Origin: Paenibacillus swuensis | GTDB lineage: Bacteria; Bacillota; Bacilli; Paenibacillales; DY6 | NCBI RefSeq assembly: GCF_001644605.1 | Contig: NZ_CP011388.1 | Coordinates: forward strand, 4,011,501 to 4,075,500 | Direction of reading: 5' to 3' | Length of the DNA stretch: 64,000 nucleotides | Shown here: piece by piece, positions 1 through 64,000 of the stretch | Layout of the letters: every line of letters starts with the position of its first letter | Position numbering within the stretch: the first letter of the stretch is position 1 | The notes under the pieces: model-generated | What the model saw: only the letters and a program-made list of their open reading frames with translations | The model's database searches: none | What the model was told of the DNA's origin: nothing | Made by a program: the position numbers and the translations under genes

Positions 1-202
1 TTAAACCGCTGCTGTCATCATAATCATATCGGAATCCGTCTTCTTGAGCGGCGGTCTCCGAATGAGACTGAATCATAGGCATGCTTTGCAGCTTGGTCAA
101 CACCTGTCTGTATTGAATCTGGGCATGATAGGAGCCGCTATGATTCATAGCTTCATTCAGAGCTTGTTCAATTAAGGATCTTTCATTCTCTGATAGTTGC
201 AT
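1..202 (-). CDS. Small uncharacterised protein, 3' end beyond window
   Basis: An open frame reads leftward from an ATG at 202 and runs off the window edge after 67 codons without a stop. The start is supported by a GGAGGG ribosome binding site about 5 bases upstream. The visible part is hydrophilic, with no membrane segment or signal peptide: a Glu/Asn-rich helix-like N-terminus (MQLSENERSLIEQALNEA), a Gln/Tyr-containing middle, and an acidic Asp/Tyr-rich stretch near the window edge. I do not recognise the family. It is co-directional with the gene at 271-1233. Confidence 0.6.
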   Translation of the reverse strand, partial: MQLSENERSLIEQALNEAMNHSGSYHAQIQYRQVLTKLQSMPMIQSHSETAAQEDGFRYDYDDSSGL

Positions 203-270
203 AGTGCCCTCCGTCAATTGATCTCATTCCCTCTTAGCATATCCATTCTTTTGAAAATTATAGTCGCTTG

Positions 271-1233
271 TTAAACATACGGAGCTTCCCAGCTTTTTTT
301 GTTCCACCCCAACGTATCGCTGATGACATTTAAATTCCGGTCCAGTTCCACTTCGGCACCGAACGGCAGTTTATGATTATGCCAGAAGCGCATGTCGCTC
401 CACACTACTTTGTATCCGTCGCGATGTTCCAGACACATCACATGCACCCGCTGGGCAAAATGCAGAAAAGCGCGCACACCGTCTGTGTGTATGGAAGCCT
501 GGATCATCGGATTCTCTTCACCTTTGGTATATGTATCTTTATGAATGATTCGTCCGTAGCGGACATAACCGGTTTTGAACTGTTGTTCAGTCTCCACCAT
601 AAATTGAAAGTAGAACCAATGCAGACTCGGGATGACATGACAATTTCCGGTATTTCCAAAATGTTCACGGACTTTATAAACAATCCATCTCTGATGGATA
701 AAACGGAGAAGAATGTAAACGAATGTTACCCCAAACAATGATTTGAACATTTCACCGGCATTTACATCCGACAGGATCCAGACCAGCAGCCCACCCGCAT
801 GCATCGTAAACAAGAACGGATCAAAAATAGAGAGAGTGTCGAGATGAAACCATTTTGCCGTAAAAGGTCTGAAGCACTGCACCCCGTAAGCGTTAAATAA
901 ATCCAGAAATACGTGAAAGCAGACCGCTGTAAATATCCATCCATACAAATGCGACCATGAAGACAGCACACCGAATATCGCTGCGAGCGGCAAGGAAAGC
1001 AAGAGCGGCCATAGAAACAGTGCCGGTACGGAATGTGTAATCCCGCGATGGTGTCTGATGTAGGCTTTGGGACCTTTAAACCTTACAATCGAATCGAAAT
1101 CCGGGGCATGCGAACCGATTAACGTACCTATAAGTACAGCATGAAACATGGAATCCGACCCGCCAACCGACGGATCCAAACAAGCGAGCCCTGCCAACGA
1201 AGCGCCAAATACCAGATGACTACCCGTATCCAT
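271..1233 (-). CDS. YfhP-like membrane-bound metal-dependent hydrolase (YdjM/DUF457 superfamily)
   Basis: This 320-residue protein resembles B. subtilis YfhP. The N-terminal half carries the YdjM-type signature: a HLVFG motif at residues 6-10, GSHAPDFDS near 40-48, and HHRGITHS near 61-68. These His/Asp clusters suggest a metal site. Several hydrophobic segments lie between about 70 and 185, so an integral membrane location is expected. The C-terminal 120 residues are soluble. Start ATG at 1233 is preceded by GGGGGAG at good spacing. In B. subtilis yfhP sits near DNA-repair genes, and here it follows an AlkA-like glycosylase. Its biochemical activity is not established, so the hydrolase name rests on family annotation. 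Confidence 0.75.
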   Translation of the reverse strand: MDTGSHLVFGASLAGLACLDPSVGGSDSMFHAVLIGTLIGSHAPDFDSIVRFKGPKAYIRHHRGITHSVPALFLWPLLLSLPLAAIFGVLSSWSHLYGWIFTAVCFHVFLDLFNAYGVQCFRPFTAKWFHLDTLSIFDPFLFTMHAGGLLVWILSDVNAGEMFKSLFGVTFVYILLRFIHQRWIVYKVREHFGNTGNCHVIPSLHWFYFQFMVETEQQFKTGYVRYGRIIHKDTYTKGEENPMIQASIHTDGVRAFLHFAQRVHVMCLEHRDGYKVVWSDMRFWHNHKLPFGAEVELDRNLNVISDTLGWNKKSWEAPYV

Positions 1234-1334
1234 TCGTTACGACTCCCCCTGCAATCATAATGGCAACTCGCAAGCCTGCTGAGGCTTATGATCGGAGCAT
1301 ACCATTGAACTGTTCGGGGCGTGTTTGTGCTGTT

Positions 1335-2267
1335 TTAAATTATTGTTGAGACGTTTGTTTTTTGATTTAAGCTTTCCCAAAGATAGAACGTTACATAACT
1401 GCACCAAGGCGACCACGAGGCTCCCATTTCACGGACAAAAGGCTCTCCGGGTTGCACATCCAACCCATAATTTTTGCGGATGGCATTCCGTAAACCGATG
1501 TCGGCAGCGGGCAACAGATTAGGTCTCCCCATTCCGAATAAAAGAAAGCACTCTACGGTCCATCTCCCGATGCCTCGAATCTTGACAAGCTGATTGATTA
1601 TATCCTCATCCTCCTTAAGCCGAAGGGTTTCAAGATCAAGTGTACCTTCCGCTACCGATCTGGCGAAATCAATGACATATTCCGCTTTACGCTGGCTGAA
1701 CTGTTGTTCACGCAGTTGTTCGTATGTAAGTGCCGCCACTTCCTGAGCGGAAGGAAATACAGGGTACAACGTTCCGTTTATTTCTAATGGTTTGGATGCG
1801 GCTTCTACAAGACGTCGATTCAGGGTGGAAGCAAACGTTAGATTAACTTGTTGTCCGATAATCGTTTTAGTCATGCATTCAAATAAATCCGCCTCCAGGA
1901 TGAAACGTAACCCGTAATGGTCAGCCGTCACTTTAGATAGTACCGGGTCCCCTTCCAAATGTGCATAAAACGACTTTAGATCGACATCTGCCGTAAGCAT
2001 GGTTCTCAGACGTGCTTCAACTTCTTCGAGATCGCTTGGCTTGATTTCATGTTCCGCGTTTACTTGAATATCCAGACTTGGCTCCTCTGCATTCCCGGTG
2101 GAACGCATACCGACAAGGTATACCTTGTCGGCTATTCGTAAAGTGCGGACTAGGGCGCCGTCCTCGTAACGGAACATCTCATGGGAAACCCCCTGCAATC
2201 GCTTCGTCATCCGTTCAAAATCAAATGGTGCTGACGGGATCATCTCAAACCTGTGCGCGCTCATCAT
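1335..2267 (-). CDS. DNA-3-methyladenine glycosylase II (AlkA-like, HhH-GPD)
   Basis: A 310-residue HhH-GPD base-excision glycosylase, expected to remove alkylated purines from DNA. The helix-hairpin-helix reads IRGIGRWTVE (about residues 235-244), followed by the loop with the catalytic aspartate in LPAADIGLRNA. The sequence IIGQQVNLTFA near residue 137 is the other conserved family block. The N-terminal 100 residues match the AlkA-type N-terminal domain. The ATG at 2267 overlaps the stop of the upstream RNase Z gene by 4 bases, with AAGGAGGAG inside the end of rnz, so translational coupling is likely. A second in-frame ATG follows immediately. Confidence 0.85.
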   Translation of the reverse strand: MMSAHRFEMIPSAPFDFERMTKRLQGVSHEMFRYEDGALVRTLRIADKVYLVGMRSTGNAEEPSLDIQVNAEHEIKPSDLEEVEARLRTMLTADVDLKSFYAHLEGDPVLSKVTADHYGLRFILEADLFECMTKTIIGQQVNLTFASTLNRRLVEAASKPLEINGTLYPVFPSAQEVAALTYEQLREQQFSQRKAEYVIDFARSVAEGTLDLETLRLKEDEDIINQLVKIRGIGRWTVECFLLFGMGRPNLLPAADIGLRNAIRKNYGLDVQPGEPFVREMGASWSPWCSYVTFYLWESLNQKTNVSTII

Positions 2268-3202
2268 TTCTCCTCCTTAGCTCTTAACGGAATCGGGTAG
2301 GAGCTATGATCGGAAGCCACCTGTGTATTGGGAAAAATACGCCGGGCTTCCTCAAGCAGCAGATCCGTGCCCTCATCGGCGTATCTGCCGCTGATATGCG
2401 TCAATACCAGTTGATTTGCACCCGCTGCAGCCGCGGCATGTGCCGCTTCAGACGTTGTGGAATGATAGAATTCCCTAGCGAGGGCAGCCAATTCTTGAGC
2501 AAAGGTCGCTTCATGAACAAGCAGATCCGCGCCTTGCGCAAGCCTGAGAACATTGGCGCATGGCCGGGTATCCCCCAGAACAACGATAATACGTCCGGGT
2601 TGCGGCGGTCCGACGACATCGGAAGAACGAATAACGGTACCTTCGGGCAACGTTACATCCGTTCCGTTCTTGAGTAACCCGTACTGAGGACCGGGTAACA
2701 GTCCATATGATTTAACTTTTGCTATATCCAATGATCCCGGCTTCGGTTTCTCCTGGATTCGGTAACCATAACTGTCGATACGATGGTCCAACAATGCGGT
2801 TTCCACAGTACATTGTTCATCCTCATATACGAGACCTTCCGAAATCTCGACTATATTCATGTCGTAATTCAATCTGGATTGACTGATTTGCATGGAGGTT
2901 CTTATATACGCTTCAATCCCCTTTGGTCCGAAAATCGTAAGAGGCGAGGTCCCGCCTTGATTCGAGCGGGAAGAAAGCAGACCCGGCAGCCCGAATATAT
3001 GGTCACCGTGCAAATGCGTAATCCAGATAAACTCAAGCTTGCTCAGCTTAAGTGGTGAACGCAGCACTTGATGCTGTGTGGCTTCTCCGCAATCGAAAAG
3101 CCAGAAGCTTCCCCGCTCCTCATATTGCGTCAAGGCGATCGAGGTTACATTGCGTTCTTTGGTCGGCATTCCGGCACCTGTGCCGAGAAAATAGATGTCC
3201 AT
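2264..3202 (-). CDS. rnz: Ribonuclease Z
   Basis: tRNA 3'-processing endonuclease of the metallo-beta-lactamase fold, cutting after the discriminator base of tRNA precursors lacking CCA. From the ATG at 3202 the protein is 312 residues, close to B. subtilis Rnz. That start gives the canonical MDIYFLGTGAGMP N-terminus and has AAGGGAGAA upstream. The frame stays open 14 codons further but without a better start. The zinc motif HLHGDH is at residues 63-68, further ligands are in the HHR-like region LLDHRID and in GDTRPC, and the last His is in LVLTHISGRY. It is the first gene after the metH terminator and is coupled to the glycosylase. Confidence 0.93.
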   Translation of the reverse strand: MDIYFLGTGAGMPTKERNVTSIALTQYEERGSFWLFDCGEATQHQVLRSPLKLSKLEFIWITHLHGDHIFGLPGLLSSRSNQGGTSPLTIFGPKGIEAYIRTSMQISQSRLNYDMNIVEISEGLVYEDEQCTVETALLDHRIDSYGYRIQEKPKPGSLDIAKVKSYGLLPGPQYGLLKNGTDVTLPEGTVIRSSDVVGPPQPGRIIVVLGDTRPCANVLRLAQGADLLVHEATFAQELAALAREFYHSTTSEAAHAAAAAGANQLVLTHISGRYADEGTDLLLEEARRIFPNTQVASDHSSYPIPLRAKEEK

Positions 3203-3235
3203 GGGATCGTTCTCCCTTCGGTATAGTGAAAAGAA

Positions 3236-3258
3236 AGCCCTCATCTCAAGATGAAGGC
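3236..3258 (-). terminator. Rho-independent terminator of metH
   Basis: Read on the minus strand, a stem AGCC(T/C)TCATCT with a very short loop is followed by TTTCTTTTC. It lies between the metH stop and the rnz start, separating those transcripts. Confidence 0.7.
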
Positions 3259-3308
3259 TGTCCTAATTAATGGTGTTAAATATAAATGAAGTTAATCATG
3301 GGGAGACG

Positions 3309-6300
3309 TTATGCTTTATCCACATTAAAGTATTGCGCTTGCGGATGGGCGAAAACCATCGCGGATACTGACGATTCTGGTTCCATCATAAACCCTTCAG
3401 TTAACTCTACACCGATATCCTCAGGGTGCAATAAATCGAACAGAAGCTCCTGATCCTCCAAATTCGGGCAAGCCGGATAACCGAACGAGACCCGGATGCC
3501 TTGATATCTGGCGCCCAAACGCTGCTTCATTGTCATATTAACCGGATCCGGGTACCCGCATACATCGCGCATCATCTGGTGCATACGTTCCGCCAAAGCT
3601 TCAGCCAGCTCCAGAGCCACCGCTTGAAGCGCGTGCATGCGCAGGTAGTCCCCTTTGGCTTTCATTTCTTCAGCCAGTTCACGGACACCTGAGCCCGCCG
3701 TTACGACCAGAAAACCGACATAATCCATAACGCCGCTACTCACGGGTTTCAGGAAGTCAGCCAGACATAGGTAAGGATCTACCTGTTGGCGCGGGAACGT
3801 GAAGGTCTTCAGAACCTTTGTATGATCTTCTGGATCGTATACGATGACGTCATTACCTGAGGATTGTGCCGGGAAGAATCGGTACATGCCGCTTGCGCGA
3901 TATACGCCGTTCGTAGTGGCTTCGTGCAGCAATCCATCCACCACATCTTTAAGTTGTGTCGCTTTAGGATCACGGTCCGCAAGCAGTTGTTCTACAGAAC
4001 CCTTCAATCCCAGATGATGGCCCAGTAACATCTGCATATTCACATAGGGAAGTATGTGTGAAATGGGATAATCTCTAAGCACATGGCGGTCCAGATCCGG
4101 TGGAGTAAACACCGGTGCATCCTGTGAAATTTCAGAACGGACAGCGCGGGTTAAAGGCGGCAAATCTTTTCGACCGGATTCCATGACATCCGATTCTTTA
4201 AATTCACGCATCTCCGCCACAAGCTTAGCCCGTTGATCAGGATTGCTTAACTGGTTCGCGATATCCAGACCGTCCATGGCATCCTTGGCATACAAGACTA
4301 GACCATCGTATTCCGGCGAAATTCGGTTTTTAGTAAATTTACGTGTTAAGGCCGCGCCGCCGACAAGAATGGGGACATCAATTCCCGCATTCTTCAGATC
4401 CTGTGCTGTTATAATCATCTGTTGCGCCGATTTGACCAATAATCCCGACAAACCGATCGCATCGGGCTTCTCTTTGCGATAAGCTTCAATCAATTGCTCG
4501 GGCGGCACTTTGATCCCTAAATTAACGATTTGATAGCCGTTGTTGGAGAGTATGATCTCCACGAGGTTTTTGCCGATATCATGTACATCGCCTTTGACGG
4601 TAGCCAGCAAAATTTTGCCTTTCACGGCTGTTTCATTCTTCTCCATAAATTGTTCCAGATGCGTTACAGATGATTTCATCACTTCCGCGCTTTGGAGTAC
4701 CTCGGCGACGATTAGCTCATTGTTGTTAAACAAACGTCCTACTTCACTCATACCGGCCATTAAAGGTCCGTTGATGACTTCTAAGGGCGCGTACTTCTGT
4801 AAAGCAAGATCCAGATCGGGAATTAAACCTTCTTTCGTTCCTTCCACGACATAAGACGCCAATCTCTCTTCCAGCGAAAGATTCGAAATTTTCTCTTTCT
4901 TCTCTACTTTCTTGTTTCGGAAAGCGGCCACGAATTCGGCTAAAGTCTCGTCATTCGTATCAAATATCAGCCGTTCGGCCAATTGGCGTTCTTCTTCCGG
5001 AATGGATGCGTATCGCTCCAGCTTCTCGGTATTAACGATAGCGTAATCCAAGCCGGCCTTGGTGCAATGATACAAATAAACGGAGTTCAGCACTTCCCTG
5101 CCCGCATCCGGTAAACCGAACGAAATGTTGCTTAATCCAAGAATGGTGTGCACTTTAGGATACTTTTCCTTGATTAGACGGATCCCTTCAATGGTTTCCA
5201 CAGCAGAACCAAGGTATTGAGGATCGCCGGAACCAATCGGGAACATATTCGGATCAAAAATAATATCTTCCGGATTCAGACCGTATTTATTTACAAGTAA
5301 ATCGTAGGAACGGTCGGCAACCTCCAGCTTCGCTTCCCTGGAAACCGCTTGTCCCCGTTCGTCAATCAAGATCACAACAACCGCGGCCCCGTATTTATGG
5401 ATAAGAGGAACGATACTTTCGAATTTCACTTCGCCGTCTTCTAAATTGATGGAATTGATGATTGCTTTACCCTGGGAATATTTCAGTCCGAGCTCAATGA
5501 TGTGATCATAAGTGGAATCAATCATTAACGGAACCTTTACCTTCTTCACAACTTGTTGAATAAAGGTTTCCATAGCTGCGTATTCATCGATATCCGTATC
5601 CTGAAGATTGATATCTACAATGTAAGCTCCGCCTTTGACTTGCGCGCGGGCAATCTCGGAAGCCTCTTCGAATTTCTGTTCTTTAATTAAGCGTTTAAAC
5701 TTGCGGGAGCCGGAAACATTCGTTCTTTCGCCTACCATATAGGGACGATTTTCAGCTTCCACATACACGGTTTCGATCCCGGATACAGCGGGCGGATGCT
5801 GACCGTTCTGCTCGCGCGGCGGGTATTGGCTTAACGTTTCAGCCATGGCCCGGATATGCTCGGGGGTTGTGCCGCAACATCCGCCGGCAATGTTTAGCCA
5901 GCCTTGGGAAGCGAAGCCCCCAATCTTCTTCGCCAAGGATTCCGGGGATTCATGATAGCTCCCGTTTTCATCCGGAAGTCCCGCATTGGGGTAACAGCTC
6001 ACCGCGCTGCTGGCAATGCCTGAGAGTGTGCGAATATGGTCCCGCATGAATTCGGGGCCGGTAGCACAGTTTAACCCGATCGAAATCGGTTTCAGATGCT
6101 CCAGAGAAATATAGAACGACTCTATATTTTGACCGGCCAATGTTGTGCCCATCGGTTCAATCGTTCCGGAAATCATGAGCGGGAGCTCTATACCGGTTAA
6201 TTCAAAAGCGCGGCGTATGCCGATCGTGCCCGCCTTTACATTTAACGTATCTTGAGAGGTTTCCAGAAGCAACGCATCCACGCCGGATTCAATCAAGGCT

Positions 6301-6746
6301 TGAGCCTGCTCGAAGTAACTGTCCACCAACTCATCGAACGTTACGCCACCGGTTACCGATAATGTTTTCGTTGTGGGACCCATGGCGCCTGCGACATACC
6401 GCGGCCATTCAGGTGTAGAAAACTTCTTAGCGGCATCCACAGCCAACTTCGCGGCAGCCTTGTTCAATTCGACAGCACGATCTTGCAAATCGTATTCAGC
6501 CAACACCACGCTGGTGGAACCGAACGTGTTGGTTTCAAGAATATCGGCCCCTGCTTCAAGATAAGCCTCATGTATAGAAGAGATTACATCGGGCCTGGTA
6601 AGCACAAGCATTTCATTACAGCCATCCAGGTCGTCCGATCCGAAATCCTCAGCTGTTAAATCCGCTTGCTGAATCATCGTTCCCATGGCGCCGTCGAGTA
6701 TTAAGATCTTCTTCAGTAATTGCTCCTGCAGTAGTGGTTTGTTCAT
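3309..6746 (-). CDS. metH: Cobalamin-dependent methionine synthase
   Basis: Transfers a methyl group from 5-methyltetrahydrofolate to homocysteine through methylcobalamin. Starting at the ATG at 6746 (GGAGGGG about 13 bases upstream) gives 1145 residues. The frame opens 20 codons earlier but that part does not resemble the family. Domains in order: homocysteine/zinc domain (1-325; zinc cysteines in GLNCATG and GGCCGTTP), pterin-binding domain (about 340-600), cobalamin cap and Rossmann domains (about 630-880; DVHDIGKN contains the cobalt-ligand His), and the AdoMet reactivation domain (about 900-1145; RYQGIRVSFGYPACPN). All four modules are intact. It is transcribed divergently from mtnD and ends at its own terminator. 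Confidence 0.96.
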   Translation of the reverse strand: MNKPLLQEQLLKKILILDGAMGTMIQQADLTAEDFGSDDLDGCNEMLVLTRPDVISSIHEAYLEAGADILETNTFGSTSVVLAEYDLQDRAVELNKAAAKLAVDAAKKFSTPEWPRYVAGAMGPTTKTLSVTGGVTFDELVDSYFEQAQALIESGVDALLLETSQDTLNVKAGTIGIRRAFELTGIELPLMISGTIEPMGTTLAGQNIESFYISLEHLKPISIGLNCATGPEFMRDHIRTLSGIASSAVSCYPNAGLPDENGSYHESPESLAKKIGGFASQGWLNIAGGCCGTTPEHIRAMAETLSQYPPREQNGQHPPAVSGIETVYVEAENRPYMVGERTNVSGSRKFKRLIKEQKFEEASEIARAQVKGGAYIVDINLQDTDIDEYAAMETFIQQVVKKVKVPLMIDSTYDHIIELGLKYSQGKAIINSINLEDGEVKFESIVPLIHKYGAAVVVILIDERGQAVSREAKLEVADRSYDLLVNKYGLNPEDIIFDPNMFPIGSGDPQYLGSAVETIEGIRLIKEKYPKVHTILGLSNISFGLPDAGREVLNSVYLYHCTKAGLDYAIVNTEKLERYASIPEEERQLAERLIFDTNDETLAEFVAAFRNKKVEKKEKISNLSLEERLASYVVEGTKEGLIPDLDLALQKYAPLEVINGPLMAGMSEVGRLFNNNELIVAEVLQSAEVMKSSVTHLEQFMEKNETAVKGKILLATVKGDVHDIGKNLVEIILSNNGYQIVNLGIKVPPEQLIEAYRKEKPDAIGLSGLLVKSAQQMIITAQDLKNAGIDVPILVGGAALTRKFTKNRISPEYDGLVLYAKDAMDGLDIANQLSNPDQRAKLVAEMREFKESDVMESGRKDLPPLTRAVRSEISQDAPVFTPPDLDRHVLRDYPISHILPYVNMQMLLGHHLGLKGSVEQLLADRDPKATQLKDVVDGLLHEATTNGVYRASGMYRFFPAQSSGNDVIVYDPEDHTKVLKTFTFPRQQVDPYLCLADFLKPVSSGVMDYVGFLVVTAGSGVRELAEEMKAKGDYLRMHALQAVALELAEALAERMHQMMRDVCGYPDPVNMTMKQRLGARYQGIRVSFGYPACPNLEDQELLFDLLHPEDIGVELTEGFMMEPESSVSAMVFAHPQAQYFNVDKA

Positions 6747-6845
6747 CTGAGCCCTCTTCCCCTCCGAAAAAATCGTTAAAATATAGTCTATCAGATTACT
6801 AGACATTAGAAAAGAATAAACTAACCGGCTGGGCCGCCGGAGACA

Positions 6846-6874
6846 TCGACAGAACTATAAAATTGGTTTATAAT
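6846..6874 (+). promoter_or_regulatory. Sigma-A promoter for mtnD
   Basis: TCGACA at 6846-6851 and TATAAT at 6869-6874 are separated by 17 bases, 45 bases upstream of the mtnD start. I see no S-box riboswitch in this leader. Confidence 0.7.
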
Positions 6875-6919
6875 CGAATCAATTCATACCATAATGATAG
6901 GAATTAGGAGGAATCAAAC

Positions 6920-7462
6920 ATGGCTGAAATTCGTTTGCGCAACACCAATGAACGCATTACGGGAGAAGAGAATGTAAAAGCCTTTTTGGAAAGTCAAGAA
7001 GTGTTATATGAGCATTGGAACCCCGATGTAATGCCTGCGCATTTAAAGGAACAATTCATCCTTACCGATGAGAATAAACAAGAAATCCTGACTGCTTATG
7101 AACATGAGATCAAGGATCTTGCCTCTCGCCGAGGTTACCAGACCTGGGATATTGTCGCTTTGTCTGAAGCAACACCCAATCTGGATGCCATTCTCAAAAA
7201 ATTTGAGGACGTACATACGCATACGGAAGACGAAGTGCGTGCAATCGTGGCCGGCCGGGGTATATTTATCATCAAGGGGACACCTGAAGTGGGTTACTTT
7301 GATGTAGAATTAGAAGCAGGTGATGTAATCTCTGTACCGGAGCATAAGCCGCATTTCTTTACATTGATGGACAATCGTCAAATCGTGGCGGTTCGTTTAT
7401 TTATTGAAACCGAAGGCTGGATTGCCCACTCATTCGCGGATCCTGAATTTATTAAAACATAA
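6920..7462 (+). CDS. mtnD: Acireductone dioxygenase (methionine salvage)
   Basis: Cupin-fold metalloenzyme of 180 residues that oxidises the acireductone intermediate of the methionine salvage pathway to 4-methylthio-2-oxobutanoate and formate when iron is bound. The metal ligands are visible: His99, His101 and Glu105 in HTHTEDE, and His145 in PEHKPHFF. The ATG at 6920 has TTAGGAGGA just upstream. No other salvage genes (mtnA, K, W, X, B) lie in the window, so the pathway must be completed elsewhere. It diverges from metH, placing two methionine-forming steps back to back. A strong terminator follows. Confidence 0.94.
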   Translation: MAEIRLRNTNERITGEENVKAFLESQEVLYEHWNPDVMPAHLKEQFILTDENKQEILTAYEHEIKDLASRRGYQTWDIVALSEATPNLDAILKKFEDVHTHTEDEVRAIVAGRGIFIIKGTPEVGYFDVELEAGDVISVPEHKPHFFTLMDNRQIVAVRLFIETEGWIAHSFADPEFIKT

Positions 7463-7482
7463 TAACCTTACACATGAGAAAG

Positions 7483-7512
7483 CCCCTAAACTTCCATATG
7501 GAAGCTTAGGGG
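7483..7512 (+). terminator. Terminator after mtnD, possibly bidirectional
   Basis: CCCCTAA-(A)-CTTCC, loop ATAT, GGAAG-(C)-TTAGGGG followed by TTTT. A shorter T run on the minus strand could also serve the convergent HAD gene. Confidence 0.85.
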
Positions 7513-7529
7513 TTTTCGGGTTAAAAACG

Positions 7530-8327
7530 TTATTCAGCAAATGAATGGATAATGTCGTGTAATTCTTCTAAATGTTTGATTTGAAACGTAGGTCGAATGT
7601 CGGAATCATTGGCTAGTCCGCGGCGGTTAATCCATACATTCTTCATACCTACGCGATTAGAGCCCAGAATATCAGTCGTTAATTTATCTCCGACCATCAA
7701 ACCTTCATCAGCGTTAATGTTCAACAACTCCATAGCATGATGAAATATCGCTTCAGCCGGTTTTCCCTGTCCGAATTGGCCCGAGATCATGATATGGTCG
7801 AAGTAAGGAGCCATGAGCGGAACCATAGCCAATTTTTCTTTCTGTAAATCAGGCGATCCGTTGGTTAACAAAAGCAGCTTAACCTTGCCTTTAAGCTCGT
7901 CCAAAACACGGTAGGTTTCTTCATATACATAAGGCAGTTTCCGGCGGGTTTGATGGAACAGCTCACCCAATTCGGCCCCCGCTTGTTCATCGTCAACACC
8001 CAAAACATGAAGGGCACGTGTCCACGCTTCTTTACGATATCCAGGCGCAAGTTCGTTTAATTTACGAAACTGTTCGTGCTCGCCTTCGGTAAAGTTGCCC
8101 CAGAGCGCCTCATACGGATTAATTCCGATCATTTGTGTGAAAGGAAACGTCTCATAAGACTCATACAGAGCGCGTGCTTCCTTCCGAACCGCAGCCTCCA
8201 ATTCCCGGGCATCCACCCCTAATCGATCTGCCGCAGACTCACAAACCATCTCGAAAGCTTCCAATACACTTCGATCATCCCAAAGCAATGTATCATCCAA
8301 ATCAAACAAAACCGCCTGAATTGACAT
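7530..8327 (-). CDS. HAD-superfamily hydrolase (YsaA-like phosphatase)
   Basis: A 265-residue haloacid dehalogenase-type phosphatase. Motif I is FDLDDTL (residues 8-14, nucleophile Asp9, acid/base Asp11), motif II LLLTNGS, motif III Lys in GQGKPAEAIF, and motif IV GDKLTTDILGS. A helical cap domain lies between motifs I and II, typical of the HAD-IA group. Length and layout suit small-molecule phosphatases such as B. subtilis YsaA, but the substrate cannot be read from sequence. The ATG at 8327 has GGAGGAG 9 bases upstream. It is convergent with mtnD and may be co-transcribed with the gene at 8347-8856, which ends 19 bases upstream. Confidence 0.82.
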   Translation of the reverse strand: MSIQAVLFDLDDTLLWDDRSVLEAFEMVCESAADRLGVDARELEAAVRKEARALYESYETFPFTQMIGINPYEALWGNFTEGEHEQFRKLNELAPGYRKEAWTRALHVLGVDDEQAGAELGELFHQTRRKLPYVYEETYRVLDELKGKVKLLLLTNGSPDLQKEKLAMVPLMAPYFDHIMISGQFGQGKPAEAIFHHAMELLNINADEGLMVGDKLTTDILGSNRVGMKNVWINRRGLANDSDIRPTFQIKHLEELHDIIHSFAE

Positions 8328-8346
8328 TAATCCTTCGCTCCTCCGA

Positions 8347-8856
8347 CTATTTAGCTTTTACTTCAAAAGGCACATCGTTCTGTTGCGCAAATTTTTGTAG
8401 TGCCGGTTCGATTGTAACCGTGTCATACCTATTCCAAGTACGTGATAGTACCCAGCTGTTCTTACTGTGTTTAAAAGTAATCACGATCGATCCCGGTTGA
8501 GATGTGATCTTATCGACGGAGCCAGCATACATCTTCTTGTCCGCCCCATATTTGCGAGTGGAAACGTAGTCCTTTCCGATGGCCAGATAGGGCTTCCTCA
8601 AAAAGAATATCACCGCCAATAGGAGATAACTTAACACGGTGAACCAATACATTGTGCCTCTTTCCTCACCTGCGAACGTGAAACCGAAGAAAACCGCCAC
8701 GGCCGCGCAGGCTAAGGGCAGTATGAAGCTTCGTCCCGTATAACGATCTGGTCCTGCGACAGAGGTCTGGGAGATGGTCCCTTTACCTTGTTTCACGCGT
8801 AACTTGTTGCTGACCTTGGAGTTTTTTTGTACCATGCGCTCCCATTTTCGGGACAT
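8347..8856 (-). CDS. Uncharacterised two-pass membrane protein
   Basis: 169 residues with a basic, Lys/Arg-rich N-terminus (about 1-40), two hydrophobic segments (about 44-61 and 70-86) separated by a short loop, and a soluble C-terminal domain of about 80 residues. That C-terminal part, rich in beta-type sequence and including YVSTRKYG, ITFKHSKNSWVLSR and DTVTIEP, resembles small PH-like domains seen in Bacillales membrane proteins, but I cannot assign a family. The start ATG at 8856 follows AGGTGG. It is flanked by ynzC upstream and a HAD phosphatase downstream, all on the same strand. Confidence 0.7.
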   Translation of the reverse strand: MSRKWERMVQKNSKVSNKLRVKQGKGTISQTSVAGPDRYTGRSFILPLACAAVAVFFGFTFAGEERGTMYWFTVLSYLLLAVIFFLRKPYLAIGKDYVSTRKYGADKKMYAGSVDKITSQPGSIVITFKHSKNSWVLSRTWNRYDTVTIEPALQKFAQQNDVPFEVKAK

Positions 8857-8873
8857 ACGTTATCCACCTGTCT

Positions 8874-9059
8874 TTAATGTTTTATTTGATCCTCGCCATC
8901 GACCAATGTGATATTTTCCAGCTGGTTCCGGAGTGATCTCTTAAATCCGTTAATATATTGATCGCGAAGTTGTTTCTGTTCCGCGGTTTCTTCCGGTGTA
9001 AGTCCTTCTTTTTTCTGTTTACGAGATAATTCATTAATTCTGGCTACAATTTCATCCAT
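8874..9059 (-). CDS. ynzC: YnzC family protein (DUF896/UPF0291)
   Basis: A 61-residue two-helix protein. IVARINELSRKQKKEGLTPEE and the following LRDQYINGFKRSLRNQLENI match the DUF896 family, whose B. subtilis member YnzC is encoded in the SOS-induced yneA-yneB-ynzC operon. Here it follows the YneA-like gene on the same strand, but yneB is absent and a terminator hairpin lies between them. A perfect AAGGAGGT ribosome binding site precedes the ATG at 9059. Its molecular role is unknown. Confidence 0.88.
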   Translation of the reverse strand: MDEIVARINELSRKQKKEGLTPEETAEQKQLRDQYINGFKRSLRNQLENITLVDGEDQIKH

Positions 9060-9184
9060 TGTTATATGACCTCCTTGTCTGTATCCTTTTTACTTTGCCA
9101 TGTTGATATTTGAATGTCAAGAACCGAGCAAATATTTATAAGAATCATCATATACACTATGTTTTCTACTACAGAAAACAAAAA

Positions 9185-9202
9185 GGGCACCGAAAAGCGC
9201 CC
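9185..9202 (-). terminator. Terminator after the yneA-like gene
   Basis: Minus-strand GGGCGC, loop TTTTCG, GTGCCC followed by TTTTTGTTTTC. It separates the LysM gene from ynzC. Confidence 0.75.
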
Positions 9203-9260
9203 GGGATGAAGCATATATAGAAGAGACAGTTCATCTCGAATCTAATTCATGAATGAATGG

Positions 9261-9668
9261 TTATGGAAGAACAAGAATTTGACCTTCTTGCAGTAAGCTG
9301 CCTACTAAATGATTCATCTTACGCAAATCGGAAATATATGAACGTATGTTCTTATCCTTGGGCGCATGTGCTTCTGCTATACTCCATAATGTGTCCCCGG
9401 AATCCACGAGCACTCTCCGAGGGTTAACATTCGAAGAGACTTGATTAAAACTTAATTCTAAGTTGTTGTTGTTCGCTTTCTTGTTCGTCTCCGTGGTTGA
9501 TTCACCGTAGGCCTGTATGACGGCTCCGAAAGAGAAACAGATTAGAAACAATGTAAAAAAGAAAGTAAATTTCTTGAGTTTAACATAGCCAAGTGTTCCT
9601 TTAGGTGTGGATTTAACTTTATGAGTTCCCGTCGAATTCGTATTAGAATATGTATAATAGGCTTGCAT
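9261..9668 (-). CDS. yneA: YneA-like SOS cell-division suppressor (TM plus LysM)
   Basis: A 135-residue protein with a cytoplasmic N-terminus, one membrane segment (about 34-52, FTFFFTLFLICFSFGAV), a linker, and a C-terminal LysM domain (about 84-135; VDSGDTLWSIAEAHAP and GQILVLP). This is the architecture of B. subtilis YneA, which delays septation during the SOS response. The start at 9668 is chosen because GGGAGGG lies 7 bases upstream; the frame opens at 9710 but those codons overlap a LexA box. Divergent from lexA, with five LexA-type boxes in between, it is very likely SOS-controlled. The N-terminal segment is longer than in the 105-residue B. subtilis protein. Confidence 0.83.
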   Translation of the reverse strand: MQAYYTYSNTNSTGTHKVKSTPKGTLGYVKLKKFTFFFTLFLICFSFGAVIQAYGESTTETNKKANNNNLELSFNQVSSNVNPRRVLVDSGDTLWSIAEAHAPKDKNIRSYISDLRKMNHLVGSLLQEGQILVLP

Positions 9669-9681
9669 GATGTCACCCTCC

Positions 9682-9695
9682 CAAACGTTTGTTCT
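9682..9695 (-). promoter_or_regulatory. LexA box 1 (yneA-proximal)
   Basis: Minus strand AGAACAAACGTTTG, 13 of 14 matches to the Gram-positive LexA consensus CGAACRNRYGTTYG. It sits directly upstream of the yneA ribosome binding site. Confidence 0.75.
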
Positions 9696-9719
9696 TATTT
9701 GTATAAACATAAGATAACA

Positions 9720-9733
9720 CGAACAAATGTTTG
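9720..9733 (+). promoter_or_regulatory. LexA box 2 (exact consensus)
   Basis: CGAACAAATGTTTG matches the DinR/LexA consensus CGAACRNRYGTTYG at every position. Confidence 0.9.
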
Positions 9734-9749
9734 AGTCAACATAAATATC

Positions 9750-9763
9750 GAAACATTTGTTCT
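9750..9763 (-). promoter_or_regulatory. LexA box 3
   Basis: On the minus strand the site reads AGAACAAATGTTTC, containing the GAAC-N4-GTTT core; two outer positions deviate from consensus. Confidence 0.65.
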
Positions 9764-9782
9764 CATATAATGGATAAATATT

Positions 9783-9796
9783 CGAACTTATGTTTG
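9783..9796 (+). promoter_or_regulatory. LexA box 4
   Basis: CGAACTTATGTTTG has one mismatch (T at the first R position) to the LexA consensus. Its last three bases overlap the -35 of the lexA promoter. Confidence 0.75.
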
Positions 9797-9822
9797 TACG
9801 AACTCCGGTTCTGTGTTATACT
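9794..9822 (+). promoter_or_regulatory. Sigma-A promoter of lexA with LexA box 5 in the spacer
   Basis: TTGTAC at 9794-9799 and TATACT at 9817-9822 are 17 bases apart. CGAACTCCGGTTC at 9799-9811 fits the GAAC-N4-GTTC core and fills most of the spacer, so a bound LexA would block polymerase (autorepression). Confidence 0.75.
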
Positions 9823-9858
9823 TTCTCTAACTAATATTGTTAAATTGGAGTGATGATC

Positions 9859-10479
9859 GTGTCGAAGATTTCCAGTCGTCAGTTGGCGATTTTAGACTTC
9901 ATCAAGAATGAAGTGCGCGATAAAGGCTATCCACCTTCTGTTCGAGAAATCGGTGAAGCTGTCGGACTTGCCTCTTCTTCCACTGTCCATGGACATTTGG
10001 ACAGACTTGAGAAGAAAGGCCTGATTCGCCGGGACCCTACGAAACCTAGAGCTATTGAGATTCTCGGTAACGATGAAAGTGCCAACATTTATCCTTTCTC
10101 CGTGTCCCGAGTGCCGCTCGTGGGTAAAGTAACGGCCGGTGTTCCCATTACCGCGACGGAGAATATTGAAGATTACTTTCCTCTACCGAATCACATTGTC
10201 GGGGATCAGACGGTCTTTATGTTAAGCGTTGAAGGCGACAGCATGATTGACGCAGGCATACATAACGGCGATTATGTCATCGTGCGTCAACAACAAACCG
10301 CAAACAATGGAGATATTGTGGTGGCCATGACGGATGAAGACGAAGCCACAGTGAAACGCTTTTACAAGGAACGTGACCATATCCGGTTGCAGCCTGAGAA
10401 TTCCGCACTTTCTCCTATCTTACTTAATCATGTTACGATTCTTGGTCGTGTCATTGGCTTATTTAGAGACATACACTAA
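9859..10479 (+). CDS. lexA: SOS repressor LexA
   Basis: Transcriptional repressor of the SOS regulon with RecA-stimulated self-cleavage. The GTG at 9859 is preferred (GGAG 8 bases upstream, MSKISSRQ N-terminus), giving 206 residues like B. subtilis LexA. Upstream in-frame GTG/ATG codons at 9850 and 9853 overlap or abut the ribosome binding site. The winged helix DNA-binding domain spans about 1-70. The scissile bond Ala93-Gly94 lies in VTAGVP. The catalytic dyad is Ser128 (EGDSM) and Lys166 (ATVKRF). All protease residues are intact. It is autoregulated through the adjacent boxes and terminated by a strong hairpin. Confidence 0.97.
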
Positions 10480-10515
10480 TATACTAAACATCCATAACTA
10501 AACATTGCCAAACAA

Positions 10516-10550
10516 GAAGAAGCTCCCCGGCTAAGCCGGGGAGCTTCTTC
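10516..10550 (+). terminator. Bidirectional terminator between lexA and glnA
   Basis: Long perfect stem GAAGAAGCTCCCCGGC / GCCGGGGAGCTTCTTC with loop TAA. T-rich tracts follow on both strands, serving the convergent lexA and glnA. Confidence 0.9.
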
Positions 10551-10567
10551 TTATTTGATCTTTAGTA

Positions 10568-11896
10568 TTAATATGAAGTGATGTATTGATCGCGTTCCCA
10601 CTGGTGAATCTGCGTTCTGTACATATCCCATTCGATTTCCTTAAGCTCATAGAAATGGGCCAAAGCATGATCGCCCAACGCGTCGCAGATGACATCATCA
10701 CGCAACAACTCGCCTAATGCTTCTTTAAGGGAATATGGAAGTGTAGGAATGCCTTCATCGATCCGCTCTTCTTCGGTCATTACATAAATGTTGCGGTCCG
10801 TTGGCGCAGGCAACGACATCTTGTTCTTAATGCCGTCCAAGCCGGATTTCAGCATAACTGCCAAAGCTAAGTAAGGGTTAGCTGTCGGATCCGGGTTACG
10901 AACTTCGATGCGAGTGCTAAGACCGCGAGAAGCTGGAATACGAATCATTGGGCTACGGTTAGAAGCTGACCATGCCACGTAGCAAGGCGCCTCATAGCCT
11001 GGAACCAATCGTTTGTATGAGTTTACGGTAGGGTTGGTAATGGCTGCGAAAGCACGTGCATGCTTCAATACTCCTGCCATGTATTGGCGGGCCACCACAC
11101 TCAGTCCAAGCTTGTCCTTCTCGTCATAGAAGGCGTTCTCGTTTCCACGGAACAGCGATTGGTGACAATGCATACCGGAACCGTTCATACCGAATAGCGG
11201 CTTAGGCATGAATGTCGCGTGCAATCCATGTTGTCTTGCAATGGTCTTAACAACCAGTTTAAACGTCTGGATCTGATCGGCTGCGCGAATCGCATCCGCA
11301 TACTTAAAGTCGATTTCATGTTGACCCGGAGCAACTTCATGGTGAGAAGCTTCAATTTCAAATCCCATTTCTTCCAGTACAAGAACGATTTCTCGGCGGC
11401 AGTTCTCTCCAAGGTCCGTCGGCGCCAAGTCGAAGTATCCGCCTTGGTCATTCAGCTCCATCGTAGGATTGCCCTTCTCATCCGTCTTAAATAAGAAAAA
11501 TTCCGGTTCAGGACCTACGTTCATTGCGGAATAGCCCATGGCTTCGGCTTCTTCAAGGGAACGCTTCAGAATGCCGCGAGGATCGCCGGCAAACGGCGTG
11601 CCGTCAGGCATATAAATGTCACAAATTAAACGGGCCACTCTGTTCTGTGTAACCCACGGGAAAATAACCCAAGTGTCCAAATCCGGATAAAGGTACATAT
11701 CCGATTCTTCGATTCGAACGTATCCTTCGATGGAAGAACCGTCGAACATCATCTTGTTATCAAGCGCTTTCTCTAATTGACTAACCGGGATTTCCACATT
11801 CTTAATTGTTCCCAACAGATCCGTGAACTGTAAACGGATGAAACGAACGTTCTGTTCTTTGGCAATCTTCAGAATATCCTCTTTGGTGAAACTCAT
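10568..11896 (-). CDS. glnA: Glutamine synthetase, type I-alpha
   Basis: Condenses glutamate and ammonia to glutamine with ATP. The 442-residue length is typical of the Bacillales GSI-alpha enzyme, which lacks the adenylylation loop and is feedback inhibited by glutamine. Visible signatures are the beta-grasp domain [18 protein letters not shown] near residue 50-67, the metal-binding [11 protein letters not shown], the ATP-site block [16 protein letters not shown], and the flap-region Glu in PGYEAP. The ATG at 11896 follows AGAGGAGA. It lies 40 bases behind glnR on the same strand, the conserved glnRA operon in which feedback-inhibited GS activates GlnR repression. Confidence 0.97.
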
Positions 11897-11936
11897 ATGC
11901 AGTCATCTCCTCTTCATCGTTTAATGTTATAAAATT

Positions 11937-12350
11937 CTAGCGCTGAAAGAAACGGGAAAGCTCGCCTTGAATAAGGGAAACCTGACCCGGCCTCTTTCCT
12001 TGCATCAGCTGCTGTTTAAGCATACGATGGAGTTGGGAATCGGTCAATTCCTTACGTTTCACTTCGGTATGCTCGTTCAATACCGTGGCATCATCCGATT
12101 CTCTGGATACCGGAAGCATTACTTGCTTAATTCCTGCAATGTTAACGCCCTTCTCAATCAAAGCCTTAATTTCCAACAACCGTTCTACGTCATTGAAGGA
12201 GAACAGACGTTGATTACCGGACGTACGCGCAGGGACGATTAACTCATGCTGCTCATAATAGCGGATTTGTCTAGCGGTTAAATCCGTTAACTTCATGACA
12301 ATCCCGATCGGGAAAAGCGCCATATTCCTCCGTATATCGTCGTTCATCAT
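11937..12350 (-). CDS. glnR: Glutamine synthetase repressor GlnR (MerR family)
   Basis: 137-residue MerR-family regulator, the usual GlnR length. The N-terminal winged helix-turn-helix reads KLTDLTARQIRYYEQHELIVPARTS with the MerR hallmark RQIRYYE, followed by the wing NQRLFSFNDVERLL. The C-terminal tail (about 80-137) is the region that in B. subtilis senses feedback-inhibited glutamine synthetase. ATG at 12350 or the next codon could be used, with GGAAGG upstream. It is the first gene of the glnR-glnA operon, behind a good sigma-A promoter, so autoregulation is expected. Confidence 0.95.
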   Translation of the reverse strand: MMNDDIRRNMALFPIGIVMKLTDLTARQIRYYEQHELIVPARTSGNQRLFSFNDVERLLEIKALIEKGVNIAGIKQVMLPVSRESDDATVLNEHTEVKRKELTDSQLHRMLKQQLMQGKRPGQVSLIQGELSRFFQR

Positions 12351-12386
12351 TCATCAACCTTCCAGTGAAAAATAAAATATAACACT

Positions 12387-12415
12387 ATTGTAACTGGCTC
12401 ACAAGAAGGTGTCAA
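12387..12415 (-). promoter_or_regulatory. Sigma-A promoter of glnRA
   Basis: Minus strand TTGACA (12410-12415), 17-base spacer, TACAAT (12387-12392). The dyad TGTAA-N5-TCACA at 12389-12403 overlaps the -10 and spacer. It resembles the GlnR/TnrA site but has 5 rather than 7 central bases, so GlnR binding there is only suggested. Confidence 0.75.
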
Positions 12416-12453
12416 TGGATGTTAGGTTTAAACAACATAAACTTACATGGAAG

Positions 12454-13707
12454 CTACACTAACCCTTGATCTCGCATATTTTGAATCGCTGTCATGACAC
12501 CGAGTTTAACATGTGAGTAGGTTAAGCCTCCTTGCATGTAAGCAATATACGGCTCGCGAATCGGCGCATCAGCTGACAATTCCAAAGATCCTCCTTGAAT
12601 GAAAGTGCCCGCTGCCATAATGACAGGATGTTCATATCCGGGCATATCCCATGGTTCCGGCACTACATGTGCGTCAACGGCCGAAGCCATCTGTATTCCT
12701 TGTACAAAGGTAATTAAATGCGATGAGGAAGAGAAACGAATAGCCTGTATGAGGTCCGTACGTTTCTCTGTCCATGCCGGTTTGGTCTCAAAACCGAGCT
12801 TTTCGAACATGGCCGCGGCAAATATGCTACCCTTTACAGCTTGTCCGACTATAAGGGGCGCCATAAACAAACCTTGAAATATAGAACGGGTAGTACCTAA
12901 CATCGCACCCACCTCAGCGCCGATTCCCGGTGCCGTCAGGCGATACGCAGCCAGTTCAACATACTTCTGCTTCCCTGCGATATAACCTCCGGTTGCGGCT
13001 AAACCACCTCCAGGATTCTTGATGAGGGAACCTGCCATCAAATCCACGCCTATTTCTGTCGGTTCCATGACTTCCGTAAATTCACCGTAGCAGTTATCCA
13101 CGAATACAATGACCTCGGGATTCAACTTTTTCACACGCTGCACCATTTCACCAATCTCTTCGACAGTAAATGAGGCACGCCAATCGTATCCGCGGGAGCG
13201 TTGAATTCCGATAACTTTCGTATGTCGATTCATATGTCGCTCCACAGATTCCCAATCCACGCCATTATCGTTGGCTAATAACGGGATTTCATTGTACCCG
13301 ATGCCATAATCCTGTAACGAACCTTTCCCGTCTCCCGGTTGCCCTATCACTTTGTGCAACGTATCATAGGGACGCCCTGTAATATAGAGCAATTCATCCC
13401 CTGGACGCAGAATGCCGAACAAGGCCGTGCTAATCGTATGCGTTCCGGAGACAAAATGCGGACGCACTAAGGCGCTTTCTGCGCCAAAAGCCTCCGCGTA
13501 CACCTCATCGAGCAGTTCCCGGCCCCGATCATTGTAACCGTATCCCGTGGATCCCGCGAAATGAAAATCACTTATCTTATGATGGCGAAAAGCTTGAATG
13601 ACTTTCCATTGATTTACATCAACGATACGGTCCACTTCTTTAAACCGTCCTTGTATAAGATCTTCCACTTCGTCCATAAGCTCATTTATTTGATTTGTAA
13701 ACAACAT
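12454..13707 (-). CDS. ynbB: YnbB-type PLP-dependent protein (methionine gamma-lyase/aluminium resistance family)
   Basis: A 417-residue fold-type I PLP enzyme related to cystathionine/methionine gamma-lyases (Met_gamma_lyase family), often annotated as aluminium resistance protein. Features include the glycine-rich FAGSTGYGYNDRG near residue 53, VRPHFVSGTHTI, the PLP-ring region VFVDNCYGEF with the conserved Asp, and the Schiff-base Lys in MAGSLIKNPGGG. The substrate has not been clearly established for this branch. It lies upstream of glnR and downstream of hflX on the same strand, exactly the B. subtilis order. ATG at 13707 is preceded by AGAGGAG. Confidence 0.88.
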   Translation of the reverse strand: MLFTNQINELMDEVEDLIQGRFKEVDRIVDVNQWKVIQAFRHHKISDFHFAGSTGYGYNDRGRELLDEVYAEAFGAESALVRPHFVSGTHTISTALFGILRPGDELLYITGRPYDTLHKVIGQPGDGKGSLQDYGIGYNEIPLLANDNGVDWESVERHMNRHTKVIGIQRSRGYDWRASFTVEEIGEMVQRVKKLNPEVIVFVDNCYGEFTEVMEPTEIGVDLMAGSLIKNPGGGLAATGGYIAGKQKYVELAAYRLTAPGIGAEVGAMLGTTRSIFQGLFMAPLIVGQAVKGSIFAAAMFEKLGFETKPAWTEKRTDLIQAIRFSSSSHLITFVQGIQMASAVDAHVVPEPWDMPGYEHPVIMAAGTFIQGGSLELSADAPIREPYIAYMQGGLTYSHVKLGVMTAIQNMRDQGLV

Positions 13708-13798
13708 ATTATTCGTCTCCTCTTATCCCCTGATCCTATAGCGTTAAATCTCTAATCATATCTTTGCCTAAACAGAGAAAAAACCGAACACCGAAGCC

Positions 13799-15085
13799 TT
13801 AGGCTTCAGTATAAGGTTCCAGAACATAACCTAATTTCTCATAGTCCAAACGGTTAATTCTTACATTATAAAGAATATCGGATTCATCAAATGACTGTTC
13901 TAATACCTCTCCAATCCTGTAAACATGAGCCGCTAAATCACCGCGATCCGATGGGATGCGAAACGTAAGCGTATCTCCCGTCATGCGTTCCTGTACCGCT
14001 TCTTTGAGCTTGTCCAGATCAGAAGGGGAGTAAGCGTTGATTTTAATATACTCGCCTTCCGTGGTCAACATCTCCCGCTCTTCGGGTGAGCATAAATCAA
14101 TCTTGTTAAATACCGTCATTTGCTCTTTTCCCGAAGCCCCCAGTTCCTCAAGCACCTTCTGTACCACCTTCATCTGATCCGATCGATTATCACTTGAACT
14201 GTCCACGATATGAAGAATTAAATCCGCCTCATTCGCTTCTTCCAGTGTGGCCCGGAAAGCGGCAACGAGGTCATGAGGCAGGTTTTGGATAAAACCGACC
14301 GTATCCGTAAGCACAATCTCCTTACCCGCGGGAAGCATCAAATTACGGCTCGTCGGATCCAGGGTTGCGAACAACTGATTCTCCACGAGTACGTCAGCTT
14401 GCGTCAACTGTTTCAACAAAGTAGATTTACCTGCGTTGGTATACCCGACTAAAGCCACTTGAAAAATACCGGTCTTTTTCCGGCGTTCCCGGTGTAAAGT
14501 CCGGTGTCGAACCATCTCATGCAGATGGCCTTTCAACTCGTTGATCCGGTCCCGAATATGTCTTCGGTCCGTTTCAAGTTTGGTCTCCCCCGGCCCCCGG
14601 GTACCGATACCGCCGCCGAGTCTGGATAAGTTCTTGCCCTGTCCGGACAATCTCGGCAGCAAATAACTAAGTTGAGCCAATTCGACCTGCACAATTCCCT
14701 CGCGTGTCTTGGCGCGTCCCGCGAATATATCCAAAATCAACTGGGTTCTGTCAATAATTTTCACATCTAGAGCGGCTTCTAAATTTCGAACCTGCGCCCC
14801 AGAAAGTTCTTGGTCAAATATGGCGGTTGTGGCACCAAGTTCATCGATCCGCAGCTTAAGTTCTTCCACTTTCCCCTTACCGATAAACCATTTGGGATCC
14901 TTCGTGTCTTTATTCTGAGTGATGGTGTCCAGCACCTCCACCCCGGCGGTTTCAGCCAATCCGACTAATTCCGCTAAAGAATATTCCAAATTCACTTCCT
15001 TTAACTTTAAATCATTGGTGTATAAGCTGACAAGAACGGCACGGTCCGCCAGCGTCGCGTTTGTATCATGTGTTTGGTTACGCAT
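13799..15085 (-). CDS. hflX: Ribosome-associated GTPase HflX
   Basis: 428-residue translational GTPase that splits stalled or hibernating ribosomes. The N-terminal HflX domain (1-190) includes the glycine-rich GGGIGTRGPGE. It is followed by a coiled linker and the G domain: G1 GYTNAGKST (about 212-220), G2 region ATLDPTSR, G3 DTVGF, and G4 NKIDL. The C-terminal domain of about 65 residues completes the usual length. ATG at 15085 has AAGGAG upstream. It sits between spoVK and ynbB, as in B. subtilis. Confidence 0.95.
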   Translation of the reverse strand: MRNQTHDTNATLADRAVLVSLYTNDLKLKEVNLEYSLAELVGLAETAGVEVLDTITQNKDTKDPKWFIGKGKVEELKLRIDELGATTAIFDQELSGAQVRNLEAALDVKIIDRTQLILDIFAGRAKTREGIVQVELAQLSYLLPRLSGQGKNLSRLGGGIGTRGPGETKLETDRRHIRDRINELKGHLHEMVRHRTLHRERRKKTGIFQVALVGYTNAGKSTLLKQLTQADVLVENQLFATLDPTSRNLMLPAGKEIVLTDTVGFIQNLPHDLVAAFRATLEEANEADLILHIVDSSSDNRSDQMKVVQKVLEELGASGKEQMTVFNKIDLCSPEEREMLTTEGEYIKINAYSPSDLDKLKEAVQERMTGDTLTFRIPSDRGDLAAHVYRIGEVLEQSFDESDILYNVRINRLDYEKLGYVLEPYTEA

Positions 15086-15146
15086 AGATTGCTCCTTGTT
15101 CTCTGATAGTTAGGTACCTTATTCATATGAGTATGCCCTAGTTCAT

Positions 15147-16121
15147 CTATATTTTGTCAAAACGTAAATCCTCGGGTTTAAGCTGCATCAATTCTTGTTT
15201 AGTGGGAGACGCGCCTGAATCCAGTAAACGAACGGCCTGATAGCGGATGGCCTTCTCAATGACATTCCTGACGTACCGCGCATTACTGAATGAATGCAAT
15301 GTCAGCTGCTTCTCCTGTAACAAGTGTTGCCGTAATTTAAAAAGAGAGGTCGGCGAAATCTGATAATCTCGTTCCAAGAGCATCATATCACAAATCTGCA
15401 GTAACTGATCCACCGTGTAGTCCGGAAAGTCAATTTGGATGGGGAAACGGGATGGCAAACCTGGATTCAGCATTAGAAAATCATTCATTTCACCCGAATA
15501 GCCCGCCAAGATAAGAATAAATTGATTTTTGTGATCCTCCATGGCTTTCACCAATGTATCAATGGCTTCCTTGCCGAAATCCTTTTCCCCGCCCCTTGCA
15601 AGACTGTAAGCTTCATCGATAAACAAGATCCCGCCCAGCGCTTTCTTCACCAGATCCCGTGTACGTTGTGCTGTATGACCTATATATTCGCCGACTAAAT
15701 CCGCGCGCTCCACCTCAATCAAGTGCCCTTTGCTTAGGACTCCCATGGATTGAAACAAGCGAGCTACCATTCGTGCGACCGTTGTCTTACCGGTACCCGG
15801 ATTTCCCCTGAAAATCATATGGTAAACCTGGGAGCCGCTTTGCAAGCCCGCCTCGGTTCTCATTTGGGTAATTTGTAACAGAGCGTAAATCTCGTAAACC
15901 AATTCTTTAACGTTCTCCATCCCCACCATCTGATCCAGTTGTTTCTGAATCGGTGTAAACTGGCTGTCTTGAGCCGTTGATTTTCCGGTTACTAAGGCTT
16001 CGGACTCCGCTGTGTTAGCCGACATAACCGGTGACTGCGCATCGGCTGTGTTCCGCAACACAATATTAATTTGACGCGAAGGCCGGGGTTTGGCGGCGGA
16101 TGTAACTACACGCCCATTCAT
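15147..16121 (-). CDS. spoVK: Stage V sporulation protein K, AAA+ ATPase
   Basis: 324-residue CbbX/SpoVK-type AAA+ ATPase required for late spore maturation in B. subtilis. A divergent N-terminal tail (1-75) precedes the ATPase core: LDQMVGMENVK, Walker A GNPGTGKTT, Walker B GGILFIDEAYSL, sensor ILAGY and arginine finger region NPGLPSRFP. The C-terminal lid carries NARYVRNVIEKAIRYQ. ATG at 16121 follows GAGGTGA. First of the spoVK-hflX-ynbB run. I did not find a convincing sporulation sigma promoter in the 108 bases upstream. Confidence 0.92.
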   Translation of the reverse strand: MNGRVVTSAAKPRPSRQINIVLRNTADAQSPVMSANTAESEALVTGKSTAQDSQFTPIQKQLDQMVGMENVKELVYEIYALLQITQMRTEAGLQSGSQVYHMIFRGNPGTGKTTVARMVARLFQSMGVLSKGHLIEVERADLVGEYIGHTAQRTRDLVKKALGGILFIDEAYSLARGGEKDFGKEAIDTLVKAMEDHKNQFILILAGYSGEMNDFLMLNPGLPSRFPIQIDFPDYTVDQLLQICDMMLLERDYQISPTSLFKLRQHLLQEKQLTLHSFSNARYVRNVIEKAIRYQAVRLLDSGASPTKQELMQLKPEDLRFDKI

Positions 16122-16229
16122 TATGGCGTCACCTCGTTTGGATGGGTTGGCGGTTCATACCATACCTATTCAACAATAGAGGTTCATATTAGCAGTTTTG
16201 GCGAAGCTTGACTGATAGAGAAGGCGTAA

Positions 16230-18134
16230 TCAGATTCTCTTGCCAAAATGTTTCTCGATCATCCGTGTCAATGCATCCAGTTTAACCGGTTTGGAAATAT
16301 AGTCGTCCATGCCTCCCGCAAGATACTTTTCTTTGTCCCCCATTAAAGCATTAGCCGTAACCGCGATAATTACCGGGCAACGATCACCTAATCGCTCTCG
16401 GAGTTGTGATGCCGCTTCCATCCCGTCCATGACCGGCATTTGGATATCCATTAGTATGAGATCGTATTCCTTTGACTGCACCGCTTCAACGGTCTGAAGA
16501 CCATCTTCGGCCACATCGACTGTATAACCTAATTTGCGTAACATCATAAACAGTACTTTACGGTTAATATCATGATCTTCTGCAATGAGAATCTTGAGCG
16601 GAACATTCTCTTCACTTAACTGAGACAAATTGGATTCGCCGGTGTCCTCTGCAGGCAATTCAGTCGGCTCACGCAATGGAATGGTTAGAATAAATTCACT
16701 GCCTAATCCGGATTCAGAATGAATTGAAAGTGTTCCTCCCATGAGATGCAGAAGATGATTGCTGATCGTCAGCCCGAGGCCGGTTCCGCTAAACCTGCGA
16801 CTTGGCGAAGAGTCTACTTGTGTGAATGGCTGCAGAATTTGCTCTATACGATCCTGAGGAATCCCAATTCCCGAATCTTTCACTCGCATTCGCAACACCT
16901 TGTCGCCTGATATTAAAGCGCACTCTGCTTCAAAGCAAATGGAACCCGTCTCGGTAAATTTGACCGCGTTATCCATCAGGTTAATCAGCACTTGACGAAA
17001 TCTGGTTTCGTCACCAACGATCCATTGAGGCAAAGATGAATCACATGACCAATCGAGGCTTAGATTTTTGTCACGAATCGGCTTTTGAAACAAATTAATG
17101 ACATCCGTGATTACCGATTCAATACGAAAAGGTTCTTCGGTTAATTCAAAATGACCGGATTCCATCTTCGAAAAGTCTAATATCCCGTTGATAATGGACA
17201 GCAGGGCATTCCCGCTCCTTTGAATGGAAACGACAGATTCCCGCTGTAATTCATCTAATTTGGATTCTCGAAGTAACTCCGTCAGACCTAAAATACCGTT
17301 CAACGGTGTGCGGACTTCATGACTCATCATGGCAAGAAAATCACTTTTGGTTTTCGCCACGGATTCAGCAACTTCTAGCTGCTTTTGGCTTTTTATTTCT
17401 TTATCAATGTTACGGGTAACACCTAACACGTACTTCTTGCGGCCATGTTCATCTCTCAACGTATTATAATTGCTTTCCAGCCAGACGTAATGTCCGTCTT
17501 TATGCAACAGTCGATATGTAATCACATCTGAATCGGCGAAAACTTCGTTTTTGTAAGCTACCAAATCATCCGGGTGCGTTAAATGTAAAGTATCTTTTCC
17601 TATGATTTCCTCAGGATGATAGCCTAACACTTTGTATATAGAGGGTGTGACATATCTGCAGATCCCGTCAGGCGTGCTGTAACCGATAATATCCATGACA
17701 TTTTCTGAGATTAAATTGTACAGCCATTCTGTTTCTTTTAATTTGTGTTCTGTCGATTTGCGTTCCGTTATATCCGTAATATGTGTTATATAGTAAAGTG
17801 GCTTTTCTTTCTTATCACGAACTACATAAGATTTCAAAGAAGCCCATACCATGGTTCCTTGTTTAGTAATATATCTCTTTTCCGTGACGTAAGTATCCAA
17901 TTCTCCTGCCCAGAGTAATCTGGCTTGTTCTGAATTTTCACTTAAATCATCCGGATGTGTAATTGTTTGATAATCAAGACAGAGAAGCTCCTCCTTGGTG
18001 TATCCGAACATTTCACACAAGAAAGGATTCACGGCAATCCATTTCCCTGTTGCGTCTAACAACGCGATACCAATCGGCGCATATTTATACATTTGTTCAA
18101 AAAAACGCAGATAATCCCCTTGTGCCGATTTCAC
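16230..18134 (-). CDS. Hybrid sensor histidine kinase (PAS-PAS-HisKA-HATPase-REC)
   Basis: 634-residue hybrid kinase without membrane segments, so probably cytoplasmic. Order: PAS/PAC 1 (about 8-125), PAS/PAC 2 (about 135-245), HisKA with phosphoacceptor His272 in MMSHEVRTPLNG, HATPase (N box DNAVKFTETG, G boxes DSGIGIP and GTGLGLTIS, about 380-490), then a receiver domain (about 515-634) with acidic pocket AEDHD, phosphoacceptor Asp563 in LILMDIQMP and Lys in ISKPVK. It starts at GTG 18134 with CAGGAGGG at good spacing. No cognate response regulator is adjacent; the internal receiver suggests a phosphorelay. Its position behind spoVK is suggestive of sporulation input but this is inference. 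Confidence 0.92.
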   Translation of the reverse strand: MKSAQGDYLRFFEQMYKYAPIGIALLDATGKWIAVNPFLCEMFGYTKEELLCLDYQTITHPDDLSENSEQARLLWAGELDTYVTEKRYITKQGTMVWASLKSYVVRDKKEKPLYYITHITDITERKSTEHKLKETEWLYNLISENVMDIIGYSTPDGICRYVTPSIYKVLGYHPEEIIGKDTLHLTHPDDLVAYKNEVFADSDVITYRLLHKDGHYVWLESNYNTLRDEHGRKKYVLGVTRNIDKEIKSQKQLEVAESVAKTKSDFLAMMSHEVRTPLNGILGLTELLRESKLDELQRESVVSIQRSGNALLSIINGILDFSKMESGHFELTEEPFRIESVITDVINLFQKPIRDKNLSLDWSCDSSLPQWIVGDETRFRQVLINLMDNAVKFTETGSICFEAECALISGDKVLRMRVKDSGIGIPQDRIEQILQPFTQVDSSPSRRFSGTGLGLTISNHLLHLMGGTLSIHSESGLGSEFILTIPLREPTELPAEDTGESNLSQLSEENVPLKILIAEDHDINRKVLFMMLRKLGYTVDVAEDGLQTVEAVQSKEYDLILMDIQMPVMDGMEAASQLRERLGDRCPVIIAVTANALMGDKEKYLAGGMDDYISKPVKLDALTRMIEKHFGKRI

Positions 18135-18221
18135 CTTACAAACCCTCCTGGTAAACTACAAATATAGTTCAATTATATACCAGTGTGTACTAAAATCCTA
18201 TGGAAATCCATGACCTTGTGC

Positions 18222-19118
18222 CTATGCACCCGTTTTCTTTGAACGAGATTTAGCGCCGGCGCGGGGAGATTTGGATGGCTTAGCTGCAGAGGTCTTTTTG
18301 GTTTTATTCGTCTTGGCTCGGGTACTGGTTTTTTTGACGGGTTGTTCCGAAGGTTGAGCCTGTGCCAAACTAGCTTTTAACGCATCCATTAAATCAATAA
18401 CGTTTCGTTGCTTTTCTTCAGGCGCGAATTTCACTTCTTTTCCGTGAATTTTATCTTCAATCGCGTCCATTAAACGTTCCTTGTAATCATCCTCATATTG
18501 CGCCGGATTGAATTCAGCAGTTAGTTGTTCGATTAAAGACTTGGCCATTTCTAATTCCTTTTCGTTCGTGTCTTTGAGCTCCGGCAGATTCGGAACCTGC
18601 TTTAGCGGGCGTATCTCTTCGGCGTAATGCATGGTTGCCATGGCTAAATAACCGTCAATGACCCGAATTGCGGCTAAACTGCTTTTGCTTCGGATCGTGA
18701 CATTGGCAATTCCGATTTTTTGAGTCTCCTCCAGGGCTTTAGCTAACAATTGATAAGCATGTACCCCAGATTCGTTCGGTGCCAGATAATAGGTCTTCTG
18801 AAAATAAACGGGGTCAATCTCATCCAAATTCGCAAAACTCAATATCTTGATTTCACGTGAGTCTTCGGAAGCAAGCTTGTCCAACTCATCCTTGTCAAAC
18901 GTTACAAAATGACCCGGTTCGTATTCATAGCCCCGGACGATATCACTCCACTCGACATCTTCCTCACACTTTGGGCATGTTCTAACGTAATTTATCGGTA
19001 CAGAGAGCTTTTTGTGAAGGAGTTTCATGGGTACATCGTTATTTTGCGTAGAAGAGAACATCTTTACAGGTACGTTCACCAAGCCAAAATTAATCGCGCC
19101 TTTCCATACCGTTTGCAT
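18222..19118 (-). CDS. ku: Ku protein, non-homologous end joining
   Basis: Bacterial Ku homodimer that binds broken DNA ends and recruits LigD. From the ATG at 19118 (GGAGGCG 7 bases upstream) it has 298 residues and the canonical MQTVWKGAINFGLVNVPVKM start; an ATG five codons earlier overlaps the ribosome binding site. The Ku core runs to about residue 250 (KLLHKK, CPKCEEDVEW zinc-like pair, YYLAPNE). The C-terminal 45 residues are Lys/Ser/Thr/Ala-rich, a common DNA-binding extension. No ligD lies in the window, although in B. subtilis ykoU and ykoV are adjacent. Confidence 0.94.
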   Translation of the reverse strand: MQTVWKGAINFGLVNVPVKMFSSTQNNDVPMKLLHKKLSVPINYVRTCPKCEEDVEWSDIVRGYEYEPGHFVTFDKDELDKLASEDSREIKILSFANLDEIDPVYFQKTYYLAPNESGVHAYQLLAKALEETQKIGIANVTIRSKSSLAAIRVIDGYLAMATMHYAEEIRPLKQVPNLPELKDTNEKELEMAKSLIEQLTAEFNPAQYEDDYKERLMDAIEDKIHGKEVKFAPEEKQRNVIDLMDALKASLAQAQPSEQPVKKTSTRAKTNKTKKTSAAKPSKSPRAGAKSRSKKTGA

Positions 19119-19241
19119 CAGGATCGCCTCCATTATTGTGTTACATTATATATAAACGGAATGGATTACCTTATAACGGCGCATGAAATGAGAAAAACTC
19201 CCTTGTTATGTGGCGCGCAAGAGAGTTTGTTATTTGTGAGC

Positions 19242-19874
19242 CTATCCGGTTGTGAATATACGCTTTATCCAAAGTGACCCCTTCTCCATCATCCACTTCG
19301 TGTAAGCGAGTGTTTCTCTGCTTTTATGCCACGTCATATTCAGTACACTAGAGTTCGTAGTGGACACTACCGGTTCGGAATATTCCAGAAACGAGGCAAT
19401 ATCTGCGGAGCGCGCACCATGATAATCATGAGTGATAATTACAGCTCTACGAAAACCCTGTTCTTCCATAATTACCTTGCTGAATAATAAATTCTGATAA
19501 GTGCTGCGGGCTTTATTCTCTTCCAAAATATGCTGAGATGGAATCCCGGTTCCCACCAAATAATTTTTCATCCCCTGAGCCTCTGTCAATTCCGAATCCA
19601 AGCGGTCATACCCGCCCGAAACGATAATTTTGGTAAATACACCGGCTTTGTATAGCTTGTATGCGTGGTCCAGCCTCTCCTGCAACCCCGGACTGGGCAC
19701 ATTCCCCCATAAGGAAGCCCCCAATACGATGCCTACATCCGCGTGCTCGGGGACCCTTTGACGTTCAGCGGAATGGATTAAATATTGAGTCCAAGCGATC
19801 CAACCTATTCCAGCCATGAAGATGACAAGTGCGGATAACCATAACTTTGTGTACTTACGATTGTTGAAGTTCAT
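19242..19874 (-). CDS. SanA/YdcF-like DUF218 membrane-anchored protein
   Basis: About 210 residues with an N-terminal membrane anchor (WLSALVIFMAGIGWIAW) and a DUF218 domain: ADVGIVLGASLWGNVPS, LYKAGVFTKIIVSGGY, EAQGMKNYLVGTGIP, and VIITHDYHGAR. SanA-like proteins are linked to envelope integrity, but their reaction is unknown. The ATG at 19874, with GAGGTTG upstream, is preferred to the earlier opening at 19907 that would overlap the esterase gene. It follows the esterase by 10 bases, so they are probably co-transcribed. Confidence 0.83.
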   Translation of the reverse strand: MNFNNRKYTKLWLSALVIFMAGIGWIAWTQYLIHSAERQRVPEHADVGIVLGASLWGNVPSPGLQERLDHAYKLYKAGVFTKIIVSGGYDRLDSELTEAQGMKNYLVGTGIPSQHILEENKARSTYQNLLFSKVIMEEQGFRRAVIITHDYHGARSADIASFLEYSEPVVSTTNSSVLNMTWHKSRETLAYTKWMMEKGSLWIKRIFTTG

Positions 19875-19884
19875 GTATGCAACC

Positions 19885-20562
19885 TCATTCCGTTGTTGAG
19901 AATTCATGATACAGAAAGCGCGTTACTCTCCTGAATACCTGTTCGTAGTCGGCATCCAAACAAATGAGATGCTTCGAATTCGCATAATATTGAACTTCGT
20001 AATAACAGTTTAGTTTAGATGTGATGAAGCGGGCGCTCGAAGGATGTACAATCTCATCCCGTTCTCCCTGCAGAACTAAAGTGGGCGATTGTATTCTTGA
20101 GAATTCAGGTTTAAGCGCCCTGACAAGTCTCATGAATTGCCAAACGGAACCGATGGGTGTTCTTTTCACTGTTTTCAGCTTACGCGTCTCCCCAGTACGT
20201 ATGAGATCCGCTATAGCATGCGCAAAACGAACAGGGCTCACATAAATGACGGCAGCGCTTAACAGGACCACACGCCGAACCGCATAGCGATTGGCTATAT
20301 ATGCCGCTAACAGACCGCCCATCGAGAAACCTATAACATCGAAAGAACCGTATAACCGTTGCATTTCGGCTGCTTCCCGCTCCACGTGTTCAACCCATGA
20401 CTGCCATGTAATGTTGCGCAGGCCGTTACCCCTGTCACCATGACCGGGTAACAGAGGTACGTTGCAGATGTAACCCATGTTCGTAAGCTCAATCGCAAGC
20501 GGGCGGACCTCATGAGGCCCGCCCGTAAAACCGTGTATCAACAAACATGCTCGCTCGTTCAA
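19885..20562 (-). CDS. Alpha/beta hydrolase (carboxylesterase-like)
   Basis: 225-residue single-domain alpha/beta hydrolase similar to small bacterial carboxylesterases and monoacylglycerol lipases. The oxyanion-hole motif LLIHGFTGGP is at residues 7-16, the nucleophile elbow GFSMGG near 98-103, the acid Asp in GERDEIVHP, and the base His in NSKHLICLD. It uses a TTG start at 20562 with AAGAAGGTG 6 bases upstream. The stop of the DUF402 gene is 3 bases before this start, so the two are almost certainly coupled. Confidence 0.88.
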   Translation of the reverse strand: MNERACLLIHGFTGGPHEVRPLAIELTNMGYICNVPLLPGHGDRGNGLRNITWQSWVEHVEREAAEMQRLYGSFDVIGFSMGGLLAAYIANRYAVRRVVLLSAAVIYVSPVRFAHAIADLIRTGETRKLKTVKRTPIGSVWQFMRLVRALKPEFSRIQSPTLVLQGERDEIVHPSSARFITSKLNCYYEVQYYANSKHLICLDADYEQVFRRVTRFLYHEFSTTE

Positions 20563-20565
20563 TGT

Positions 20566-21120
20566 CTACACCTTCTTACTAACCAAGTCGCCGAACAAAC
20601 GTTGCAGATGGTCTACAGCCAGCTCACGGTAGACAAAACTCCCGTTCTTGATGGAGTCCAACAGCTTGTTTGCCTCCACCTTGGCTGTGTCAAAGTCGGA
20701 CTTTGTAATCTCGCCATGATCATAAGCTTCTTCCAGCTCATCTTCGTCCACAAGCAGAACTTCGCCGCTTGGTAATATAATAACGTCCAGGAACAGATCA
20801 TCAAACCAAGGCACCCCTTGATCGGTTAATCCTTGATCCTTGCAAATATCAATGTACCATTGAACTACTTGTAAGGAGGAATTGAACATCGTCGTTACAA
20901 CGTACCGTTCGTTCTCAGGAAAGTGTTGAAGCCATATGTATCCTTCATCGGCCAGACAAAGTCGGGATTGCAGGTATTCTTTCCATAATGGTTCACGCAG
21001 CTGATGAATTTTATAAAAGGTGACATAACCCTTAAACTCCGCATCATTCAAGTGTACCGATGCATAACTTTTGTTAACAATTCTGCGCCAATTGGCTCGA
21101 TCAGAAAATTTTCTTTTCAT
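20566..21120 (-). CDS. DUF402 domain protein (YgaC/NtdP-like)
   Basis: 184-residue protein of the DUF402 family, whose Gram-positive members (YgaC, SA1684-like) have been reported as nucleoside di-/triphosphate phosphatases. The conserved acidic cluster is visible: WYIDICKDQ, PWFDDLFLDVIILPSG and VLLVDEDELEEA, which would supply divalent-metal ligands. There is no signal peptide or membrane segment. ATG at 21120 with GGAAA upstream. First gene of a short run with the esterase and DUF218 genes. Confidence 0.85.
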   Translation of the reverse strand: MKRKFSDRANWRRIVNKSYASVHLNDAEFKGYVTFYKIHQLREPLWKEYLQSRLCLADEGYIWLQHFPENERYVVTTMFNSSLQVVQWYIDICKDQGLTDQGVPWFDDLFLDVIILPSGEVLLVDEDELEEAYDHGEITKSDFDTAKVEANKLLDSIKNGSFVYRELAVDHLQRLFGDLVSKKV

Positions 21121-21207
21121 GAAAAATTTCCTTTCTGCGTCATCCCTGCATTCGTCCCCCGGACGTAACTAACGGAGTATCGCCCTGATGGGACCTGCAA
21201 TTTCAAT

Positions 21208-21912
21208 TTATTGTTCGGTAATAGATATTGAATTAATCGTTACAACTTCAGTAGGCTTGCTTGGTGTGGCTTCGCTACCTTGTTCAACCGGTGTCGCCGC
21301 GATCAGATTAATGGTTTCCATGCCCTCGACGACTTTACCGAAAATTGGGTAGTTGGGTTGTGAATTCAAAGACGCGGCATCCTCTCCGCTGCAGATGAAG
21401 AACTGGCTTCCGCCTGTATTCGGACCCGCATTAGCCATGGCTATCGTTCCGGGTTCGTATGTATGCTTACTGCCCAACTCGTCTTTAATCGCATAGCCTG
21501 GACCCCCGCCGCCGGTTCCGGTCGGATCACCGCCTTGAATCATAAAGGATTGAATAATTCGGTGAAAGGTAACTCCTTCATAGAACTTTTCTTTCGCGAG
21601 AAAAATAAAATTGTTCACCGTTACCGGAGCATCCTTCGCAAAAAGCTCGATTGTGAAGTTGCCTTTGGAGGTATGAAACTCCGCTTTGTATTGCTTATCT
21701 TGATCGATTGTCATTGCCGGAGGCGAAGCCCACTGCTTGGGCGTCTGCTCCGTGGCGGAACCGTCAGTCGCGCTTCCGGATGATGCATTGTTTGTGCCAT
21801 TAGCCGCATTCCCTGTGTTAGTAGATCCACTGTTAGGTTTCTCGCCGCAACCCGTCAGTAACGCTGCTGCGGTTAATAATACAATCGATGATGTATAAAT
21901 ACGGCGTTTCAT
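21208..21912 (-). CDS. Lipoprotein peptidyl-prolyl isomerase, cyclophilin type
   Basis: Extracytoplasmic foldase of about 234 residues. A signal peptide with lipobox LLTGC places the mature Cys near residue 21. A Ser/Thr/Asn/Gly-rich linker (about 25-60) tethers the cyclophilin domain (about 70-230). Conserved active-site motifs are VTFHRIIQSFMIQGGDPTGTG (Arg and Gln of the catalytic groove), IAMANAGPNTGGSQFFI and FGKVVEGM. The ATG at 21912 is chosen because GGGAG lies at good spacing and it starts directly at the basic n-region MKRR. Confidence 0.92.
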   Translation of the reverse strand: MKRRIYTSSIVLLTAAALLTGCGEKPNSGSTNTGNAANGTNNASSGSATDGSATEQTPKQWASPPAMTIDQDKQYKAEFHTSKGNFTIELFAKDAPVTVNNFIFLAKEKFYEGVTFHRIIQSFMIQGGDPTGTGGGGPGYAIKDELGSKHTYEPGTIAMANAGPNTGGSQFFICSGEDAASLNSQPNYPIFGKVVEGMETINLIAATPVEQGSEATPSKPTEVVTINSISITEQ

Positions 21913-22017
21913 ATGAAATACACTCCCAGCACTTAATCTCAATTTACAAAATTATAGCATAAGGTCACGTTGGATACAAAATTTAACTTACCTCCGCACC
22001 GTTGCCTGCACAAAAAT

Positions 22018-22038
22018 GGCCGCCTTCAGCAGGCGGCC
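22018..22038 (-). terminator. Terminator of the penicillin-binding protein gene
   Basis: GGCCGCCT, 5-base loop, AGGCGGCC with a T tract on the minus strand (22012-22017), just after the stop at 22051. Confidence 0.85.
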
Positions 22039-22050
22039 CATGTCCCATAT

Positions 22051-24684
22051 TTAATTGTTGTCTTTATCTTTATCTTTTCCTTTTCCGCGATCCTTGGACG
22101 GGTCAGCCGCGAGTCCATTCCCGTTCTGAAGTTGTTGTTGACCGCTGTCACCCGTTGGTTCTGAATCGCCTTCCTGATTTCCGTCAGTATTTCCAGGAAC
22201 TACAGGCTCTCCGTCTTCACCATCGGGATTTGGATTTTCTTGTCCGTCCCCGGGATTCTCACCCGGAGGCTCGGTCCCGTTATCGGGATTACCCGTTCCG
22301 TCTCCCGCATCAGGAACAGTCCCTTCATCCGGATTTTGAGGCTCTTCGGGGTTCTCGCCCCCATCGTCGCCATCCGGAATTTCGATCTCCGGTCCTTCAC
22401 CGGGATCAATAACATTCCCATCCCCGGGCTCCGTCGGAACAACTTCCGGCGGCGTTACAACCCCGGTTACGGCAACCTGAACCCAGTTTGATTGTTTACT
22501 CAGAAGATTACCATTTTGCTTGCTTACAATGACGTAATACTGATAATTACTGCCAGGTGTAATACCGACATCAACCGCACCCGCATCATTTACCGTTTGA
22601 ATCAAGTTAAAACCTGCGTCATTCGCTTCTTTACGGTACACCTGATAGGCGACTTCCCCTTCTTTCGGGGACCATGTCAAAGTAACTGAATTTTCTTCAG
22701 GTGAATAAGAAGCCGCAAGATCTTTAACCGAGCTAGGCGGTTGCGCAATATCAACCACACCTTCAGGTCTGACAAAATCTTTCACAGGCCTTCCGGATAG
22801 GGCCTTCTCCATAACCTCGGAGAACATTCTGGCCGTCGCGCCGCTGGATACATCAAGATAGTTATCTTTGGTCGTCCGGTCAAAGCCCATGTATACAGCA
22901 GCTGTCCATTCCGGTGTATAACCGGCAAACCATATATCCTGATTGCCCTTCGTCCCCTTGTAGCCCGCAGTTCCCGTTTTGCCCGCTACAGGACGGTTCA
23001 TCTGAGCTCTCTTCCCGGAACCGTTCTGAACGACATTCTCCATTAATTGCGTCATGGTATACGCTGTTTGCGGAGACATCACTTGCTTTTGTTCCAATTT
23101 ACCCATGGAATAAATATCGCGTCCCGCCGAATCTTTAATAGAACGAATCGCGTGGGCTTTATTCAACCGGCCCTGGTTGGCAAATGCCGTGTAAGCCTGG
23201 GCCATATCCAGTGTGGAAACCCCATTGGTCAGACCGCCCAAAGCTATGGATAAATTACGGTCCGTATCCGCCAAAGGCAATCCCAGTTTCTTAGCGAAAT
23301 TGTAACCGGACTTTGCACCCATTTCATTGAGCAACCACACCGCGGGGATATTAATGGAATCTTCCACGGCATCAATTAAAGGCACACTATCACTGTAACC
23401 CCCGAGGTTGCGAGGACAATAATCGCCAAAACATTGCTTTTGGTTATTTAATGAAGAATACGGTGTCCAATCCCCTGAATCCAATGCCGGCCCGTACACG
23501 GTAACGGGTTTGAAGGATGAACCCGGTTGACGCTTCACCGTTGCCCGGTTCAAATCGCCTGCATTCACATCACGTCCGCCTACCATGGCCACAATGCCGC
23601 CATTGAGGTTATTGACGATCGTCATACCGCCTTGCACCTGATACGGCTTTCCTTCCGCGGTTTTACCGTCTTCCGGAAACAAGTCGTCGTTGCTGAATGC
23701 GGATTCCGCAGCTTTTTGAGCTTGCGTGTTCAGATTGGTAAAAATTCGAAGACCTTTAGTATAAATTTCTTCTTCCGTTAATCCGGTAACCTGAGCCGCT
23801 TCTTTAATCACATAGTCCATGTATGAAGTATAGACATCGCCGGATTGTTTAGGAATAGGCTTGTATTCATAGGCGAATGCCTCTTCCTTCTCCGCGGCTG
23901 TAATATAGCCTTGCTCATACATAAGTTGTAGAACAACTTTACGGCGTTCCAGTGAACGCTCCGGATTGTCAATCGGATTGTAGTTGCTAGGCGCTTTCGG
24001 AATAGCGGCCAAGATGGCCATTTCAGCTACTTCAATATCTTCCAGGTTTTTCCCGAAATATCTCTTCGCCGCAGCTTTCACTCCATAGGCGCTCTTACCG
24101 AAATAAATCCGGTTTAAATACTTTTCCAAAATTTGATCCTTGGTTAAATTGTTCTCCAAAGCCAAAGCAATGGAAACCTCTGTAGCTTTACGCAAATAAG
24201 TTTTATCCGCGTTCAGGAACAAGTTTTTAGCCAATTGTTGCGTAATAGTGGAACCGCCCTCTTTGGCGCTGCGGCTGATTACATCCCGCACCACCGCGCG
24301 TCCCAGCGCCCACAAGTCAACACCTTGATGCTGCTCGAAGCGCTTATCCTCCGTTGCGATAAAGGCGTATCTCAACTTCTCCGGAATCTGATTCAGACTC
24401 ACCAGCTCACGATCAATCTGATCCGCGACAAGTTTCTTTACGGCCTTATCCGAAGAATCATAAATGATAGAAGACTCGGATAGTGTTAACTTATCAATGT
24501 TTTCTTTATAGATCTTCTCACCGGACAGAATGATGAACAAGTATCCGGCTAATGCGCAAAAAATAGCGATTGCGGCCGTAATGAAAAACCACATTAATAT
24601 GGTTTTCCCTTTCTTCTTCTTGTTCTTATTCTTTCCTTTGGGTTTCCCGGCCACTTGGCGGTTCCCTGGTTTATGTTCTGCCAT
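22051..24684 (-). CDS. Class A penicillin-binding protein (PBP1A/1B)
   Basis: 877-residue bifunctional peptidoglycan synthase. A basic cytoplasmic N-terminus (KGKNKNKKKKGK) precedes one membrane anchor (about 30-52). The GT51 glycosyltransferase spans about 75-250 (ATEDKRFEQHQGVD with catalytic Glu; GGSTITQQLAKN). The transpeptidase spans about 340-630: active Ser in SSFK, SINIPA as SxN, KTGTAG as KTG. A fibronectin III domain (about 660-745) follows. The last 130 residues are an acidic Pro/Gly/Asn/Asp-rich tail ending in a basic KDRGKGKDKDKD stretch. ATG at 24684 has GGGAG upstream. Confidence 0.95.
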   Translation of the reverse strand: MAEHKPGNRQVAGKPKGKNKNKKKKGKTILMWFFITAAIAIFCALAGYLFIILSGEKIYKENIDKLTLSESSIIYDSSDKAVKKLVADQIDRELVSLNQIPEKLRYAFIATEDKRFEQHQGVDLWALGRAVVRDVISRSAKEGGSTITQQLAKNLFLNADKTYLRKATEVSIALALENNLTKDQILEKYLNRIYFGKSAYGVKAAAKRYFGKNLEDIEVAEMAILAAIPKAPSNYNPIDNPERSLERRKVVLQLMYEQGYITAAEKEEAFAYEYKPIPKQSGDVYTSYMDYVIKEAAQVTGLTEEEIYTKGLRIFTNLNTQAQKAAESAFSNDDLFPEDGKTAEGKPYQVQGGMTIVNNLNGGIVAMVGGRDVNAGDLNRATVKRQPGSSFKPVTVYGPALDSGDWTPYSSLNNQKQCFGDYCPRNLGGYSDSVPLIDAVEDSINIPAVWLLNEMGAKSGYNFAKKLGLPLADTDRNLSIALGGLTNGVSTLDMAQAYTAFANQGRLNKAHAIRSIKDSAGRDIYSMGKLEQKQVMSPQTAYTMTQLMENVVQNGSGKRAQMNRPVAGKTGTAGYKGTKGNQDIWFAGYTPEWTAAVYMGFDRTTKDNYLDVSSGATARMFSEVMEKALSGRPVKDFVRPEGVVDIAQPPSSVKDLAASYSPEENSVTLTWSPKEGEVAYQVYRKEANDAGFNLIQTVNDAGAVDVGITPGSNYQYYVIVSKQNGNLLSKQSNWVQVAVTGVVTPPEVVPTEPGDGNVIDPGEGPEIEIPDGDDGGENPEEPQNPDEGTVPDAGDGTGNPDNGTEPPGENPGDGQENPNPDGEDGEPVVPGNTDGNQEGDSEPTGDSGQQQLQNGNGLAADPSKDRGKGKDKDKDNN

Positions 24685-24751
24685 TCCTACCTACTCCCTT
24701 TTCTCTGTATCTCATACTCGAACTGTCACGAAGATGCGGTTAATAAAAGAA

Positions 24752-24773
24752 CAACCCGATTATGACCGGGTTG
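24752..24773 (-). terminator. Terminator after hfq
   Basis: Stem CAACCCG / CGGGTTG with an 8-base loop, followed on the minus strand by TTCTTTTATT. Ends the miaA-hfq transcript. Confidence 0.75.
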
Positions 24774-24840
24774 CTCTTCAGCCTAACCTATTCAATTAAC
24801 GCCGTCCACCCTCTAAAAGTTTCATCCAAAAATACCCAAT

Positions 24841-25083
24841 TTAGCTTGGGTCGTTCGAGTGATCTTGCATTAGGGAGACGTTGCGCTGAGGGGTGAATGT
24901 TGAAATTGCGTGTTTATAGACCATTTGTTGCCGGCCTTCACTGTCGATAATGATTGTGAAATTGTCAAAGGCCTTAATGTGTCCGCGAATCTGAAATCCA
25001 TTTGTTAAATATACGGTGACCGGAATGGAATCTTTGCGAAGCTGGTTCAGAAAAGTGTCTTGAATATTAATGGATTTGTTCAT
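24841..25083 (-). CDS. hfq: RNA chaperone Hfq
   Basis: 80-residue Sm-like protein forming a hexameric ring that binds small RNAs and mRNAs. The Sm1 motif is [23 protein letters not shown] and Sm2 is the YKHAIS signature (residues 59-64), with the family-typical [13 protein letters not shown] start. The C-terminus is short, as usual in Gram-positives. ATG at 25083, preceded by a GGGGG-containing site. It lies 26 bases after miaA on the same strand, the widely conserved miaA-hfq pair. Confidence 0.97.
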
Positions 25084-25109
25084 GAATTGGACCCCCGATA
25101 TCGATAATT

Positions 25110-26099
25110 TTAAATTGAATGTTGGTTGTCATCGATCTTTAACGTTCTTGCTATTATATCACTTACTTGGGTCAAATGCTCATAAAAATTAGAGGTCTCT
25201 GTTACGTCGATCCATTGGATATCCTTCATATGCCGGAACCAGGAAAGCTGTCGTTTAGCAAATCTTCTAGTATTGCGCTTTAATAGGTACTCTGCGCGTT
25301 CCATCGTATATTCGCCGTCAAGGTAACCAAGCATTTCTTTATAACCCAATGCTTTAATTGAGATGGCATCCCTTGGACAACCCGCTTCGATCACTCGCTG
25401 AACTTCCTCAACCAAACCCAGCGCAAGCATCTCATCAATTCGTTCCTCTATACGTTTATATAGCAAATCCCGTTCCATTGTCAAACCAACGATACATAGT
25501 TCGTAGGGGGTTTCCTTTTTTTGACCTAACAACTGATCTGAAAGTTTCATTCCTGTAAGGTGCACAATTTCTAAAGCACGCACGACGCGGCGAAGGTCAT
25601 TAGGATGTAAACGTTCGGCGGTAACCGGGTCGGAGGCTTGAAGTTGCAGATGCAGGGCTTCGGCTCCGTGAATTTCAGCGTACCGATACTTCTCTTCACG
25701 GAATGCTTCGTCAGAACCGGATTCACTGAACTCAAACGAATAACAGAGCGATTCAATATATAATCCCGTTCCCCCTACAATAAATGGCAGTTTGTCTCTA
25801 TCACTGATTTCTTGGATGAGTCTTCTCGATTCATCTTGAAATTCAGCTACGGAGAAAGGATAATCCGGTTCATGAATATCAATCATATGATGCGGTACGC
25901 CTTCCATTTCCTCTGGCCTGATTTTGGCAGTGCCGATATCCATACCCCGATACACTTGCATCGAGTCTCCGGAAATAATCTCGCATCCGAATCGTTTGGC
26001 AAGTTCAATGCTTAATCTGGTTTTGCCGATCGCCGTCGGACCGAGCAGCACGAGTAATTTAGGTTTGGCTGGTGAATCCGTCGATGTACGTTCTTTCAA
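25110..26099 (-). CDS. miaA: tRNA dimethylallyltransferase
   Basis: Adds the dimethylallyl group to A37 of UNN-reading tRNAs. 329 residues. The P-loop is [13 protein letters not shown] (about residues 16-28), followed by [18 protein letters not shown] and [10 protein letters not shown]. Later blocks are [24 protein letters not shown] and the substrate-channel [12 protein letters not shown]. It starts at TTG 26099, whose bases overlap the TGA of the upstream methyltransferase gene, with GGAGTG 8 bases before. Upstream of hfq. Confidence 0.95.
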
Positions 26100-26833
26100 A
26101 GGTTTATCACTCCGTACGCAATTTTGGAATAGGTCCGATGCACATGCGAAAAACCGAGACGATCAAATTCTTCGCTGTCCCGATGTTCTTTCATAACAAG
26201 TCTATGTCGAGCTACACGCGCAGCTTCACGGATAGCATCTGTTGTCAAAGGAGCGTCATTCGCGGTTCCCCGAAGCGGTGAAATAGAGTTCGACTCAGCG
26301 ATCGCATTTCGGAACATCGGGTCGAAGTAAATGATATCGACACTGTCATCCGATAACGAACGTAAGTAATCCAAATGATTCATCCGACGAACCTGTATTC
26401 GCCGCATCGCCTCATTCAGCTCGGGTACTTCCGACACATACGTTTGCAGGCCCTCATCAATGATTGTACTGATGTTCAAGTCACTTTCAATGGCCGTAAC
26501 TTTCCCCGTTTCACCGCTAGCATAAGACATCACAATGGAATCAGACGCCAATCCCGCGGTGCAGTCGATGACGGAGGTTCCGGGAACAATACCGGCCAGG
26601 CGCACCAGCGTATCCTCTTCGCCTTTAAGCATTCGCTTTACGCGAAGAATCCCCGTGCTTGGATGAAAGAAGAGCACGGCGTCGTGAACATTCATATATT
26701 TAAGCTCACGTTCGGATACGATCCACAATGCCTCGGCACCATGTTGAGAACGTAATCGGGGCACGGAGCTCTCGCGTCTCGGAACATAATTCACCCCAAG
26801 ACGCAAAGATAACTGACGCGCTTTAACTTCCAC
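26096..26833 (-). CDS. RsmJ-like class I SAM-dependent methyltransferase
   Basis: Methyltransferase of the RsmJ/DUF548 type, probably acting on rRNA. Motif I is VIDCTAGLASDSIVMSY, motif II an acidic end AIESD, and the catalytic-type motif IIYFDPMFR is clear. The C-terminal KEHRDSEEF matches the family. The first standard start is GTG at 26833, which gives 245 residues but has no ribosome binding site. The frame is open and family-like for 11 codons further, back to an ATT at 26866 (VTTVYHPT segment), so the true N-terminus is probably there. The stop overlaps the TTG of miaA. Confidence 0.82.
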   Translation of the reverse strand: MEVKARQLSLRLGVNYVPRRESSVPRLRSQHGAEALWIVSERELKYMNVHDAVLFFHPSTGILRVKRMLKGEEDTLVRLAGIVPGTSVIDCTAGLASDSIVMSYASGETGKVTAIESDLNISTIIDEGLQTYVSEVPELNEAMRRIQVRRMNHLDYLRSLSDDSVDIIYFDPMFRNAIAESNSISPLRGTANDAPLTTDAIREAARVARHRLVMKEHRDSEEFDRLGFSHVHRTYSKIAYGVINL

Positions 26834-26965
26834 GGCGGCTGTAGGATGGTAAACTGTCGTAACAATCGTGGAATGAACCGTGTTCGTTATATGATCTAAT
26901 ATTATAATACACCTGCATTTCTATTACGAATCAATGGCCATCCGGGCTCCCTGATCCTTGGATAA

Positions 26966-28903
26966 TTACATCACTCGCTTAAACATTTTCTCTAGTTCAT
27001 AAGTGGAAAAACTGACTACGATTGGCCGTCCGTGTGGACAAGTATATGGATTAGAGCAAACCGACAACCGCTCCAGCAGCTTTTCGATTTCTACATGGGT
27101 CAAGCTTTGATTCGCTTTAATGGACGCTTTGCAAGAACAAAGAATAGCTGACTTTTCACGAATTTTGCCGATATCCACCGCCTTCTTTTCACTCAGAATC
27201 CAGTCGGCCATCTCCTGAATGATGCTCCGTTCCTCTCCTTCAGGAAACCAGTACGGATAAGACCTTACGAGAAAAGCATTCCCGCCGAAGGGCTCCATAT
27301 ATACACCCGCCTGTTCAAAGAGAGGTAAGCGCTGCTGAAGCGTATCCGCTTCACTCGGGGTGAATTCGAGCGTAATCGGAATTAACAGCTCTTGACTCGC
27401 TGGCTGCGGCTTCCCGAATTGTTCATAATAATATTCATAATGAATACGTTCATGCGCCGCATGTTGATCAATGAGGTACAGCCCTTTGGGATTCTGCGCG
27501 ACGATATACGTTCCGTGCATCTGCCCGATCGGGTGCAGCTCCGGGAACGCCGGCAACGGCGCCGCCGCGGGAGCCGCCGGCGCAAGCGCGGGCAGCAGCC
27601 CCGCCGCCGGCACAGGCTCGCGCCCGCCATAGGCCGGGCGCCCCTCCCGAGCCGCGCCTCCATCCGGCGCGGCAGCCCCGCGCCCCGGCGAAGACATCGC
27701 CGGGGCTTGTGCGCGAGCCGGCGGCGTGGCGAAGCCGCCGCCGAACGGCGCCGCCGGGGCCAAGCGGACTTCGTCCCAGCTTGGCAGCGTCCCGGCTGCG
27801 CCGGCTCCAGCTGTACCCGCCGCCCCGTCCGGGCGGTACAGCTGGAGCTGCTCTTGCACGACCGCGGCCGGCTTTGCGGCCTGGGTCGCGGGGTAGGCGC
27901 CGGCAGGGATCAGCACCTGCCGGTTCAACGCCTGCGCAAGCGTCGCTTCGAGGAACTGCGAAAGCTCCGCTTCTTTGCTGAAGCGGACTTCCAGCTTCGA
28001 AGGATGCACGTTGACATCCACCAACGTGGGATGCATCCGCAGCTCCAGGACCGCCAGCGGAAAGCGGTTGATCGGCAAGAGTGTATGATAAGCACGGAGC
28101 ATGGCGTTTACAAGCGCGTAATTGCGAACATATCGCCCGTTTACTACCGTGGTGATGCCATTGCGGTTCGAACGCGTCAGTTCCGGAGCGGAAATATAGC
28201 CCGAGAGTGTGTAATCCAAGCTTTCGGCATTCACCCGAATCATGGTCTTGGCCGAGCTCTTTCCGTATACAGCCGCAATGACTTGCAGCAACTCTCCGTT
28301 GCCCAGCGTTTGAATTAACGAGTTTCCGTTATGCTTCAACGTAAAAGCAATACCCGGATGAGACAATGCCAATCGGTAAATGAAATCGGAAATATGGCCT
28401 AATTCAGTTTGGATTGTCTTCATATATTTCAGTCTGGCCGGCGTGTTAAAGAATAACTCCTTCACGGAAAACACAGTCCCGCGCATGGCAGCTGCGTCTT
28501 CCACGACTTTAACGGTTCCGCCTTCGATAACAATTCGGCGACCCAAACCGTCTCCGCCCGAACTGCTTATGCATTCAACCTTGGAAACGGCCGCGATACT
28601 CGGCAAGGCTTCCCCTCGAAAACCCAGGGAAGAGATTTGAAACAAGTCTTTCCCTGTCGCGATTTTGCTAGTGGCATGACGGAAGAAAGCCGTCTCCAGA
28701 TCCTCGGCATCCATGCCTGTGCCGTTGTCGGTGACGCGAATGAGAGATAACCCGCCTTCTTCAATCACGACATCGACCGCCGTCGCACCGGCATCAATGG
28801 CGTTTTCCACCAGCTCCTTAACCACGGAAGAAGGTCGCTCCACCACTTCCCCAGCTGCAATCTGGTTGGCTATATGCTCGTCGAGAATCTGAATAATCGC
28901 CAT
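26966..28903 (-). CDS. mutL: DNA mismatch repair protein MutL (endonuclease type)
   Basis: 645 residues. The N-terminal GHKL ATPase (1-330) shows ENAIDAGAT, VTDNGTGM and SLGFRGEALPSIAAVS. The C-terminal dimerisation/endonuclease domain (about 460-645) has DQHAAHERI, SCKASIKA and CPHGRPI, so the nicking activity of methyl-independent MutL is likely present. Between them is a linker of about 100 residues composed mainly of Ala, Pro, Gly and Arg, encoded by strikingly GC-rich DNA (about 27530-27960). ATG at 28903 lies 1 base after the S41 protease stop, with GGGAGGG inside that gene. Confidence 0.96.
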   Translation of the reverse strand: MAIIQILDEHIANQIAAGEVVERPSSVVKELVENAIDAGATAVDVVIEEGGLSLIRVTDNGTGMDAEDLETAFFRHATSKIATGKDLFQISSLGFRGEALPSIAAVSKVECISSSGGDGLGRRIVIEGGTVKVVEDAAAMRGTVFSVKELFFNTPARLKYMKTIQTELGHISDFIYRLALSHPGIAFTLKHNGNSLIQTLGNGELLQVIAAVYGKSSAKTMIRVNAESLDYTLSGYISAPELTRSNRNGITTVVNGRYVRNYALVNAMLRAYHTLLPINRFPLAVLELRMHPTLVDVNVHPSKLEVRFSKEAELSQFLEATLAQALNRQVLIPAGAYPATQAAKPAAVVQEQLQLYRPDGAAGTAGAGAAGTLPSWDEVRLAPAAPFGGGFATPPARAQAPAMSSPGRGAAAPDGGAAREGRPAYGGREPVPAAGLLPALAPAAPAAAPLPAFPELHPIGQMHGTYIVAQNPKGLYLIDQHAAHERIHYEYYYEQFGKPQPASQELLIPITLEFTPSEADTLQQRLPLFEQAGVYMEPFGGNAFLVRSYPYWFPEGEERSIIQEMADWILSEKKAVDIGKIREKSAILCSCKASIKANQSLTHVEIEKLLERLSVCSNPYTCPHGRPIVVSFSTYELEKMFKRVM

Positions 28904-28904
28904 C

Positions 28905-30374
28905 TTATTTCCCTCCCGTTAGTTGAATCCGGATCCCCTTCGGATGTAAGGACCATTTCACTTGACGAAATGATTGTACAAACTTGTTTAATTCTATGTA
29001 ACTAATCCCTTCCTTGACGATTAAAGCTGGGTTGCCTGACCGAAAGGAAACAGAGCGTCCTCCGCCTTGGATGACAAGCGAACGCCCCGCCTTGTTCCAA
29101 GAAGACTTGCCGCCGATTACCGAGGATAACACGTTCGCCGGGACATATACGTTCCCTTTGGCGCGAATAACATCCACACCCCCGAGAAATTCGGAACCGT
29201 TCAAGGTCACCGTGTCGGTGCCAAGGATCACATCAAGGTTACCCCCGCCGGCGAGTCTATACGCAGTCAGAAGTTGTGAAGCATAACCTTCTACCGAAAC
29301 GTCAGGTCTAATCCCATATTCATGAACCTTGTGTTGATCAGGGGTGAAATATTCTTCGAAGGTAGCCTTCAGGTAGCCGCCTTGTTCCAAAGTCCACACA
29401 TTTTGCACAACACCTTTACCGAATGTACGGGTTCCCACCACTTGAGCCACGTCGTAATCCTGTAAAGCCCCTGCCAAAATCTCTGAAGCGCTTGCTGAAA
29501 GTTCATTGACGAGCAAAATTACTTTGAAATTCGCCTTAACGCCTTCCGTAATCAACATGGGATCGTCTTTTCCGTTCACATCCCTGGTGTGCATGAGCAC
29601 GCCTTCGGCTATAAAGTTTTTGGCGACTTCCACGGCAGCATCCACATACCCGCCGGAATTATCGCGAAGATCAAAAATTAAAGATTTCATCCCTTGTGCC
29701 TTTAGAGCATTTAATTTTCGGGTAAATAACGGTCCTGCATCATCGGAGAATGTCGTGAGGGCAATGTATCCGATGCCACCTCCCATGTATCGGCTCTCAG
29801 CGACCGGCAACTGGACCGTATCCCGTTGGATCGTCAACAGTCGAGTGTTTGCGGAACCATTGCTTTGTACCCGCATCACGACAGACGTGCCTTTGGTGCC
29901 TTGCAGAGCATCCCTGACTTCGTCGGTGGATAACTTCGTGGCCGGTTTGCCGTTAACGGACTTGATATGATCGCCGGCCTTGAGGCCTTTACGCTCCGCC
30001 GGGGAAGACGGAATGACTTCAACGATATATACGCCTTCGCTGTCCTGACTTAACCGAATGCCGATTCCCGCATATTCATTATCAATCGCGTTCAAAAAGG
30101 AGCTGTAGTCCGACTCGGAGTAGTACTGCGTGTAAGGATCATCCAGAGATCGAATCATGCCTTCTATGGCGGCTTCACTTAGTTCCTCTTCCGAGACTCC
30201 TTTCAAGTGGTTGTTTTCCAATATGGTTAAAACCTCGTTCAAGCGGTCCGTGCCGGTACCCGCGTAAACGGGCGCGGCCGAGCTAACCGTAATCATGGTT
30301 AAGCACATGGCGGCTATAGCGGCCGGCTTCATCTTACGTACAGTGGCTCCCAATGTATTCTCTTTATTTATCAT
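28905..30374 (-). CDS. S41 carboxy-terminal processing protease
   Basis: 489-residue secreted or membrane-anchored CtpA/CtpB-like serine protease. An N-terminal hydrophobic signal (about 15-38) ends near VYAGTG. The order is helical region, PDZ (about 100-180; IGIRLSQDSEGVYI, GLKAGDHIKSVNG), S41 core (about 195-365; FDLRDNSGG, catalytic Ser in SASASEI, Lys in FGKGVVQ), then a C-terminal copper-amine-oxidase-N-like domain (about 395-489; VYVPANVLSSVIGG). It sits between mutS and mutL, 24 bases after mutS and 1 base before mutL, an unusual place for an exported protease. Confidence 0.92.
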   Translation of the reverse strand: MINKENTLGATVRKMKPAAIAAMCLTMITVSSAAPVYAGTGTDRLNEVLTILENNHLKGVSEEELSEAAIEGMIRSLDDPYTQYYSESDYSSFLNAIDNEYAGIGIRLSQDSEGVYIVEVIPSSPAERKGLKAGDHIKSVNGKPATKLSTDEVRDALQGTKGTSVVMRVQSNGSANTRLLTIQRDTVQLPVAESRYMGGGIGYIALTTFSDDAGPLFTRKLNALKAQGMKSLIFDLRDNSGGYVDAAVEVAKNFIAEGVLMHTRDVNGKDDPMLITEGVKANFKVILLVNELSASASEILAGALQDYDVAQVVGTRTFGKGVVQNVWTLEQGGYLKATFEEYFTPDQHKVHEYGIRPDVSVEGYASQLLTAYRLAGGGNLDVILGTDTVTLNGSEFLGGVDVIRAKGNVYVPANVLSSVIGGKSSWNKAGRSLVIQGGGRSVSFRSGNPALIVKEGISYIELNKFVQSFRQVKWSLHPKGIRIQLTGGK

Positions 30375-30398
30375 TTCTCTCTCTCCACTCCCTGGCTC

Positions 30399-33068
30399 CT
30401 ACATCTGTTGCAGCTTGGACTTTAGTTCATTGACATACTGAATCGCCTGCAGCGGTGTCATATTTAACACGTCCGCTTTCCGGAGCCCATCCAACAATTC
30501 CATTTGTTGAACACTGATTGCAGCTGCGTGCATCTCTGCTTTGGAAAGCTTGACGGCACCCTTGGAAAGGGCCGGATCGCCAAACAAGGACAGCTGGACA
30601 GCTTCGTTTTCCGCCACAAGGGACGGTGCACCCGCAGCCGATTCATTATAGCTGAGTTGAATTTCTTTGATTCCAGAACTTTTTTGATCAAAATTCTGGA
30701 GCAATGCATAAGAGCGGTCGATAATGGATTCCGGAAGCCCCGCCAGCTTTGCGCAATAGATACCGTAGCTCGTGCTGGCAGCGCCCGGAATCAGCTTCCG
30801 CAAGAAAGTCACGGTTTCACCGCTTTCCTGCACGGCCATACATGCATTGCTCAAAAACTCAAGACTTTCTTCGAGATGTGCAAGCTCATGAAAATGTGTG
30901 GATACGAGTGTTTTGCAACCTGTATAGTTATGCAGATGCTCAATCACAGCTTGCGCGATCGCCATTCCTTCTCCGGTCGAGGTCCCGCGACCCAATTCGT
31001 CTATAATGACCAGAGAACGATTCGTCGCTTTGGCCGTCATCACTTGTATATCCATCATCTCAACCATAAAGGTGCTCTGGCCGCTTAGTAAATCGTCAGC
31101 GGCCCCGATGCGTGTAAAGATCCTGTCGATCAGCGGAATTCGCGCCGATTGCGCCGGCACGAAGCATCCGATTTGCGCAATGATACAAATGAGCGCCGCT
31201 TGGCGCATGTAGGTGCTCTTACCGGCCATGTTCGGGCCGGTGATCAGCAGCATGCGCGTCTCCTCCTTGGTCAGCCTCGTGTCATTGGCTACGAAACGGC
31301 CCCCGTCCATCATCGATTCGATGATCGGATGGCGCCCGCCCTCAATGGCGAGCTCATAATGCTCGCCGATTTCGGGTTTGCGGTACTGGTTCGCCGCGCT
31401 CACCGTACCTAAGGATTGATAGACGTCGACGGTAGCGATTGTCGACGCCAGGCTCTGCAGCCTCGCCGTTTGGGCGGCGACGCGCTCGCGAAGCTCCACG
31501 AAGAGGTCGTACTCAATGTCGACCATCTTCTCTTCCGCTTCCAGAATGAGCGCCTCTTTCTCCTTCAGCTCCGGCGTAATATAACGCTCGGCGTTGGCGA
31601 GCGTCTGCTTCCGCTCATAGCGGCCGTCTTGAAGCGCGGCCGATTGCGCTCTGGACACTTCAATATAATAGCCGAACACTTTGTTAAACCCGATTTTCAG
31701 TGTTCGTATGCCTGTCAATTCCCGTTCCCGCTTCTCCAGCTCCGCCAGCCATTGCTTCCCGTTGCTGCTGGCTTCGCGCAACTGATCCAAGCGCTCGTGA
31801 TAGCCGGCTTTAATCATACCGCCTTCGCGAACCGACACCGGCGGTTCATTGGTAATTGATGCTTCAATCCAGTTCAGAACATCCCTGCAAGCATCTGTCT
31901 TCGCGACTGTTTCCTGTAAGGTTTGAGAGGATGAGGAGCTGCATAATTCAATCAAGGCGGGAATTCTGGCCAGCGAGAGCTTCAATGCCAATAAATCACG
32001 GGCGTTGGCGTTCCCGAAGGAGATTCGGCCGACCAGACGCTCCAAATCATAGATTTGTTTCAGCTCTTCGCGCAAATCTTCCCGCAAAATGTATTGATTA
32101 TAGAGCACATCTACAGCTTCCAGCCGTTGATCGATGCTCCGTTTCGATAGTAAAGGCTTGTCCACCCAACGTCGCAGCAACCTGGCCCCCATGGCCGTGA
32201 CGGACTTATCCAACAGCCACAACAAGGAGCCTTTCTTGGCCCGCTCCCGTACGGTTTCCGTCAATTCCAGATTTCGACGGGTAAACGGATCCAACGTCAT
32301 AAACTGTGCCGTATCATATTGCGCGAGCCGGGAAATATGTGTGATGGAGCGTTTCTGTGTCTTATGCAGGTAATCCAGCAGGAAACCTACCGCGCGCTGA
32401 CGAGATGGATCCATATCCGCATATGTATTCTCCGGCCATTGTTTCTCAGCCAATTGGGAGCCCGAATCAGTCCATGCCGTATACAACACAGGTTTAGTGC
32501 CGTAAAGCGACTCCCCCCGCACCTTCTCCAGCAAAGAGCCGTCGCCGATCATTTCGGCGGGTTGATAGACGTTGAGCTCGTCCAACAGCAAGGAGTATGA
32601 ATCTTGGGTTGAGGTGACATGCATCTCCCCTGTTGACAAGTCACAGGCGGCAATCCCATAACTTCCTTCGTGCATCGCCAAACTCACGATAAAATTATTG
32701 GAGGCATCGCCCAGTGCCTTCCCTTCCATGACGGTGCCCGGCGTTATGGTGCGGACAATTTCCCGTCGCACCACGCCTTTGGCTACGGCCGGGTCCTCCA
32801 CTTGTTCGCAAATCGCGACTTTGTATCCTTTCTCGATAAGCCTGGAAATATATCCTTCCGCAGCATGATATGGAACCCCGCACATCGGAATCTTCCCTTG
32901 CGCGCCACCCTCTCGGCCCGTCAGGGTGATTTCCAGTTCCCTGGATGCATTCACCGCATCTTCAAAAAAGAGTTCATAAAAATCACCTAATCTAAAAAAC
33001 AAAAAAGCGTCCTGTGCTTCCGCTTTAATGGATAAATATTGTTGCATCATTGGTGTATACTGTGCCAT
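30399..33068 (-). CDS. mutS: DNA mismatch repair protein MutS
   Basis: 889-residue mismatch recognition ATPase. The mismatch-binding Phe-x-Glu is in FRLGDFYELF near residue 25-34. The connector, core and clamp domains follow. The ATPase has Walker A TGPNMAGKST, the Walker B-like VIIDELGRGTST and signature VSTHFHEL. The C-terminal tail (about 800-889) contains PALSKGAVKLSKAE, typical of the region preceding the beta-clamp or dimerisation segments. ATG at 33068 with GGAGG upstream. First gene of the mutS-S41-mutL run. Confidence 0.97.
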   Translation of the reverse strand: MAQYTPMMQQYLSIKAEAQDAFLFFRLGDFYELFFEDAVNASRELEITLTGREGGAQGKIPMCGVPYHAAEGYISRLIEKGYKVAICEQVEDPAVAKGVVRREIVRTITPGTVMEGKALGDASNNFIVSLAMHEGSYGIAACDLSTGEMHVTSTQDSYSLLLDELNVYQPAEMIGDGSLLEKVRGESLYGTKPVLYTAWTDSGSQLAEKQWPENTYADMDPSRQRAVGFLLDYLHKTQKRSITHISRLAQYDTAQFMTLDPFTRRNLELTETVRERAKKGSLLWLLDKSVTAMGARLLRRWVDKPLLSKRSIDQRLEAVDVLYNQYILREDLREELKQIYDLERLVGRISFGNANARDLLALKLSLARIPALIELCSSSSSQTLQETVAKTDACRDVLNWIEASITNEPPVSVREGGMIKAGYHERLDQLREASSNGKQWLAELEKRERELTGIRTLKIGFNKVFGYYIEVSRAQSAALQDGRYERKQTLANAERYITPELKEKEALILEAEEKMVDIEYDLFVELRERVAAQTARLQSLASTIATVDVYQSLGTVSAANQYRKPEIGEHYELAIEGGRHPIIESMMDGGRFVANDTRLTKEETRMLLITGPNMAGKSTYMRQAALICIIAQIGCFVPAQSARIPLIDRIFTRIGAADDLLSGQSTFMVEMMDIQVMTAKATNRSLVIIDELGRGTSTGEGMAIAQAVIEHLHNYTGCKTLVSTHFHELAHLEESLEFLSNACMAVQESGETVTFLRKLIPGAASTSYGIYCAKLAGLPESIIDRSYALLQNFDQKSSGIKEIQLSYNESAAGAPSLVAENEAVQLSLFGDPALSKGAVKLSKAEMHAAAISVQQMELLDGLRKADVLNMTPLQAIQYVNELKSKLQQM

Positions 33069-33099
33069 GAACGAACCTCCGAACCTATTATTCCCCTCT

Positions 33100-33108
33100 A
33101 TTATATCA
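33100..33108 (-). promoter_or_regulatory. Extended -10 promoter candidate for mutS
   Basis: Minus strand TGATATAAT (TGn plus TATAAT) lies about 32 bases before the mutS ATG. No good -35 is visible, as is common for extended -10 promoters. Confidence 0.45.
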
Positions 33109-33122
33109 GAAACCGATAGCCT

Positions 33123-34589
33123 TCACCGCATAGAATCGGCCGCGACGTCAAAGGGTGGAATTTTCCAGGCTTTACGAACATCTGTCTGTTCCTTCCAAGG
33201 TTTCATCATAAGAATCTGTTCCCAGAATGGCAATAAGTAGGATTCATATAACAAGAAACTGGAAGTGGCTTTCAAATCCGCATAGATCAGCTCCGCTTGG
33301 TTTAACAAGTCCGCCTTAGTTCCCATGTAGTAAGCGTTCACCCATTGGAACTGATTCAACGGTCGCCGATTCAATTCTTGGTAGTGAGCGGCAATGACAG
33401 CAGCGGTCGACAATACCCCCTTGGTAATTTTCGGCGTAACGAGCCAACTGGGGAGTGTTCGATATTCAAACCCTCCGTGGGGTTGCATTCTGAAATCCCC
33501 AAGAAATCCGTACCTAGGTCTGCGGTCAGCCGTAGTTTCGTCTTCAGCCAATACAAGAGGCAGGGCTAAATAATTGTCCAATGCGCGTAATATATCAGAA
33601 TTCAGGATCAACCCGCTGAAATGAACGTGACCTCCCAGCGCATAACCGTTTACCGGCATCCCTCCCGCCAACCATTCTAGATGAGGATTACGTATGGCCC
33701 TGGACGCGGTGCGCATCGTTCGCATAATATTCAGTATTAACGTCTTAGGATCTGAGGCAGGTTCCGGACGCAATTCGGCTAACCTATAGGTAATTTCTCC
33801 GTTTATGCTGATGGCGTCGCTGCCTGCCGAACCCTTTCTGCTCAGATACTTGGAAGCATCCTCAATTTCACCGGTGATACGATTCCGCAGAATAAACTCG
33901 GGATCCGAGCCTAACAACGCTTTAGACATAGGAGTTATGTGGTGTTCTTCCCGCACTTTCTCTTCAACATACTGTTTCAAAGCCTCCGCATAAAGCCCGG
34001 TTAGTCCGGGGTAGCTTTCCAAAGCAGGATCAGCCGATAAGGAAATGATGACAAGTCTCCCGTTTTCATCCGCGCGCATTGTAACGAGACCGTAATCCGC
34101 TCCGACGGCATATAGCGCACGAACCGCTTCCCGGCCTAAGCGTCGGTGATGCCGCTTGGATTCTTCAAGCTCTGTTAATTTCATGGATGAACCGAAAGAA
34201 CTGGTGACGGTTTCATAGATAGCTAACGCCCGCAGATGAAAGACGGGAATTGTGTAACATTTAGCAAAACCCGCCAATTCGGGTTCATCCTGTTGGTGAA
34301 CACGCATACCATGGATTCGCAGCAGATTCCTCCATCGCCTTGGTTCATGTAAACACTGCAACGACTCCGGATGATTAAGAATATGTCTCCATGAGCGCGG
34401 CGGGATCGAGGCGGCTGCATTTCCCCAAATGACCAATGTCTCTCCGTTCCCGCTGTTTGTCGCCTCCCCGACCCGGTATTCCGCCAAACCAGACTTGCCT
34501 CCCGCTGCACGGGATACTTTAATACTCCTTTGCAGCACTGACACTAAGGGCTGCAGCTCCCGTTCCAAACCATACAAGAACACACTCAT
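33123..34589 (-). CDS. PhiEco32-type amidoligase-like protein (COOH.NH2 ligase type 2)
   Basis: 488 residues from ATG 34589 (GGGGGTG upstream). The C-terminal half matches the glutamine-synthetase-fold amidoligase type 2 described from phage phiEco32: GSDPEF (227-232), AELRPEP (271-277), GGHVHFSG (319-326), YGFLGDFR (360-367) and GGFEYRTLPSW (372-382). These supply the expected acidic and His metal/ATP ligands, so an ATP-dependent carboxylate-amine ligase making isopeptide or amide bonds is the family expectation. The N-terminal 220 residues are separate: residues 145-190 (EAVRALYAVGADYGLVTM then an acidic strand) recall ATP-grasp C-terminal segments but lack clear catalytic residues. It sits between cotE and mutS with a terminator upstream. 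The substrate is unknown. Confidence 0.8.
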   Translation of the reverse strand: MSVFLYGLERELQPLVSVLQRSIKVSRAAGGKSGLAEYRVGEATNSGNGETLVIWGNAAASIPPRSWRHILNHPESLQCLHEPRRWRNLLRIHGMRVHQQDEPELAGFAKCYTIPVFHLRALAIYETVTSSFGSSMKLTELEESKRHHRRLGREAVRALYAVGADYGLVTMRADENGRLVIISLSADPALESYPGLTGLYAEALKQYVEEKVREEHHITPMSKALLGSDPEFILRNRITGEIEDASKYLSRKGSAGSDAISINGEITYRLAELRPEPASDPKTLILNIMRTMRTASRAIRNPHLEWLAGGMPVNGYALGGHVHFSGLILNSDILRALDNYLALPLVLAEDETTADRRPRYGFLGDFRMQPHGGFEYRTLPSWLVTPKITKGVLSTAAVIAAHYQELNRRPLNQFQWVNAYYMGTKADLLNQAELIYADLKATSSFLLYESYLLPFWEQILMMKPWKEQTDVRKAWKIPPFDVAADSMR

Positions 34590-34654
34590 CCCCACACCCC
34601 CGTCATGCAGTCTCTACCTATCCTTATTGAAATGGGCCAATTGAATAACAAAAA

Positions 34655-34672
34655 AGAGGGCGATTGCCCTCT
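34655..34672 (-). terminator. Terminator after cotE
   Basis: AGAGGGC, loop of 4, GCCCTCT with TTTTTTG on the minus strand. It lies between cotE and the amidoligase gene, so the latter should have its own promoter. Confidence 0.85.
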
Positions 34673-34746
34673 GCGGTGATCTGGATTACTGCATATAATG
34701 AGACTAAAGAGCAAGCTCGCCATCCGCGGAAACTTGCTCCCGCTCC

Positions 34747-35316
34747 CTACAATTCGTCGTCCAGAAGATCCGGGTCAAGATCTTCGAAGTCGCCGTCATC
34801 ATCGCCGCCGTCAAAATCAATATCCTTGTCGCCATCATCATCGCAGCCGTGCGGGCAAACTACTACGCATACTTTGGTTTCCGCGATCATTTCCACCGCA
34901 TATTCCCTTTCTACACGCACCAGAACACTGGTACCGCTGGACGAAACGCTGGCTTCCACACAGTTCGGTTCCTGCGTTGCGTCCGCAGAAACTTCAGCCG
35001 TTGAGGATTTAGCATTCGGATCCAGGTACGACAAGTGAACCAGCTCCACATAAGACACGGTCTCTTTAGCTACGTCGGTTTGGGAGTTCTTGTCGTAGGA
35101 ATACCAGATGTTAATATCGTAAGTACCAATGACCTCAATGCCGCTACCGGACTTAACCGCCTCATATTGATGGTTAATAATCCACGCCCCCAGGATGCTG
35201 GTAGGGTGATGGGGCGGAGTAACGGTATGTGTGACTTGAGAGAACTTACGACCTTTGCCTGTAACAGCTTTGGTAATAATTTGTCTGCACTCTAAATCTT
35301 TATCTCTAAATGACAT
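34747..35316 (-). CDS. cotE: Outer spore coat morphogenetic protein CotE
   Basis: 189 residues from the ATG at 35316, which has GGAGG 9 bases upstream and gives the family start MSFRDKDLECRQIITKAVTG. CotE organises assembly of the outer spore coat. The conserved core runs to about residue 155. The C-terminus is a long Asp/Glu/Gly tract ending LDDEL, as in CotE homologues. Expression is expected in the mother cell: a sigma-E-like promoter lies 36-65 bases upstream. It is followed by a terminator and then the amidoligase-like gene. The cotE-mutS-mutL neighbourhood is shared with B. subtilis. Confidence 0.95.
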   Translation of the reverse strand: MSFRDKDLECRQIITKAVTGKGRKFSQVTHTVTPPHHPTSILGAWIINHQYEAVKSGSGIEVIGTYDINIWYSYDKNSQTDVAKETVSYVELVHLSYLDPNAKSSTAEVSADATQEPNCVEASVSSSGTSVLVRVEREYAVEMIAETKVCVVVCPHGCDDDGDKDIDFDGGDDDGDFEDLDPDLLDDEL

Positions 35317-35351
35317 CCTTTCAAACCTCCTCCATACAATCATTCACTTAA

Positions 35352-35381
35352 AGTGTATGCAGGACATTCGTCTAGAGTGAC
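35352..35381 (-). promoter_or_regulatory. Sigma-E-type promoter of cotE
   Basis: Minus strand GTCACTCT (35374-35381), 14-base spacer, CATACACT (35352-35359). The -10 matches the sigma-E consensus CATACANT and the -35 shares GTCA. Spacing is right for mother-cell sigma-E. Confidence 0.6.
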
Positions 35382-35440
35382 AAAAAGTTTCGTGATTTAC
35401 AAAAAAATCGAACAACCCTTGAATTTGTACAACTGACAAC

Positions 35441-36406
35441 CTATGCGTTCTCGGGACTAAGAGAAATTCTTGGTTTTTTTTGCTTGGCGATGACCAGATA
35501 ATGTCTTAATTCCAAACAAAGTTGTAGTAAAGCGGAACGCACTTCGAACTCGTCCCTTGTGGCCGGCAGTTCCATCAGTTTAAATTCTGCTTCCAACGCG
35601 GCCAAGTGCTTCTCCACATTTCCCGTATAAAACTTCGACTTCAGATCCACGCTTAACTCTTCGAATAGTTCGGCCGCCAACATGCCGTGCGGAAGCGTCT
35701 GATACACTTGGGCAACCAGATCCAGCATGCGCTGGATGCAATCCAGCTGTTGCCGTCTCATCATGAAATAGATAACCGGAGACCCCTCGGCGCGCCATAA
35801 GCGATTTTCTTCCATACGTTTAGCCGTCTGCAAACCCTCTTCAAGAGCGCTCTCCGCCTGCAAAACTTCCTCGCCGCTCCATACATAGGTATTGTCGCGC
35901 AGATGTCTGGCAATCTGCAGAAAGATCGCGGAGAACAATTCCTCGGTCGTATTTCGGATTTGCATAATGCGCCGGTCTTCTCTGGGCATGTATGCGACAT
36001 TGTATATAGTTGCCGTGCCTAGTCCAATCACCAGCAAAACCACTTCGTTCCATATAATAAGGCCGGACACCTCGCCTTGCGCAAACACATGAAATACCAT
36101 GACGGAGCATGTAACGATTCCCTCGCTAAGCCCCGCCCGGGCAAGTATAGGAAATGTAATTAATATATACAAAGATAAGGTCCATATATGAAATCCTAAT
36201 AAACTGAAGATGGCCGTTGCCAAAATAAGACCCGTGACGGAAGCCGCAATACGTACGAATGAACTGCGCAAGCCCTTAAGTCGGGTGGTTTCAACGCCAA
36301 GAATAGCAAGAAGTCCCGCAGAGAGAGAGGATGGCAACCCCATCAGTTGTGCGATATAAATGGCGGTTAAGGCTGCCAGCGCCGTCTTAATTACCCGGAT
36401 TCCCAT
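35441..36406 (-). CDS. Aromatic acid exporter family protein (DUF939-like)
   Basis: 321-residue membrane protein. The N-terminal half (1-140) has about four to five hydrophobic segments, including LTAIYIAQLMGL, SLSAGLLAILGVE (FUSC/ArAE-like signature) and VVLLVIGLGTATIYN. The C-terminal half (about 145-321) is soluble and helical with repeated charged heptad-like stretches. This matches the DUF939 aromatic acid exporter group (B. subtilis YqjA type). The substrate is not known. ATG at 36406 with GGGTGG upstream. It follows the TIMP-like gene by 19 bases and may be co-transcribed with it. Confidence 0.82.
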   Translation of the reverse strand: MGIRVIKTALAALTAIYIAQLMGLPSSLSAGLLAILGVETTRLKGLRSSFVRIAASVTGLILATAIFSLLGFHIWTLSLYILITFPILARAGLSEGIVTCSVMVFHVFAQGEVSGLIIWNEVVLLVIGLGTATIYNVAYMPREDRRIMQIRNTTEELFSAIFLQIARHLRDNTYVWSGEEVLQAESALEEGLQTAKRMEENRLWRAEGSPVIYFMMRRQQLDCIQRMLDLVAQVYQTLPHGMLAAELFEELSVDLKSKFYTGNVEKHLAALEAEFKLMELPATRDEFEVRSALLQLCLELRHYLVIAKQKKPRISLSPENA

Positions 36407-36425
36407 ATAACCACCCGCATTTCTT

Positions 36426-37007
36426 CTAATGTCTCCGGTTTCTACGGATGATATAAAAAAGTAATCCTGCAGAAGCTAACACAGTGGCCGCTCCTATGCC
36501 AATGATGGCGTTTCCCCAGCCGTTGCCTTTGCTAAAGTTGACGGGGGTTGTCGGTTCGGAACCTTGTCCCAGAATGACCATATCGTCACTGGCTCTGGCC
36601 AACGGTTTCGTTAAATTGCAGTAGCTGGTGTATAAATACTTTTCGTTCTCATGTGCATAAACCAAATATGTTTCGCCTGTTGTGAAGTCCATGCCGCAAG
36701 ATTCCTCAGCACCGTTATCATATACAACAAATTGTGTTTGTTTCGCGCCTTTCCATACCCGCTCCACTTGAAACACATTCCGGTCTCGCTGAGATATGCC
36801 TATCGGTTTTATTTCGGCTGTGTTCACCTGCTCTTGGGAAATTAATTTCCCGCTAAACACCGCCGCACTTTGGTCAAAAGATTCCTGGGGTGTTAACTGT
36901 ACACAAGAGCAAGCGAAGGTAACTGTTGTGATACTTAATCCTATGATGACTAACAGCATTGTTTGGAAAGAGATTTTACACCATGACGCATACCTTTTCT
37001 TACACAT
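36426..37007 (-). CDS. TIMP/netrin-like extracytoplasmic protein with C-terminal anchor
   Basis: About 193 residues. A signal peptide (about 15-33) is followed directly by CSCVQLTPQESFDQSAAVFSGKL. This Cys-x-Cys start plus VFSGK resembles bacterial proteins related to the tissue inhibitor of metalloproteinase (netrin-like) fold. Further cysteines are in ESCGMDF and TSYCNL, so two disulfides are possible. A membrane segment (about 168-186, IIGIGAATVLASAGLLFYII) with a basic RRNRRH tail anchors it. ATG 37007 has GGGGA 7 bases upstream. Function is unknown; protease inhibition has not been shown for this group. Confidence 0.75.
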   Translation of the reverse strand: MCKKRYASWCKISFQTMLLVIIGLSITTVTFACSCVQLTPQESFDQSAAVFSGKLISQEQVNTAEIKPIGISQRDRNVFQVERVWKGAKQTQFVVYDNGAEESCGMDFTTGETYLVYAHENEKYLYTSYCNLTKPLARASDDMVILGQGSEPTTPVNFSKGNGWGNAIIGIGAATVLASAGLLFYIIRRNRRH

Positions 37008-37035
37008 TAGCATTTCCCCGTATCTTAGAAGTAAA

Positions 37036-37055
37036 AGCCCCGCATGCGCGAGGCT
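37036..37055 (-). terminator. Terminator of the M32 carboxypeptidase gene
   Basis: AGCCTCGC, loop GCAT, GCGGGGCT followed by TTTTACTT on the minus strand, 10 bases after the stop. Confidence 0.8.
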
Positions 37056-37064
37056 CCCCTAAAC

Positions 37065-38582
37065 CTATAAACCGTAAATGTCCGAATACTTTTCCGTCAG
37101 GTATTCAACCAAATAAACCGGATTCAGCTCTTCACCGCTTACGTTCATGATAATTTCCGCCGGTGTTAAAGCTTTGCCGTGCCGGTACACTTTATCCACA
37201 AACCAGTCCTTAACCGGTATCAGATTGCCTTCCTCTACCTTCTTCTCAAAGTCGGGCATCTCTTTCTTCAACGTATTCATCATTTGGGCGGCGTACATAT
37301 TGCCTAGGGCATAGGAAGGGAAATATCCAAATGCGCCTCCGGACCAATGCACATCCTGCAGAATGCCTTCCGCCATGCTTTGCGGCTCAATGCCAAGGTA
37401 TTCTTTGTACTTATCGTTCCAAAGCTGCGGCAAATCCGCTGCGCTCACGCCATCATTGAAAATGGCTTTCTCCATTTCATAACGAATCATGATATGCAGA
37501 TTATAGGTAAGCTCATCCGCTTCAATTCTGATCAGGGATGGCTTGGCGACATTAGTGGCGCGGTAGAAATCTTCAACCTTTACTTCATTGAAGTACTCCG
37601 GATACAGCTTCTGCAGATCGCCGTAGTACCGGTTCCAGAATTCACGGCTTCGTCCCACCATGTTTTCCCAGAACCGGGATTGGGATTCATGAATACCCAT
37701 GGATGTACCGTCACATAATGGTGTGCCGATGAGCTCTTTTGAAATATTTTGCTCATATAAGGCATGACCGCATTCATGGATCGTCCCAAACAACGCGCTG
37801 GTCACATCATGTTCCAGATATCGCGTCGTAATTCGCACGTCTCCGGGGTTTAGACCCGTGGCGAAAGGATGAACGCTCTCATCCAGACGGCCGGCTTGGA
37901 AATCATAGCCCAGTTGCTCCAGAATAAAATTAGAGAATTTCTTCTGGCGTTCTTTATCGAAGGTTTGGCGAAGGAATGAAGTTTCCGGTTGGTTTGCGGA
38001 CTCACCTACTGCGGCGACAAGAGGTACGAGCTTCTCCCGAAGCTCTCCGAACACTTGATCCAGCTTTGCTACGGTCATCCCGGGCTCATACATGTCCAGC
38101 AACGTATCGTAAGGAGTCTCTTTTACACCCCATAACTGAATGAACTGCTTGTTGTAATCGATAATTTTCTCCAAAGAGGGATAGAACATCGTCCAATCGG
38201 ACTTTTCTTTGGCTTCTTCCCATAAAGTCTCTGTCTGTGACGTCAGTACGACATACTCCTGATACAGGTTAGCCGGGACTTTCTTATTGCGGTCATATTC
38301 TTTCTTCACTTCATCCACAATTTTACGGTCAATTTCACTCAGCTGTTCATATGCGGCAGGTGCTGTCAACGCTTCTATGTAAGAACCGAGCTCTTCGGAA
38401 GTTTGCATCTTAAAGAGGTCGCCTGATAATTCGCCGATCACTTCGGAACGGGTATCCACGCCTTTGCGGGGAGCTCCTGTGCGCAAGTCCCAATACATGA
38501 GACCCAATGCTTCTCCATAAGATTTCATCTTTCGGGTTAAAGCTCGGAATGAATGCAATTGACTCATTAATGTTTCGGTCAT
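37065..38582 (-). CDS. M32 family metallocarboxypeptidase
   Basis: 505-residue carboxypeptidase of the Taq/YpwA type, which trims broad-specificity residues from peptide C-termini. The HExxH-like zinc motif is in GTIHECGHALYEQ (about residues 262-274), with the third ligand expected downstream in GIHESQSRFWEN. The mostly helical family blocks DVRITTRY, RIEADELTYNLHI and GYFPSYALGN are present. Length equals B. subtilis YpwA. No signal peptide, so it acts in the cytoplasm. ATG at 38582 with GAGAGG upstream. Confidence 0.93.
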   Translation of the reverse strand: MTETLMSQLHSFRALTRKMKSYGEALGLMYWDLRTGAPRKGVDTRSEVIGELSGDLFKMQTSEELGSYIEALTAPAAYEQLSEIDRKIVDEVKKEYDRNKKVPANLYQEYVVLTSQTETLWEEAKEKSDWTMFYPSLEKIIDYNKQFIQLWGVKETPYDTLLDMYEPGMTVAKLDQVFGELREKLVPLVAAVGESANQPETSFLRQTFDKERQKKFSNFILEQLGYDFQAGRLDESVHPFATGLNPGDVRITTRYLEHDVTSALFGTIHECGHALYEQNISKELIGTPLCDGTSMGIHESQSRFWENMVGRSREFWNRYYGDLQKLYPEYFNEVKVEDFYRATNVAKPSLIRIEADELTYNLHIMIRYEMEKAIFNDGVSAADLPQLWNDKYKEYLGIEPQSMAEGILQDVHWSGGAFGYFPSYALGNMYAAQMMNTLKKEMPDFEKKVEEGNLIPVKDWFVDKVYRHGKALTPAEIIMNVSGEELNPVYLVEYLTEKYSDIYGL

Positions 38583-38627
38583 GGAAACGCCTGCCTCTCG
38601 GTTTAATGTATACGAATTCGCTTCCTA

Positions 38628-38656
38628 TTGATCATACTTTTTACACCTAGTATAAT
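38628..38656 (+). promoter_or_regulatory. Sigma-A promoter of the YqkB-carbonic anhydrase pair
   Basis: TTGATC at 38628-38633, 17-base spacer, TATAAT at 38651-38656, about 50 bases before the first gene. The -10 lies in a CTAGTAT direct repeat. Confidence 0.75.
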
Positions 38657-38706
38657 CAACTAGTATTAAGACTTCATCTTCATTTCTTTGTTAAAGGAGC
38701 TATGTC

Positions 38707-39033
38707 ATGCAGATTACATACACCGAAGCGGCGCAGACCGAAATCAGCAAAGTGATCGGCGAACATCAAGCTGAGCTCAAACTGGTTTTTGATGCGGAAG
38801 GTTGCGGATGCTCAGTCAGCGGTGTCCCCACGTTATGGGTGGTGAATGAGCGTCATCCGGAAGATCTGACAGCGGACAGCGAACCCCGCGACACCTTATA
38901 TGAGAAGAAACATGAAGTGTTCTTCGATGACCTCATGAATATTGACTGGAACCCGGCTAAGCGGGCATTCAGTCTGACGAGCAGCGGTCAGATTTTCAAC
39001 AACATGATGTCCCTCATCGATAAACGTACTTAA
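38707..39033 (+). CDS. YqkB-like iron-sulfur biogenesis family protein (HesB-like)
   Basis: 108-residue member of the HesB/YqkB-like family (iron-sulfur cluster biosynthesis family). The N-terminal MQITYTEAAQTEIS and the short cysteine motif EGCGCSVSGVP (about residues 35-45) fit the family. The C-terminal CGC motif of true A-type carriers is absent, so cluster-carrier function is uncertain. Length matches B. subtilis YqkB. ATG at 38707 with AAAGGAG upstream. It lies 29-38 bases before the carbonic anhydrase gene and shares its promoter. Confidence 0.82.
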   Translation: MQITYTEAAQTEISKVIGEHQAELKLVFDAEGCGCSVSGVPTLWVVNERHPEDLTADSEPRDTLYEKKHEVFFDDLMNIDWNPAKRAFSLTSSGQIFNNMMSLIDKRT

Positions 39034-39071
39034 CTCAACTATCAAGCAAGGAGCGATGACTTATTTCTAAC

Positions 39072-39638
39072 GTGGATCAAATACTGACGCACAATCAGGC
39101 TTTTGTAGAAAACAAGGAATATGAAAGTTATCTTACCGACAAGTATCCGGACAAGAAGATGGTTATTCTCACCTGCATGGATACGCGTCTCGTTGAGTTA
39201 TTGCCCAAGGCGATGAATCTTCGGAACGGTGATGCGAAGATCATCAAGAACGCCGGCGCGATCATTACGCATCCGTTCGGCAATATTATGCGAAGTATCC
39301 TGGTAGCTATCCATGCTTTGGAGGCGGAAGAAGTATTTGTCGTAGGCCATTATGAATGCGGAATGGTCGGCATTAATGCCCAGAAGATTGTCGAGAAAAT
39401 TAAACTGTCCGGCGTTCAGCCCCATACCATGTCTACCTTAGCCAACGCCGGTATTGATGTTCTACGGTGGTTGGAAGGTTTTAACAGTGTTCGCGAGGGC
39501 GTGGATACATCCGTAGATATCATTCGCAAACATCCGCTGATGCCCCCTGCTACACTAGTGCACGGGATGATTATTCATCCGAGAACCGGGAAACTTGAAC
39601 TGGTGAATGATGGATACGCTTATAACCAATCATTATAG
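39072..39638 (+). CDS. Beta-class carbonic anhydrase (YtiB-like)
   Basis: Interconverts CO2 and bicarbonate with zinc. The ligand and catalytic set of the beta class is present: CMDTR (Cys, Asp-Arg dyad) and HYECGM (His, Cys). The sequence LVELLPKAMNLRNGDAKIIKNAGA closely follows B. subtilis YtiB. The first standard start is GTG 39072, but its ribosome binding site AAGGAG is 18 bases away. An ATT at 39063 lies 9 bases from that site and aligns with the YtiB start (ISNVDQIL against MSLLNDIL), so initiation at ATT, three codons earlier, is plausible. Ends in a terminator. Confidence 0.92.
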   Translation: MDQILTHNQAFVENKEYESYLTDKYPDKKMVILTCMDTRLVELLPKAMNLRNGDAKIIKNAGAIITHPFGNIMRSILVAIHALEAEEVFVVGHYECGMVGINAQKIVEKIKLSGVQPHTMSTLANAGIDVLRWLEGFNSVREGVDTSVDIIRKHPLMPPATLVHGMIIHPRTGKLELVNDGYAYNQSL

Positions 39639-39640
39639 AA

Positions 39641-40189
39641 TTAACTCAGAGAGCGCCGGTGCGCTCTCTTTTCAATTTCTGCCTGGCGGCTCCTGATAAC
39701 CTCGCTCCGATCCCGAACAAGGTGCTTCTGAACGATTGACTCGTCGTTCATCGGGCTGGAAGTCTGCCATACCCAACCCTTCTTTTTCGCTTGCGTCTCA
39801 CATCTTTCAAGCAACCCCGGGTCTGCAATCGGTAGATTAAGGTCTTCATACCCAGTGGAACCCTCTTCTAAGTGGACTAAACGACTTTGCAAGGACGAAA
39901 TGAAGGTGTCAGCGTCTATGCCCCATTGGTTCAAGGCAAATGTAGTCAGTTTATGTAACGAACTCGCCAACATTTTACGCGCTCCGCCCAAATTCCCTCT
40001 TCGTTGATGATATAAACCGACAGCCAATTGAATTAAACCTACCCAGACATCGCCGTTTCCGTCATCCGGATTTTCCTTCCAATATTCTTCAAGAATTTCA
40101 TGGCATTCAAAGAAATCGCGATCGGTATGAAAATGAATTAAATATTGTATATAGGCCTCGGGATAAACAAATAATGGATTGGATGACAT
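39641..40189 (-). CDS. DUF309 family protein (YpuF-like)
   Basis: 182-residue protein from ATG 40189, supported by AAAGGGAG; an earlier in-frame opening at 40303 is not family-like. The DUF309 signature FFECHEILEEYWKE (about residues 27-40) and LIQLAVGLYHQRRGN are clear, predicting a small all-helical protein with a conserved His/Glu pair. B. subtilis YpuF is the likely relative; the function is unknown. The last codons double as the arms of the terminator for the convergent carbonic anhydrase gene. Confidence 0.85.
   Translation of the reverse strand: MSSNPLFVYPEAYIQYLIHFHTDRDFFECHEILEEYWKENPDDGNGDVWVGLIQLAVGLYHQRRGNLGGARKMLASSLHKLTTFALNQWGIDADTFISSLQSRLVHLEEGSTGYEDLNLPIADPGLLERCETQAKKKGWVWQTSSPMNDESIVQKHLVRDRSEVIRSRQAEIEKRAHRRSLS
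39648..39669 (+). terminator. Terminator of carbonic anhydrase gene, inside opposing CDS
   Basis: AGAGAGCGC, loop CGGT, GCGCTCTCT then TTTTC. It is encoded within the final codons of the DUF309 gene on the other strand. Confidence 0.85.
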
Positions 40190-40344
40190 AACAAGCTCCC
40201 TTTTTTGAAAAAGCATAAAGTGTGTATATATATTATATTGTATAAATTTCGGATAATAAATGAAACCATGGAAGACTCTATCCGTATGTATACTTACGCA
40301 CAAGCAACAAAACTATATTATGTTCCAGAAGGAGAAGATTTATT

Positions 40345-40794
40345 GTGAAGAAATTTATGCTGCTCGCCATGGCGTTCACTTTCATGTTTACTGTGGTTGG
40401 GGCTAATTACGTTGACGCGAAGCCAAGATTTAAATCCCCGCGGAAAAGCTTCACTCAGACGCCTAAGAAGGACAGCTCGGTTCGCAGCGACTCCGGGACG
40501 AAAGCACCGAATACCGGTACAACGGCTCCGAAACGCGGATTTTTCAGCGGCGGCGGTTTGGCTAAGGGCTTAATGATCGGCGGCTTGGCAGGTTTGCTCT
40601 TCGGCGGACTTTTCGGCGGTTTGGGTATTCTCGGCAACTTGCTTGGACTAATGATTAATCTGTTAGCGATTTACGTCTTGTTCATCGCCGTGCGCGGCAT
40701 CTACCGCATGATTAAGAACAAGAACCGTTACAATACTGCAAATCCGTATGATCGTGACCGTGACCGTGATCGCGATGACCGGAGACGATTCTAA
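40345..40794 (+). CDS. Exported small Gly-rich membrane protein of unknown function
   Basis: 149 residues starting at GTG 40345 with AAGGAGAAG at ideal spacing. Signal peptide (1-25, ending VDAKP), a basic Lys/Ser/Thr/Pro linker, a Gly/Leu-rich hydrophobic region (about 70-115: GGLAGLLFGGLFGGLGIL then INLLAIYVLFIAV) that would form one or two membrane helices, and a C-terminal Asp-Arg repeat encoded by a near-perfect hexamer repeat at about 40750-40780. Similar layouts occur in Bacillales proteins of unknown role. It probably forms an operon with the DUF2653 gene 2 bases downstream. Confidence 0.75.
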   Translation: MKKFMLLAMAFTFMFTVVGANYVDAKPRFKSPRKSFTQTPKKDSSVRSDSGTKAPNTGTTAPKRGFFSGGGLAKGLMIGGLAGLLFGGLFGGLGILGNLLGLMINLLAIYVLFIAVRGIYRMIKNKNRYNTANPYDRDRDRDRDDRRRF

Positions 40795-40796
40795 AC

Positions 40797-41072
40797 ATGC
40801 GCCTGACTATGGACGAAATCATTAACGCGGTTTGCATTTCCATTGCGGACCGTAAGCAAATGAAGCCTAATGATGTGGAAGTAGAGCTTAGTTATGACGA
40901 CGAACTTGGCTATACGGCCGAAGTATTCGTTCAAGGCCGCAGTCAGTACTTGGTTGAAGCCAACCTGCTTGAAGCCATCGAACAATATGTATACAAAGAG
41001 TATAATCGTCGCATATTCCGAAGTGACATCCGATTAGGATTGGATGATGAAATTTTCGCTTACATTCAATAA
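40797..41072 (+). CDS. DUF2653 family protein
   Basis: 91-residue protein similar to the DUF2653 family (B. subtilis YxcD type): MDEIINAVCISIADRKQMKP, DVEVELSYDDELGYTAEV, LLEAIEQYVYKEYNR. Acidic and without membrane segments. ATG at 40797 begins 2 bases after the preceding stop, with GGAG 12 bases upstream inside that gene; the ATG at 40809 is an alternative. Function unknown. A strong terminator follows. Confidence 0.83.
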   Translation: MRLTMDEIINAVCISIADRKQMKPNDVEVELSYDDELGYTAEVFVQGRSQYLVEANLLEAIEQYVYKEYNRRIFRSDIRLGLDDEIFAYIQ

Positions 41073-41078
41073 ATACTA

Positions 41079-41100
41079 CCCTTCTCTTTACGGAGAAGGG
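41079..41100 (+). terminator. Terminator after the DUF2653 gene
   Basis: CCCTTCTC, 6-base loop, GAGAAGGG followed by CTTTTTTATTT. Confidence 0.9.
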
Positions 41101-41193
41101 CTTTTTTATTTCCAATTCATACCTTACACGCAACCTTTTTCCTCTCATGGCGTCTAATTCTATTAGACTATCATAGAAAGGCGTGAGGGCGTT

Positions 41194-43095
41194 TTGAAAC
41201 CATGGAAGAAACTTGCTCTGTCCGCTATCGCAATGACGCTGTTCGCACAGCCCTTTGCATTCGCAGCCACGCAAGACAGTACGACCAAATACCGAGTATA
41301 TCAGAAACAGAATGTGCTTAAGGAGTTTGCGGATCTGAAACAAGCCAAAACCTACGCTTCAAGCTTTAGGTATAGCCGTGTGGAGAACATCGGGAGCCGC
41401 GGTTGGGTTTGGCATAATTTGCCCAATTACAAAGTATATCAGCAAGGGATTTCAAAACCGGAATTAGAATTTATAGGGTTGAGCGAAGCGATAGCCGCCG
41501 CCAAGAAACTGCCGGACAGTGCGGTGCGTCAACTCGACAAACCAGGCTGGGTGTGGAGCAACTACACGCAATATAAGCTTTATCAAGGCGAAAAAACATT
41601 ACCCCAATGGGGTTTTAACGACCTTGCAACAGCCAAAAAAGCGGCTGCAGGTTACGTGAATATGCACATCATAGACGAGAAAACAAATACTTGGGTTTGG
41701 GACAACATCACACCTGAGCTCGAGAAGAAACTACGAACCTATGGACAGAACTATGAGGTAACCATTGGGGACACACCCGGAACGGATAAATTCTATTTAT
41801 TAGAAGAAGCCGTTAAGAAAGCATCCACCCAGCCGGACGCGATTGTTATGAATGTTGTTCGAGGACAAACGGTATATTCCAGTCTTCCGGCATATGAGGT
41901 GTATCAGGGTGAATTCGTTAAACGCTTTAAGGATTTGAAACAGGCCTTATATTTCGCCAAATCAATTACGGGTTCCAAAATCATGAAGAACGGTAACACC
42001 ATATGGACTACGGAACATTATTATCATATTATGCAAGACGGCAAAAGCAAGCTAACCCGTCCTACAGCAACGGACGCCATCACCTATGCTAAGTGGTACA
42101 GCAACTCAACCGTAGTTACAGCGGACGGAATTACCCTATGGGACAACTATCGCAAGCTCGTGTATATGGGCTGGAACGGTACGAATGATCCTGATCGCAT
42201 TACCGAGCATGTAGCGAATACCCAGGGTTTGGATGTGGATTCCCCCTCTTGGTTTGCCCTTATGGACGGCACTGGTGCTCTGGAAGACAAATCTTCCGAG
42301 GAGACGGTAGTACAACTAAAGCAACAAGGCATAGCTGTGCATCCGTTAGTACATAATCAATTTAACGCAGAGCTTACTACGTCCTTCCTTGCGAATGCTG
42401 AAGCCCAGAAGACTTTCACAAGGACTGTAGTGGACAAAATAGCTTCAATCGGCGGCACCGGTGTCAACCTGGACTTTGAGGCCATGAAAGCTTCCGATCG
42501 AGATCGTTATACGAAGTTCGTAACAGACTTTGTGTATTACGCGCATACCCGCAAACTAAAGGTATCCATTGACCTCCCGCGCGGCAGCTTGGCATGGAAT
42601 GCCAAGACCGCGTATGACCATGCCGCACTCGCCGCACAAGTGGATCAAGTGATCATTATGGCCTACGACCAGTACTGGAAAGGCAGCACCGAAGCGGGAT
42701 CGGTGTCCGGTCTGCAGTGGATGGAAGAAGGAATTAAGGAGTTTCTGTCGTACGGCATGGAACGGGAAAAGTTGATGCTTGGCATTCCGTTCTATGTCCG
42801 TCAATGGCAGATTGACGGAACAGGCAAGCTACTGACCAGCAAAGCCATTTTCATGTCGGATCTACCGGCATTAATCCAAGAAAAGAATGCGGTATCCACA
42901 TGGGATCCTGAATTTAAACAGTATAAGGTCGAATACAGCGAGAACGGAAGCCGTTACATCTTCTGGATGGAAGATCATACGACCGTAAAAGCGCGTATCC
43001 AGCTTGCCAAGACCTATGATTTAGGCGGCATCGCCGTATGGCGGTTAGGTTATGAGCCCTCCGCCCTATGGTCCGAAATATTACGTATGAAATGA
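41194..43095 (+). CDS. Secreted GH18-type glycosidase with six N-terminal repeats
   Basis: 633 residues from TTG 41194 (GAGGG upstream). A signal peptide (1-25, ending AFAA) is followed by six imperfect repeats of about 45-55 residues (about 32-330), each opening with a Y-x-V/L-Y-Q-like strand, then a Leu-x-x-Ala helix and closing with W-V-W-x-N or a variant. The GH18 barrel spans about 330-633: active-site strand GTGVNLDFEAM (D-x-E pair retained), QVIIMAYDQYW, LMLGIPFYVRQW and GIAVWRLGYE. This resembles YaaH/YvbX spore and wall glycosidases; the repeats would bind wall or spore polymers, by inference. It stands alone between two terminators. Confidence 0.88.
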   Translation: MKPWKKLALSAIAMTLFAQPFAFAATQDSTTKYRVYQKQNVLKEFADLKQAKTYASSFRYSRVENIGSRGWVWHNLPNYKVYQQGISKPELEFIGLSEAIAAAKKLPDSAVRQLDKPGWVWSNYTQYKLYQGEKTLPQWGFNDLATAKKAAAGYVNMHIIDEKTNTWVWDNITPELEKKLRTYGQNYEVTIGDTPGTDKFYLLEEAVKKASTQPDAIVMNVVRGQTVYSSLPAYEVYQGEFVKRFKDLKQALYFAKSITGSKIMKNGNTIWTTEHYYHIMQDGKSKLTRPTATDAITYAKWYSNSTVVTADGITLWDNYRKLVYMGWNGTNDPDRITEHVANTQGLDVDSPSWFALMDGTGALEDKSSEETVVQLKQQGIAVHPLVHNQFNAELTTSFLANAEAQKTFTRTVVDKIASIGGTGVNLDFEAMKASDRDRYTKFVTDFVYYAHTRKLKVSIDLPRGSLAWNAKTAYDHAALAAQVDQVIIMAYDQYWKGSTEAGSVSGLQWMEEGIKEFLSYGMEREKLMLGIPFYVRQWQIDGTGKLLTSKAIFMSDLPALIQEKNAVSTWDPEFKQYKVEYSENGSRYIFWMEDHTTVKARIQLAKTYDLGGIAVWRLGYEPSALWSEILRMK

Positions 43096-43097
43096 AG

Positions 43098-43133
43098 AAA
43101 AGCTTCGCCGCGAATGAATGCGGCGAAGCTTTT
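43098..43133 (+). terminator. Bidirectional terminator between GH18 and MFS genes
   Basis: AAAAGCTTCGCCGC, 8-base loop, GCGGCGAAGCTTTT. The A/T-flanked stem serves both convergent genes. Confidence 0.88.
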
Positions 43134-43143
43134 CTGTTGTATT

Positions 43144-44775
43144 TTAGACAGATGGAGTGATCTCAGGTTCTTGCTGTGCATTCTTCTTCTCATTCTTACG
43201 GTCTGTCAACTTGATATGACCGAGGAACGGTGTAATCAGAACGCCAAGGATGACAAAGATCAAACCGTAAATAAACACATCCTGCAAAGCCGTCACCAAA
43301 GAGGATTTCACAATCGGCACAACTTGTTCCGTGAAGACGGGAGGCAAAGTTTTCAATACATTAGGGTCTAACAGAGATGAGTATAGCGCTTGTGGATTGG
43401 TTTCAACCATTTCCTTAAACGGTGCGACGGCTTGAGCATTATCAGCAGGCATTGTATCCAGTACAGGGACCAAACGGTCATGCAACAAGTGGGTCGACTT
43501 CGAATTCATAATCGCGCCGAGAATCGTCATTCCGAACGTCCCGCCGATCTGACGGAAAAATTGGGATGAGGATGTTACTACGCCTAATTGTGATTTAGGG
43601 AAGCTTTCCTGCAATGCCAGGGTGAGAATGGGCATAACCAATCCCATACCTAAACCCAATACGACCATGAAGGAAGAAGCGGTTAATTTCGTAGTGTTCA
43701 CATCAAGTGTAGTCAACAGCCCAAATCCACATGCCATGATAATCATACCGATCGCGATTTGACGGCGTACGCCAAGCTTCTGAACCAGTTGCCCTCCCAA
43801 GATGCTGGCTACAATCATGGTAATCATCAGCGGCGTCATGACCGTGCCTGACTCGGTGGCGCTGACGCCTACAATCCACTGCATGAACAGAGGAACGAAC
43901 ATAATCGCGCCGAACATCCCTACTGCCATCAGGAAGCCGACACTGTTGAGTAACGTAAACGTCTTGTTCTTGAATAATTTAACCGGAAGAATCGGCTCAT
44001 CCACTTTGGATTCAATTCGGATAAAGGCAAACAGACTGACGAACGCCAAGGCAAACATGCCGATGATCTGCCAAGAACCCCAAGCATAATCAACACCGCC
44101 AAGCGAGAGAGCCATCAACAAGCTGACTACCCCGACAATCATCGTGAACATACCCGCATAGTCAAACTTAACAGGACCCGTTGCTTTGAACGATTTAAGT
44201 CCTCCCGCGATAAAGAACATGGCAAGTACGCCTACTGGGAGATTAATATAGAACACCCATCGCCAATTCAGCGAATCCACGATCCAACCGCCTACTTGGG
44301 GTCCGATTACGGATGAAAGACCGTAGATGGCTCCGAATATACCTTGCCATTTGGCACGCTCTTTACCTGTGAACATATCACCAATGATAATCATAGCCAT
44401 CGGCATCATTACACCGCCGCCGATACCTTGAATGGCGCGGAACCAAATTAACTGCGTCATATCCTGAGCGAGACCGCATAAAGCCGACGCGACAATAAAG
44501 ATCGTCAAGCCTGTAAGATATACGGTTTTCCTGCCTATTAAATCCGCAAGCTTCCCCGCAATGGGCACTACCGCCGTCGAAGAAAGCATGTATGCCGTCG
44601 TTAGCCATGTCATCATGTTCAGGCCGCCGAACTCCCTCACAATAACCGGCATAGCCGTACCTACAATCGTACCGTCTAAAGCTGCAAATAACATGGCAAT
44701 AATTAAGCCAGCCATCAGCATCCCTCTGCGTTCGATCATCGGATTGTCATTCATTAAAGCTTCTGTACCTTTCAT
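43144..44775 (-). CDS. DHA2-family multidrug MFS transporter (14 TM)
   Basis: 543-residue drug:proton antiporter of the EmrB/QacA group. Motif A-like GKLADLIGRKTVYL (about residues 74-87), motif C-like GPQVGGWIVD, and about 14 hydrophobic segments match the family. A long extracytoplasmic loop (about 430-480) precedes the last segment. The cytoplasmic C-terminus is Lys/Asn/Glu-rich. ATG at 44775 overlaps the stop of the MarR gene by 4 bases (ATGA), with AAAGGAGAA upstream, so it is translationally coupled to its likely regulator. Confidence 0.92.
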   Translation of the reverse strand: MKGTEALMNDNPMIERRGMLMAGLIIAMLFAALDGTIVGTAMPVIVREFGGLNMMTWLTTAYMLSSTAVVPIAGKLADLIGRKTVYLTGLTIFIVASALCGLAQDMTQLIWFRAIQGIGGGVMMPMAMIIIGDMFTGKERAKWQGIFGAIYGLSSVIGPQVGGWIVDSLNWRWVFYINLPVGVLAMFFIAGGLKSFKATGPVKFDYAGMFTMIVGVVSLLMALSLGGVDYAWGSWQIIGMFALAFVSLFAFIRIESKVDEPILPVKLFKNKTFTLLNSVGFLMAVGMFGAIMFVPLFMQWIVGVSATESGTVMTPLMITMIVASILGGQLVQKLGVRRQIAIGMIIMACGFGLLTTLDVNTTKLTASSFMVVLGLGMGLVMPILTLALQESFPKSQLGVVTSSSQFFRQIGGTFGMTILGAIMNSKSTHLLHDRLVPVLDTMPADNAQAVAPFKEMVETNPQALYSSLLDPNVLKTLPPVFTEQVVPIVKSSLVTALQDVFIYGLIFVILGVLITPFLGHIKLTDRKNEKKNAQQEPEITPSV

Positions 44776-45305
44776 TGTGTGAATTCTCCTTTATTATCTT
44801 TGATATGTTGTTTCTTATCCGTGACGATACACGAACCGTTACCGTCAGCCTGTTGTGAAGTGGCTGCCTGAACTAATTTCTCAAAGGTTTGAATAAAAGC
44901 TTCCTTTTCCCCTTCTTGCAGAACGGATAATAATTTCTCGATCGCGTCTGTGCGAATTTCATCCAATTTCGCTAATGCGAAATGCCCTTTATACGTTAAT
45001 TCCACAAGGATGGCTCTTCGATCGGTTGGATCCTGCATCCGCTTCACAAATCCGTGATTTTCGAGTCGGTCAACCACAACGGTGATGGCGCTGGGCTTGA
45101 CCTCCATCCATTCGGCCAGCTTGGTCAACCGACAGGTGCCTCTGTGCATTAAAAATTTCAGAATATAGAATTGATTGCTGGTAATACCAAGTTCCGATTG
45201 TTTCACAAGGTCTGGCCCGATTCTGCGTACAGTTGTGAAAAGTGCCATCTGAAATCGATCTGTATCTGATTTATGTTCCCCTTCATGAGATTTATCCTTA
45301 TGCAC
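44772..45305 (-). CDS. MarR-family regulator of the MFS exporter
   Basis: 177-residue winged-helix regulator. The DNA-binding core (about 40-125) has ITSNQFYILKFL, LAEWMEVKPSAITVVVDRLE and the wing RMQDPTDRRAILVELT, all MarR hallmarks. The C-terminal 30 residues are a polar extension. Starts at GTG 45305 with GAGGGGG upstream. The gene lies behind a consensus promoter overlapped by an inverted repeat, fitting autorepression and control of the downstream exporter. Confidence 0.92.
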   Translation of the reverse strand: MHKDKSHEGEHKSDTDRFQMALFTTVRRIGPDLVKQSELGITSNQFYILKFLMHRGTCRLTKLAEWMEVKPSAITVVVDRLENHGFVKRMQDPTDRRAILVELTYKGHFALAKLDEIRTDAIEKLLSVLQEGEKEAFIQTFEKLVQAATSQQADGNGSCIVTDKKQHIKDNKGEFTQ

Positions 45306-45377
45306 AACGGTTATACCCCCTCACTACTAACACCATTGAAATATCCATCCATGTAATAGTTAAACTGATTAAGTAAA

Positions 45378-45406
45378 ATCATATTAAAATATTTACATAA
45401 TGTCAA
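45378..45406 (-). promoter_or_regulatory. Sigma-A promoter of the marR-MFS operon
   Basis: Minus strand TTGACA (45401-45406), 17-base spacer, TATGAT (45378-45383). Confidence 0.8.
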
Positions 45407-45422
45407 CCACATTTTTATGTAA
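45393..45422. promoter_or_regulatory. Inverted repeat, probable MarR operator
   Basis: TTACATAA at 45393-45400 and TTATGTAA at 45415-45422 form perfect 8-base arms around the -35 hexamer of the marR promoter. Position suggests an operator; the 14-base gap is longer than in most MarR sites. Confidence 0.5.
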
Positions 45423-45503
45423 TTGTTTTCATATGGTTAACACAAATAGAACATAAGAAAGACCCGCGAGTTATCGCGGGCCACAAGTAATTATTGGAGA
45501 TGA

Positions 45504-46421
45504 TTAGGCCGATTCTTCATTAAGAGCTTCAGGTAACAGCGTTCGGCTTTGGCGTCCGTCCACACTAACCGGCACATCACCCGCAACGGTAACTCTTCGT
45601 ACTACACGGTGTTGATCGCCATAGTCATTAATAGCGTAGTGCTGCGTTGCCCGGTTATCCCAGATTACAACATCGCCAGGGGTCCAGCGCCATCGAACCG
45701 TGTTTTCCAGTCTTGTGACATGGCTCTGCAACACTTGAAACAGATGCGCAGAGTCACTGGATGACAAACCCGTAATGCGTTTGACGAAGTGGCCGAGTAA
45801 CAATGATTTCTCGCCTGTTTCGGGATGTATCCGCACGACAGGATGCTCCGTTTCATAGATCGTTGACGTAAATACTTTCTTGTATTGCTTATATTCATCG
45901 TGTGATTTGCCCCGGTAAGCTGAAGCATAATCATAGTCATTCGAATGGACCGCCCACAGCTTATCGGCCAATTCCTTAAGCTCCGGTGACAGATCCTCGT
46001 AGGCAGCGGCGGTGTTTGCCCATACCGTATCTCCTCCCGCTTCTGGAATCGTAACACCTCTTAAAATAGAGGCCTGCGGGTACGCATCAACAAATGTTAC
46101 ATCCGTGTGCCAGGAATTGGCACGCCCGCCATGAGCCGAGTCCAGCTCCAACACATAGTTCGTACCCTCTTTAATAGGAACTGTCGGATGTGCCACCGGT
46201 CCGCCGAGCAGCTTAGCCAATTCTTCTTGTCCGGCATCATCCAAATGTTCCTGACCTCTGAAGAATATAACTTTGTGTTTAAATAACAGCTGACGGATTT
46301 CCTCAACTATATTCTGTTCCAAGTTACCGGATAAGGTAATTCCCTGAATGATTGCCCCAATCCGTCCTGCCACCGGTATAACCTCTAAACCCTGTGTTGT
46401 TGCTTGACTGGTTATGCTCAT
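45504..46421 (-). CDS. TauD/TfdA-family Fe(II)/2-oxoglutarate dioxygenase
   Basis: 305 residues from ATG 46421, which follows AAGGAGG; an earlier in-frame TTG at 46478 reads through leader RNA and is rejected. The 2-His-1-carboxylate iron site shows as WHTDVTF and the distal His in ATQHYAINDYG, with the 2-oxoglutarate-binding Arg in HRVVRRV. Close motifs are FFRGQEHLDDAGQEELAKLLG and TVWANTAAAYEDLSPELKE. TauD relatives release sulfite from taurine or sulfonates, others cleave sulfate esters or herbicides, so the substrate is open. No sulfonate transporter is adjacent. The 5' region contains a promoter followed by a terminator-like hairpin, implying regulated read-through. Confidence 0.88.
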   Translation of the reverse strand: MSITSQATTQGLEVIPVAGRIGAIIQGITLSGNLEQNIVEEIRQLLFKHKVIFFRGQEHLDDAGQEELAKLLGGPVAHPTVPIKEGTNYVLELDSAHGGRANSWHTDVTFVDAYPQASILRGVTIPEAGGDTVWANTAAAYEDLSPELKELADKLWAVHSNDYDYASAYRGKSHDEYKQYKKVFTSTIYETEHPVVRIHPETGEKSLLLGHFVKRITGLSSSDSAHLFQVLQSHVTRLENTVRWRWTPGDVVIWDNRATQHYAINDYGDQHRVVRRVTVAGDVPVSVDGRQSRTLLPEALNEESA

Positions 46422-46483
46422 CTTCCTGTTACCTCCTTGGATAATCCGCACACAGGCGGGAATGGTACCAGTGTCCAATTATT

Positions 46484-46576
46484 TTAAAAATAAAAGGCCG
46501 ACGCACCTGTATTTACGGTGCGGCGGCCTCCACTGGTATGGTGGGCAAAGCAAAGCTCTATTAGTGTATCACTCAA
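46484..46576 (-). CDS. Possible 30-codon leader peptide overlapping an attenuator
   Basis: A TTG-initiated frame of 30 codons runs from 46576 to a TAA at 46484, within the leader of the dioxygenase gene. A modest AGTAGGG site lies 5 bases before the TTG. The frame contains one Cys, a His-His pair and an Arg-Arg pair, ends in TGASAFYF, and translates the entire terminator hairpin and part of its T tract. If translated, the ribosome would open the hairpin. Translation is unproven and the start codon is weak. Confidence 0.35.
   Translation of the reverse strand: MSDTLIELCFAHHTSGGRRTVNTGASAFYF
46495..46529 (-). terminator. Strong hairpin-T tract upstream of the dioxygenase gene (attenuator candidate)
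   Basis: Minus strand GGCCG-x-CGCACC, 9-base loop, GGTGCG-x-CGGCC followed by TTTTATTTTT. It lies downstream of the promoter at 46609-46637 and upstream of the ATG at 46421, so it would stop dioxygenase transcription unless overridden. It could also end selO read-through. Confidence 0.8.
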
Positions 46577-46608
46577 TTATACCCTACTAATCACGTAGGA
46601 ATAATTAT

Positions 46609-46637
46609 ATATTAGTTTACATGTTATTTATTGTCAA
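46609..46637 (-). promoter_or_regulatory. Sigma-A promoter of the dioxygenase leader
   Basis: Minus strand TTGACA (46632-46637), 17-base spacer, TAATAT (46609-46614), starting 8 bases after the selO stop. Predicted leader of about 180 bases before the dioxygenase ATG. Confidence 0.75.
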
Positions 46638-46644
46638 GATGTTC

Positions 46645-48120
46645 TTAAGTTCCGCAATAGGTACGGTAACGCCCTATTGATGTTTGCGGTAATGAGCAGT
46701 ATTTATCCTGATTCACCGAATAATCAAATGGGCTAGCCAAAACCTCGATCAGCTGCTTCATCACACTATAATCTTCCTCTTCCACTGCGGCTTCCAATGC
46801 TTCCTCGACTAGATGGTTACGTGGAATGACAGCAGGATTGCTAACCCTCATTAACTCCCGAGACGATGTAATCGGCTCCTGTTGCCTGCCTAATCTTGCT
46901 TGCCATTGTTCATGCCACTCTTTAAATTCCGAAGTACCGAACATGACCGTCTCCTCCGGATTATCCAGCGATAATGCGCGAAATGTATTCGTGTAATCAG
47001 CACGATGCTTCTCCATGAGCTCCAGCAACTTGTCAATTAACGATTCATCCTGCGGCTCCTCGTTATGTATGCCCAGTTTGGCGCGCATGCCCGCCAGCCA
47101 ATGTGCTTGATATCGTGTACCGAAACCGGCAATCGCATTCTCCGCTAACTTAACAGCTTCATCTTCATCGTCATGCAACAAAGGCAGAAGGGATTCAGCT
47201 AGTCTGGCGAGATTCCAAGCGGCAATCCGCGGCTGATTGCCGTAAGCGTAACGGCCTTGGCTGTCAATTGAACTAAAAACCGTTGCAGGGTTATATTCAT
47301 CCATAAAGGCACAGGGACCATAATCAATCGTCTCACCGCTTATCGTCATGTTATCGGTGTTCATGACACCATGGATAAAACCAACAAGCTGCCATTTCGC
47401 AATGAGCTCTGCCTGACGCTTTATGACTTCTTGTAGCAGTGAAAGATAGCGGTTTCCCTCCTCATAAACGTTGGGATCATGTCTTTGCACAGTATAATCC
47501 GCCAGAGCACGAAGCTCATCCACTGTACCCCAGTTTGCAATGTACTGAAAAGTGCCTACGCGGATATGACTGGCGGCAACCCGGGTCAGAACGGCGCCCG
47601 GCAGGTCTTTTTCGCGAATAACCGTTTGACCCGTCGCCATTACAGCCAAACTCCGGGTTGTAGGAATACCGAGCCCATGCATCGCTTCGCTGATAATGAA
47701 CTCCCGCAACATCGGACCGACTGCCGCACGACCGTCTCCGCCCCGTGAATAAGGTGTTCTCCCCGGGCCCTTCAGCTGAATGTCAACCCGAGATCCCTGC
47801 GGGGTAAGTTGTTCGCCAAGCAGGATAGCCCGTCCATCCCCTAAACGGTTGAAGTGTCCAAACTGGTGACCCGCGTATGCTTGAGCAAGCGGCAGAGCGC
47901 CATCCGGTATTTGATTTCCGACAAGTGATGCCTCGCCATCAGGCGAACGAAGCGATTGAACTTGCAAGCCCAGGGCAGCCGCCAACGATTCATTCAATAT
48001 TATCAGTTTAGGTGAACGTACTGATGTCGGGTTGCACAGGGTGAATAGAGATTGTGGTAACCGCGCATAACTGTTGTCAAAGTTCCATCCTGTCTCCGAA
48101 ATTCCTTTGGTTTCTGTCAT
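46645..48120 (-). CDS. selO: SelO-family protein adenylyltransferase (YdiU)
   Basis: 491-residue pseudokinase-fold enzyme that transfers AMP to Ser/Thr/Tyr residues of target proteins. Family blocks are [68 protein letters not shown] (metal/ATP site Asn-Asp) and [11 protein letters not shown]. The C-terminus ends YCGT, carrying the Cys that replaces selenocysteine in animal SelO. Complete length for the family. ATG at 48120 with GGGGAG upstream. Transcribed toward the dioxygenase gene, but that gene has its own promoter. Confidence 0.94.
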
Positions 48121-48306
48121 GGTCTCTGAGTCTCTCCCCTTTTTGTATCGTAGAATGGTAGCTGTATTACCTATTATAACCTAAGTTGTTTCAAGTAACT
48201 GCTTTACTGCCATTGCAATAAATGATGTGAGTAACGTCTTCCTCCTCTGGTAACAATAGGCACATTAAACACATCAGATCACAGAGTCAGAGGAAGGGAC
48301 TTCCCC

Positions 48307-48984
48307 ATGGATACTTTACTCGAAACCACGCTGAAAACACTGCTTGGATTTGCGGTATTGCTGTTATTAACCCGTATTTTAGGCAAAAAACAATTAAGTC
48401 AAATGACCTTCTTCACCTATATCACGGGGATTGCTCTTGGGGGTATTGCCGGGGATGTCGTCGTTCACCATGATATTAAATTGTTAGACGGGTTGCTTGC
48501 CCTGACCCTCTGGTCCTTCTTATCCTTAGTCGTTGAATGGATCAGCATGAAGTCCTCCAAAGCCCGGATCCTATTAGACGGTGAACCTACCATTGTGATT
48601 AAACGAGGTCGTATCGTACAGCAGGCTATGAAGGACAACAAGCTGAATATGGATGATTTAAGTATGTTACTCCGGCTGAACGGCGTGTTTTCAGTGAGTG
48701 AAGTGCACTATGCCATTTTGGAACCTAACGGCCAATTAAGTGTTTTGCAAAAGCCTCCATACCGAACTCCGACAAGACAGGACCTTGATGTTCCGGCGGG
48801 TTCAACACGATATATGCCTACCGAACTGATCGTGGACGGGGCCATTGTAGAACGTAATTTACGTGAATTGGGATTAGACAAGACATGGTTACTCTATGAA
48901 CTGCAAAAGCAAGGCATTACAGATGAACGTCAGGTCTTTTTTGCTGAATTGCAAGAGGACGGCGGTATTTTTATCGATAAATAA
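48307..48984 (+). CDS. DUF421 membrane protein (YetF/YcaP family)
   Basis: 225 residues. Three hydrophobic segments in the first 80 residues (TLLGFAVLLLLTRILGKKQLSQMTFF is the family N-terminus) precede a soluble mixed alpha/beta region with the DUF421 hallmarks GEPTIVIKRGRIVQQAMKDN, LSMLLRLNGVFSVSEVHYAILEPNGQLSV and ELIVDGAIVERNL. B. subtilis homologues such as YetF and YdfS/YdfR are spore inner-membrane proteins affecting germination and resistance, so a spore role is possible. ATG at 48307 with GGAAGGG upstream. Monocistronic by context. Confidence 0.87.
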   Translation: MDTLLETTLKTLLGFAVLLLLTRILGKKQLSQMTFFTYITGIALGGIAGDVVVHHDIKLLDGLLALTLWSFLSLVVEWISMKSSKARILLDGEPTIVIKRGRIVQQAMKDNKLNMDDLSMLLRLNGVFSVSEVHYAILEPNGQLSVLQKPPYRTPTRQDLDVPAGSTRYMPTELIVDGAIVERNLRELGLDKTWLLYELQKQGITDERQVFFAELQEDGGIFIDK

Positions 48985-49130
48985 AAAGGGTTGTAGCTTG
49001 TATTGACTGACAAATTGTTGCAATTGTTCCGACATCGCCGTGATCCCCTTGGTGTTTTTAACACTACAAAAAACTATAAATAGCGGAATTATCTTATAGA
49101 AGAGAACTAAGTTAACGTTTAAGATCTACT

Positions 49131-49142
49131 TAAGCGCTTACA
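49131..49142. promoter_or_regulatory. cre-like site 1
   Basis: TAAGCGCTTACA centred on AAGCGCTT strongly resembles the CcpA cre consensus TGWAAGCGYTWNCA; on the minus strand it starts TGTAAGCGCTTA. It lies 44 bases before the secreted-protein ATG. Confidence 0.55.
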
Positions 49143-49150
49143 ACAAATAA

Positions 49151-49164
49151 TGGAAGCGCTAAAC
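49151..49164 (+). promoter_or_regulatory. cre-like site 2
   Basis: TGGAAGCGCTAAAC matches cre at all core positions with two end deviations. A second AAGCGCT motif so close to the first suggests CcpA or another LacI-family repressor. Confidence 0.45.
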
Positions 49165-49185
49165 CAAATCTGAAAGGATGAAATT

Positions 49186-51654
49186 ATGATGATTTCTAAA
49201 AAGTTCTGGTCAGTAACAGTCGGAGGATTATGCACTCTCGGTCTATTGACTGTTTCCGCGGAACCCGTACAAGCAGCGAGGGATCCATGGCTCCAACCAT
49301 TTGCACAGGGCAGTATATGGAATTTACCGCTAGGTTCCGGCGCTGATTATCAATCCAAAGGGCATTTCCCTGTAGGCTCTTACGTTCATGCGGATCCTGA
49401 ATTTCATGTCAAAACTTCAGCAAGCGACCCGGTGCGCAATATATACGGCGTTCCGAATTGGACCAGCCGCTGCAGTGACACTTCCACTCCCCAAGGCACT
49501 ATTAATATCCCGGATGACTTTATAGTTCCGGATGCCATCACTACCGGCGGTGTATATGAAACTCCGAATAATGTGGCCGCTTTTCTGAAGCCTGACGGAA
49601 GGTATCTGATTCAGTTAGAACCGCTTACCCGTTGTACAGCAGGTGGAAATGTATTCGGTTACCGCTGGCAAGAGGATCTGGATATACAAGGACCGGGCAT
49701 TGGCGGCACGCATTGGGGTTCTGGCCTTTCAGCGATCGGCGGCTCGATACGCCACGGTGAACTGACAGGAACTACCCCCATCAAGCATGCATTGAAGCTT
49801 AACGTATGGGGAAATTATTTGCACTACAACGCGGCGGACGCCACGAAAGGTTACCGCTGGCCTGCGGACCGGTCGGACGCGAAATCAGCCAACACTTATT
49901 TTGGAGCAAATCCGCGTATTGAGATGGGAGCACTCATGGCTTTGCACCCGACAGAAACGGAATCAAGCTTGGGACTGCAAACAGAGGCCGGCAAGAAGCT
50001 GTTTCATGCCTTGCAAGACTACGGAGCCTATATTGCTGATGACACAGGTTGGGATGCCTATGCCTTCTCCCTTTCCAACGAAGCGATGTTTGAATTTCAA
50101 GAACATTACGGATATTCCTTTAATCAAAGTTCCGGGGCTTCAGGCGAAGCTAAGAAATACTTCGATGACTTTAATAAATTAATTACGAGTCTGTATGTCG
50201 TTGATAACAATACATCGGGGAACATCGGCGGCGGCGGTACAAGACGCGCGGCATTGGCGGATCCCGTCTTTGGGGCTATGGATACGACAGCTCCGACCGT
50301 ACCGACGAATGTAGCCGTCACAGGTCGTTCCACAAGCAATGTATCCCTTTCGTGGACGGCTTCGACGGATAACGTTAGAGTGATGGAATACGAAATCTAT
50401 AACGGAACCACTTATCTAGGCTCCACCTATGGAAACACAACGTTCACCGCATACAATCTTGCCCCCAATTCAACTTTTTCCTTTAAAATTCGGGCTAAAG
50501 ACACGAACACGAATCGATCCGCTTTCAGCAGCATTGTGAACACGAGCACATATGACGGGTACACGGAAAATTTCGATGACGGAGCCGCTCAGAACTGGGT
50601 GCTCAGCAGCGGCAGTTCCGTTGAGTACGGCCGGTTAAAGATGGTGAATTGGGGAGGTTCCGAATCAGGCATCTATAATAACCGCACATTCTCCGCACCG
50701 AATACTGGCAACAACTATGTATACCGTGTGAGGCTTCAAACCGATTCAGCCGATAACTACGGCAAGACCAAGGTATATTTTAACTGGGGAGACGCTTCCA
50801 ACACCTACTTTGTTCAATTCGGGGGCGGAACTTCGAACTCAGTGGAATTGAAGAAGTTAATTAACGGAACGGAAACAACGCTGGCAACCTATAGCGGCTC
50901 CTACGAAATTAAAAACGGGAGCTATCCTGTCATTGAAGTGAAATATGAGAACGGCGGTTACATTAGCGTATCCGGGAATCGAAACGGCACGGCTACAACT
51001 TTGTTTAACCGTATTCAGGATTCGGCCCGCACTTCCGGTAAAGTGGGAACGGGTGTTCAGGGAACTCAGTCTTTCGCGGAAGATGTTGAAGTGGTGATCA
51101 ACGCCGGTTCAACGGGGTCTGGCTCCATCATTCCTTATGCCGAAAATTTCGACGACGGCGCCGCTCAAAATTGGTCACTGACCGGATCAATCATCGAATA
51201 CTCCCGGCTCAAAATGACCAACTGGGGAGGTACGGCTGGGGGCCATTATACCGGAGCAAGCTATTCAGGTAATTATAGTTATAAAGTGGCGCTTCAAACC
51301 GACGCAGCTGACAATAACGGCAAAACAAGAGTTTACTTTAACTTTACAGATGCAAATAATACGTATTATGTAGAGTTTGGCGGGGGCACGACCAACACGG
51401 TCTCATTGAAAAAAGTCGTAGGCGGCACGGTAACCACAATCGCCACGTACGCTGGAAACTATACCATTAAAAACTGGGATTGGCCTGTTATTGAAGTACT
51501 GTACAGTTCAGGTACAATTACAGTAAAAGGTACTAGGGGCAGTACGGTAACCACTTTGTTTAACCAGTTGTCAGATGCTTCGCACACTTCAGGTTACATT
51601 GGCGTTGGCGTGAATAACACTCAATCTTTCGCTGATGAAATTTCAGTTAATTAA
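49186..51654 (+). CDS. Secreted multidomain protein: unknown catalytic-like domain, FN3, two duplicated C-terminal modules
   Basis: 822 residues with a signal peptide (1-30, ending VQAA). Residues 31-345 form a large domain beginning DPWLQPFAQGSIWNLPLGSGA; similar domains occur in secreted proteins of actinobacteria and Bacillales, but I know no assigned activity. FN3 spans about 365-455 (TVPTNVAVTGRSTSNVSLSW). Two homologous modules follow, about 458-637 and 646-822, each opening with ENFDDGAAQNW and ending in a QSFA(E/D) strand. They look like LamG/carbohydrate-binding beta-sandwiches. ATG at 49186 with AAAGG upstream. Two cre-like sites in the leader fit a polysaccharide-degrading role under carbon repression, which is inference. 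Confidence 0.82.
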   Translation: MMISKKFWSVTVGGLCTLGLLTVSAEPVQAARDPWLQPFAQGSIWNLPLGSGADYQSKGHFPVGSYVHADPEFHVKTSASDPVRNIYGVPNWTSRCSDTSTPQGTINIPDDFIVPDAITTGGVYETPNNVAAFLKPDGRYLIQLEPLTRCTAGGNVFGYRWQEDLDIQGPGIGGTHWGSGLSAIGGSIRHGELTGTTPIKHALKLNVWGNYLHYNAADATKGYRWPADRSDAKSANTYFGANPRIEMGALMALHPTETESSLGLQTEAGKKLFHALQDYGAYIADDTGWDAYAFSLSNEAMFEFQEHYGYSFNQSSGASGEAKKYFDDFNKLITSLYVVDNNTSGNIGGGGTRRAALADPVFGAMDTTAPTVPTNVAVTGRSTSNVSLSWTASTDNVRVMEYEIYNGTTYLGSTYGNTTFTAYNLAPNSTFSFKIRAKDTNTNRSAFSSIVNTSTYDGYTENFDDGAAQNWVLSSGSSVEYGRLKMVNWGGSESGIYNNRTFSAPNTGNNYVYRVRLQTDSADNYGKTKVYFNWGDASNTYFVQFGGGTSNSVELKKLINGTETTLATYSGSYEIKNGSYPVIEVKYENGGYISVSGNRNGTATTLFNRIQDSARTSGKVGTGVQGTQSFAEDVEVVINAGSTGSGSIIPYAENFDDGAAQNWSLTGSIIEYSRLKMTNWGGTAGGHYTGASYSGNYSYKVALQTDAADNNGKTRVYFNFTDANNTYYVEFGGGTTNTVSLKKVVGGTVTTIATYAGNYTIKNWDWPVIEVLYSSGTITVKGTRGSTVTTLFNQLSDASHTSGYIGVGVNNTQSFADEISVN

Positions 51655-51660
51655 CCTCTT

Positions 51661-51682
51661 CCCGTCGAATTCGTTCGGCGGG
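51661..51682 (+). terminator. Terminator of the secreted multidomain protein gene
   Basis: CCCG-x-CGAA, loop, TTCG-x-CGGG followed by TTTTCTTTTTT, 6 bases after the stop. Confidence 0.85.
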
Positions 51683-51762
51683 TTTTCTTTTTTCACTATG
51701 TTGGTGGTATAAAATGGATTGAAACTTCTCACAATATAGCGACTACTGTGAAGAGGTGAATT

Positions 51763-52335
51763 ATGAAATCGAAATGGAAACAAACCCTGTGTACGGTATT
51801 TCTGGGTGTAAGCATGCTAATGTTGACTGTAACAAGCGTTACTGGAGCACCCCAGGAAGCCGGTAGTGTTATTCTAGATGACGCCAAGGCCGCCACACCT
51901 TCCCAACTGGAGGCACAGTCGGCTATTATCGCTCTCGGGAAGTTTGAACCAGGGTTGCGGGAATATCCTACTTTACGGAACGTACCGGGTGGTAAACTTG
52001 TTAACTATGTTCAAAAATTTCGGATTTTGAAATCTTACAAAGGCACATCCGTTACCGTTGTGAACGTAATCAATACTGGCGTATTTCCGAGACCGGCCAC
52101 CACCAACCCCTTAAACCTGATTTATCCCGGCGCTTTTGCGGAGAATGAGGACTATATTGTCTTTCTTAAGCCTATTAGCGGTACGAATTATTACTCGATA
52201 GCCGGGATCCTGCAAGGGATCTATCCCATTGTCAGTGGACGTTCCATAGCTTTTGAAGGTTTTGGTTTCAAGGAATTTCAAGACTTGCCTCTGCAGCAAA
52301 TGGAACAACGAATCCGGGGACTGTTAACCCGGTAA
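51763..52335 (+). CDS. Secreted protein of unknown function
   Basis: 190 residues starting at ATG 51763 with GAAGAGGTGAATT upstream. A signal peptide (1-28, MLMLTVTSVTGA) precedes a soluble domain with mostly beta-type segments: AIIALGKFEPGL, VQKFRILKSYKGTSVTVVNVINTG, YPGAFAENEDYIVFLKPI. The pattern (a quantity conveyed along with a 'yivFL' strand) is reminiscent of Bacillales exported proteins annotated only as hypothetical. There are no cysteines in the mature part. Stands alone after a terminator. Confidence 0.75.
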   Translation: MKSKWKQTLCTVFLGVSMLMLTVTSVTGAPQEAGSVILDDAKAATPSQLEAQSAIIALGKFEPGLREYPTLRNVPGGKLVNYVQKFRILKSYKGTSVTVVNVINTGVFPRPATTNPLNLIYPGAFAENEDYIVFLKPISGTNYYSIAGILQGIYPIVSGRSIAFEGFGFKEFQDLPLQQMEQRIRGLLTR

Positions 52336-52359
52336 AAAACCGGAAAAAGCTAGAAAAAA

Positions 52360-52382
52360 CCTCTACGGATGATCCGTAGAGG
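52360..52382 (-). terminator. Terminator of the zinc-ribbon gene, overlapping its stop
   Basis: CCTCTACGGAT, one-base centre, ATCCGTAGAGG followed on the minus strand by TTTTTT. The stop codon is inside the stem. Confidence 0.8.
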
Positions 52383-52560
52383 CAATCACATATATTCTAG
52401 AGCAAAACTTGCACTGCACCTTCAGCCCTCTGGCGTCCGTTGTTAATTTGAAACGGTCGTCATCTTCGATTTCGACCCATTCCGCGCGATCTTCGGTTTC
52501 CTCTCCGGCAGAGAAGAATCCGGTTGTGTTTCCGCACTCGCAAGTCATAGATATATTCAT
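52363..52560 (-). CDS. Small zinc-ribbon-like protein
   Basis: 65 residues from ATG 52560, chosen because GGGGAGGTG lies 7 bases upstream. Two Cys pairs, MTCECG at the N-terminus and VQCKFCSRIYVIA at the C-terminus, form a likely treble-clef or zinc-ribbon site around an acidic middle (EETEDRAEWVEIEDDDRF). Such proteins are common and uncharacterised in Paenibacillus-like genomes. It follows the cyclase gene by 24 bases on the same strand and may be co-transcribed. Confidence 0.75.
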   Translation of the reverse strand: MNISMTCECGNTTGFFSAGEETEDRAEWVEIEDDDRFKLTTDARGLKVQCKFCSRIYVIASTDHP

Positions 52561-52584
52561 TAGAAGCACCTCCCCAATCGGCAA

Positions 52585-53481
52585 TTATACCACAATCGGA
52601 GAATAATAATGATACTGGTTTCCGCCTCTCTGCTTCGACCGATACATAGCTATATCCGCGTGTTTGATTAACGCCTTCGCTTCCTTCCCGTGGTGGGGAA
52701 ACACGGCGATGCCAATGCTTGGAGTAAGGCTAATCTGCGCGCCGTCTATGCTCCAAGCATCCCGCAAGGAGTGTACGATTCTCTGTACAACAAGATCCAC
52801 AGCTTCCAAGGAATCCATTTCTGTAAGCAAAATAATAAATTCATCTCCGCCCACCCTGGCAAGGGTGTCCGTTTCTCGTATACAATGCCGCACCCGCTCT
52901 GTGAAAGCTTTAAGCAGCTCATCACCGATATCATGACCCATGGAATCATTTACGAGTTTAAAATTATCGCAATCCATATAAATCACGCTCACCAGGTGTT
53001 CTTTGCGTTTGGCTAGAGCTATCGCTTGAGCGGCCCTTTCATCAAAGAGCCTGCGGTTCGGCAAATCCGTCAGAACGTCATGTAACGCCAAGTGTGTCCA
53101 TTCATTTTCAATTTTCTTGCGAGTGGTGATGTCACGGACTACGGCCACCACCCTTTCTAATTGGTTGGACTCTTCAAACACCGCGTTCAAAGATGCCTCC
53201 ATCCAACGAGCTTCTTGATTCGATGAGATCGGCTCCAATTGAAATTGAACCACGGTATGCTTGTTTACAAGAGACAGTTCCCTCACAGCTCTTGTTACAC
53301 GGGAGCGGTCTTCTTTAACGATCGATTTAAGCATTCCATGATGTGTTAAAGGAAAATCGCAGAACAATTGCTTGCATGAGGAGGATATATAATCAATTCT
53401 CCCCTTTTTGTTTATCGAAATAACCGCATCCGAGATTTGTTCAAGTAAACATGCCGTAAGGGTGTTGTTATTGAATGCCAT
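52585..53481 (-). CDS. PAS-GGDEF diguanylate cyclase
   Basis: 298-residue cytoplasmic cyclase. An N-terminal PAS/PAC sensor (about 8-125; VISINKKGRIDYISSSCKQLF, VVAVVRDITTRKK) is followed by the GGDEF domain (about 130-298): LTDLPNRRLFDERA, YMDCDNFKLVNDSMGHDIGD and the intact active site VGGDEF. An RETD inhibitory I-site lies five residues upstream of it, so product inhibition by c-di-GMP is expected. ATG at 53481 with GAGGGAA upstream. Divergent from the methyltransferase gene at 53700. Confidence 0.93.
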   Translation of the reverse strand: MAFNNNTLTACLLEQISDAVISINKKGRIDYISSSCKQLFCDFPLTHHGMLKSIVKEDRSRVTRAVRELSLVNKHTVVQFQLEPISSNQEARWMEASLNAVFEESNQLERVVAVVRDITTRKKIENEWTHLALHDVLTDLPNRRLFDERAAQAIALAKRKEHLVSVIYMDCDNFKLVNDSMGHDIGDELLKAFTERVRHCIRETDTLARVGGDEFIILLTEMDSLEAVDLVVQRIVHSLRDAWSIDGAQISLTPSIGIAVFPHHGKEAKALIKHADIAMYRSKQRGGNQYHYYSPIVV

Positions 53482-53588
53482 GCGCTTCCCTCTTCCGAAT
53501 CAGTTATCACCGCAGGTACTTGTTCATCTATGAATGAATCAATGATACATATGTATTTGGGAAATATTATATTCGTTTTCGGTAAATA

Positions 53589-53638
53589 TATCCAGTTCAT
53601 ATTCCTCACTGGCGCAACTTAAGGCACAAAACTGGATA
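53589..53638. repeat. Nine-base inverted repeat in the divergent intergenic region
   Basis: TATCCAGTT at 53589-53597 and AACTGGATA at 53630-53638 are perfect complements separated by 32 bases, between the cyclase and the methyltransferase genes. It could be an operator or cruciform; no U tract follows. Confidence 0.45.
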
Positions 53639-53699
53639 AGTAGCCCGAAGGTGTTGTAAAATAGATAGAAATCATCTCAAGGAAGCAGGTACATACCGT

Positions 53700-54563
53700 A
53701 TGTTTGCAGCTAAAGATTGGATCGATTATGAATTGTTAGACACAGGTGACGGTGACAAACTCGAGCGATGGGGCGATATTATTCTTCGCAGACCCGACCC
53801 TCAAATCATCTGGCCGATTAGTCAGGAACGTCAACATTGGAAGGCAGCGGATGCTCACTATCACCGTAGTTCTTCGGGCGGCGGACAATGGGATTATAAT
53901 AAAACACTGCCTGAACGATGGAAAATATCTTATAAAGAACTTTCCTTTCATATAAAACCTACTAACTTTAAACATACAGGGCTGTTCCCTGAACAAGCTG
54001 TAAACTGGCAATGGATGATCGACAAGATTCAAAGCGCGGGACGTCCGATTAAAGTATTGAACTTGTTCGCATATACAGGTGGGGCGACTGTAGCTTCCGC
54101 TTATGCCGGTGCCGAGGTTTGCCATGTGGATGCCGCCAAAGGCATGGTGCAATGGGCGAAGGAGAATGTGCAGCTATCTGGATTGGAAAGCAGACCGGTA
54201 CGTTACATCACGGATGATGTATTTAAGTTCGTGCAACGTGAACAAAGACGCGGCAGTAAGTATGATGCCATCATCATGGATCCTCCTTCATACGGACGCG
54301 GACCAAACGGAGAAACATGGAAACTTGAAACCAGCTTGTATCCGTTCGTAGAGTCATGCCTGAGCATTCTCTCTGACAATCCCCTGTTCTTCCTGATTAA
54401 TTCCTATACAACAGGCATCTCGCCGACCGTATTAAAAAACATTATGAATATAACCTTGAAGCAAAAATGGGGCGGAACCATTACCAGCGGTGAGATCGGC
54501 TTGCCTATTACGAAGTCGGGATTGATGTTGCCTTGCGGAATCCTTTCCCGTTGGGAGGCTTAA
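53700..54563 (+). CDS. Class I SAM-dependent methyltransferase (RlmI/RlmK-like)
   Basis: 287-residue methyltransferase, probably of 23S rRNA cytosine or guanine by family. The SAM-binding motif I is VLNLFAYTGGATVASAYAGA, with the acidic end VCHVDAAKGMVQWAKEN, then YDAIIMDPPSYGRGP as the catalytic DPP motif. The N-terminal 90 residues (PEISQERQHWK-type region, LSFHIKPTNFKHTGLFPEQ) match the RlmI-like family but lack a PUA domain. ATG at 53700 with AAGGAAG upstream. It is followed 2 bases later by a pseudouridine synthase gene, making an RNA-modification pair. Confidence 0.87.
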   Translation: MFAAKDWIDYELLDTGDGDKLERWGDIILRRPDPQIIWPISQERQHWKAADAHYHRSSSGGGQWDYNKTLPERWKISYKELSFHIKPTNFKHTGLFPEQAVNWQWMIDKIQSAGRPIKVLNLFAYTGGATVASAYAGAEVCHVDAAKGMVQWAKENVQLSGLESRPVRYITDDVFKFVQREQRRGSKYDAIIMDPPSYGRGPNGETWKLETSLYPFVESCLSILSDNPLFFLINSYTTGISPTVLKNIMNITLKQKWGGTITSGEIGLPITKSGLMLPCGILSRWEA

Positions 54564-54565
54564 CG

Positions 54566-55291
54566 ATGTCAGGAACCTCACCGCACATTCAGGTGATCTA
54601 TGAAGACAATCATGTATTGGTCGTGGATAAACCTGTGAATATACCTTCCCAGGAAGATGATTCAGGCGATCTGGATATGTTGCGGTTGTTGAAGCAAGAT
54701 TTGAAGATTCGTTATGATAAGCCCGGAAATGTATATCTGGGCTTGGTTCAACGGTTGGACCGCCCCGTCGGCGGCGTTATGGTATTTGCCAAAACCTCCA
54801 AAGCCGCTTCGCGGCTTTCCGACCAGGTCCGCACACGTGTCCTGCACAAAGAATATGTAGCGGTTGTGCACGGGCTACTCCCCCAACAAACCCAATTGAA
54901 AGTAACACACAGCTTACTAAAGGACACTTCTGTTAATACAGTTAAAGTGGTACCTGCAGGAACTGAAGGCGCCAAAGTGGCGGTGTTGGACTACATGGTA
55001 CTCGGGGTTTCTGATGGGTTTAGTTTAGTAAAAATTACGCTGCACACAGGTCGTCCACATCAGATTCGCGTTCAGATGGCAGCCCTCGGTTGTCCTTTGT
55101 ACGGAGATCAGAAATACGGAGCAAGCGTCAATAAACCAGGTCAACAAATCGCATTGTGGTCCACCTTGCTCTCATTCCCTCATCCGGTAACGAAGGAACA
55201 GCTTGTACACCGGTCATACCCCCCTCAAGAACATCCTTGGCGACTATGGAAACCGGATATTTATAAATTCGAGACTTTTCCCAATAAATAA
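54566..55291 (+). CDS. RluA-family pseudouridine synthase
   Basis: 241 residues from ATG 54566, supported by TTGGGAGG in the end of the preceding gene; an in-frame opening at 54533 would overlap that gene. The RluA core is complete: VIYEDNHVLVVDKPVN, catalytic Asp in LVQRLDRPVGG, ITLHTGRPHQIRVQMAALG and LWSTLLSFPHP. No S4 domain. Isomerises uridines in rRNA or tRNA; the exact target cannot be read. Its last 31 bases overlap the 3' end of the convergent MarR gene. Confidence 0.92.
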   Translation: MSGTSPHIQVIYEDNHVLVVDKPVNIPSQEDDSGDLDMLRLLKQDLKIRYDKPGNVYLGLVQRLDRPVGGVMVFAKTSKAASRLSDQVRTRVLHKEYVAVVHGLLPQQTQLKVTHSLLKDTSVNTVKVVPAGTEGAKVAVLDYMVLGVSDGFSLVKITLHTGRPHQIRVQMAALGCPLYGDQKYGASVNKPGQQIALWSTLLSFPHPVTKEQLVHRSYPPQEHPWRLWKPDIYKFETFPNK

Positions 55292-55668
55292 ATAAGCAAC
55301 TGCTGGTTGTGTGACGAAATCCGGTTCAGGTAAGACTCAATAAACTTGTCCCGGATTTCCATCCCCCGGCGGGTTTCACTTTCCCCCTTGGGTGTTACAT
55401 GAATCCATACAATTCTTCGATCGTTAGCATCTCTTTCCCTGCGTATCAAATCATTCTTTTCCATGCGATCCAAGATGGTCGTGATCGCGGCAGGTGTAGT
55501 CGCAAGGTGATGAATTAAGTCCGATGGCTTAACACTAGGCTTTGTAATCAAATATTCCAATACATGAAGCTGGCCCTCCGTAATAGAAGGAGCGAGTTGA
55601 TTTTCCATATGTGTTTTTAGGTCTTTAGATAATTTAAACCAGTGCTTGGCAAACTCTTTCGAGAACAT
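55261..55668 (-). CDS. MarR-family transcriptional regulator
   Basis: 135 residues. The winged-helix domain shows ITEGQLHVLEYLITKPSV, LIHHLATTPAAITTILDRMEKNDLIRRERDANDRRIVWI, a textbook MarR helix-turn-helix and wing. N- and C-terminal helices would form the dimer interface. ATG at 55668 with CGGAGGTG upstream. No divergent or downstream target gene lies beside it; parC is upstream and read in the same direction. The ligand is unknown. The 3' end overlaps rluA by 31 bases. Confidence 0.9.
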   Translation of the reverse strand: MFSKEFAKHWFKLSKDLKTHMENQLAPSITEGQLHVLEYLITKPSVKPSDLIHHLATTPAAITTILDRMEKNDLIRRERDANDRRIVWIHVTPKGESETRRGMEIRDKFIESYLNRISSHNQQLLIYLLGKVSNL

Positions 55669-55711
55669 TTGACACCTCCGACTGTTTTTCGAAACCCCTT
55701 ACATTTACTAA

Positions 55712-55741
55712 ATTATACCACTTCCTTAAAGCTTAATACAA
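55712..55741 (-). promoter_or_regulatory. Sigma-A promoter of the second marR gene
   Basis: Minus strand TTGTAT, 18-base spacer, TATAAT preceded by TGG (extended -10), about 45 bases before the ATG. Confidence 0.65.
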
Positions 55742-55836
55742 TTAATAGTTTAAGACATTAATCGCTAATATAGTGAGCGTTTAGACAACAATCTACAATC
55801 TAAACTAAAGGATAACCCGATTTCGACAACATAAAA

Positions 55837-55889
55837 AAAGACCCGGAGAGGTAATCACTTATTAAAGCGATTTTTATCCGCGGGTCTTT
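55837..55889 (-). terminator. Terminator of parC
   Basis: AAAGACCCG and CGGGTCTTT arms enclose a 35-base loop; TTTTTTTATG follows on the minus strand. A long-loop but GC-clamped terminator. Confidence 0.7.
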
Positions 55890-55917
55890 CTTTAACTCAC
55901 TACTCGGTTTTCTTGGA

Positions 55918-58359
55918 TTAGGTAGGTCTAACCGCCATGATTTCTAGCACTTTCTCTGATTTCTCCAACGAAACCATCGACTTTCCGAAAGATTTACGAT
56001 CTTCAATTGGAGATTGATCGGTTGAGAATGAAACTTGTTTACCTGTATTGGTCAGCAACGTTACGTTCATTGCTTCTTTGCATGCGAACATACCGATTAG
56101 GGATATCCCGTTCGATTTTACGCGCTTGCCTTCCTTGAATTCGAAGGTAATGATTCCTTTACCCCCGCGTCCTTGAATCGGATAATCAAACAAGAACGAT
56201 CGTTTGGCATAACCCGTATCGGAAACAACCATAATTTCACCTTCATCGCCTGCTACCCACTCCGCCGCAATCACTTCATCGTCTTCCTTTAATTGAATGC
56301 CTCGTACACCGCCGGAGACACGGCCCATCGGATTCACTTCGGCTTCATGGAACCGGATGCTCATGCCTGAACGGGTGGCGATCAACAGATCATTAATGGA
56401 ATCACTCAGCATGACGCGGATAATTTCATCCCCTTCGCCAACTTTACAAGCAACAATACCGTTGGAACGAGTTGTGAAGTATTCTTTAAGTTCCGTGCGT
56501 TTCACTTGACCTCGCTTCGTAATAAACACCAAGCATCGTTCAGGCTGTTCGAAATCCTTCACAGGAATCACGGAAACAATACGGTCTTCCTTGGCGATCG
56601 GAATAATATTAACGATGGCCGTACCGGTTTCTTTCCACTTGTACTCCGGTATCATATGAACCGGCAACAGGAAATACTGTCCCTTCTGCGTGAAAATCAG
56701 CAGTTTCTCAATGGTGTTCACTTCTCGGTGATACTTGAGACTGTCGCCCTCTTTTAGTCCTGTGCTTTCAATCTCACCGCCGGAACGAGTAAAGGATAAC
56801 AAGCTTGTCCGTTTAACATAACCCTCTTTGGAAAGAGTCACATAAACGTCTTCCGGGGTAAATGTAACTTCAGGATTCAGCTTAATTTCTTCAACTTGTC
56901 CCTGAATAACAGATCGGCGGTCTACTCCGTATTTCGCGCGAACTTCACCGAGCTCCTCTTTAATGACCGCGATCAGCTTCTTCTCGCTGGATAAGATGCC
57001 TCTTAGGTAAGCAATTAACTTATTCGCTTCTTTAAGTTCCTTCTCTAGCGAGGTAATTTCCAGGTTCGTCAGGCGATACAATTGCAATGTCAGAATAGAG
57101 TCGGCTTGACGCTCGGAGAATTGGAACTGTTGAACCAGATTGTTCTGAGCATCCGCTCGGTTCTTGGATGCTCTGATGGTTTCAATGACCGCATCCAATA
57201 TATCAAGCGCTTTAACTAAGCCTTCGAGCACATGCGCGCGATCTTCAGCCTTCTCCAAATCATACTGGGAGCGGAAAGTGACTACTTCCTTCTGATGCTC
57301 GATATAAGCCTTCAACATCTCTAATAGGCCAAGCTGCATCGGCGTTTTATTTACAATCGCGACCATGTTGAAGTTATACGTCACCTGAAGATCTGTTTTC
57401 TTCAAGAAGTACGCCAGAATACCCTGGGCATCGGCATCTTTCTTGAGTTCAACCACAATGCGCAGACCGTTCCGTCCACTCTCATCCCGAACTTCTGCTA
57501 CCCCTTCAACCTTCTTCTCCAAGCGAATGTTTTCCATGGCTGTAACCAAGCGGGACTTCACGATCTGATAAGGCAATTCGGTAATCACGATCTGTTGCTT
57601 ACCGCCCCTTAGCTCTTCAATCTCGGTTTTGGAGCGGATATAAATTCGGCCTTTACCCGTCTTATAGGCATCTCGAATACCGTCTTCTCCCATAATGATA
57701 CCGCCGATCGGGAAATCCGGACCTTTGACAATATGCATGATGTCTTCGACGGTTAGATTAGGCTGTTCCATAAGACGGATACATGCATCAATGACTTCTC
57801 GAAGATTATGCGGAGGAATTTCAGTAGCGAAACCCGAAGAAATTCCGCTAACACCGTTTACGAGTAAATTCGGGTATCTGGAAGGCAAGACGACAGGTTC
57901 TTTGGTTGTATTATCGAAATTATCCTTAAACAACACAGTCCGTTTCTCGATATCCCGTAACAATTCAAGCGCGATCGGAGACAACCGCGCCTCAGTATAA
58001 CGCATAGCGGCAGCGGGATCATCATCCATGGAGCCCCAGTTTCCGTGACCGTCTACCAGCATATGACCCATCTTCCAATATTGGGCCATACGCACCATAC
58101 CTTCGTAAATGGACGCATCCCCGTGAGGATGGTAGTTACCCATTACGTCACCGACCGTCTTCGCCGATTTACGGTAAGGCTTGTCCGGTGTATTCCCGGC
58201 ATCGTACATAGCGTACAAGATACGCCGTTGCACCGGTTTAAGTCCGTCCCGAACGTCAGGAATGGCACGGTCTTGAATAATATATTTGGAGTAGCGGCCG
58301 AATCGGTCCCCTACGACTTCTTCTAAATAGGCGGGAAGAAAATTCTCCAGCACGTCCAT
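55918..58359 (-). CDS. parC: DNA topoisomerase IV subunit A
   Basis: 813-residue breakage-reunion subunit that decatenates daughter chromosomes. The N-terminal [28 protein letters not shown] block, the quinolone-determining region [11 protein letters not shown] (Ser83 and Glu86, the susceptible-type residues) and the catalytic Tyr121 in [10 protein letters not shown] are visible. The C-terminal beta-pinwheel starts near residue 500 and has GyrA-box-like degenerate blades, which with the partner order points to ParC rather than GyrA. ATG at 58359. It lies 21 bases behind parE. Confidence 0.95.
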
Positions 58360-58380
58360 GCTTTCACCTTCTATACGTTT

Positions 58381-60357
58381 CTATTCTACATATTCGGTAA
58401 AATCTACATTCTCGATAATCCAACGTTTCCGCGGATCTACTTTATCCCCCATCAGGGTAGATACTCTTCTCTCCGCTTTAGCCGCATCTTCAATCTGCAC
58501 ATGAAGTAAAATACGCGTTTCAGGATCCATAGTCGTTTCCCATAGCTGGTCAGGATTCATTTCCCCTAAGCCCTTATAGCGCTGAAGTTCAATGTTCTTA
58601 CCCATTTCCTTAGAGTACTCTTTCAATTGATCATCCGTGAAAGCATACTTCATTACGCTATTTTTGCCTGCTTTTTTTGTCATTTTGTATAAAGGCGGCT
58701 GTGCGATATAAATTTTACCGGCATCCAGCAGAGGCTTCATATATCTGTAGAAGAAAGTAAGGAGCAGTACCTGAATATGCGCACCGTCCGTGTCCGCGTC
58801 TGTCATTATGATGATTTTGGAATAATTGCTTTCTTCCACTTCAAATTCAGAACCGACGCCTGCGCCGATTGCGGTAATGATTGCGCGATATTCTTCATTC
58901 TTCAAGATGTCCGGCAACTTTGCTTTTTCGGGATTCATCGGTTTCCCCTTCAACGGCAGAATCGCCTGATGCTTGGAATCCCGGCCTTGCTTAGCCGATC
59001 CTCCCGCTGAATCACCCTCAACGATGAACAGTTCGTTCTTAGTCCGGTCCTTGGATTGCGCCGGAGTCAGTTTGCCGCCAAGATTAGAACTTTCACTCTT
59101 GCCTTTCTTGCCGGTTCGCACTTCTTCCCGCGCTTTACGAGCCGCTTCTCTTGCTCTGGAGGCTTGCACGGCTTTCTTTACCAACGTCTGGGCCACCTGC
59201 GGATTCTCTTCCAGAAATACCGACATCCGGTCGGTTACAATGGAGTCCACAGCGCTTCTCGCGGCCGCGCTGCCCAATTGGTCCTTCGTCTGTCCGACGA
59301 ATTCCACTTCGGACATCTTGACGTTAATAACCGCCATCATCCCTTCGCGTAAATCGCCGCCGTCCAGATTTTTATCTTTCTCTTTAAGAAGCCCCGTCTT
59401 TCTCGCGTATTCATTCATGATCCGGGTATATGCAATCTTAAAACCCGTTTCATGCGTACCGCCGCCACGGGTGGGGATCGAGTTCACGAAAGAAGCGATC
59501 GTCTCAGTATAGCCGTCGTTATATTGCAGTGCTACTTCAGCCTCAATATCGTCTTTCTCCGAATGAAAATGAATGACTTCATGCAACACCGCTTTATCTT
59601 CGTTTAAATACTGAACGAAATGGCGTGCTCCGCCGTCATATTTAAACGTCTCTGCCTTGTCCGAACGTTCGTCTTTCAAGTTAATCAGAAGACCCGAATT
59701 CAGAAATGCGAGCTCTTGCAAGCGTTCATACAACGTGTCGTAGTTCATTGTGATTCCGCCTTGAAATACGCGAATATCGGGTTTAAACGTAACTTTCGTA
59801 CCGGTCTTATTCGTATTACCGGCTATCTCAAGTCCTGTGACCGGTTCTCCGACATGTTCTTTACCGGCATCATCTACCCAGTATTCGAAGCGCTGCTTAT
59901 GAATTTTACCATCCCGGTATATTTCAACTTGAAGCCATTCCGACAACGCGTTCGTGACGGATGCGCCTACCCCGTGCAATCCTCCGGATTTCTTATATCC
60001 CGATCCTCCGAATTTCCCGCCCGCATGCAGGATGGTAAAGACAACCTGAGGGGTTGGAATCCCGGTTTTGTGCATACCTGTAGGAATTCCGCGGCCGTTA
60101 TCCGTGACGGTAACGGATTGATCTTTATGTATAGTGACATCTATGCGGGAACCATGTTTGGCTAAGTGTTCATCCACCGCATTATCGACAATCTCCCACA
60201 ACAAGTGGTGCAAACCGGATGTACTGGTACTGCCTATATACATTCCCGGACGTTTGCGTACCGCTGTTAAACCTTCAAGGACCTGGATATCATCCGCATC
60301 GTAGTCGGTTTTTTGCTGTGGCGTTTGGTTTGTAAACAAGTCCATGTGCTCGACCAT
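58381..60357 (-). CDS. parE: DNA topoisomerase IV subunit B
   Basis: 658-residue ATPase subunit. GHKL ATP site: EIVDNAVDEHLAKHGS, DNGRGIPTGMH and LHGVGASVTNALS. The TOPRIM domain carries FIVEGDSAGGSAKQGRD and IIMTDADTDGAHI, and the C-terminal block RYKGLGEMNPDQLWETTMDPE is intact. The length suits ParE (GyrB without insertions is similar, but the parE-parC pairing supports this). ATG 60357 with AAAGGAGGCG upstream; an ATG four codons later is an alternative. Confidence 0.95.
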   Translation of the reverse strand: MVEHMDLFTNQTPQQKTDYDADDIQVLEGLTAVRKRPGMYIGSTSTSGLHHLLWEIVDNAVDEHLAKHGSRIDVTIHKDQSVTVTDNGRGIPTGMHKTGIPTPQVVFTILHAGGKFGGSGYKKSGGLHGVGASVTNALSEWLQVEIYRDGKIHKQRFEYWVDDAGKEHVGEPVTGLEIAGNTNKTGTKVTFKPDIRVFQGGITMNYDTLYERLQELAFLNSGLLINLKDERSDKAETFKYDGGARHFVQYLNEDKAVLHEVIHFHSEKDDIEAEVALQYNDGYTETIASFVNSIPTRGGGTHETGFKIAYTRIMNEYARKTGLLKEKDKNLDGGDLREGMMAVINVKMSEVEFVGQTKDQLGSAAARSAVDSIVTDRMSVFLEENPQVAQTLVKKAVQASRAREAARKAREEVRTGKKGKSESSNLGGKLTPAQSKDRTKNELFIVEGDSAGGSAKQGRDSKHQAILPLKGKPMNPEKAKLPDILKNEEYRAIITAIGAGVGSEFEVEESNYSKIIIMTDADTDGAHIQVLLLTFFYRYMKPLLDAGKIYIAQPPLYKMTKKAGKNSVMKYAFTDDQLKEYSKEMGKNIELQRYKGLGEMNPDQLWETTMDPETRILLHVQIEDAAKAERRVSTLMGDKVDPRKRWIIENVDFTEYVE

Positions 60358-60450
60358 CCAAGCGCCTCCTTTAGGCTCATTATAAACTTCATCATTATAA
60401 CATGGTTTTTTAAAGTTGCACTTATTCTTTTGCGAACGGTTGTACCCAGA

Positions 60451-61434
60451 TTAGTTCAGTATATCCTGCTTGGTAAATACGCGGTACGCAATCACCAATG
60501 CCGCGACAGACCATACAGACAGTACCGTGACGGAAAACATCAGGTTCATCCCTTCAATCGGCGGCGGTGAACCCTGCAAGTAATTGGCCAGGTTTAAATT
60601 GACCATAAATAAATATTTAGCGCTGGTCCAGGCCGAAGCCATATTGGTCAAAATCGTTCCCGCAATGATCACCGCCATCATGGTGACTATGCTCGCAGCC
60701 GTACTGCGAACCAATACGGAAACCATTAACGCAAGACACCCTACCGACAAGGCCGAGAACCATATTAAACCGGATTGCATGATCATGTAAAGCCATTGGG
60801 GTACCGCATGGACATTGGCCGTATCCACCGATGCGCCGACGGTCTGGAACCCGGTAAACACAGGCTCGGTCCATCCTTTATATCCAAATACCGCACCGGA
60901 AATCACATAACTCATAACCGCGGCAATGGTGACAATCAAAGAAATAAACAATGTCGTTGCGATCAACTTGGAAGTCAGAATCTTCCACCGTCGAACAGGA
61001 CGGGTCAGCAGCATCTTGATGGTCCCTCCCGAACGTTCGGAGGACACGATATCCGAAGCGACAGCCATGACCAATAAGGGGAAGAAGAGGGTGACCGAAT
61101 TACTCATAAATTCGCGGGCAAACGTTACACCGTTCGGCGAATTGGGATTTACATCATGATCAAGGTAATATTGCAGCTGCTGAACGGCTACTCTGCGCCA
61201 TTTTTTAAACTCTTCGGGCGTTCTGTTGCTGCTTAACGTATTTTGATAATCTGTAATTTGCTGTTGAATCTCCAATCGCCAATCCGATCCGATTTTCTCA
61301 AGCGCATTCTGCGCGACAACCATCCTAGCATATGTGAAGATTGGGATCAATACACCAAGGATCAAAACAATGACCAGGATCCGCTTTTTTTTGAGCATTT
61401 TGATAACTTCATTCCGAACTAAAGCAACCATCAT
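60451..61434 (-). CDS. ABC-2 type transporter permease
   Basis: About 327 residues with six hydrophobic segments: near the N-terminus (ILVIVLILGVLIPIFTYA), a large extracytoplasmic loop (about 45-115), then FFPLLVMAVASDIV, ATTLFISLIVTIAAVMSYVI, LIWFSALSVGCLALMVSVL, SIVTMMAVIIAGTIL and the C-terminal VTVLSVWSVAALVIAY. The motif SSERSGGTIKMLLTRPVRRWKI is the cytoplasmic coupling region of ABC-2 permeases. ATG 61434 overlaps the stop of the ATPase gene; an earlier GTG at 61452 abuts the ribosome binding site. It pairs with the ATPase below as an exporter of unknown substrate. Confidence 0.88.
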   Translation of the reverse strand: MMVALVRNEVIKMLKKKRILVIVLILGVLIPIFTYARMVVAQNALEKIGSDWRLEIQQQITDYQNTLSSNRTPEEFKKWRRVAVQQLQYYLDHDVNPNSPNGVTFAREFMSNSVTLFFPLLVMAVASDIVSSERSGGTIKMLLTRPVRRWKILTSKLIATTLFISLIVTIAAVMSYVISGAVFGYKGWTEPVFTGFQTVGASVDTANVHAVPQWLYMIMQSGLIWFSALSVGCLALMVSVLVRSTAASIVTMMAVIIAGTILTNMASAWTSAKYLFMVNLNLANYLQGSPPPIEGMNLMFSVTVLSVWSVAALVIAYRVFTKQDILN

Positions 61435-61435
61435 G

Positions 61436-62446
61436 TTATGCAATACCCTCACTCTCCGTCAATTGCAGGAATAATTCTTCAAGTGATGGATGAATCAGCT
61501 GAATGGAACCCACACGAATTCCGGATTTCACCAGGGCATCGTTGATTTCAGGTATCAGTTCCGGGTTCATTTGTGTAATCATGCCTTGTTTACCCGCGAG
61601 AACAGCTTCATCCATCATCGGATGATGGTCTGGCACAAATTGAACACCAGGCGTCTGCTCCAGAATATATCTGCCTTCACCAGCAGGATCGATATCCCAC
61701 ACCACATAGGTTTCGGCGCCTTGAATCAGCGTTTCCACTTCGCCGACGGCAATCACTTCACCCTTGGAGATAATGGCCACGCGGTCACACATCAGTTGAA
61801 TTTCACTCAATAGGTGGCTGGATATAAACAAGCTCATGCCTTCATCCGCAAGTTTGCGTATAAATTGACGCAGCTCTTTAATTCCCTTGGGATCCAACCC
61901 GTTGGTAGGCTCATCCAGGATCAGCAACTTCGGTCGGCCCAATAAGGCTTGCGCGATCCCTAGCCTTTGGCGCATACCCAGAGAATAGGTTTTTACTTTA
62001 TCATGAATACGTTGGTCCATTCCGACAATATCTACAACTTCCTGTATTCTAGCTTGTGAGATACCTGGCTGCATATCCGCAAAATGTGCTAAATTCTCCC
62101 AACCGGTAAGGTATGGATACATTTCAGGATTCTCTACGATACAACCCACATGGGTTAATGCTTTCTCGGGCTCCTTCTGAACATCATGACCACAAATGTA
62201 AACTTCGCCCTCACTGGGTTTGATCAAATCTACCAGCATACGGATCGTTGTCGTCTTACCTGAGCCGTTAGGACCCAGAAACCCGAAAATCTCACCTTCC
62301 CTGACGTCAAAAGAAATGCCTTTAATGATCGTCTTCCCGCCTATGCGTTTCACCACATTTCGTACCTCCAGAACGGGCTCTGCTGTTGCCGTTGACTCAG
62401 TAACATCAGCGAGAGGAGCACTCGATGCCTGACGTTGATTTCTCAT
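61436..62446 (-). CDS. ABC-2 type transporter ATP-binding protein
   Basis: 336 residues. Walker A FLGPNGSGKTTTIRM (about 56-70), Q-loop region GCIVENPEMYPYLTGWENL, signature YSLGMRQRLGIAQAL, Walker B KLLILDEPTNGLDP and switch ISSHLL are all present. The C-terminal 100 residues are the regulatory extension of the CcmA/DrrA class. ATG at 62446 with AAAGGAGG upstream. It forms a two-gene exporter with the overlapping permease gene; bacitracin- or lantibiotic-type substrates are possible but unproven. Confidence 0.93.
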   Translation of the reverse strand: MRNQRQASSAPLADVTESTATAEPVLEVRNVVKRIGGKTIIKGISFDVREGEIFGFLGPNGSGKTTTIRMLVDLIKPSEGEVYICGHDVQKEPEKALTHVGCIVENPEMYPYLTGWENLAHFADMQPGISQARIQEVVDIVGMDQRIHDKVKTYSLGMRQRLGIAQALLGRPKLLILDEPTNGLDPKGIKELRQFIRKLADEGMSLFISSHLLSEIQLMCDRVAIISKGEVIAVGEVETLIQGAETYVVWDIDPAGEGRYILEQTPGVQFVPDHHPMMDEAVLAGKQGMITQMNPELIPEINDALVKSGIRVGSIQLIHPSLEELFLQLTESEGIA

Positions 62447-62469
62447 CTGTTAAACCTCCTTTGGTTCGC

Positions 62470-63294
62470 TTATTCGAGTGCCTGAACTACACGATCCGCT
62501 ATTCGCTCGTAGCCGGCCCCGTTCGGATGAAATTGATCTCCTGCTAAATATTCAGTGGGTTGACCTTCAAATAAATCTTGGGTAGGCACTAATGTCATAT
62601 TAGGGAACTGATTCAGCGTTTCAAATACTCCGCTGTTCCATTGCTGAATAACAAGCGAGCTGCGTTTGCTCTCGTCCGCCTCGTAATAAGGGTTATAAAG
62701 TCCGATGTAAACAATCTTCGCCCGCGGATTGATTTTGCCGATTTTTTCAATAATTTTTTTCACATTCTCTTTCGGTTCCTTAAGTTGCTTCTCCAGCTTT
62801 TTGGGATCAATATCGGACACTTCATTAAGGTTATTACCTCCTCCGCTTTGCTCCAATGCCGCATAGGACAAATCATTGCCTCCGATCGTCAGCAACACAA
62901 GATTGGCTTGCTTTAGCGCGTAGGCTTCACCTTTTTTGTTATGCAGGTCATAGAGTAACTGATCGCTTCGATAGCCGTTAACTGCCAAGTTCCCAACCAG
63001 CTTCACCTTTTTTCCCGAAGCTTTGGCTAACTTCTCCAACAGATGCCCCACATAACCTTTGCCCGTTTCATCCCCGGTGCCACGAGTTAAAGAATCGCCG
63101 AGCGCGACAATATGAATCTCTTCTTTTGTTACCAAAGGTTCCTCAAGTACATTTAATTCAGGACCATCACCCACGGATACGGCTGTCGGATTTAGTATAT
63201 CTTTGACTGCGTACCCAAAACCGAATATAAAAATAAGTGTGGATAAAAGTGAAATGATGCCTACCAGGCCCCACATCCATCGCGATTTTCCCAT
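62470..63294 (-). CDS. SGNH/GDSL esterase, membrane-anchored
   Basis: 274 residues from ATG 63294 with GCAGGAGG upstream; an earlier opening at 63351 is not supported. A signal anchor (about 6-30, WGLVGIISLLSTLIFIFGFGYAV) is followed by the SGNH domain: block I IVALGDSLTRG (Ser), block II VGNLAVNGYRS, block III TIGGNDLSY, and block V DQFHPNGAGYERIA (Asp-His). This matches extracytoplasmic GDSL lipases of the B. subtilis YpmR type. It lies upstream of the ABC-2 ATPase gene by 23 bases and may be co-transcribed with it. Confidence 0.9.
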   Translation of the reverse strand: MGKSRWMWGLVGIISLLSTLIFIFGFGYAVKDILNPTAVSVGDGPELNVLEEPLVTKEEIHIVALGDSLTRGTGDETGKGYVGHLLEKLAKASGKKVKLVGNLAVNGYRSDQLLYDLHNKKGEAYALKQANLVLLTIGGNDLSYAALEQSGGGNNLNEVSDIDPKKLEKQLKEPKENVKKIIEKIGKINPRAKIVYIGLYNPYYEADESKRSSLVIQQWNSGVFETLNQFPNMTLVPTQDLFEGQPTEYLAGDQFHPNGAGYERIADRVVQALE

Positions 63295-63456
63295 ATTTGC
63301 TGCATCCTCCTGCGGAAGCCCATGCCATAAGTATTTACGGCATTCAGGCAATATTAGTTAATACTTAGAGTAATTCTTATGCAATCAATTTGCAAATGAA
63401 GAACTTGATTAAGAACATATGTTTGGATTATAATCTGTAAAGAGGCATATAAATAG

Positions 63457-63484
63457 GCCCAAGCATCTGTTAAGATACCTGGGC
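63457..63484 (-). terminator. Hairpin after the ABC exporter gene
   Basis: GCCCA / TGGGC with inner ATCT / AGAT pairing and loop GTTA, next to a TTTTC run on the plus strand and a weaker T run on the minus strand. Confidence 0.5.
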
Positions 63485-63500
63485 TTTTCTATACATCGTA

Positions 63501-64000
63501 TTAAGCTGAAAGGAATTTAAACTGAGCATCAATTAATCCCCGATAAATGCCCGCGTGCCGCATTAACTCTTCATGATTCCCCTGCTCCATAATCCGGCCG
63601 TGATCCATAACCACAATATTATCCGCATGACGAATGGTAGACAGGCGATGGGCGATAATGAAGGAGGTTCTTCCGAACAAGAGAGTTTTCAAAGCTTCTT
63701 GTATTTTCAACTCTGTCTCCGTATCGATGCTTGCTGTCGCCTCATCCAGGATCAGAATTTTCGGATCCGCCAACAGAGCCCTCGCAAACGATATTAACTG
63801 TCGCTGTCCCATGGAGAGTACGTTGCCTCGCTCCTGTACTTCCGTTTCATAGCCGTCCGGTAAACCGGCAATGAAGTCATGCGCATTGACCGCTTTTGCC
63901 GCGATCTCTACTTCCTCATCCGTGGCGTCCAATCGTCCGAAACGAATGTTATCGCGAATCGTTCCCGAGAAGATGAAGGTATCCTGCAACACGATACCAA
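63501..64000 (-). CDS. ABC exporter ATP-binding domain, 5' end beyond window
   Basis: C-terminal part of an ABC exporter (MsbA/MdlB half-transporter type). Visible: IVLQDTFIFSGTIRDNI (Q-loop region), signature VLSMGQRQLISFARALL, Walker B KILILDEATASID, and H-loop IIAHRLSTI. The frame is open to the window edge, so a membrane domain and Walker A are expected further upstream in the genome, outside this window. The last residues FKFLSA end 16 bases after the hairpin. Substrate unknown. Confidence 0.9.
   Translation of the reverse strand, partial: GIVLQDTFIFSGTIRDNIRFGRLDATDEEVEIAAKAVNAHDFIAGLPDGYETEVQERGNVLSMGQRQLISFARALLADPKILILDEATASIDTETELKIQEALKTLLFGRTSFIIAHRLSTIRHADNIVVMDHGRIMEQGNHEELMRHAGIYRGLIDAQFKFLSA

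Follow-up and report, generated by a model that had tools for sequence, protein, structure and literature searches.

A predicted two-domain carboxylate-amine ligase beside cotE in Paenibacillus swuensis and its probable link to the spore coat

The ligase gene and its two domains

The window, the whole stretch of 64,000 nucleotides of Paenibacillus swuensis DNA that was analysed, carries on its minus strand a gene (33123..34595) for a predicted COOH-NH2 ligase with an N-terminal ATP-grasp-like domain, here called LIG. The frame opens with GTG and encodes 490 aa; starts of open reading frames were picked mechanically, and an alternative ATG at 34589, two codons in and preceded by a G-rich stretch, would give 488 aa, which is the length implied in the sequence-only reading discussed below. 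Upstream lies cotE (34747..35343, minus strand; PF10628, E=2.5e-82), the gene for the outer spore coat morphogenetic protein, whose likely start as read from the window sequence is the ATG at 35316. Downstream lies mutS (30399..33068, minus strand), a conserved neighbour in Bacilli, followed by an S41 peptidase gene and mutL. The placement of LIG between cotE and mutS, first given in a sequence-only reading of this DNA, was confirmed by Pfam matches to both flanks, and the five motifs listed in that reading (GSDPEF, AELRPEP, GGHVHFSG, YGFLGDFR and GGFEYRTLPSW) are all present in the open frame and in that order. Its limits of 33123-34672 begin at 33123, where the frame ends, but extend upstream of the frame as far as 34672 and just include the hairpin of the cotE terminator. 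No other gene of the genome that the window comes from matched PF14395.

Two other genes of the window deserve mention. The S41 peptidase (28905-30374), located between mutS and mutL, has PDZ and copper-amine-oxidase-like domains, and a relative occupies the same place in most of 80 named loci. The protein predicted at 36426-37013 matches TIMP (tissue inhibitor of metalloproteinase; PF00965, E=1.3e-8) and has a hydrophobic stretch towards its C terminus.

On the basis of Pfam, fold and invariant residues, the C-terminal domain of LIG (aa 228-479; 33159..33914, minus strand) is a glutamine-synthetase-fold carboxylate-amine ligase domain. Residues 228-479 match PF14395 over model positions 1-254 of 254 (E=6.3e-92; score 307.8 bits, cut-off 25), and the amidoligase assignment made beforehand from the letters of the sequence, together with the profile check proposed for it, is thereby borne out at full length and far above chance. 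Ten residues (D231, E233, E274, R276, H323, H325, E351, R358, E377 and R379) are invariant in 36/36 and 55/55 homologues; by analogy with the active site of the glutamine-synthetase fold, we take them to be metal or nucleotide binders. LIG resembles the family of the phage phiEco32-like COOH.NH2 ligase-type 2 (PF14395) in its full-length match, ordered motifs and invariant residues, but it adds an N-terminal ATP-grasp-like domain that lies outside the Pfam model. No phage relative of LIG was matched by tblastn at 1e-5 among 50,697 phage records.

Searching solved structures by sequence with LIG gave nothing convincing (best E 0.066), and an NCBIfam search returned a single weak and irrelevant row. 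An AlphaFold model was built on 55 aligned sequences (mean pLDDT 89.2, pTM 0.92). Its aa 225-489 match Dop (7oyh, Z 15.9), PafA (4bjr, Z 15.5) and YbdK (1r8g, Z 15.4), as well as plant glutamate-cysteine ligase (Z 14.7). The catalytic half thus shares its fold with Dop/PafA of pupylation and with YbdK/Gcs2 (Z 15.4-15.9 over 239-252 residues), whereas its identity to them is only ~10-15%. Owing to its family and fold, LIG is predicted to be an ATP-dependent carboxylate-amine ligase.

The N-terminal domain (aa 1-216; 33948..34595, minus strand) appears, from its fold match and a count of loop motifs, to be an ATP-grasp-like domain without the glycine-rich nucleotide loop, presumably a pseudoenzyme. 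In the model, aa 1-216 match RimK (5zk6) with Z 15.9 and an rmsd of 3.9 over 194 aligned residues; further fold matches are LysX, ArgX, PsnB and the D-Ala-D-Ala ligases (Ddl). The likeness to RimK, LysX, ArgX and the graspetide synthetases is therefore one of fold (Z 14.4-15.9). In contrast to RimK, LIG is missing the nucleotide loop, and the RimK chain has 291 residues compared with 212 in the matched part of LIG, which would fit a missing subdomain in the latter. Scored with the patterns that we take as the ATP-grasp glycine-rich loop and terminal E-x-N motif, the N-terminal regions of the homologues contained the loop in 0/36 and 0/55 cases and E-x-N in 1/36 and 2/55.

The N-terminal half also invites comparison with YheC and YheD (PF14398). 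It falls in the same fold class, LIG occurs in the same gene arrays as these proteins, and in some genomes the two are fused. However, PF14398 gave no row with LIG up to E=1, and a profile-profile search relating the N-terminal half to YheCD proteins reached 41% probability (E 4.6e-5); as this similarity in sequence is weak, the ATP-grasp assignment is carried by the fold match. LIG further differs from YheC and YheD in having no glycine-rich loop and in possessing a second, different ligase domain. With the loop and E-x-N missing and the C-terminal active-site residues invariant, LIG is best described as a putatively dead ATP-grasp-like domain fused to an apparently intact glutamine-synthetase-fold ligase.

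Gene neighbourhood and expression signals

In Bacilli, wherever enough flank is available, stand-alone LIG lies 3' of cotE, either directly or after YheC/D genes. Flanks extended 1.5 kb for the first set of loci (L001-L071) and up to 9 kb for the remaining sets. With 1.5 kb flanks, cotE is upstream of LIG in 57 of the 61 loci from the order (Paenibacillales); two of the other four (L106 and L107) show cotE in wider windows, and two end at contig ends. The non-fused loci from other orders of the class have cotE upstream in 30/31, the last being cut by a contig end. Among the 80 named loci, cotE is directly upstream in 79 and mutS is present in 79, the misses again being contig ends. Adjacency to cotE in relatives, which had been named beforehand as a point on which a coat-related reading could fail, is thus conserved.

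The YheC/D genes recur in this setting. In eight class loci (L073, L077, L079, L082, L087, L090, L091 and L093), cotE is followed by four to five genes, one of which is LIG; where scanned, the others are YheC/D ATP-grasps (PF14398). The window's genome has five tandem PF14398 genes outside the window, at G000:C1:4795517-4801501 (L225), with no sigma-E box in the 208 bases upstream of this array. YheCD arrays were surveyed in a sample of 16 genomes. LIG-positive genomes had five genes (G271, G060, G079 and G296), four (G306 and G492) or four around LIG (G328), and LIG-negative, CotE-positive genomes had four (G010 and G521), three (G577), two (G308) or none (G435 and G648). Three genomes of genus g18, discussed below, gave only three or four weaker YheCD matches each.

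Beyond the class, the inspection covered 16 loci in 15 of 33 LIG-positive genomes. A CotE-family gene, YheCD and LIG occur together in 11/16; 4/16 have YheCD and LIG with no CotE in view, and the last consists of one long frame resembling the fused genes described below. The CotE-family genes scanned there (L282, L285-L288 and L292-L295) are above the PF10628 cut-off in 9/9 cases, and mutS was not labelled beside LIG in any of the 16 loci. A 2012 survey describes clostridia as being without CotE (PMC3533761). In two of the inspected loci (L287 and L297), LIG and cotE are separated by a gene for a related large protein, and the one that was scanned has AstE/AspA-like and carboxypeptidase M99 domains. 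This would suit an alternative in which LIG modifies cortex or wall peptidoglycan from the mother-cell side, adding or capping a stem-peptide amide, as would the carboxylate-amine ligase fold itself. However, no cell-wall gene recurs beside LIG in Bacilli, where its constant neighbour is cotE, a coat gene, and we consider such a role improbable.

A different use of the same domains is suggested by single-frame LIG-YheCD fusions of ~870-910 aa, found in five Bacilli genomes (L110:6548-9190, L261:7419-10145, L262:7011-9671, L263:4601-7318 and L264:7147-9765), three of them scanned with Pfam. All lie away from cotE, with none showing it upstream. Three are in a phosphonate-type cluster with genes for a PEP mutase, a TPP decarboxylase, a nucleotidyltransferase-aminotransferase, a NUDIX protein and a Mur-type ligase (called by Pfam on L110 and by homology for L261 and L263), and one further fusion adjoins a Mur-type ligase alone. 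The domain pair can therefore serve other chemistry. Such neighbours amount to a small-molecule cluster, and a published study associates secondary metabolites with ATP-grasp and COOH-NH2 ligases that are linked (PMC4431377). Both points favour the alternative that LIG makes a small amide-linked metabolite or peptide, for example a protectant, stored in or released from the spore, rather than modifying a coat protein. Stand-alone LIG, however, has no recurrent biosynthetic neighbours beyond YheCD, its neighbours in Bacilli being cotE and mutS, and we regard a metabolite product as possible but rather unlikely.

Between cotE and LIG lies a terminator-like hairpin with a U-tract (34650..34671, hairpin 34656-34671, minus strand). 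The terminator already noted after cotE in the sequence-only reading is indeed present, and it is conserved in 76/79 relatives compared with 3/158 in a shuffled control; the gap between LIG and mutS has a terminator-like hairpin in only 2/79. The conservation extends to sequence and not to shape alone: 69/80 rows conform to a single anchor pattern whose stem hardly varies, although this pattern was itself used to choose the rows, so that the choice leaves unbiased only the flanks and the loop. An AAAATRGGC-like stretch is found ~20 nt beyond the cotE terminator in many loci (window 34600-34680; L120-L199). Rfam matches near the gap were weak snoRNA hits far below gathering scores and were taken as chance.

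Upstream of cotE, a sigma-E-like promoter box (TCACTCT, 14 nt, CATACACT; 35352..35380, minus strand) has three mismatches. It is weak by itself in the window, since ~11% of shuffles score as well; among relatives, a sigma-E box with at most three mismatches precedes cotE in 70/79, compared with 21/237 in the control. Four patterns (sigma-E, -K, -G and -A) were searched upstream of LIG and none was convincingly enriched, sigma-E being found in 2/80 loci versus 10/240 in the control and sigma-K in 3/80 versus 0/240. In two of the four loci of family f35, cotE and LIG overlap by 4 nt or are separated by 2 nt, none with a terminator; since the gene labels confuse the ligase with YheCD in array loci, this comparison relied on gap lengths alone. 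Expression of LIG may come from reduced read-through out of cotE or from an unrecognised promoter.

Phyletic distribution and history of loss

LIG is present in 279/296 genomes of the order and is nearly always single copy. The 17 genomes without it comprise 14 of genus g18, G010, and the incomplete genomes G131 and G221, both of which gave only distant MutS-like matches. In a sample of 398 genomes from the class, LIG was found in 203 and CotE in 269. When the two genome lists were compared by hand, by eye, 203/203 LIG-positive genomes were CotE-positive, 0/129 CotE-negative genomes had LIG, and 66 were CotE-positive without LIG. A sample of the phylum yielded LIG in 37/299 genomes, 33 of them outside the class.

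Genus g18 (G021, G068, G078 and 11 more genomes), which lies inside the order, is without SpoIVA in 14/14 genomes. LIG is missing from the same 14/14 and CotE from 4/4 searched, and the mutS locus contains neither cotE nor LIG in 7/7 loci inspected. B. subtilis served as a control for the SpoIVA search, and G010 was positive in the same search. Genus g18 is probably a lineage that lost sporulation. The phyletic pattern of LIG follows the spore formers, since in the class it occurs only in CotE-positive genomes and it is missing where SpoIVA is missing.

These counts also bear on whether LIG is a passive relic, a housekeeping ligase that happens to lie between cotE and mutS and hitchhikes on the selection acting on these neighbours. 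The synteny of mutS and mutL is itself conserved and LIG has no recognised sporulation promoter, as such a relic would have it. Nevertheless, where CotE and SpoIVA have been lost LIG has gone too, whereas mutS is retained, and in the loci inspected outside the class it stays with CotE and YheCD without mutS, which makes this alternative very improbable. In the sequence-only reading, the spore-coat link was put forward as positional only. The link itself is supported by the co-occurrence of LIG with CotE, their co-loss and the YheC/D arrays, and the qualification is now too weak.

The same reading described LIG as inserted between cotE and mutS. This is not supported, and a MutS tree favours loss in the lineages where LIG is absent. 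The tree of 61 rows needs three changes of LIG state, and 19 of the rows without LIG group together in a clade (SH-aLRT 98) that includes the B. subtilis-like lineages and is nested among LIG-positive lineages. Given three changes and a LIG-negative clade derived within LIG-positive lineages, loss is likelier than insertion, and the most economical reading would be that LIG is ancestral and was lost three times among the rows of the tree. We keep this history conditional because the tree, which was made quickly, is midpoint-rooted; the number of losses may also be higher, as the CotE-positive, LIG-negative families f13 and f53 were left out. One apparent exception, G632, seemed to be a LIG-positive member of the LIG-negative clade, but its only copy is a LIG-YheCD fusion in a phosphonate-type cluster and not the copy beside cotE; it is counted among the 203 LIG-positive class genomes.

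None of the 20 LIG-negative, CotE-positive loci has a ligase between cotE and mutS. In most of them mutS lies at <1.5 kb; the distance is ~5 kb in L245, and mutS was not found in L244. In G010, cotE is followed by mutS at 81 nt, with no LIG, and the genome keeps SpoIVA and its four-gene YheCD array. G010 and the B. subtilis-like clade, both with CotE and without LIG, indicate that a coat can be built without the ligase.

A proposed role in spore coat assembly

The explanation that we favour, and hold to be moderately probable, is that LIG is a sporulation-specific ATP-dependent amide or isopeptide ligase belonging to an old coat module of CotE, YheC/D and ligase. Its glutamine-synthetase-fold half would phosphorylate a carboxylate and then couple it to an amine. 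The N-terminal half, an ATP-grasp relative with its nucleotide loop lost, would most likely be a docking or substrate-binding part, and may pair with the YheC/D ATP-grasps encoded beside LIG elsewhere or in the five-gene array of the window's genome. LIG would be expressed in the mother cell and, together with YheC/D, act on a component of the coat. Points that weigh against this explanation are the conserved terminator between cotE and LIG and the lack of a convincingly enriched sigma box upstream of LIG in a scan that does recover the sigma-E box before cotE.

The link to the coat rests on linkage, co-occurrence, co-loss and the literature on the partners. In B. subtilis, yheC and yheD are described as sigma-E genes raised by SpoIIID (PMC517825). 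YheD, a coat protein, requires SpoIVA, makes a shell round the spore and self-interacts, its function being given as unknown (PMC7911427; PMC3533761).

CotE was considered as the substrate of LIG by comparing CotE sequences from 39 LIG-positive loci with those from 21 LIG-negative ones, and the idea is unsupported. One candidate column is Lys in 35/39 LIG-positive and Thr in 17/21 LIG-negative loci. It tracks descent and not the ligase, because G010, an independent loss, keeps Lys and L080, a LIG-positive neighbour of the LIG-negative clade, has Thr. The acidic tail of CotE gave no clear separation of the 39 from the 21 loci.

The PF14395 family is already known, and LIG is a very widely conserved and probably spore-coat-related member. 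The Pfam entry of the family, or Iyer et al. in 2009, reportedly already noted its proximity to CotE and YheC/D genes and a part in the spore coat. The latter work is cited in a later paper for operons linking ATP-grasp and COOH-NH2 ligases (PMC4431377). Our literature search turned up no published account of the pseudo-ATP-grasp half, of the history of loss, of the joint loss with sporulation or of the present counts.

A bolder version of the proposal, which we advance only tentatively, is that CotE, YheC/D and LIG constitute an ancestral machine for building the coat in Bacillota, which joins units to a coat component by amide links and in which the dead ATP-grasp half docks LIG onto self-assembling YheC/D shells, and that B. 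subtilis lost LIG. If that were true, B. subtilis, the model for coat assembly, would have hidden a whole layer of coat chemistry. That YheC/D and CotE are so tightly tied to a second ligase fold suggests that many Bacilli beyond the B. subtilis lineage assemble their coat in part by ATP-driven amide bond formation. The steady link of LIG to cotE and to a set of partner enzymes makes an old question of coat chemistry testable. Being single copy, lost where sporulation genes are lost and missing from the usual model, LIG should be readily knocked out in a laboratory strain of Paenibacillus or Brevibacillus.

Follow-up and report, generated by a model that had tools for sequence, protein, structure and literature searches.

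A covarying 21-nt hairpin overlapping the terminator of an alkylsulfatase gene leader in Paenibacillus swuensis: a likely antitermination switch associated with YezD (DUF2292)

Between selO and a minus-strand dioxygenase gene of Paenibacillus swuensis lies a leader in which a promoter is followed by small stems, a strong hairpin and a T tract, raising the question of why a gene should be preceded by a promoter and then by a signal expected to end transcription before its start codon (ATG at 46421; positions refer to the window, the whole 64,000-nucleotide stretch of DNA analysed). The initial annotation, which offered either an attenuator or riboswitch or a terminator with a second promoter, had placed all of these elements on the minus strand where we also find them (Table 1), and its statement that the leader lacks S-box, T-box, TPP and ykkC consensus features agrees with the absence of any Rfam family from the window, both at the gathering score and by E-value. 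The promoter starts seven bases past the selO stop codon. With 13 promoter-like sites seen against 11.7 expected (6.5 kb), the window promoter taken singly could have arisen by chance; in relatives, the -35 at the equivalent position is exactly TTGACA in 8/11 and TTGACG in two more (10/11 together). The leader folds better than shuffled sequences (z -2.5). A 30-codon TTG frame spanning the leader was also observed by eye and considered as a leader peptide.

Table 1. Coordinates of the leader, the gene that follows it and the upstream neighbour, in window positions.
Feature	Position	Strand	Basis or remark
Promoter TTGACA-17-TAATAT	46609..46637	-	Sequence; TTGACA 46637-46632, TAATAT 46614-46609
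Inverted repeat CCTACGTGATTAGTAGG (CCTAC/GTAGG), close to the start site	46583..46599	-	Sequence
Antiterminator hairpin GCC-CA-CCAU-ACCA-GUGG-A-GGC	46526..46546	-	Covariation, fold energy, covariance model match
Intrinsic terminator stem-loop	46496..46528	-	Minimum free energy -21.2 kcal/mol alone
T tract TTTTATTTTT	46486..46495	-	Sequence
Octamer TACCAGTG	46538-46531	-	Sequence
Octamer CACTGGTA, complement of 46531-46538	46466..46473	-	Not conserved, probably incidental
Ribosome-binding site AAGGAGGT	46431..46438	-	Sequence
AtsK-type alkylsulfatase gene, Fe(II)/2-oxoglutarate dioxygenase of the TauD family, 305 aa	45504..46421	-	PF02668, E 8.4e-59
selO, upstream neighbour outside the conserved unit	46645..48120	-	PF02696

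The downstream gene belongs to the PF02668 family, as its annotation as TauD-like implied, but is not TauD proper: its best structural match in the PDB is AtsK (1oih, E 2.4e-131, vs 8.9e-54 for E. coli TauD, 1gqw), and its score of 251 bits against the NCBIfam taurine dioxygenase equivalog lies below the cut-off of 313. A role in sulfate-ester scavenging is likely. Relatives were gathered via homologues of the dioxygenase protein, and their upstream regions were then compared. The genes upstream of the relatives' atsK were found to represent families other than selO in six cases, including nitroreductase, MFS and sulfatase genes, and to lack a Pfam match in a seventh. Since the leader accompanies atsK homologues that lie behind genes other than selO, it can be assigned to the dioxygenase. 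Downstream of this gene, a MarR regulator and a DHA2/EmrB efflux pump (43144-45305, minus strand) possess their own strong promoter-like site (TTGACA-17-TATGAT, 45406-45378) and are separated from the dioxygenase by a terminator at 45482-45461.

Conservation in relatives, proposed at the outset as a check, was found: the same leader precedes atsK homologues, other genera included, with its order of TTGACA, -10, AT-rich box, CCAG-NNNN-CTGG and terminator kept in Paenibacillus, Metabacillus, Bacillus and Alicyclobacillus. The terminator, which opens with AGGCC or similar, directly follows CCAG-NNNN-CTGG, and the triples flanking this stem also pair (GCC/GGC, GCT/AGC, GUC/GAC, GUU/AAC, UCC/GGA). 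Together they form a hairpin of 21 nt whose internal loop is 2x1 and whose consensus is 5'-GYY-NA-(4 bp)-ACMA-(4 bp)-A-RRC-3'. This antiterminator hairpin is the element that the initial annotation overlooked; the CCAC/GTGG stem reported there proved to be a shifted reading of the conserved CCAU/GUGG plus GCC/GGC. Among the first 11 sequences, 97.4% of cells were paired, with double changes at 5/7 pairs. In a set of 100 sequences, chosen by a covariance model (R1) whose structure was without the outer three pairs, pairing reached 96.8%, all seven pairs covaried through double changes, and 0/500 shuffles attained the observed score, while slid versions of the pairing reached at most about 50%. 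The evidence for covariation comes from this set and a further set of 56 sequences, and pairing stood at 97.7% once divergent variants were added. In 82/82 distinct hairpins, an unpaired A stands opposite the internal loop and the second base of that loop is also A. The window copy still fits the GYY-NA-4bp-loop-4bp-A-RRC pairing, with one of its pairs G-U and its internal loop reading CA instead of GA; it scores 63.1 bits with R1, which was trained on it, and matches a second model (R2), whose training set also includes it, at E 9.5e-7.

Also identified by eye were compensated stem variants (UCGG/CCGA), missed by R1, directly after yezD in three loci (L300, L301 and L303), as well as an atsK leader with a GUU/AAC antiterminator triple and no clear adjacent terminator (L072:3893-3960). 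Two octamers that had been suggested to bracket the strong hairpin are indeed present as perfect complements, an outcome seen in about 0.7% of shuffles, but the bracket was absent from ten relatives and was rejected.

Since the last three bases of the hairpin also start the terminator stem (GGC at 46526-46528, common to the antiterminator 3' end and the start of the terminator 5' arm), the two structures exclude each other. Their energies are unequal, at -6.1 kcal/mol for the window antiterminator vs -21.2 kcal/mol for the terminator, and forcing the antiterminator in the whole leader gives a state 8.8 kcal/mol worse than the terminated one. For a transcript that reaches only to 46522, too short to form the terminator, folding predicts the antiterminator. 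Because the hairpin is too weak alone, a stabilising factor is needed, and the anatomy is that of a switch predicted to terminate unless the first hairpin is held.

The distribution of the hairpin was surveyed with two covariance models: R1, built before YezD was considered, and R2, which incorporates the antiterminator structure and was trained on 56 sequences. With R1, matches were found in 228/300 genomes of the order at a loose threshold, chance matches included, and in 47/300 genomes of the class at E 1e-6; with R2, the hairpin was detected in 103/300 Bacilli genomes. As a negative control, 0/42 proteobacterial genomes with AtsK homologues gave a match, and 6/6 Firmicutes controls did. 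No Rfam family was found at gathering score in the window, nor at the hairpins of 20 sampled member loci. The P. swuensis genome carries the hairpin about nine times: convincing matches precede genes for a sulfatase-like protein, an NtaA/DmoA monooxygenase, a LysR regulator, the sulfate-binding protein Sbp, an SsuD-like monooxygenase, SsuA, an ABC ATPase and an epimerase-like protein. In other Bacilli, the genes that follow include cysH, cysK, ssuE-type FMN reductases, metN, sbp, ssuA/B/D and atsK, along with a CysP-like PHO4 permease and sulfonate transporters. Apparently, the hairpin defines a widespread antiterminator family before sulfur-scavenging genes that is absent from Rfam and undescribed, and the RNA switch itself is well supported.

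Several variations on this arrangement were observed. Tandem hairpin-terminators, in two copies, precede cysK-like genes in three loci (L214, L215 and L270), as if to sharpen control. Copies with GCGG/CCGC or similar stems occur before nitrogenase FeMo-cofactor family (PF02579) genes in Paenibacillales (L200, L216 and L244), possibly linking sulfur supply to nif expression. In one genome with no detected YezD, a perfect UCC/GGA hairpin variant lies before a small XRE-type HTH gene (L209).

A candidate for the stabilising factor emerged from several loci in which the reading frame that stops immediately ahead of the hairpin codes for YezD (PF10055, DUF2292). PF10055 and the SsuA family were searched in the same 300 Bacilli genomes as the hairpin, and PF10055 was found in 40% of them, with B. 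subtilis among the carriers. By R1, PF10055 was present in 43/47 genomes with the hairpin vs 77/253 others (p 1.5e-15), by R2 in 98/103 vs 22/197 (p 3e-50), and by genus (R2) in 48/50 vs 10/69 (p 9e-21), p values that are to be read as comparisons of related, not phylogenetically independent, genomes. The R1 co-occurrence is quoted beside that of R2 because some R2 training sequences came from YezD loci (about six of the 56, and none of those used for R1). Within the SsuA-family-positive genomes, the hairpin was detected in 77/90 with YezD vs 1/50 without, hence general possession of sulfonate genes fails to explain the link. Moreover, 45 yezD genes in 43 genomes are followed, on the same strand and after 3-143 nt, by a hairpin. 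Exceptions under R2 comprised 22 YezD genomes without a detected hairpin and five hairpin genomes without a detected YezD. In P. swuensis, yezD is the third gene of a hairpin-sbp-hydrolase-yezD operon (PF10055 match C1:3966373-3966483, E 4.2e-15). This sbp-yezD operon (L284:2317-4480 and C1:3966316-3966513) lies outside the window and is followed by a two-component system. Upstream of yezD, a SAM riboswitch was found in eight loci, corresponding to seven distinct places.

YezD proteins are roughly 50-75 aa long, with residues G25, Q38, E43 and R46 invariant. The AlphaFold model comprises one helix and a beta hairpin (pLDDT 78.5, pTM 0.48), for which a Foldseek search returned nothing below E 3.8 and no match to a known RNA-binding fold; a PDB profile search gave only short matches to designed or repeat proteins and chance matches. 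In two studies of B. subtilis, yezD is listed as of unknown function (PMC6385201, PMC10714963), and a literature search that excluded most subscription journals, and so leaves novelty unproven, found no paper on DUF2292 function. From its co-occurrence and gene order, we strongly infer that YezD would be the binder of the hairpin. Another protein (for example CymR/CysK or an unrecognised RNA-binding protein) could instead bind a genuine antiterminator, with YezD a co-inherited sulfur protein. This would suit the position of yezD, which by location is a sulfur gene and hence a possible bystander, as well as the lack of a recognised RNA-binding fold in its model; however, the dependence of the hairpin on YezD among SsuA-positive genomes and the adjacency of the two in 43 genomes, as is often seen for genes of antitermination trans-factors, make such a binder unlikely.

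Initiation may also be controlled. A 24-bp motif, about ATCATAGTAAACNNATAGGAATTA, was identified just upstream of the hairpins of many relatives, and resembles the CymR site. The window inverted repeat occupies the matching place but was not among the 70 best-scoring motif sites; first annotated as an RNA stem, this CCTAC/GTAGG repeat looks more like a DNA operator close to the start site, possibly one for a CymR/Rrf2-type sulfur repressor. Initiation control by a CymR-like repressor would be consistent with a report that lists ssuB among the putative targets of CymR in B. cereus (PMC3519770).

Taken together, we consider it probable that the leader is a switch by which protein-dependent antitermination controls a sulfur-starvation regulon, with YezD stabilising the antiterminator. 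A sigma-A promoter, probably repressed by a CymR-like factor when cysteine is plentiful, would give rise to a leader RNA whose default fold is the terminator, so that transcription stops. During transcription the 21-nt hairpin would form first, occupying the first bases of the terminator 5' arm; where it is held, the terminator stem would lose its base beside the U tract, allowing polymerase to read into the gene. YezD is the most likely holding factor; it is probably synthesised when sulfur is limiting, and its operon often begins with a SAM riboswitch or with this same hairpin. YezD binding, read-through as the sign of its effect, and sulfur limitation as the trigger are what we infer from comparison of the loci. 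Somewhat less firmly, we hold it likely that DUF2292/YezD constitutes a new class of RNA-binding antitermination proteins, which would act through the 21-nt 2x1-loop hairpin on a sulfur-starvation regulon of Bacilli that includes its own operon.

Direct binding of a sulfur metabolite by the hairpin or leader, as a very small riboswitch, appears improbable: the conserved unpaired bases (NA, A and the ACMA loop) and the sulfur regulon would be in keeping with it, but the conserved part is a single 21-nt hairpin in which no junction or pseudoknot was seen, its distance from the start site varies, and it tracks a protein family. Of the initial proposal we retain the attenuator acting on the downstream gene and its tie to sulfur, and judge a small-ligand riboswitch less likely than a protein-dependent antiterminator given the size of the element and its association with a protein. 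A still fainter prospect is that YezD or another factor uses the hairpin to promote termination, or to control translation or RNA stability, rather than for antitermination. Although the sequence by itself would allow either sign of effect, the hairpin excludes the terminator base, the default fold is already termination, and yezD is in many loci the first gene ahead of the hairpin. In several of these it stands under a SAM riboswitch; riboswitches of this class are on at low SAM, and the arrangement fits activation. Finally, an ordinary selO terminator with atsK served by its own downstream promoter is hardly credible, for while a terminator is expected after selO and weak promoters could be present, the leader is kept with atsK homologues whose upstream gene is not selO, the antiterminator covaries, and the promoter scan found no site of at least 9/12 between terminator and gene, where the second promoter of the initial annotation would lie.

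The favoured antitermination switch shares features with several known systems. According to van der Ploeg and colleagues (2001), the B. subtilis ssu operon is reportedly controlled at both initiation and termination, a two-step control of Bacillus sulfonate genes like that proposed here, in a species carrying PF10055. The CymR (Rrf2) regulon is likewise comparable in that a CymR-like box precedes many hairpins, but CymR acts on DNA at initiation and would be a second layer, not the antiterminator. S-box (SAM-I) elements of Bacilli also precede sulfur genes and work through terminators, and some lie upstream of yezD in an operon that carries the hairpin as well; unlike these, the window leader has no SAM aptamer by Rfam, and the hairpin is far smaller. 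For B. methanolicus, (SAM)-(PyrR) leaders have been described at sulfur genes (PMC4342826); these probably represent cross-hits within the S-box. As in ANTAR systems (NasR/AmiR/EutV), a terminator-overlapping hairpin is common to many leaders of one nutrient regulon, but ANTAR leaders possess P1 and P2 with hexanucleotide loops bearing A1 and G4, whereas here a single conserved hairpin has a 4-5 nt loop with the consensus ACMA, and the candidate protein is not ANTAR. Lastly, in the RAT of LicT/SacY/BglG, a short asymmetric-loop hairpin shares sequence with the 5' arm of a terminator and prevails only with the help of a small RNA-binding protein (PMC3369936). The present hairpin resembles it in terminator overlap and asymmetric internal loop, with a protein that would be needed here too, but differs in RNA sequence, in having one 2x1 internal loop in place of two asymmetric ones, in a candidate protein, YezD, without a PRD domain, and in its association with sulfur instead of sugars.

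If true, these findings would provide a function for DUF2292, a widespread domain of unknown function whose carriers include B. subtilis, would add a family of antiterminator RNAs that Rfam lacks, and would reveal sulfur control at another level in addition to CymR, S-box and T-box. Given that yezD is present in B. subtilis 168, the idea is directly testable there.
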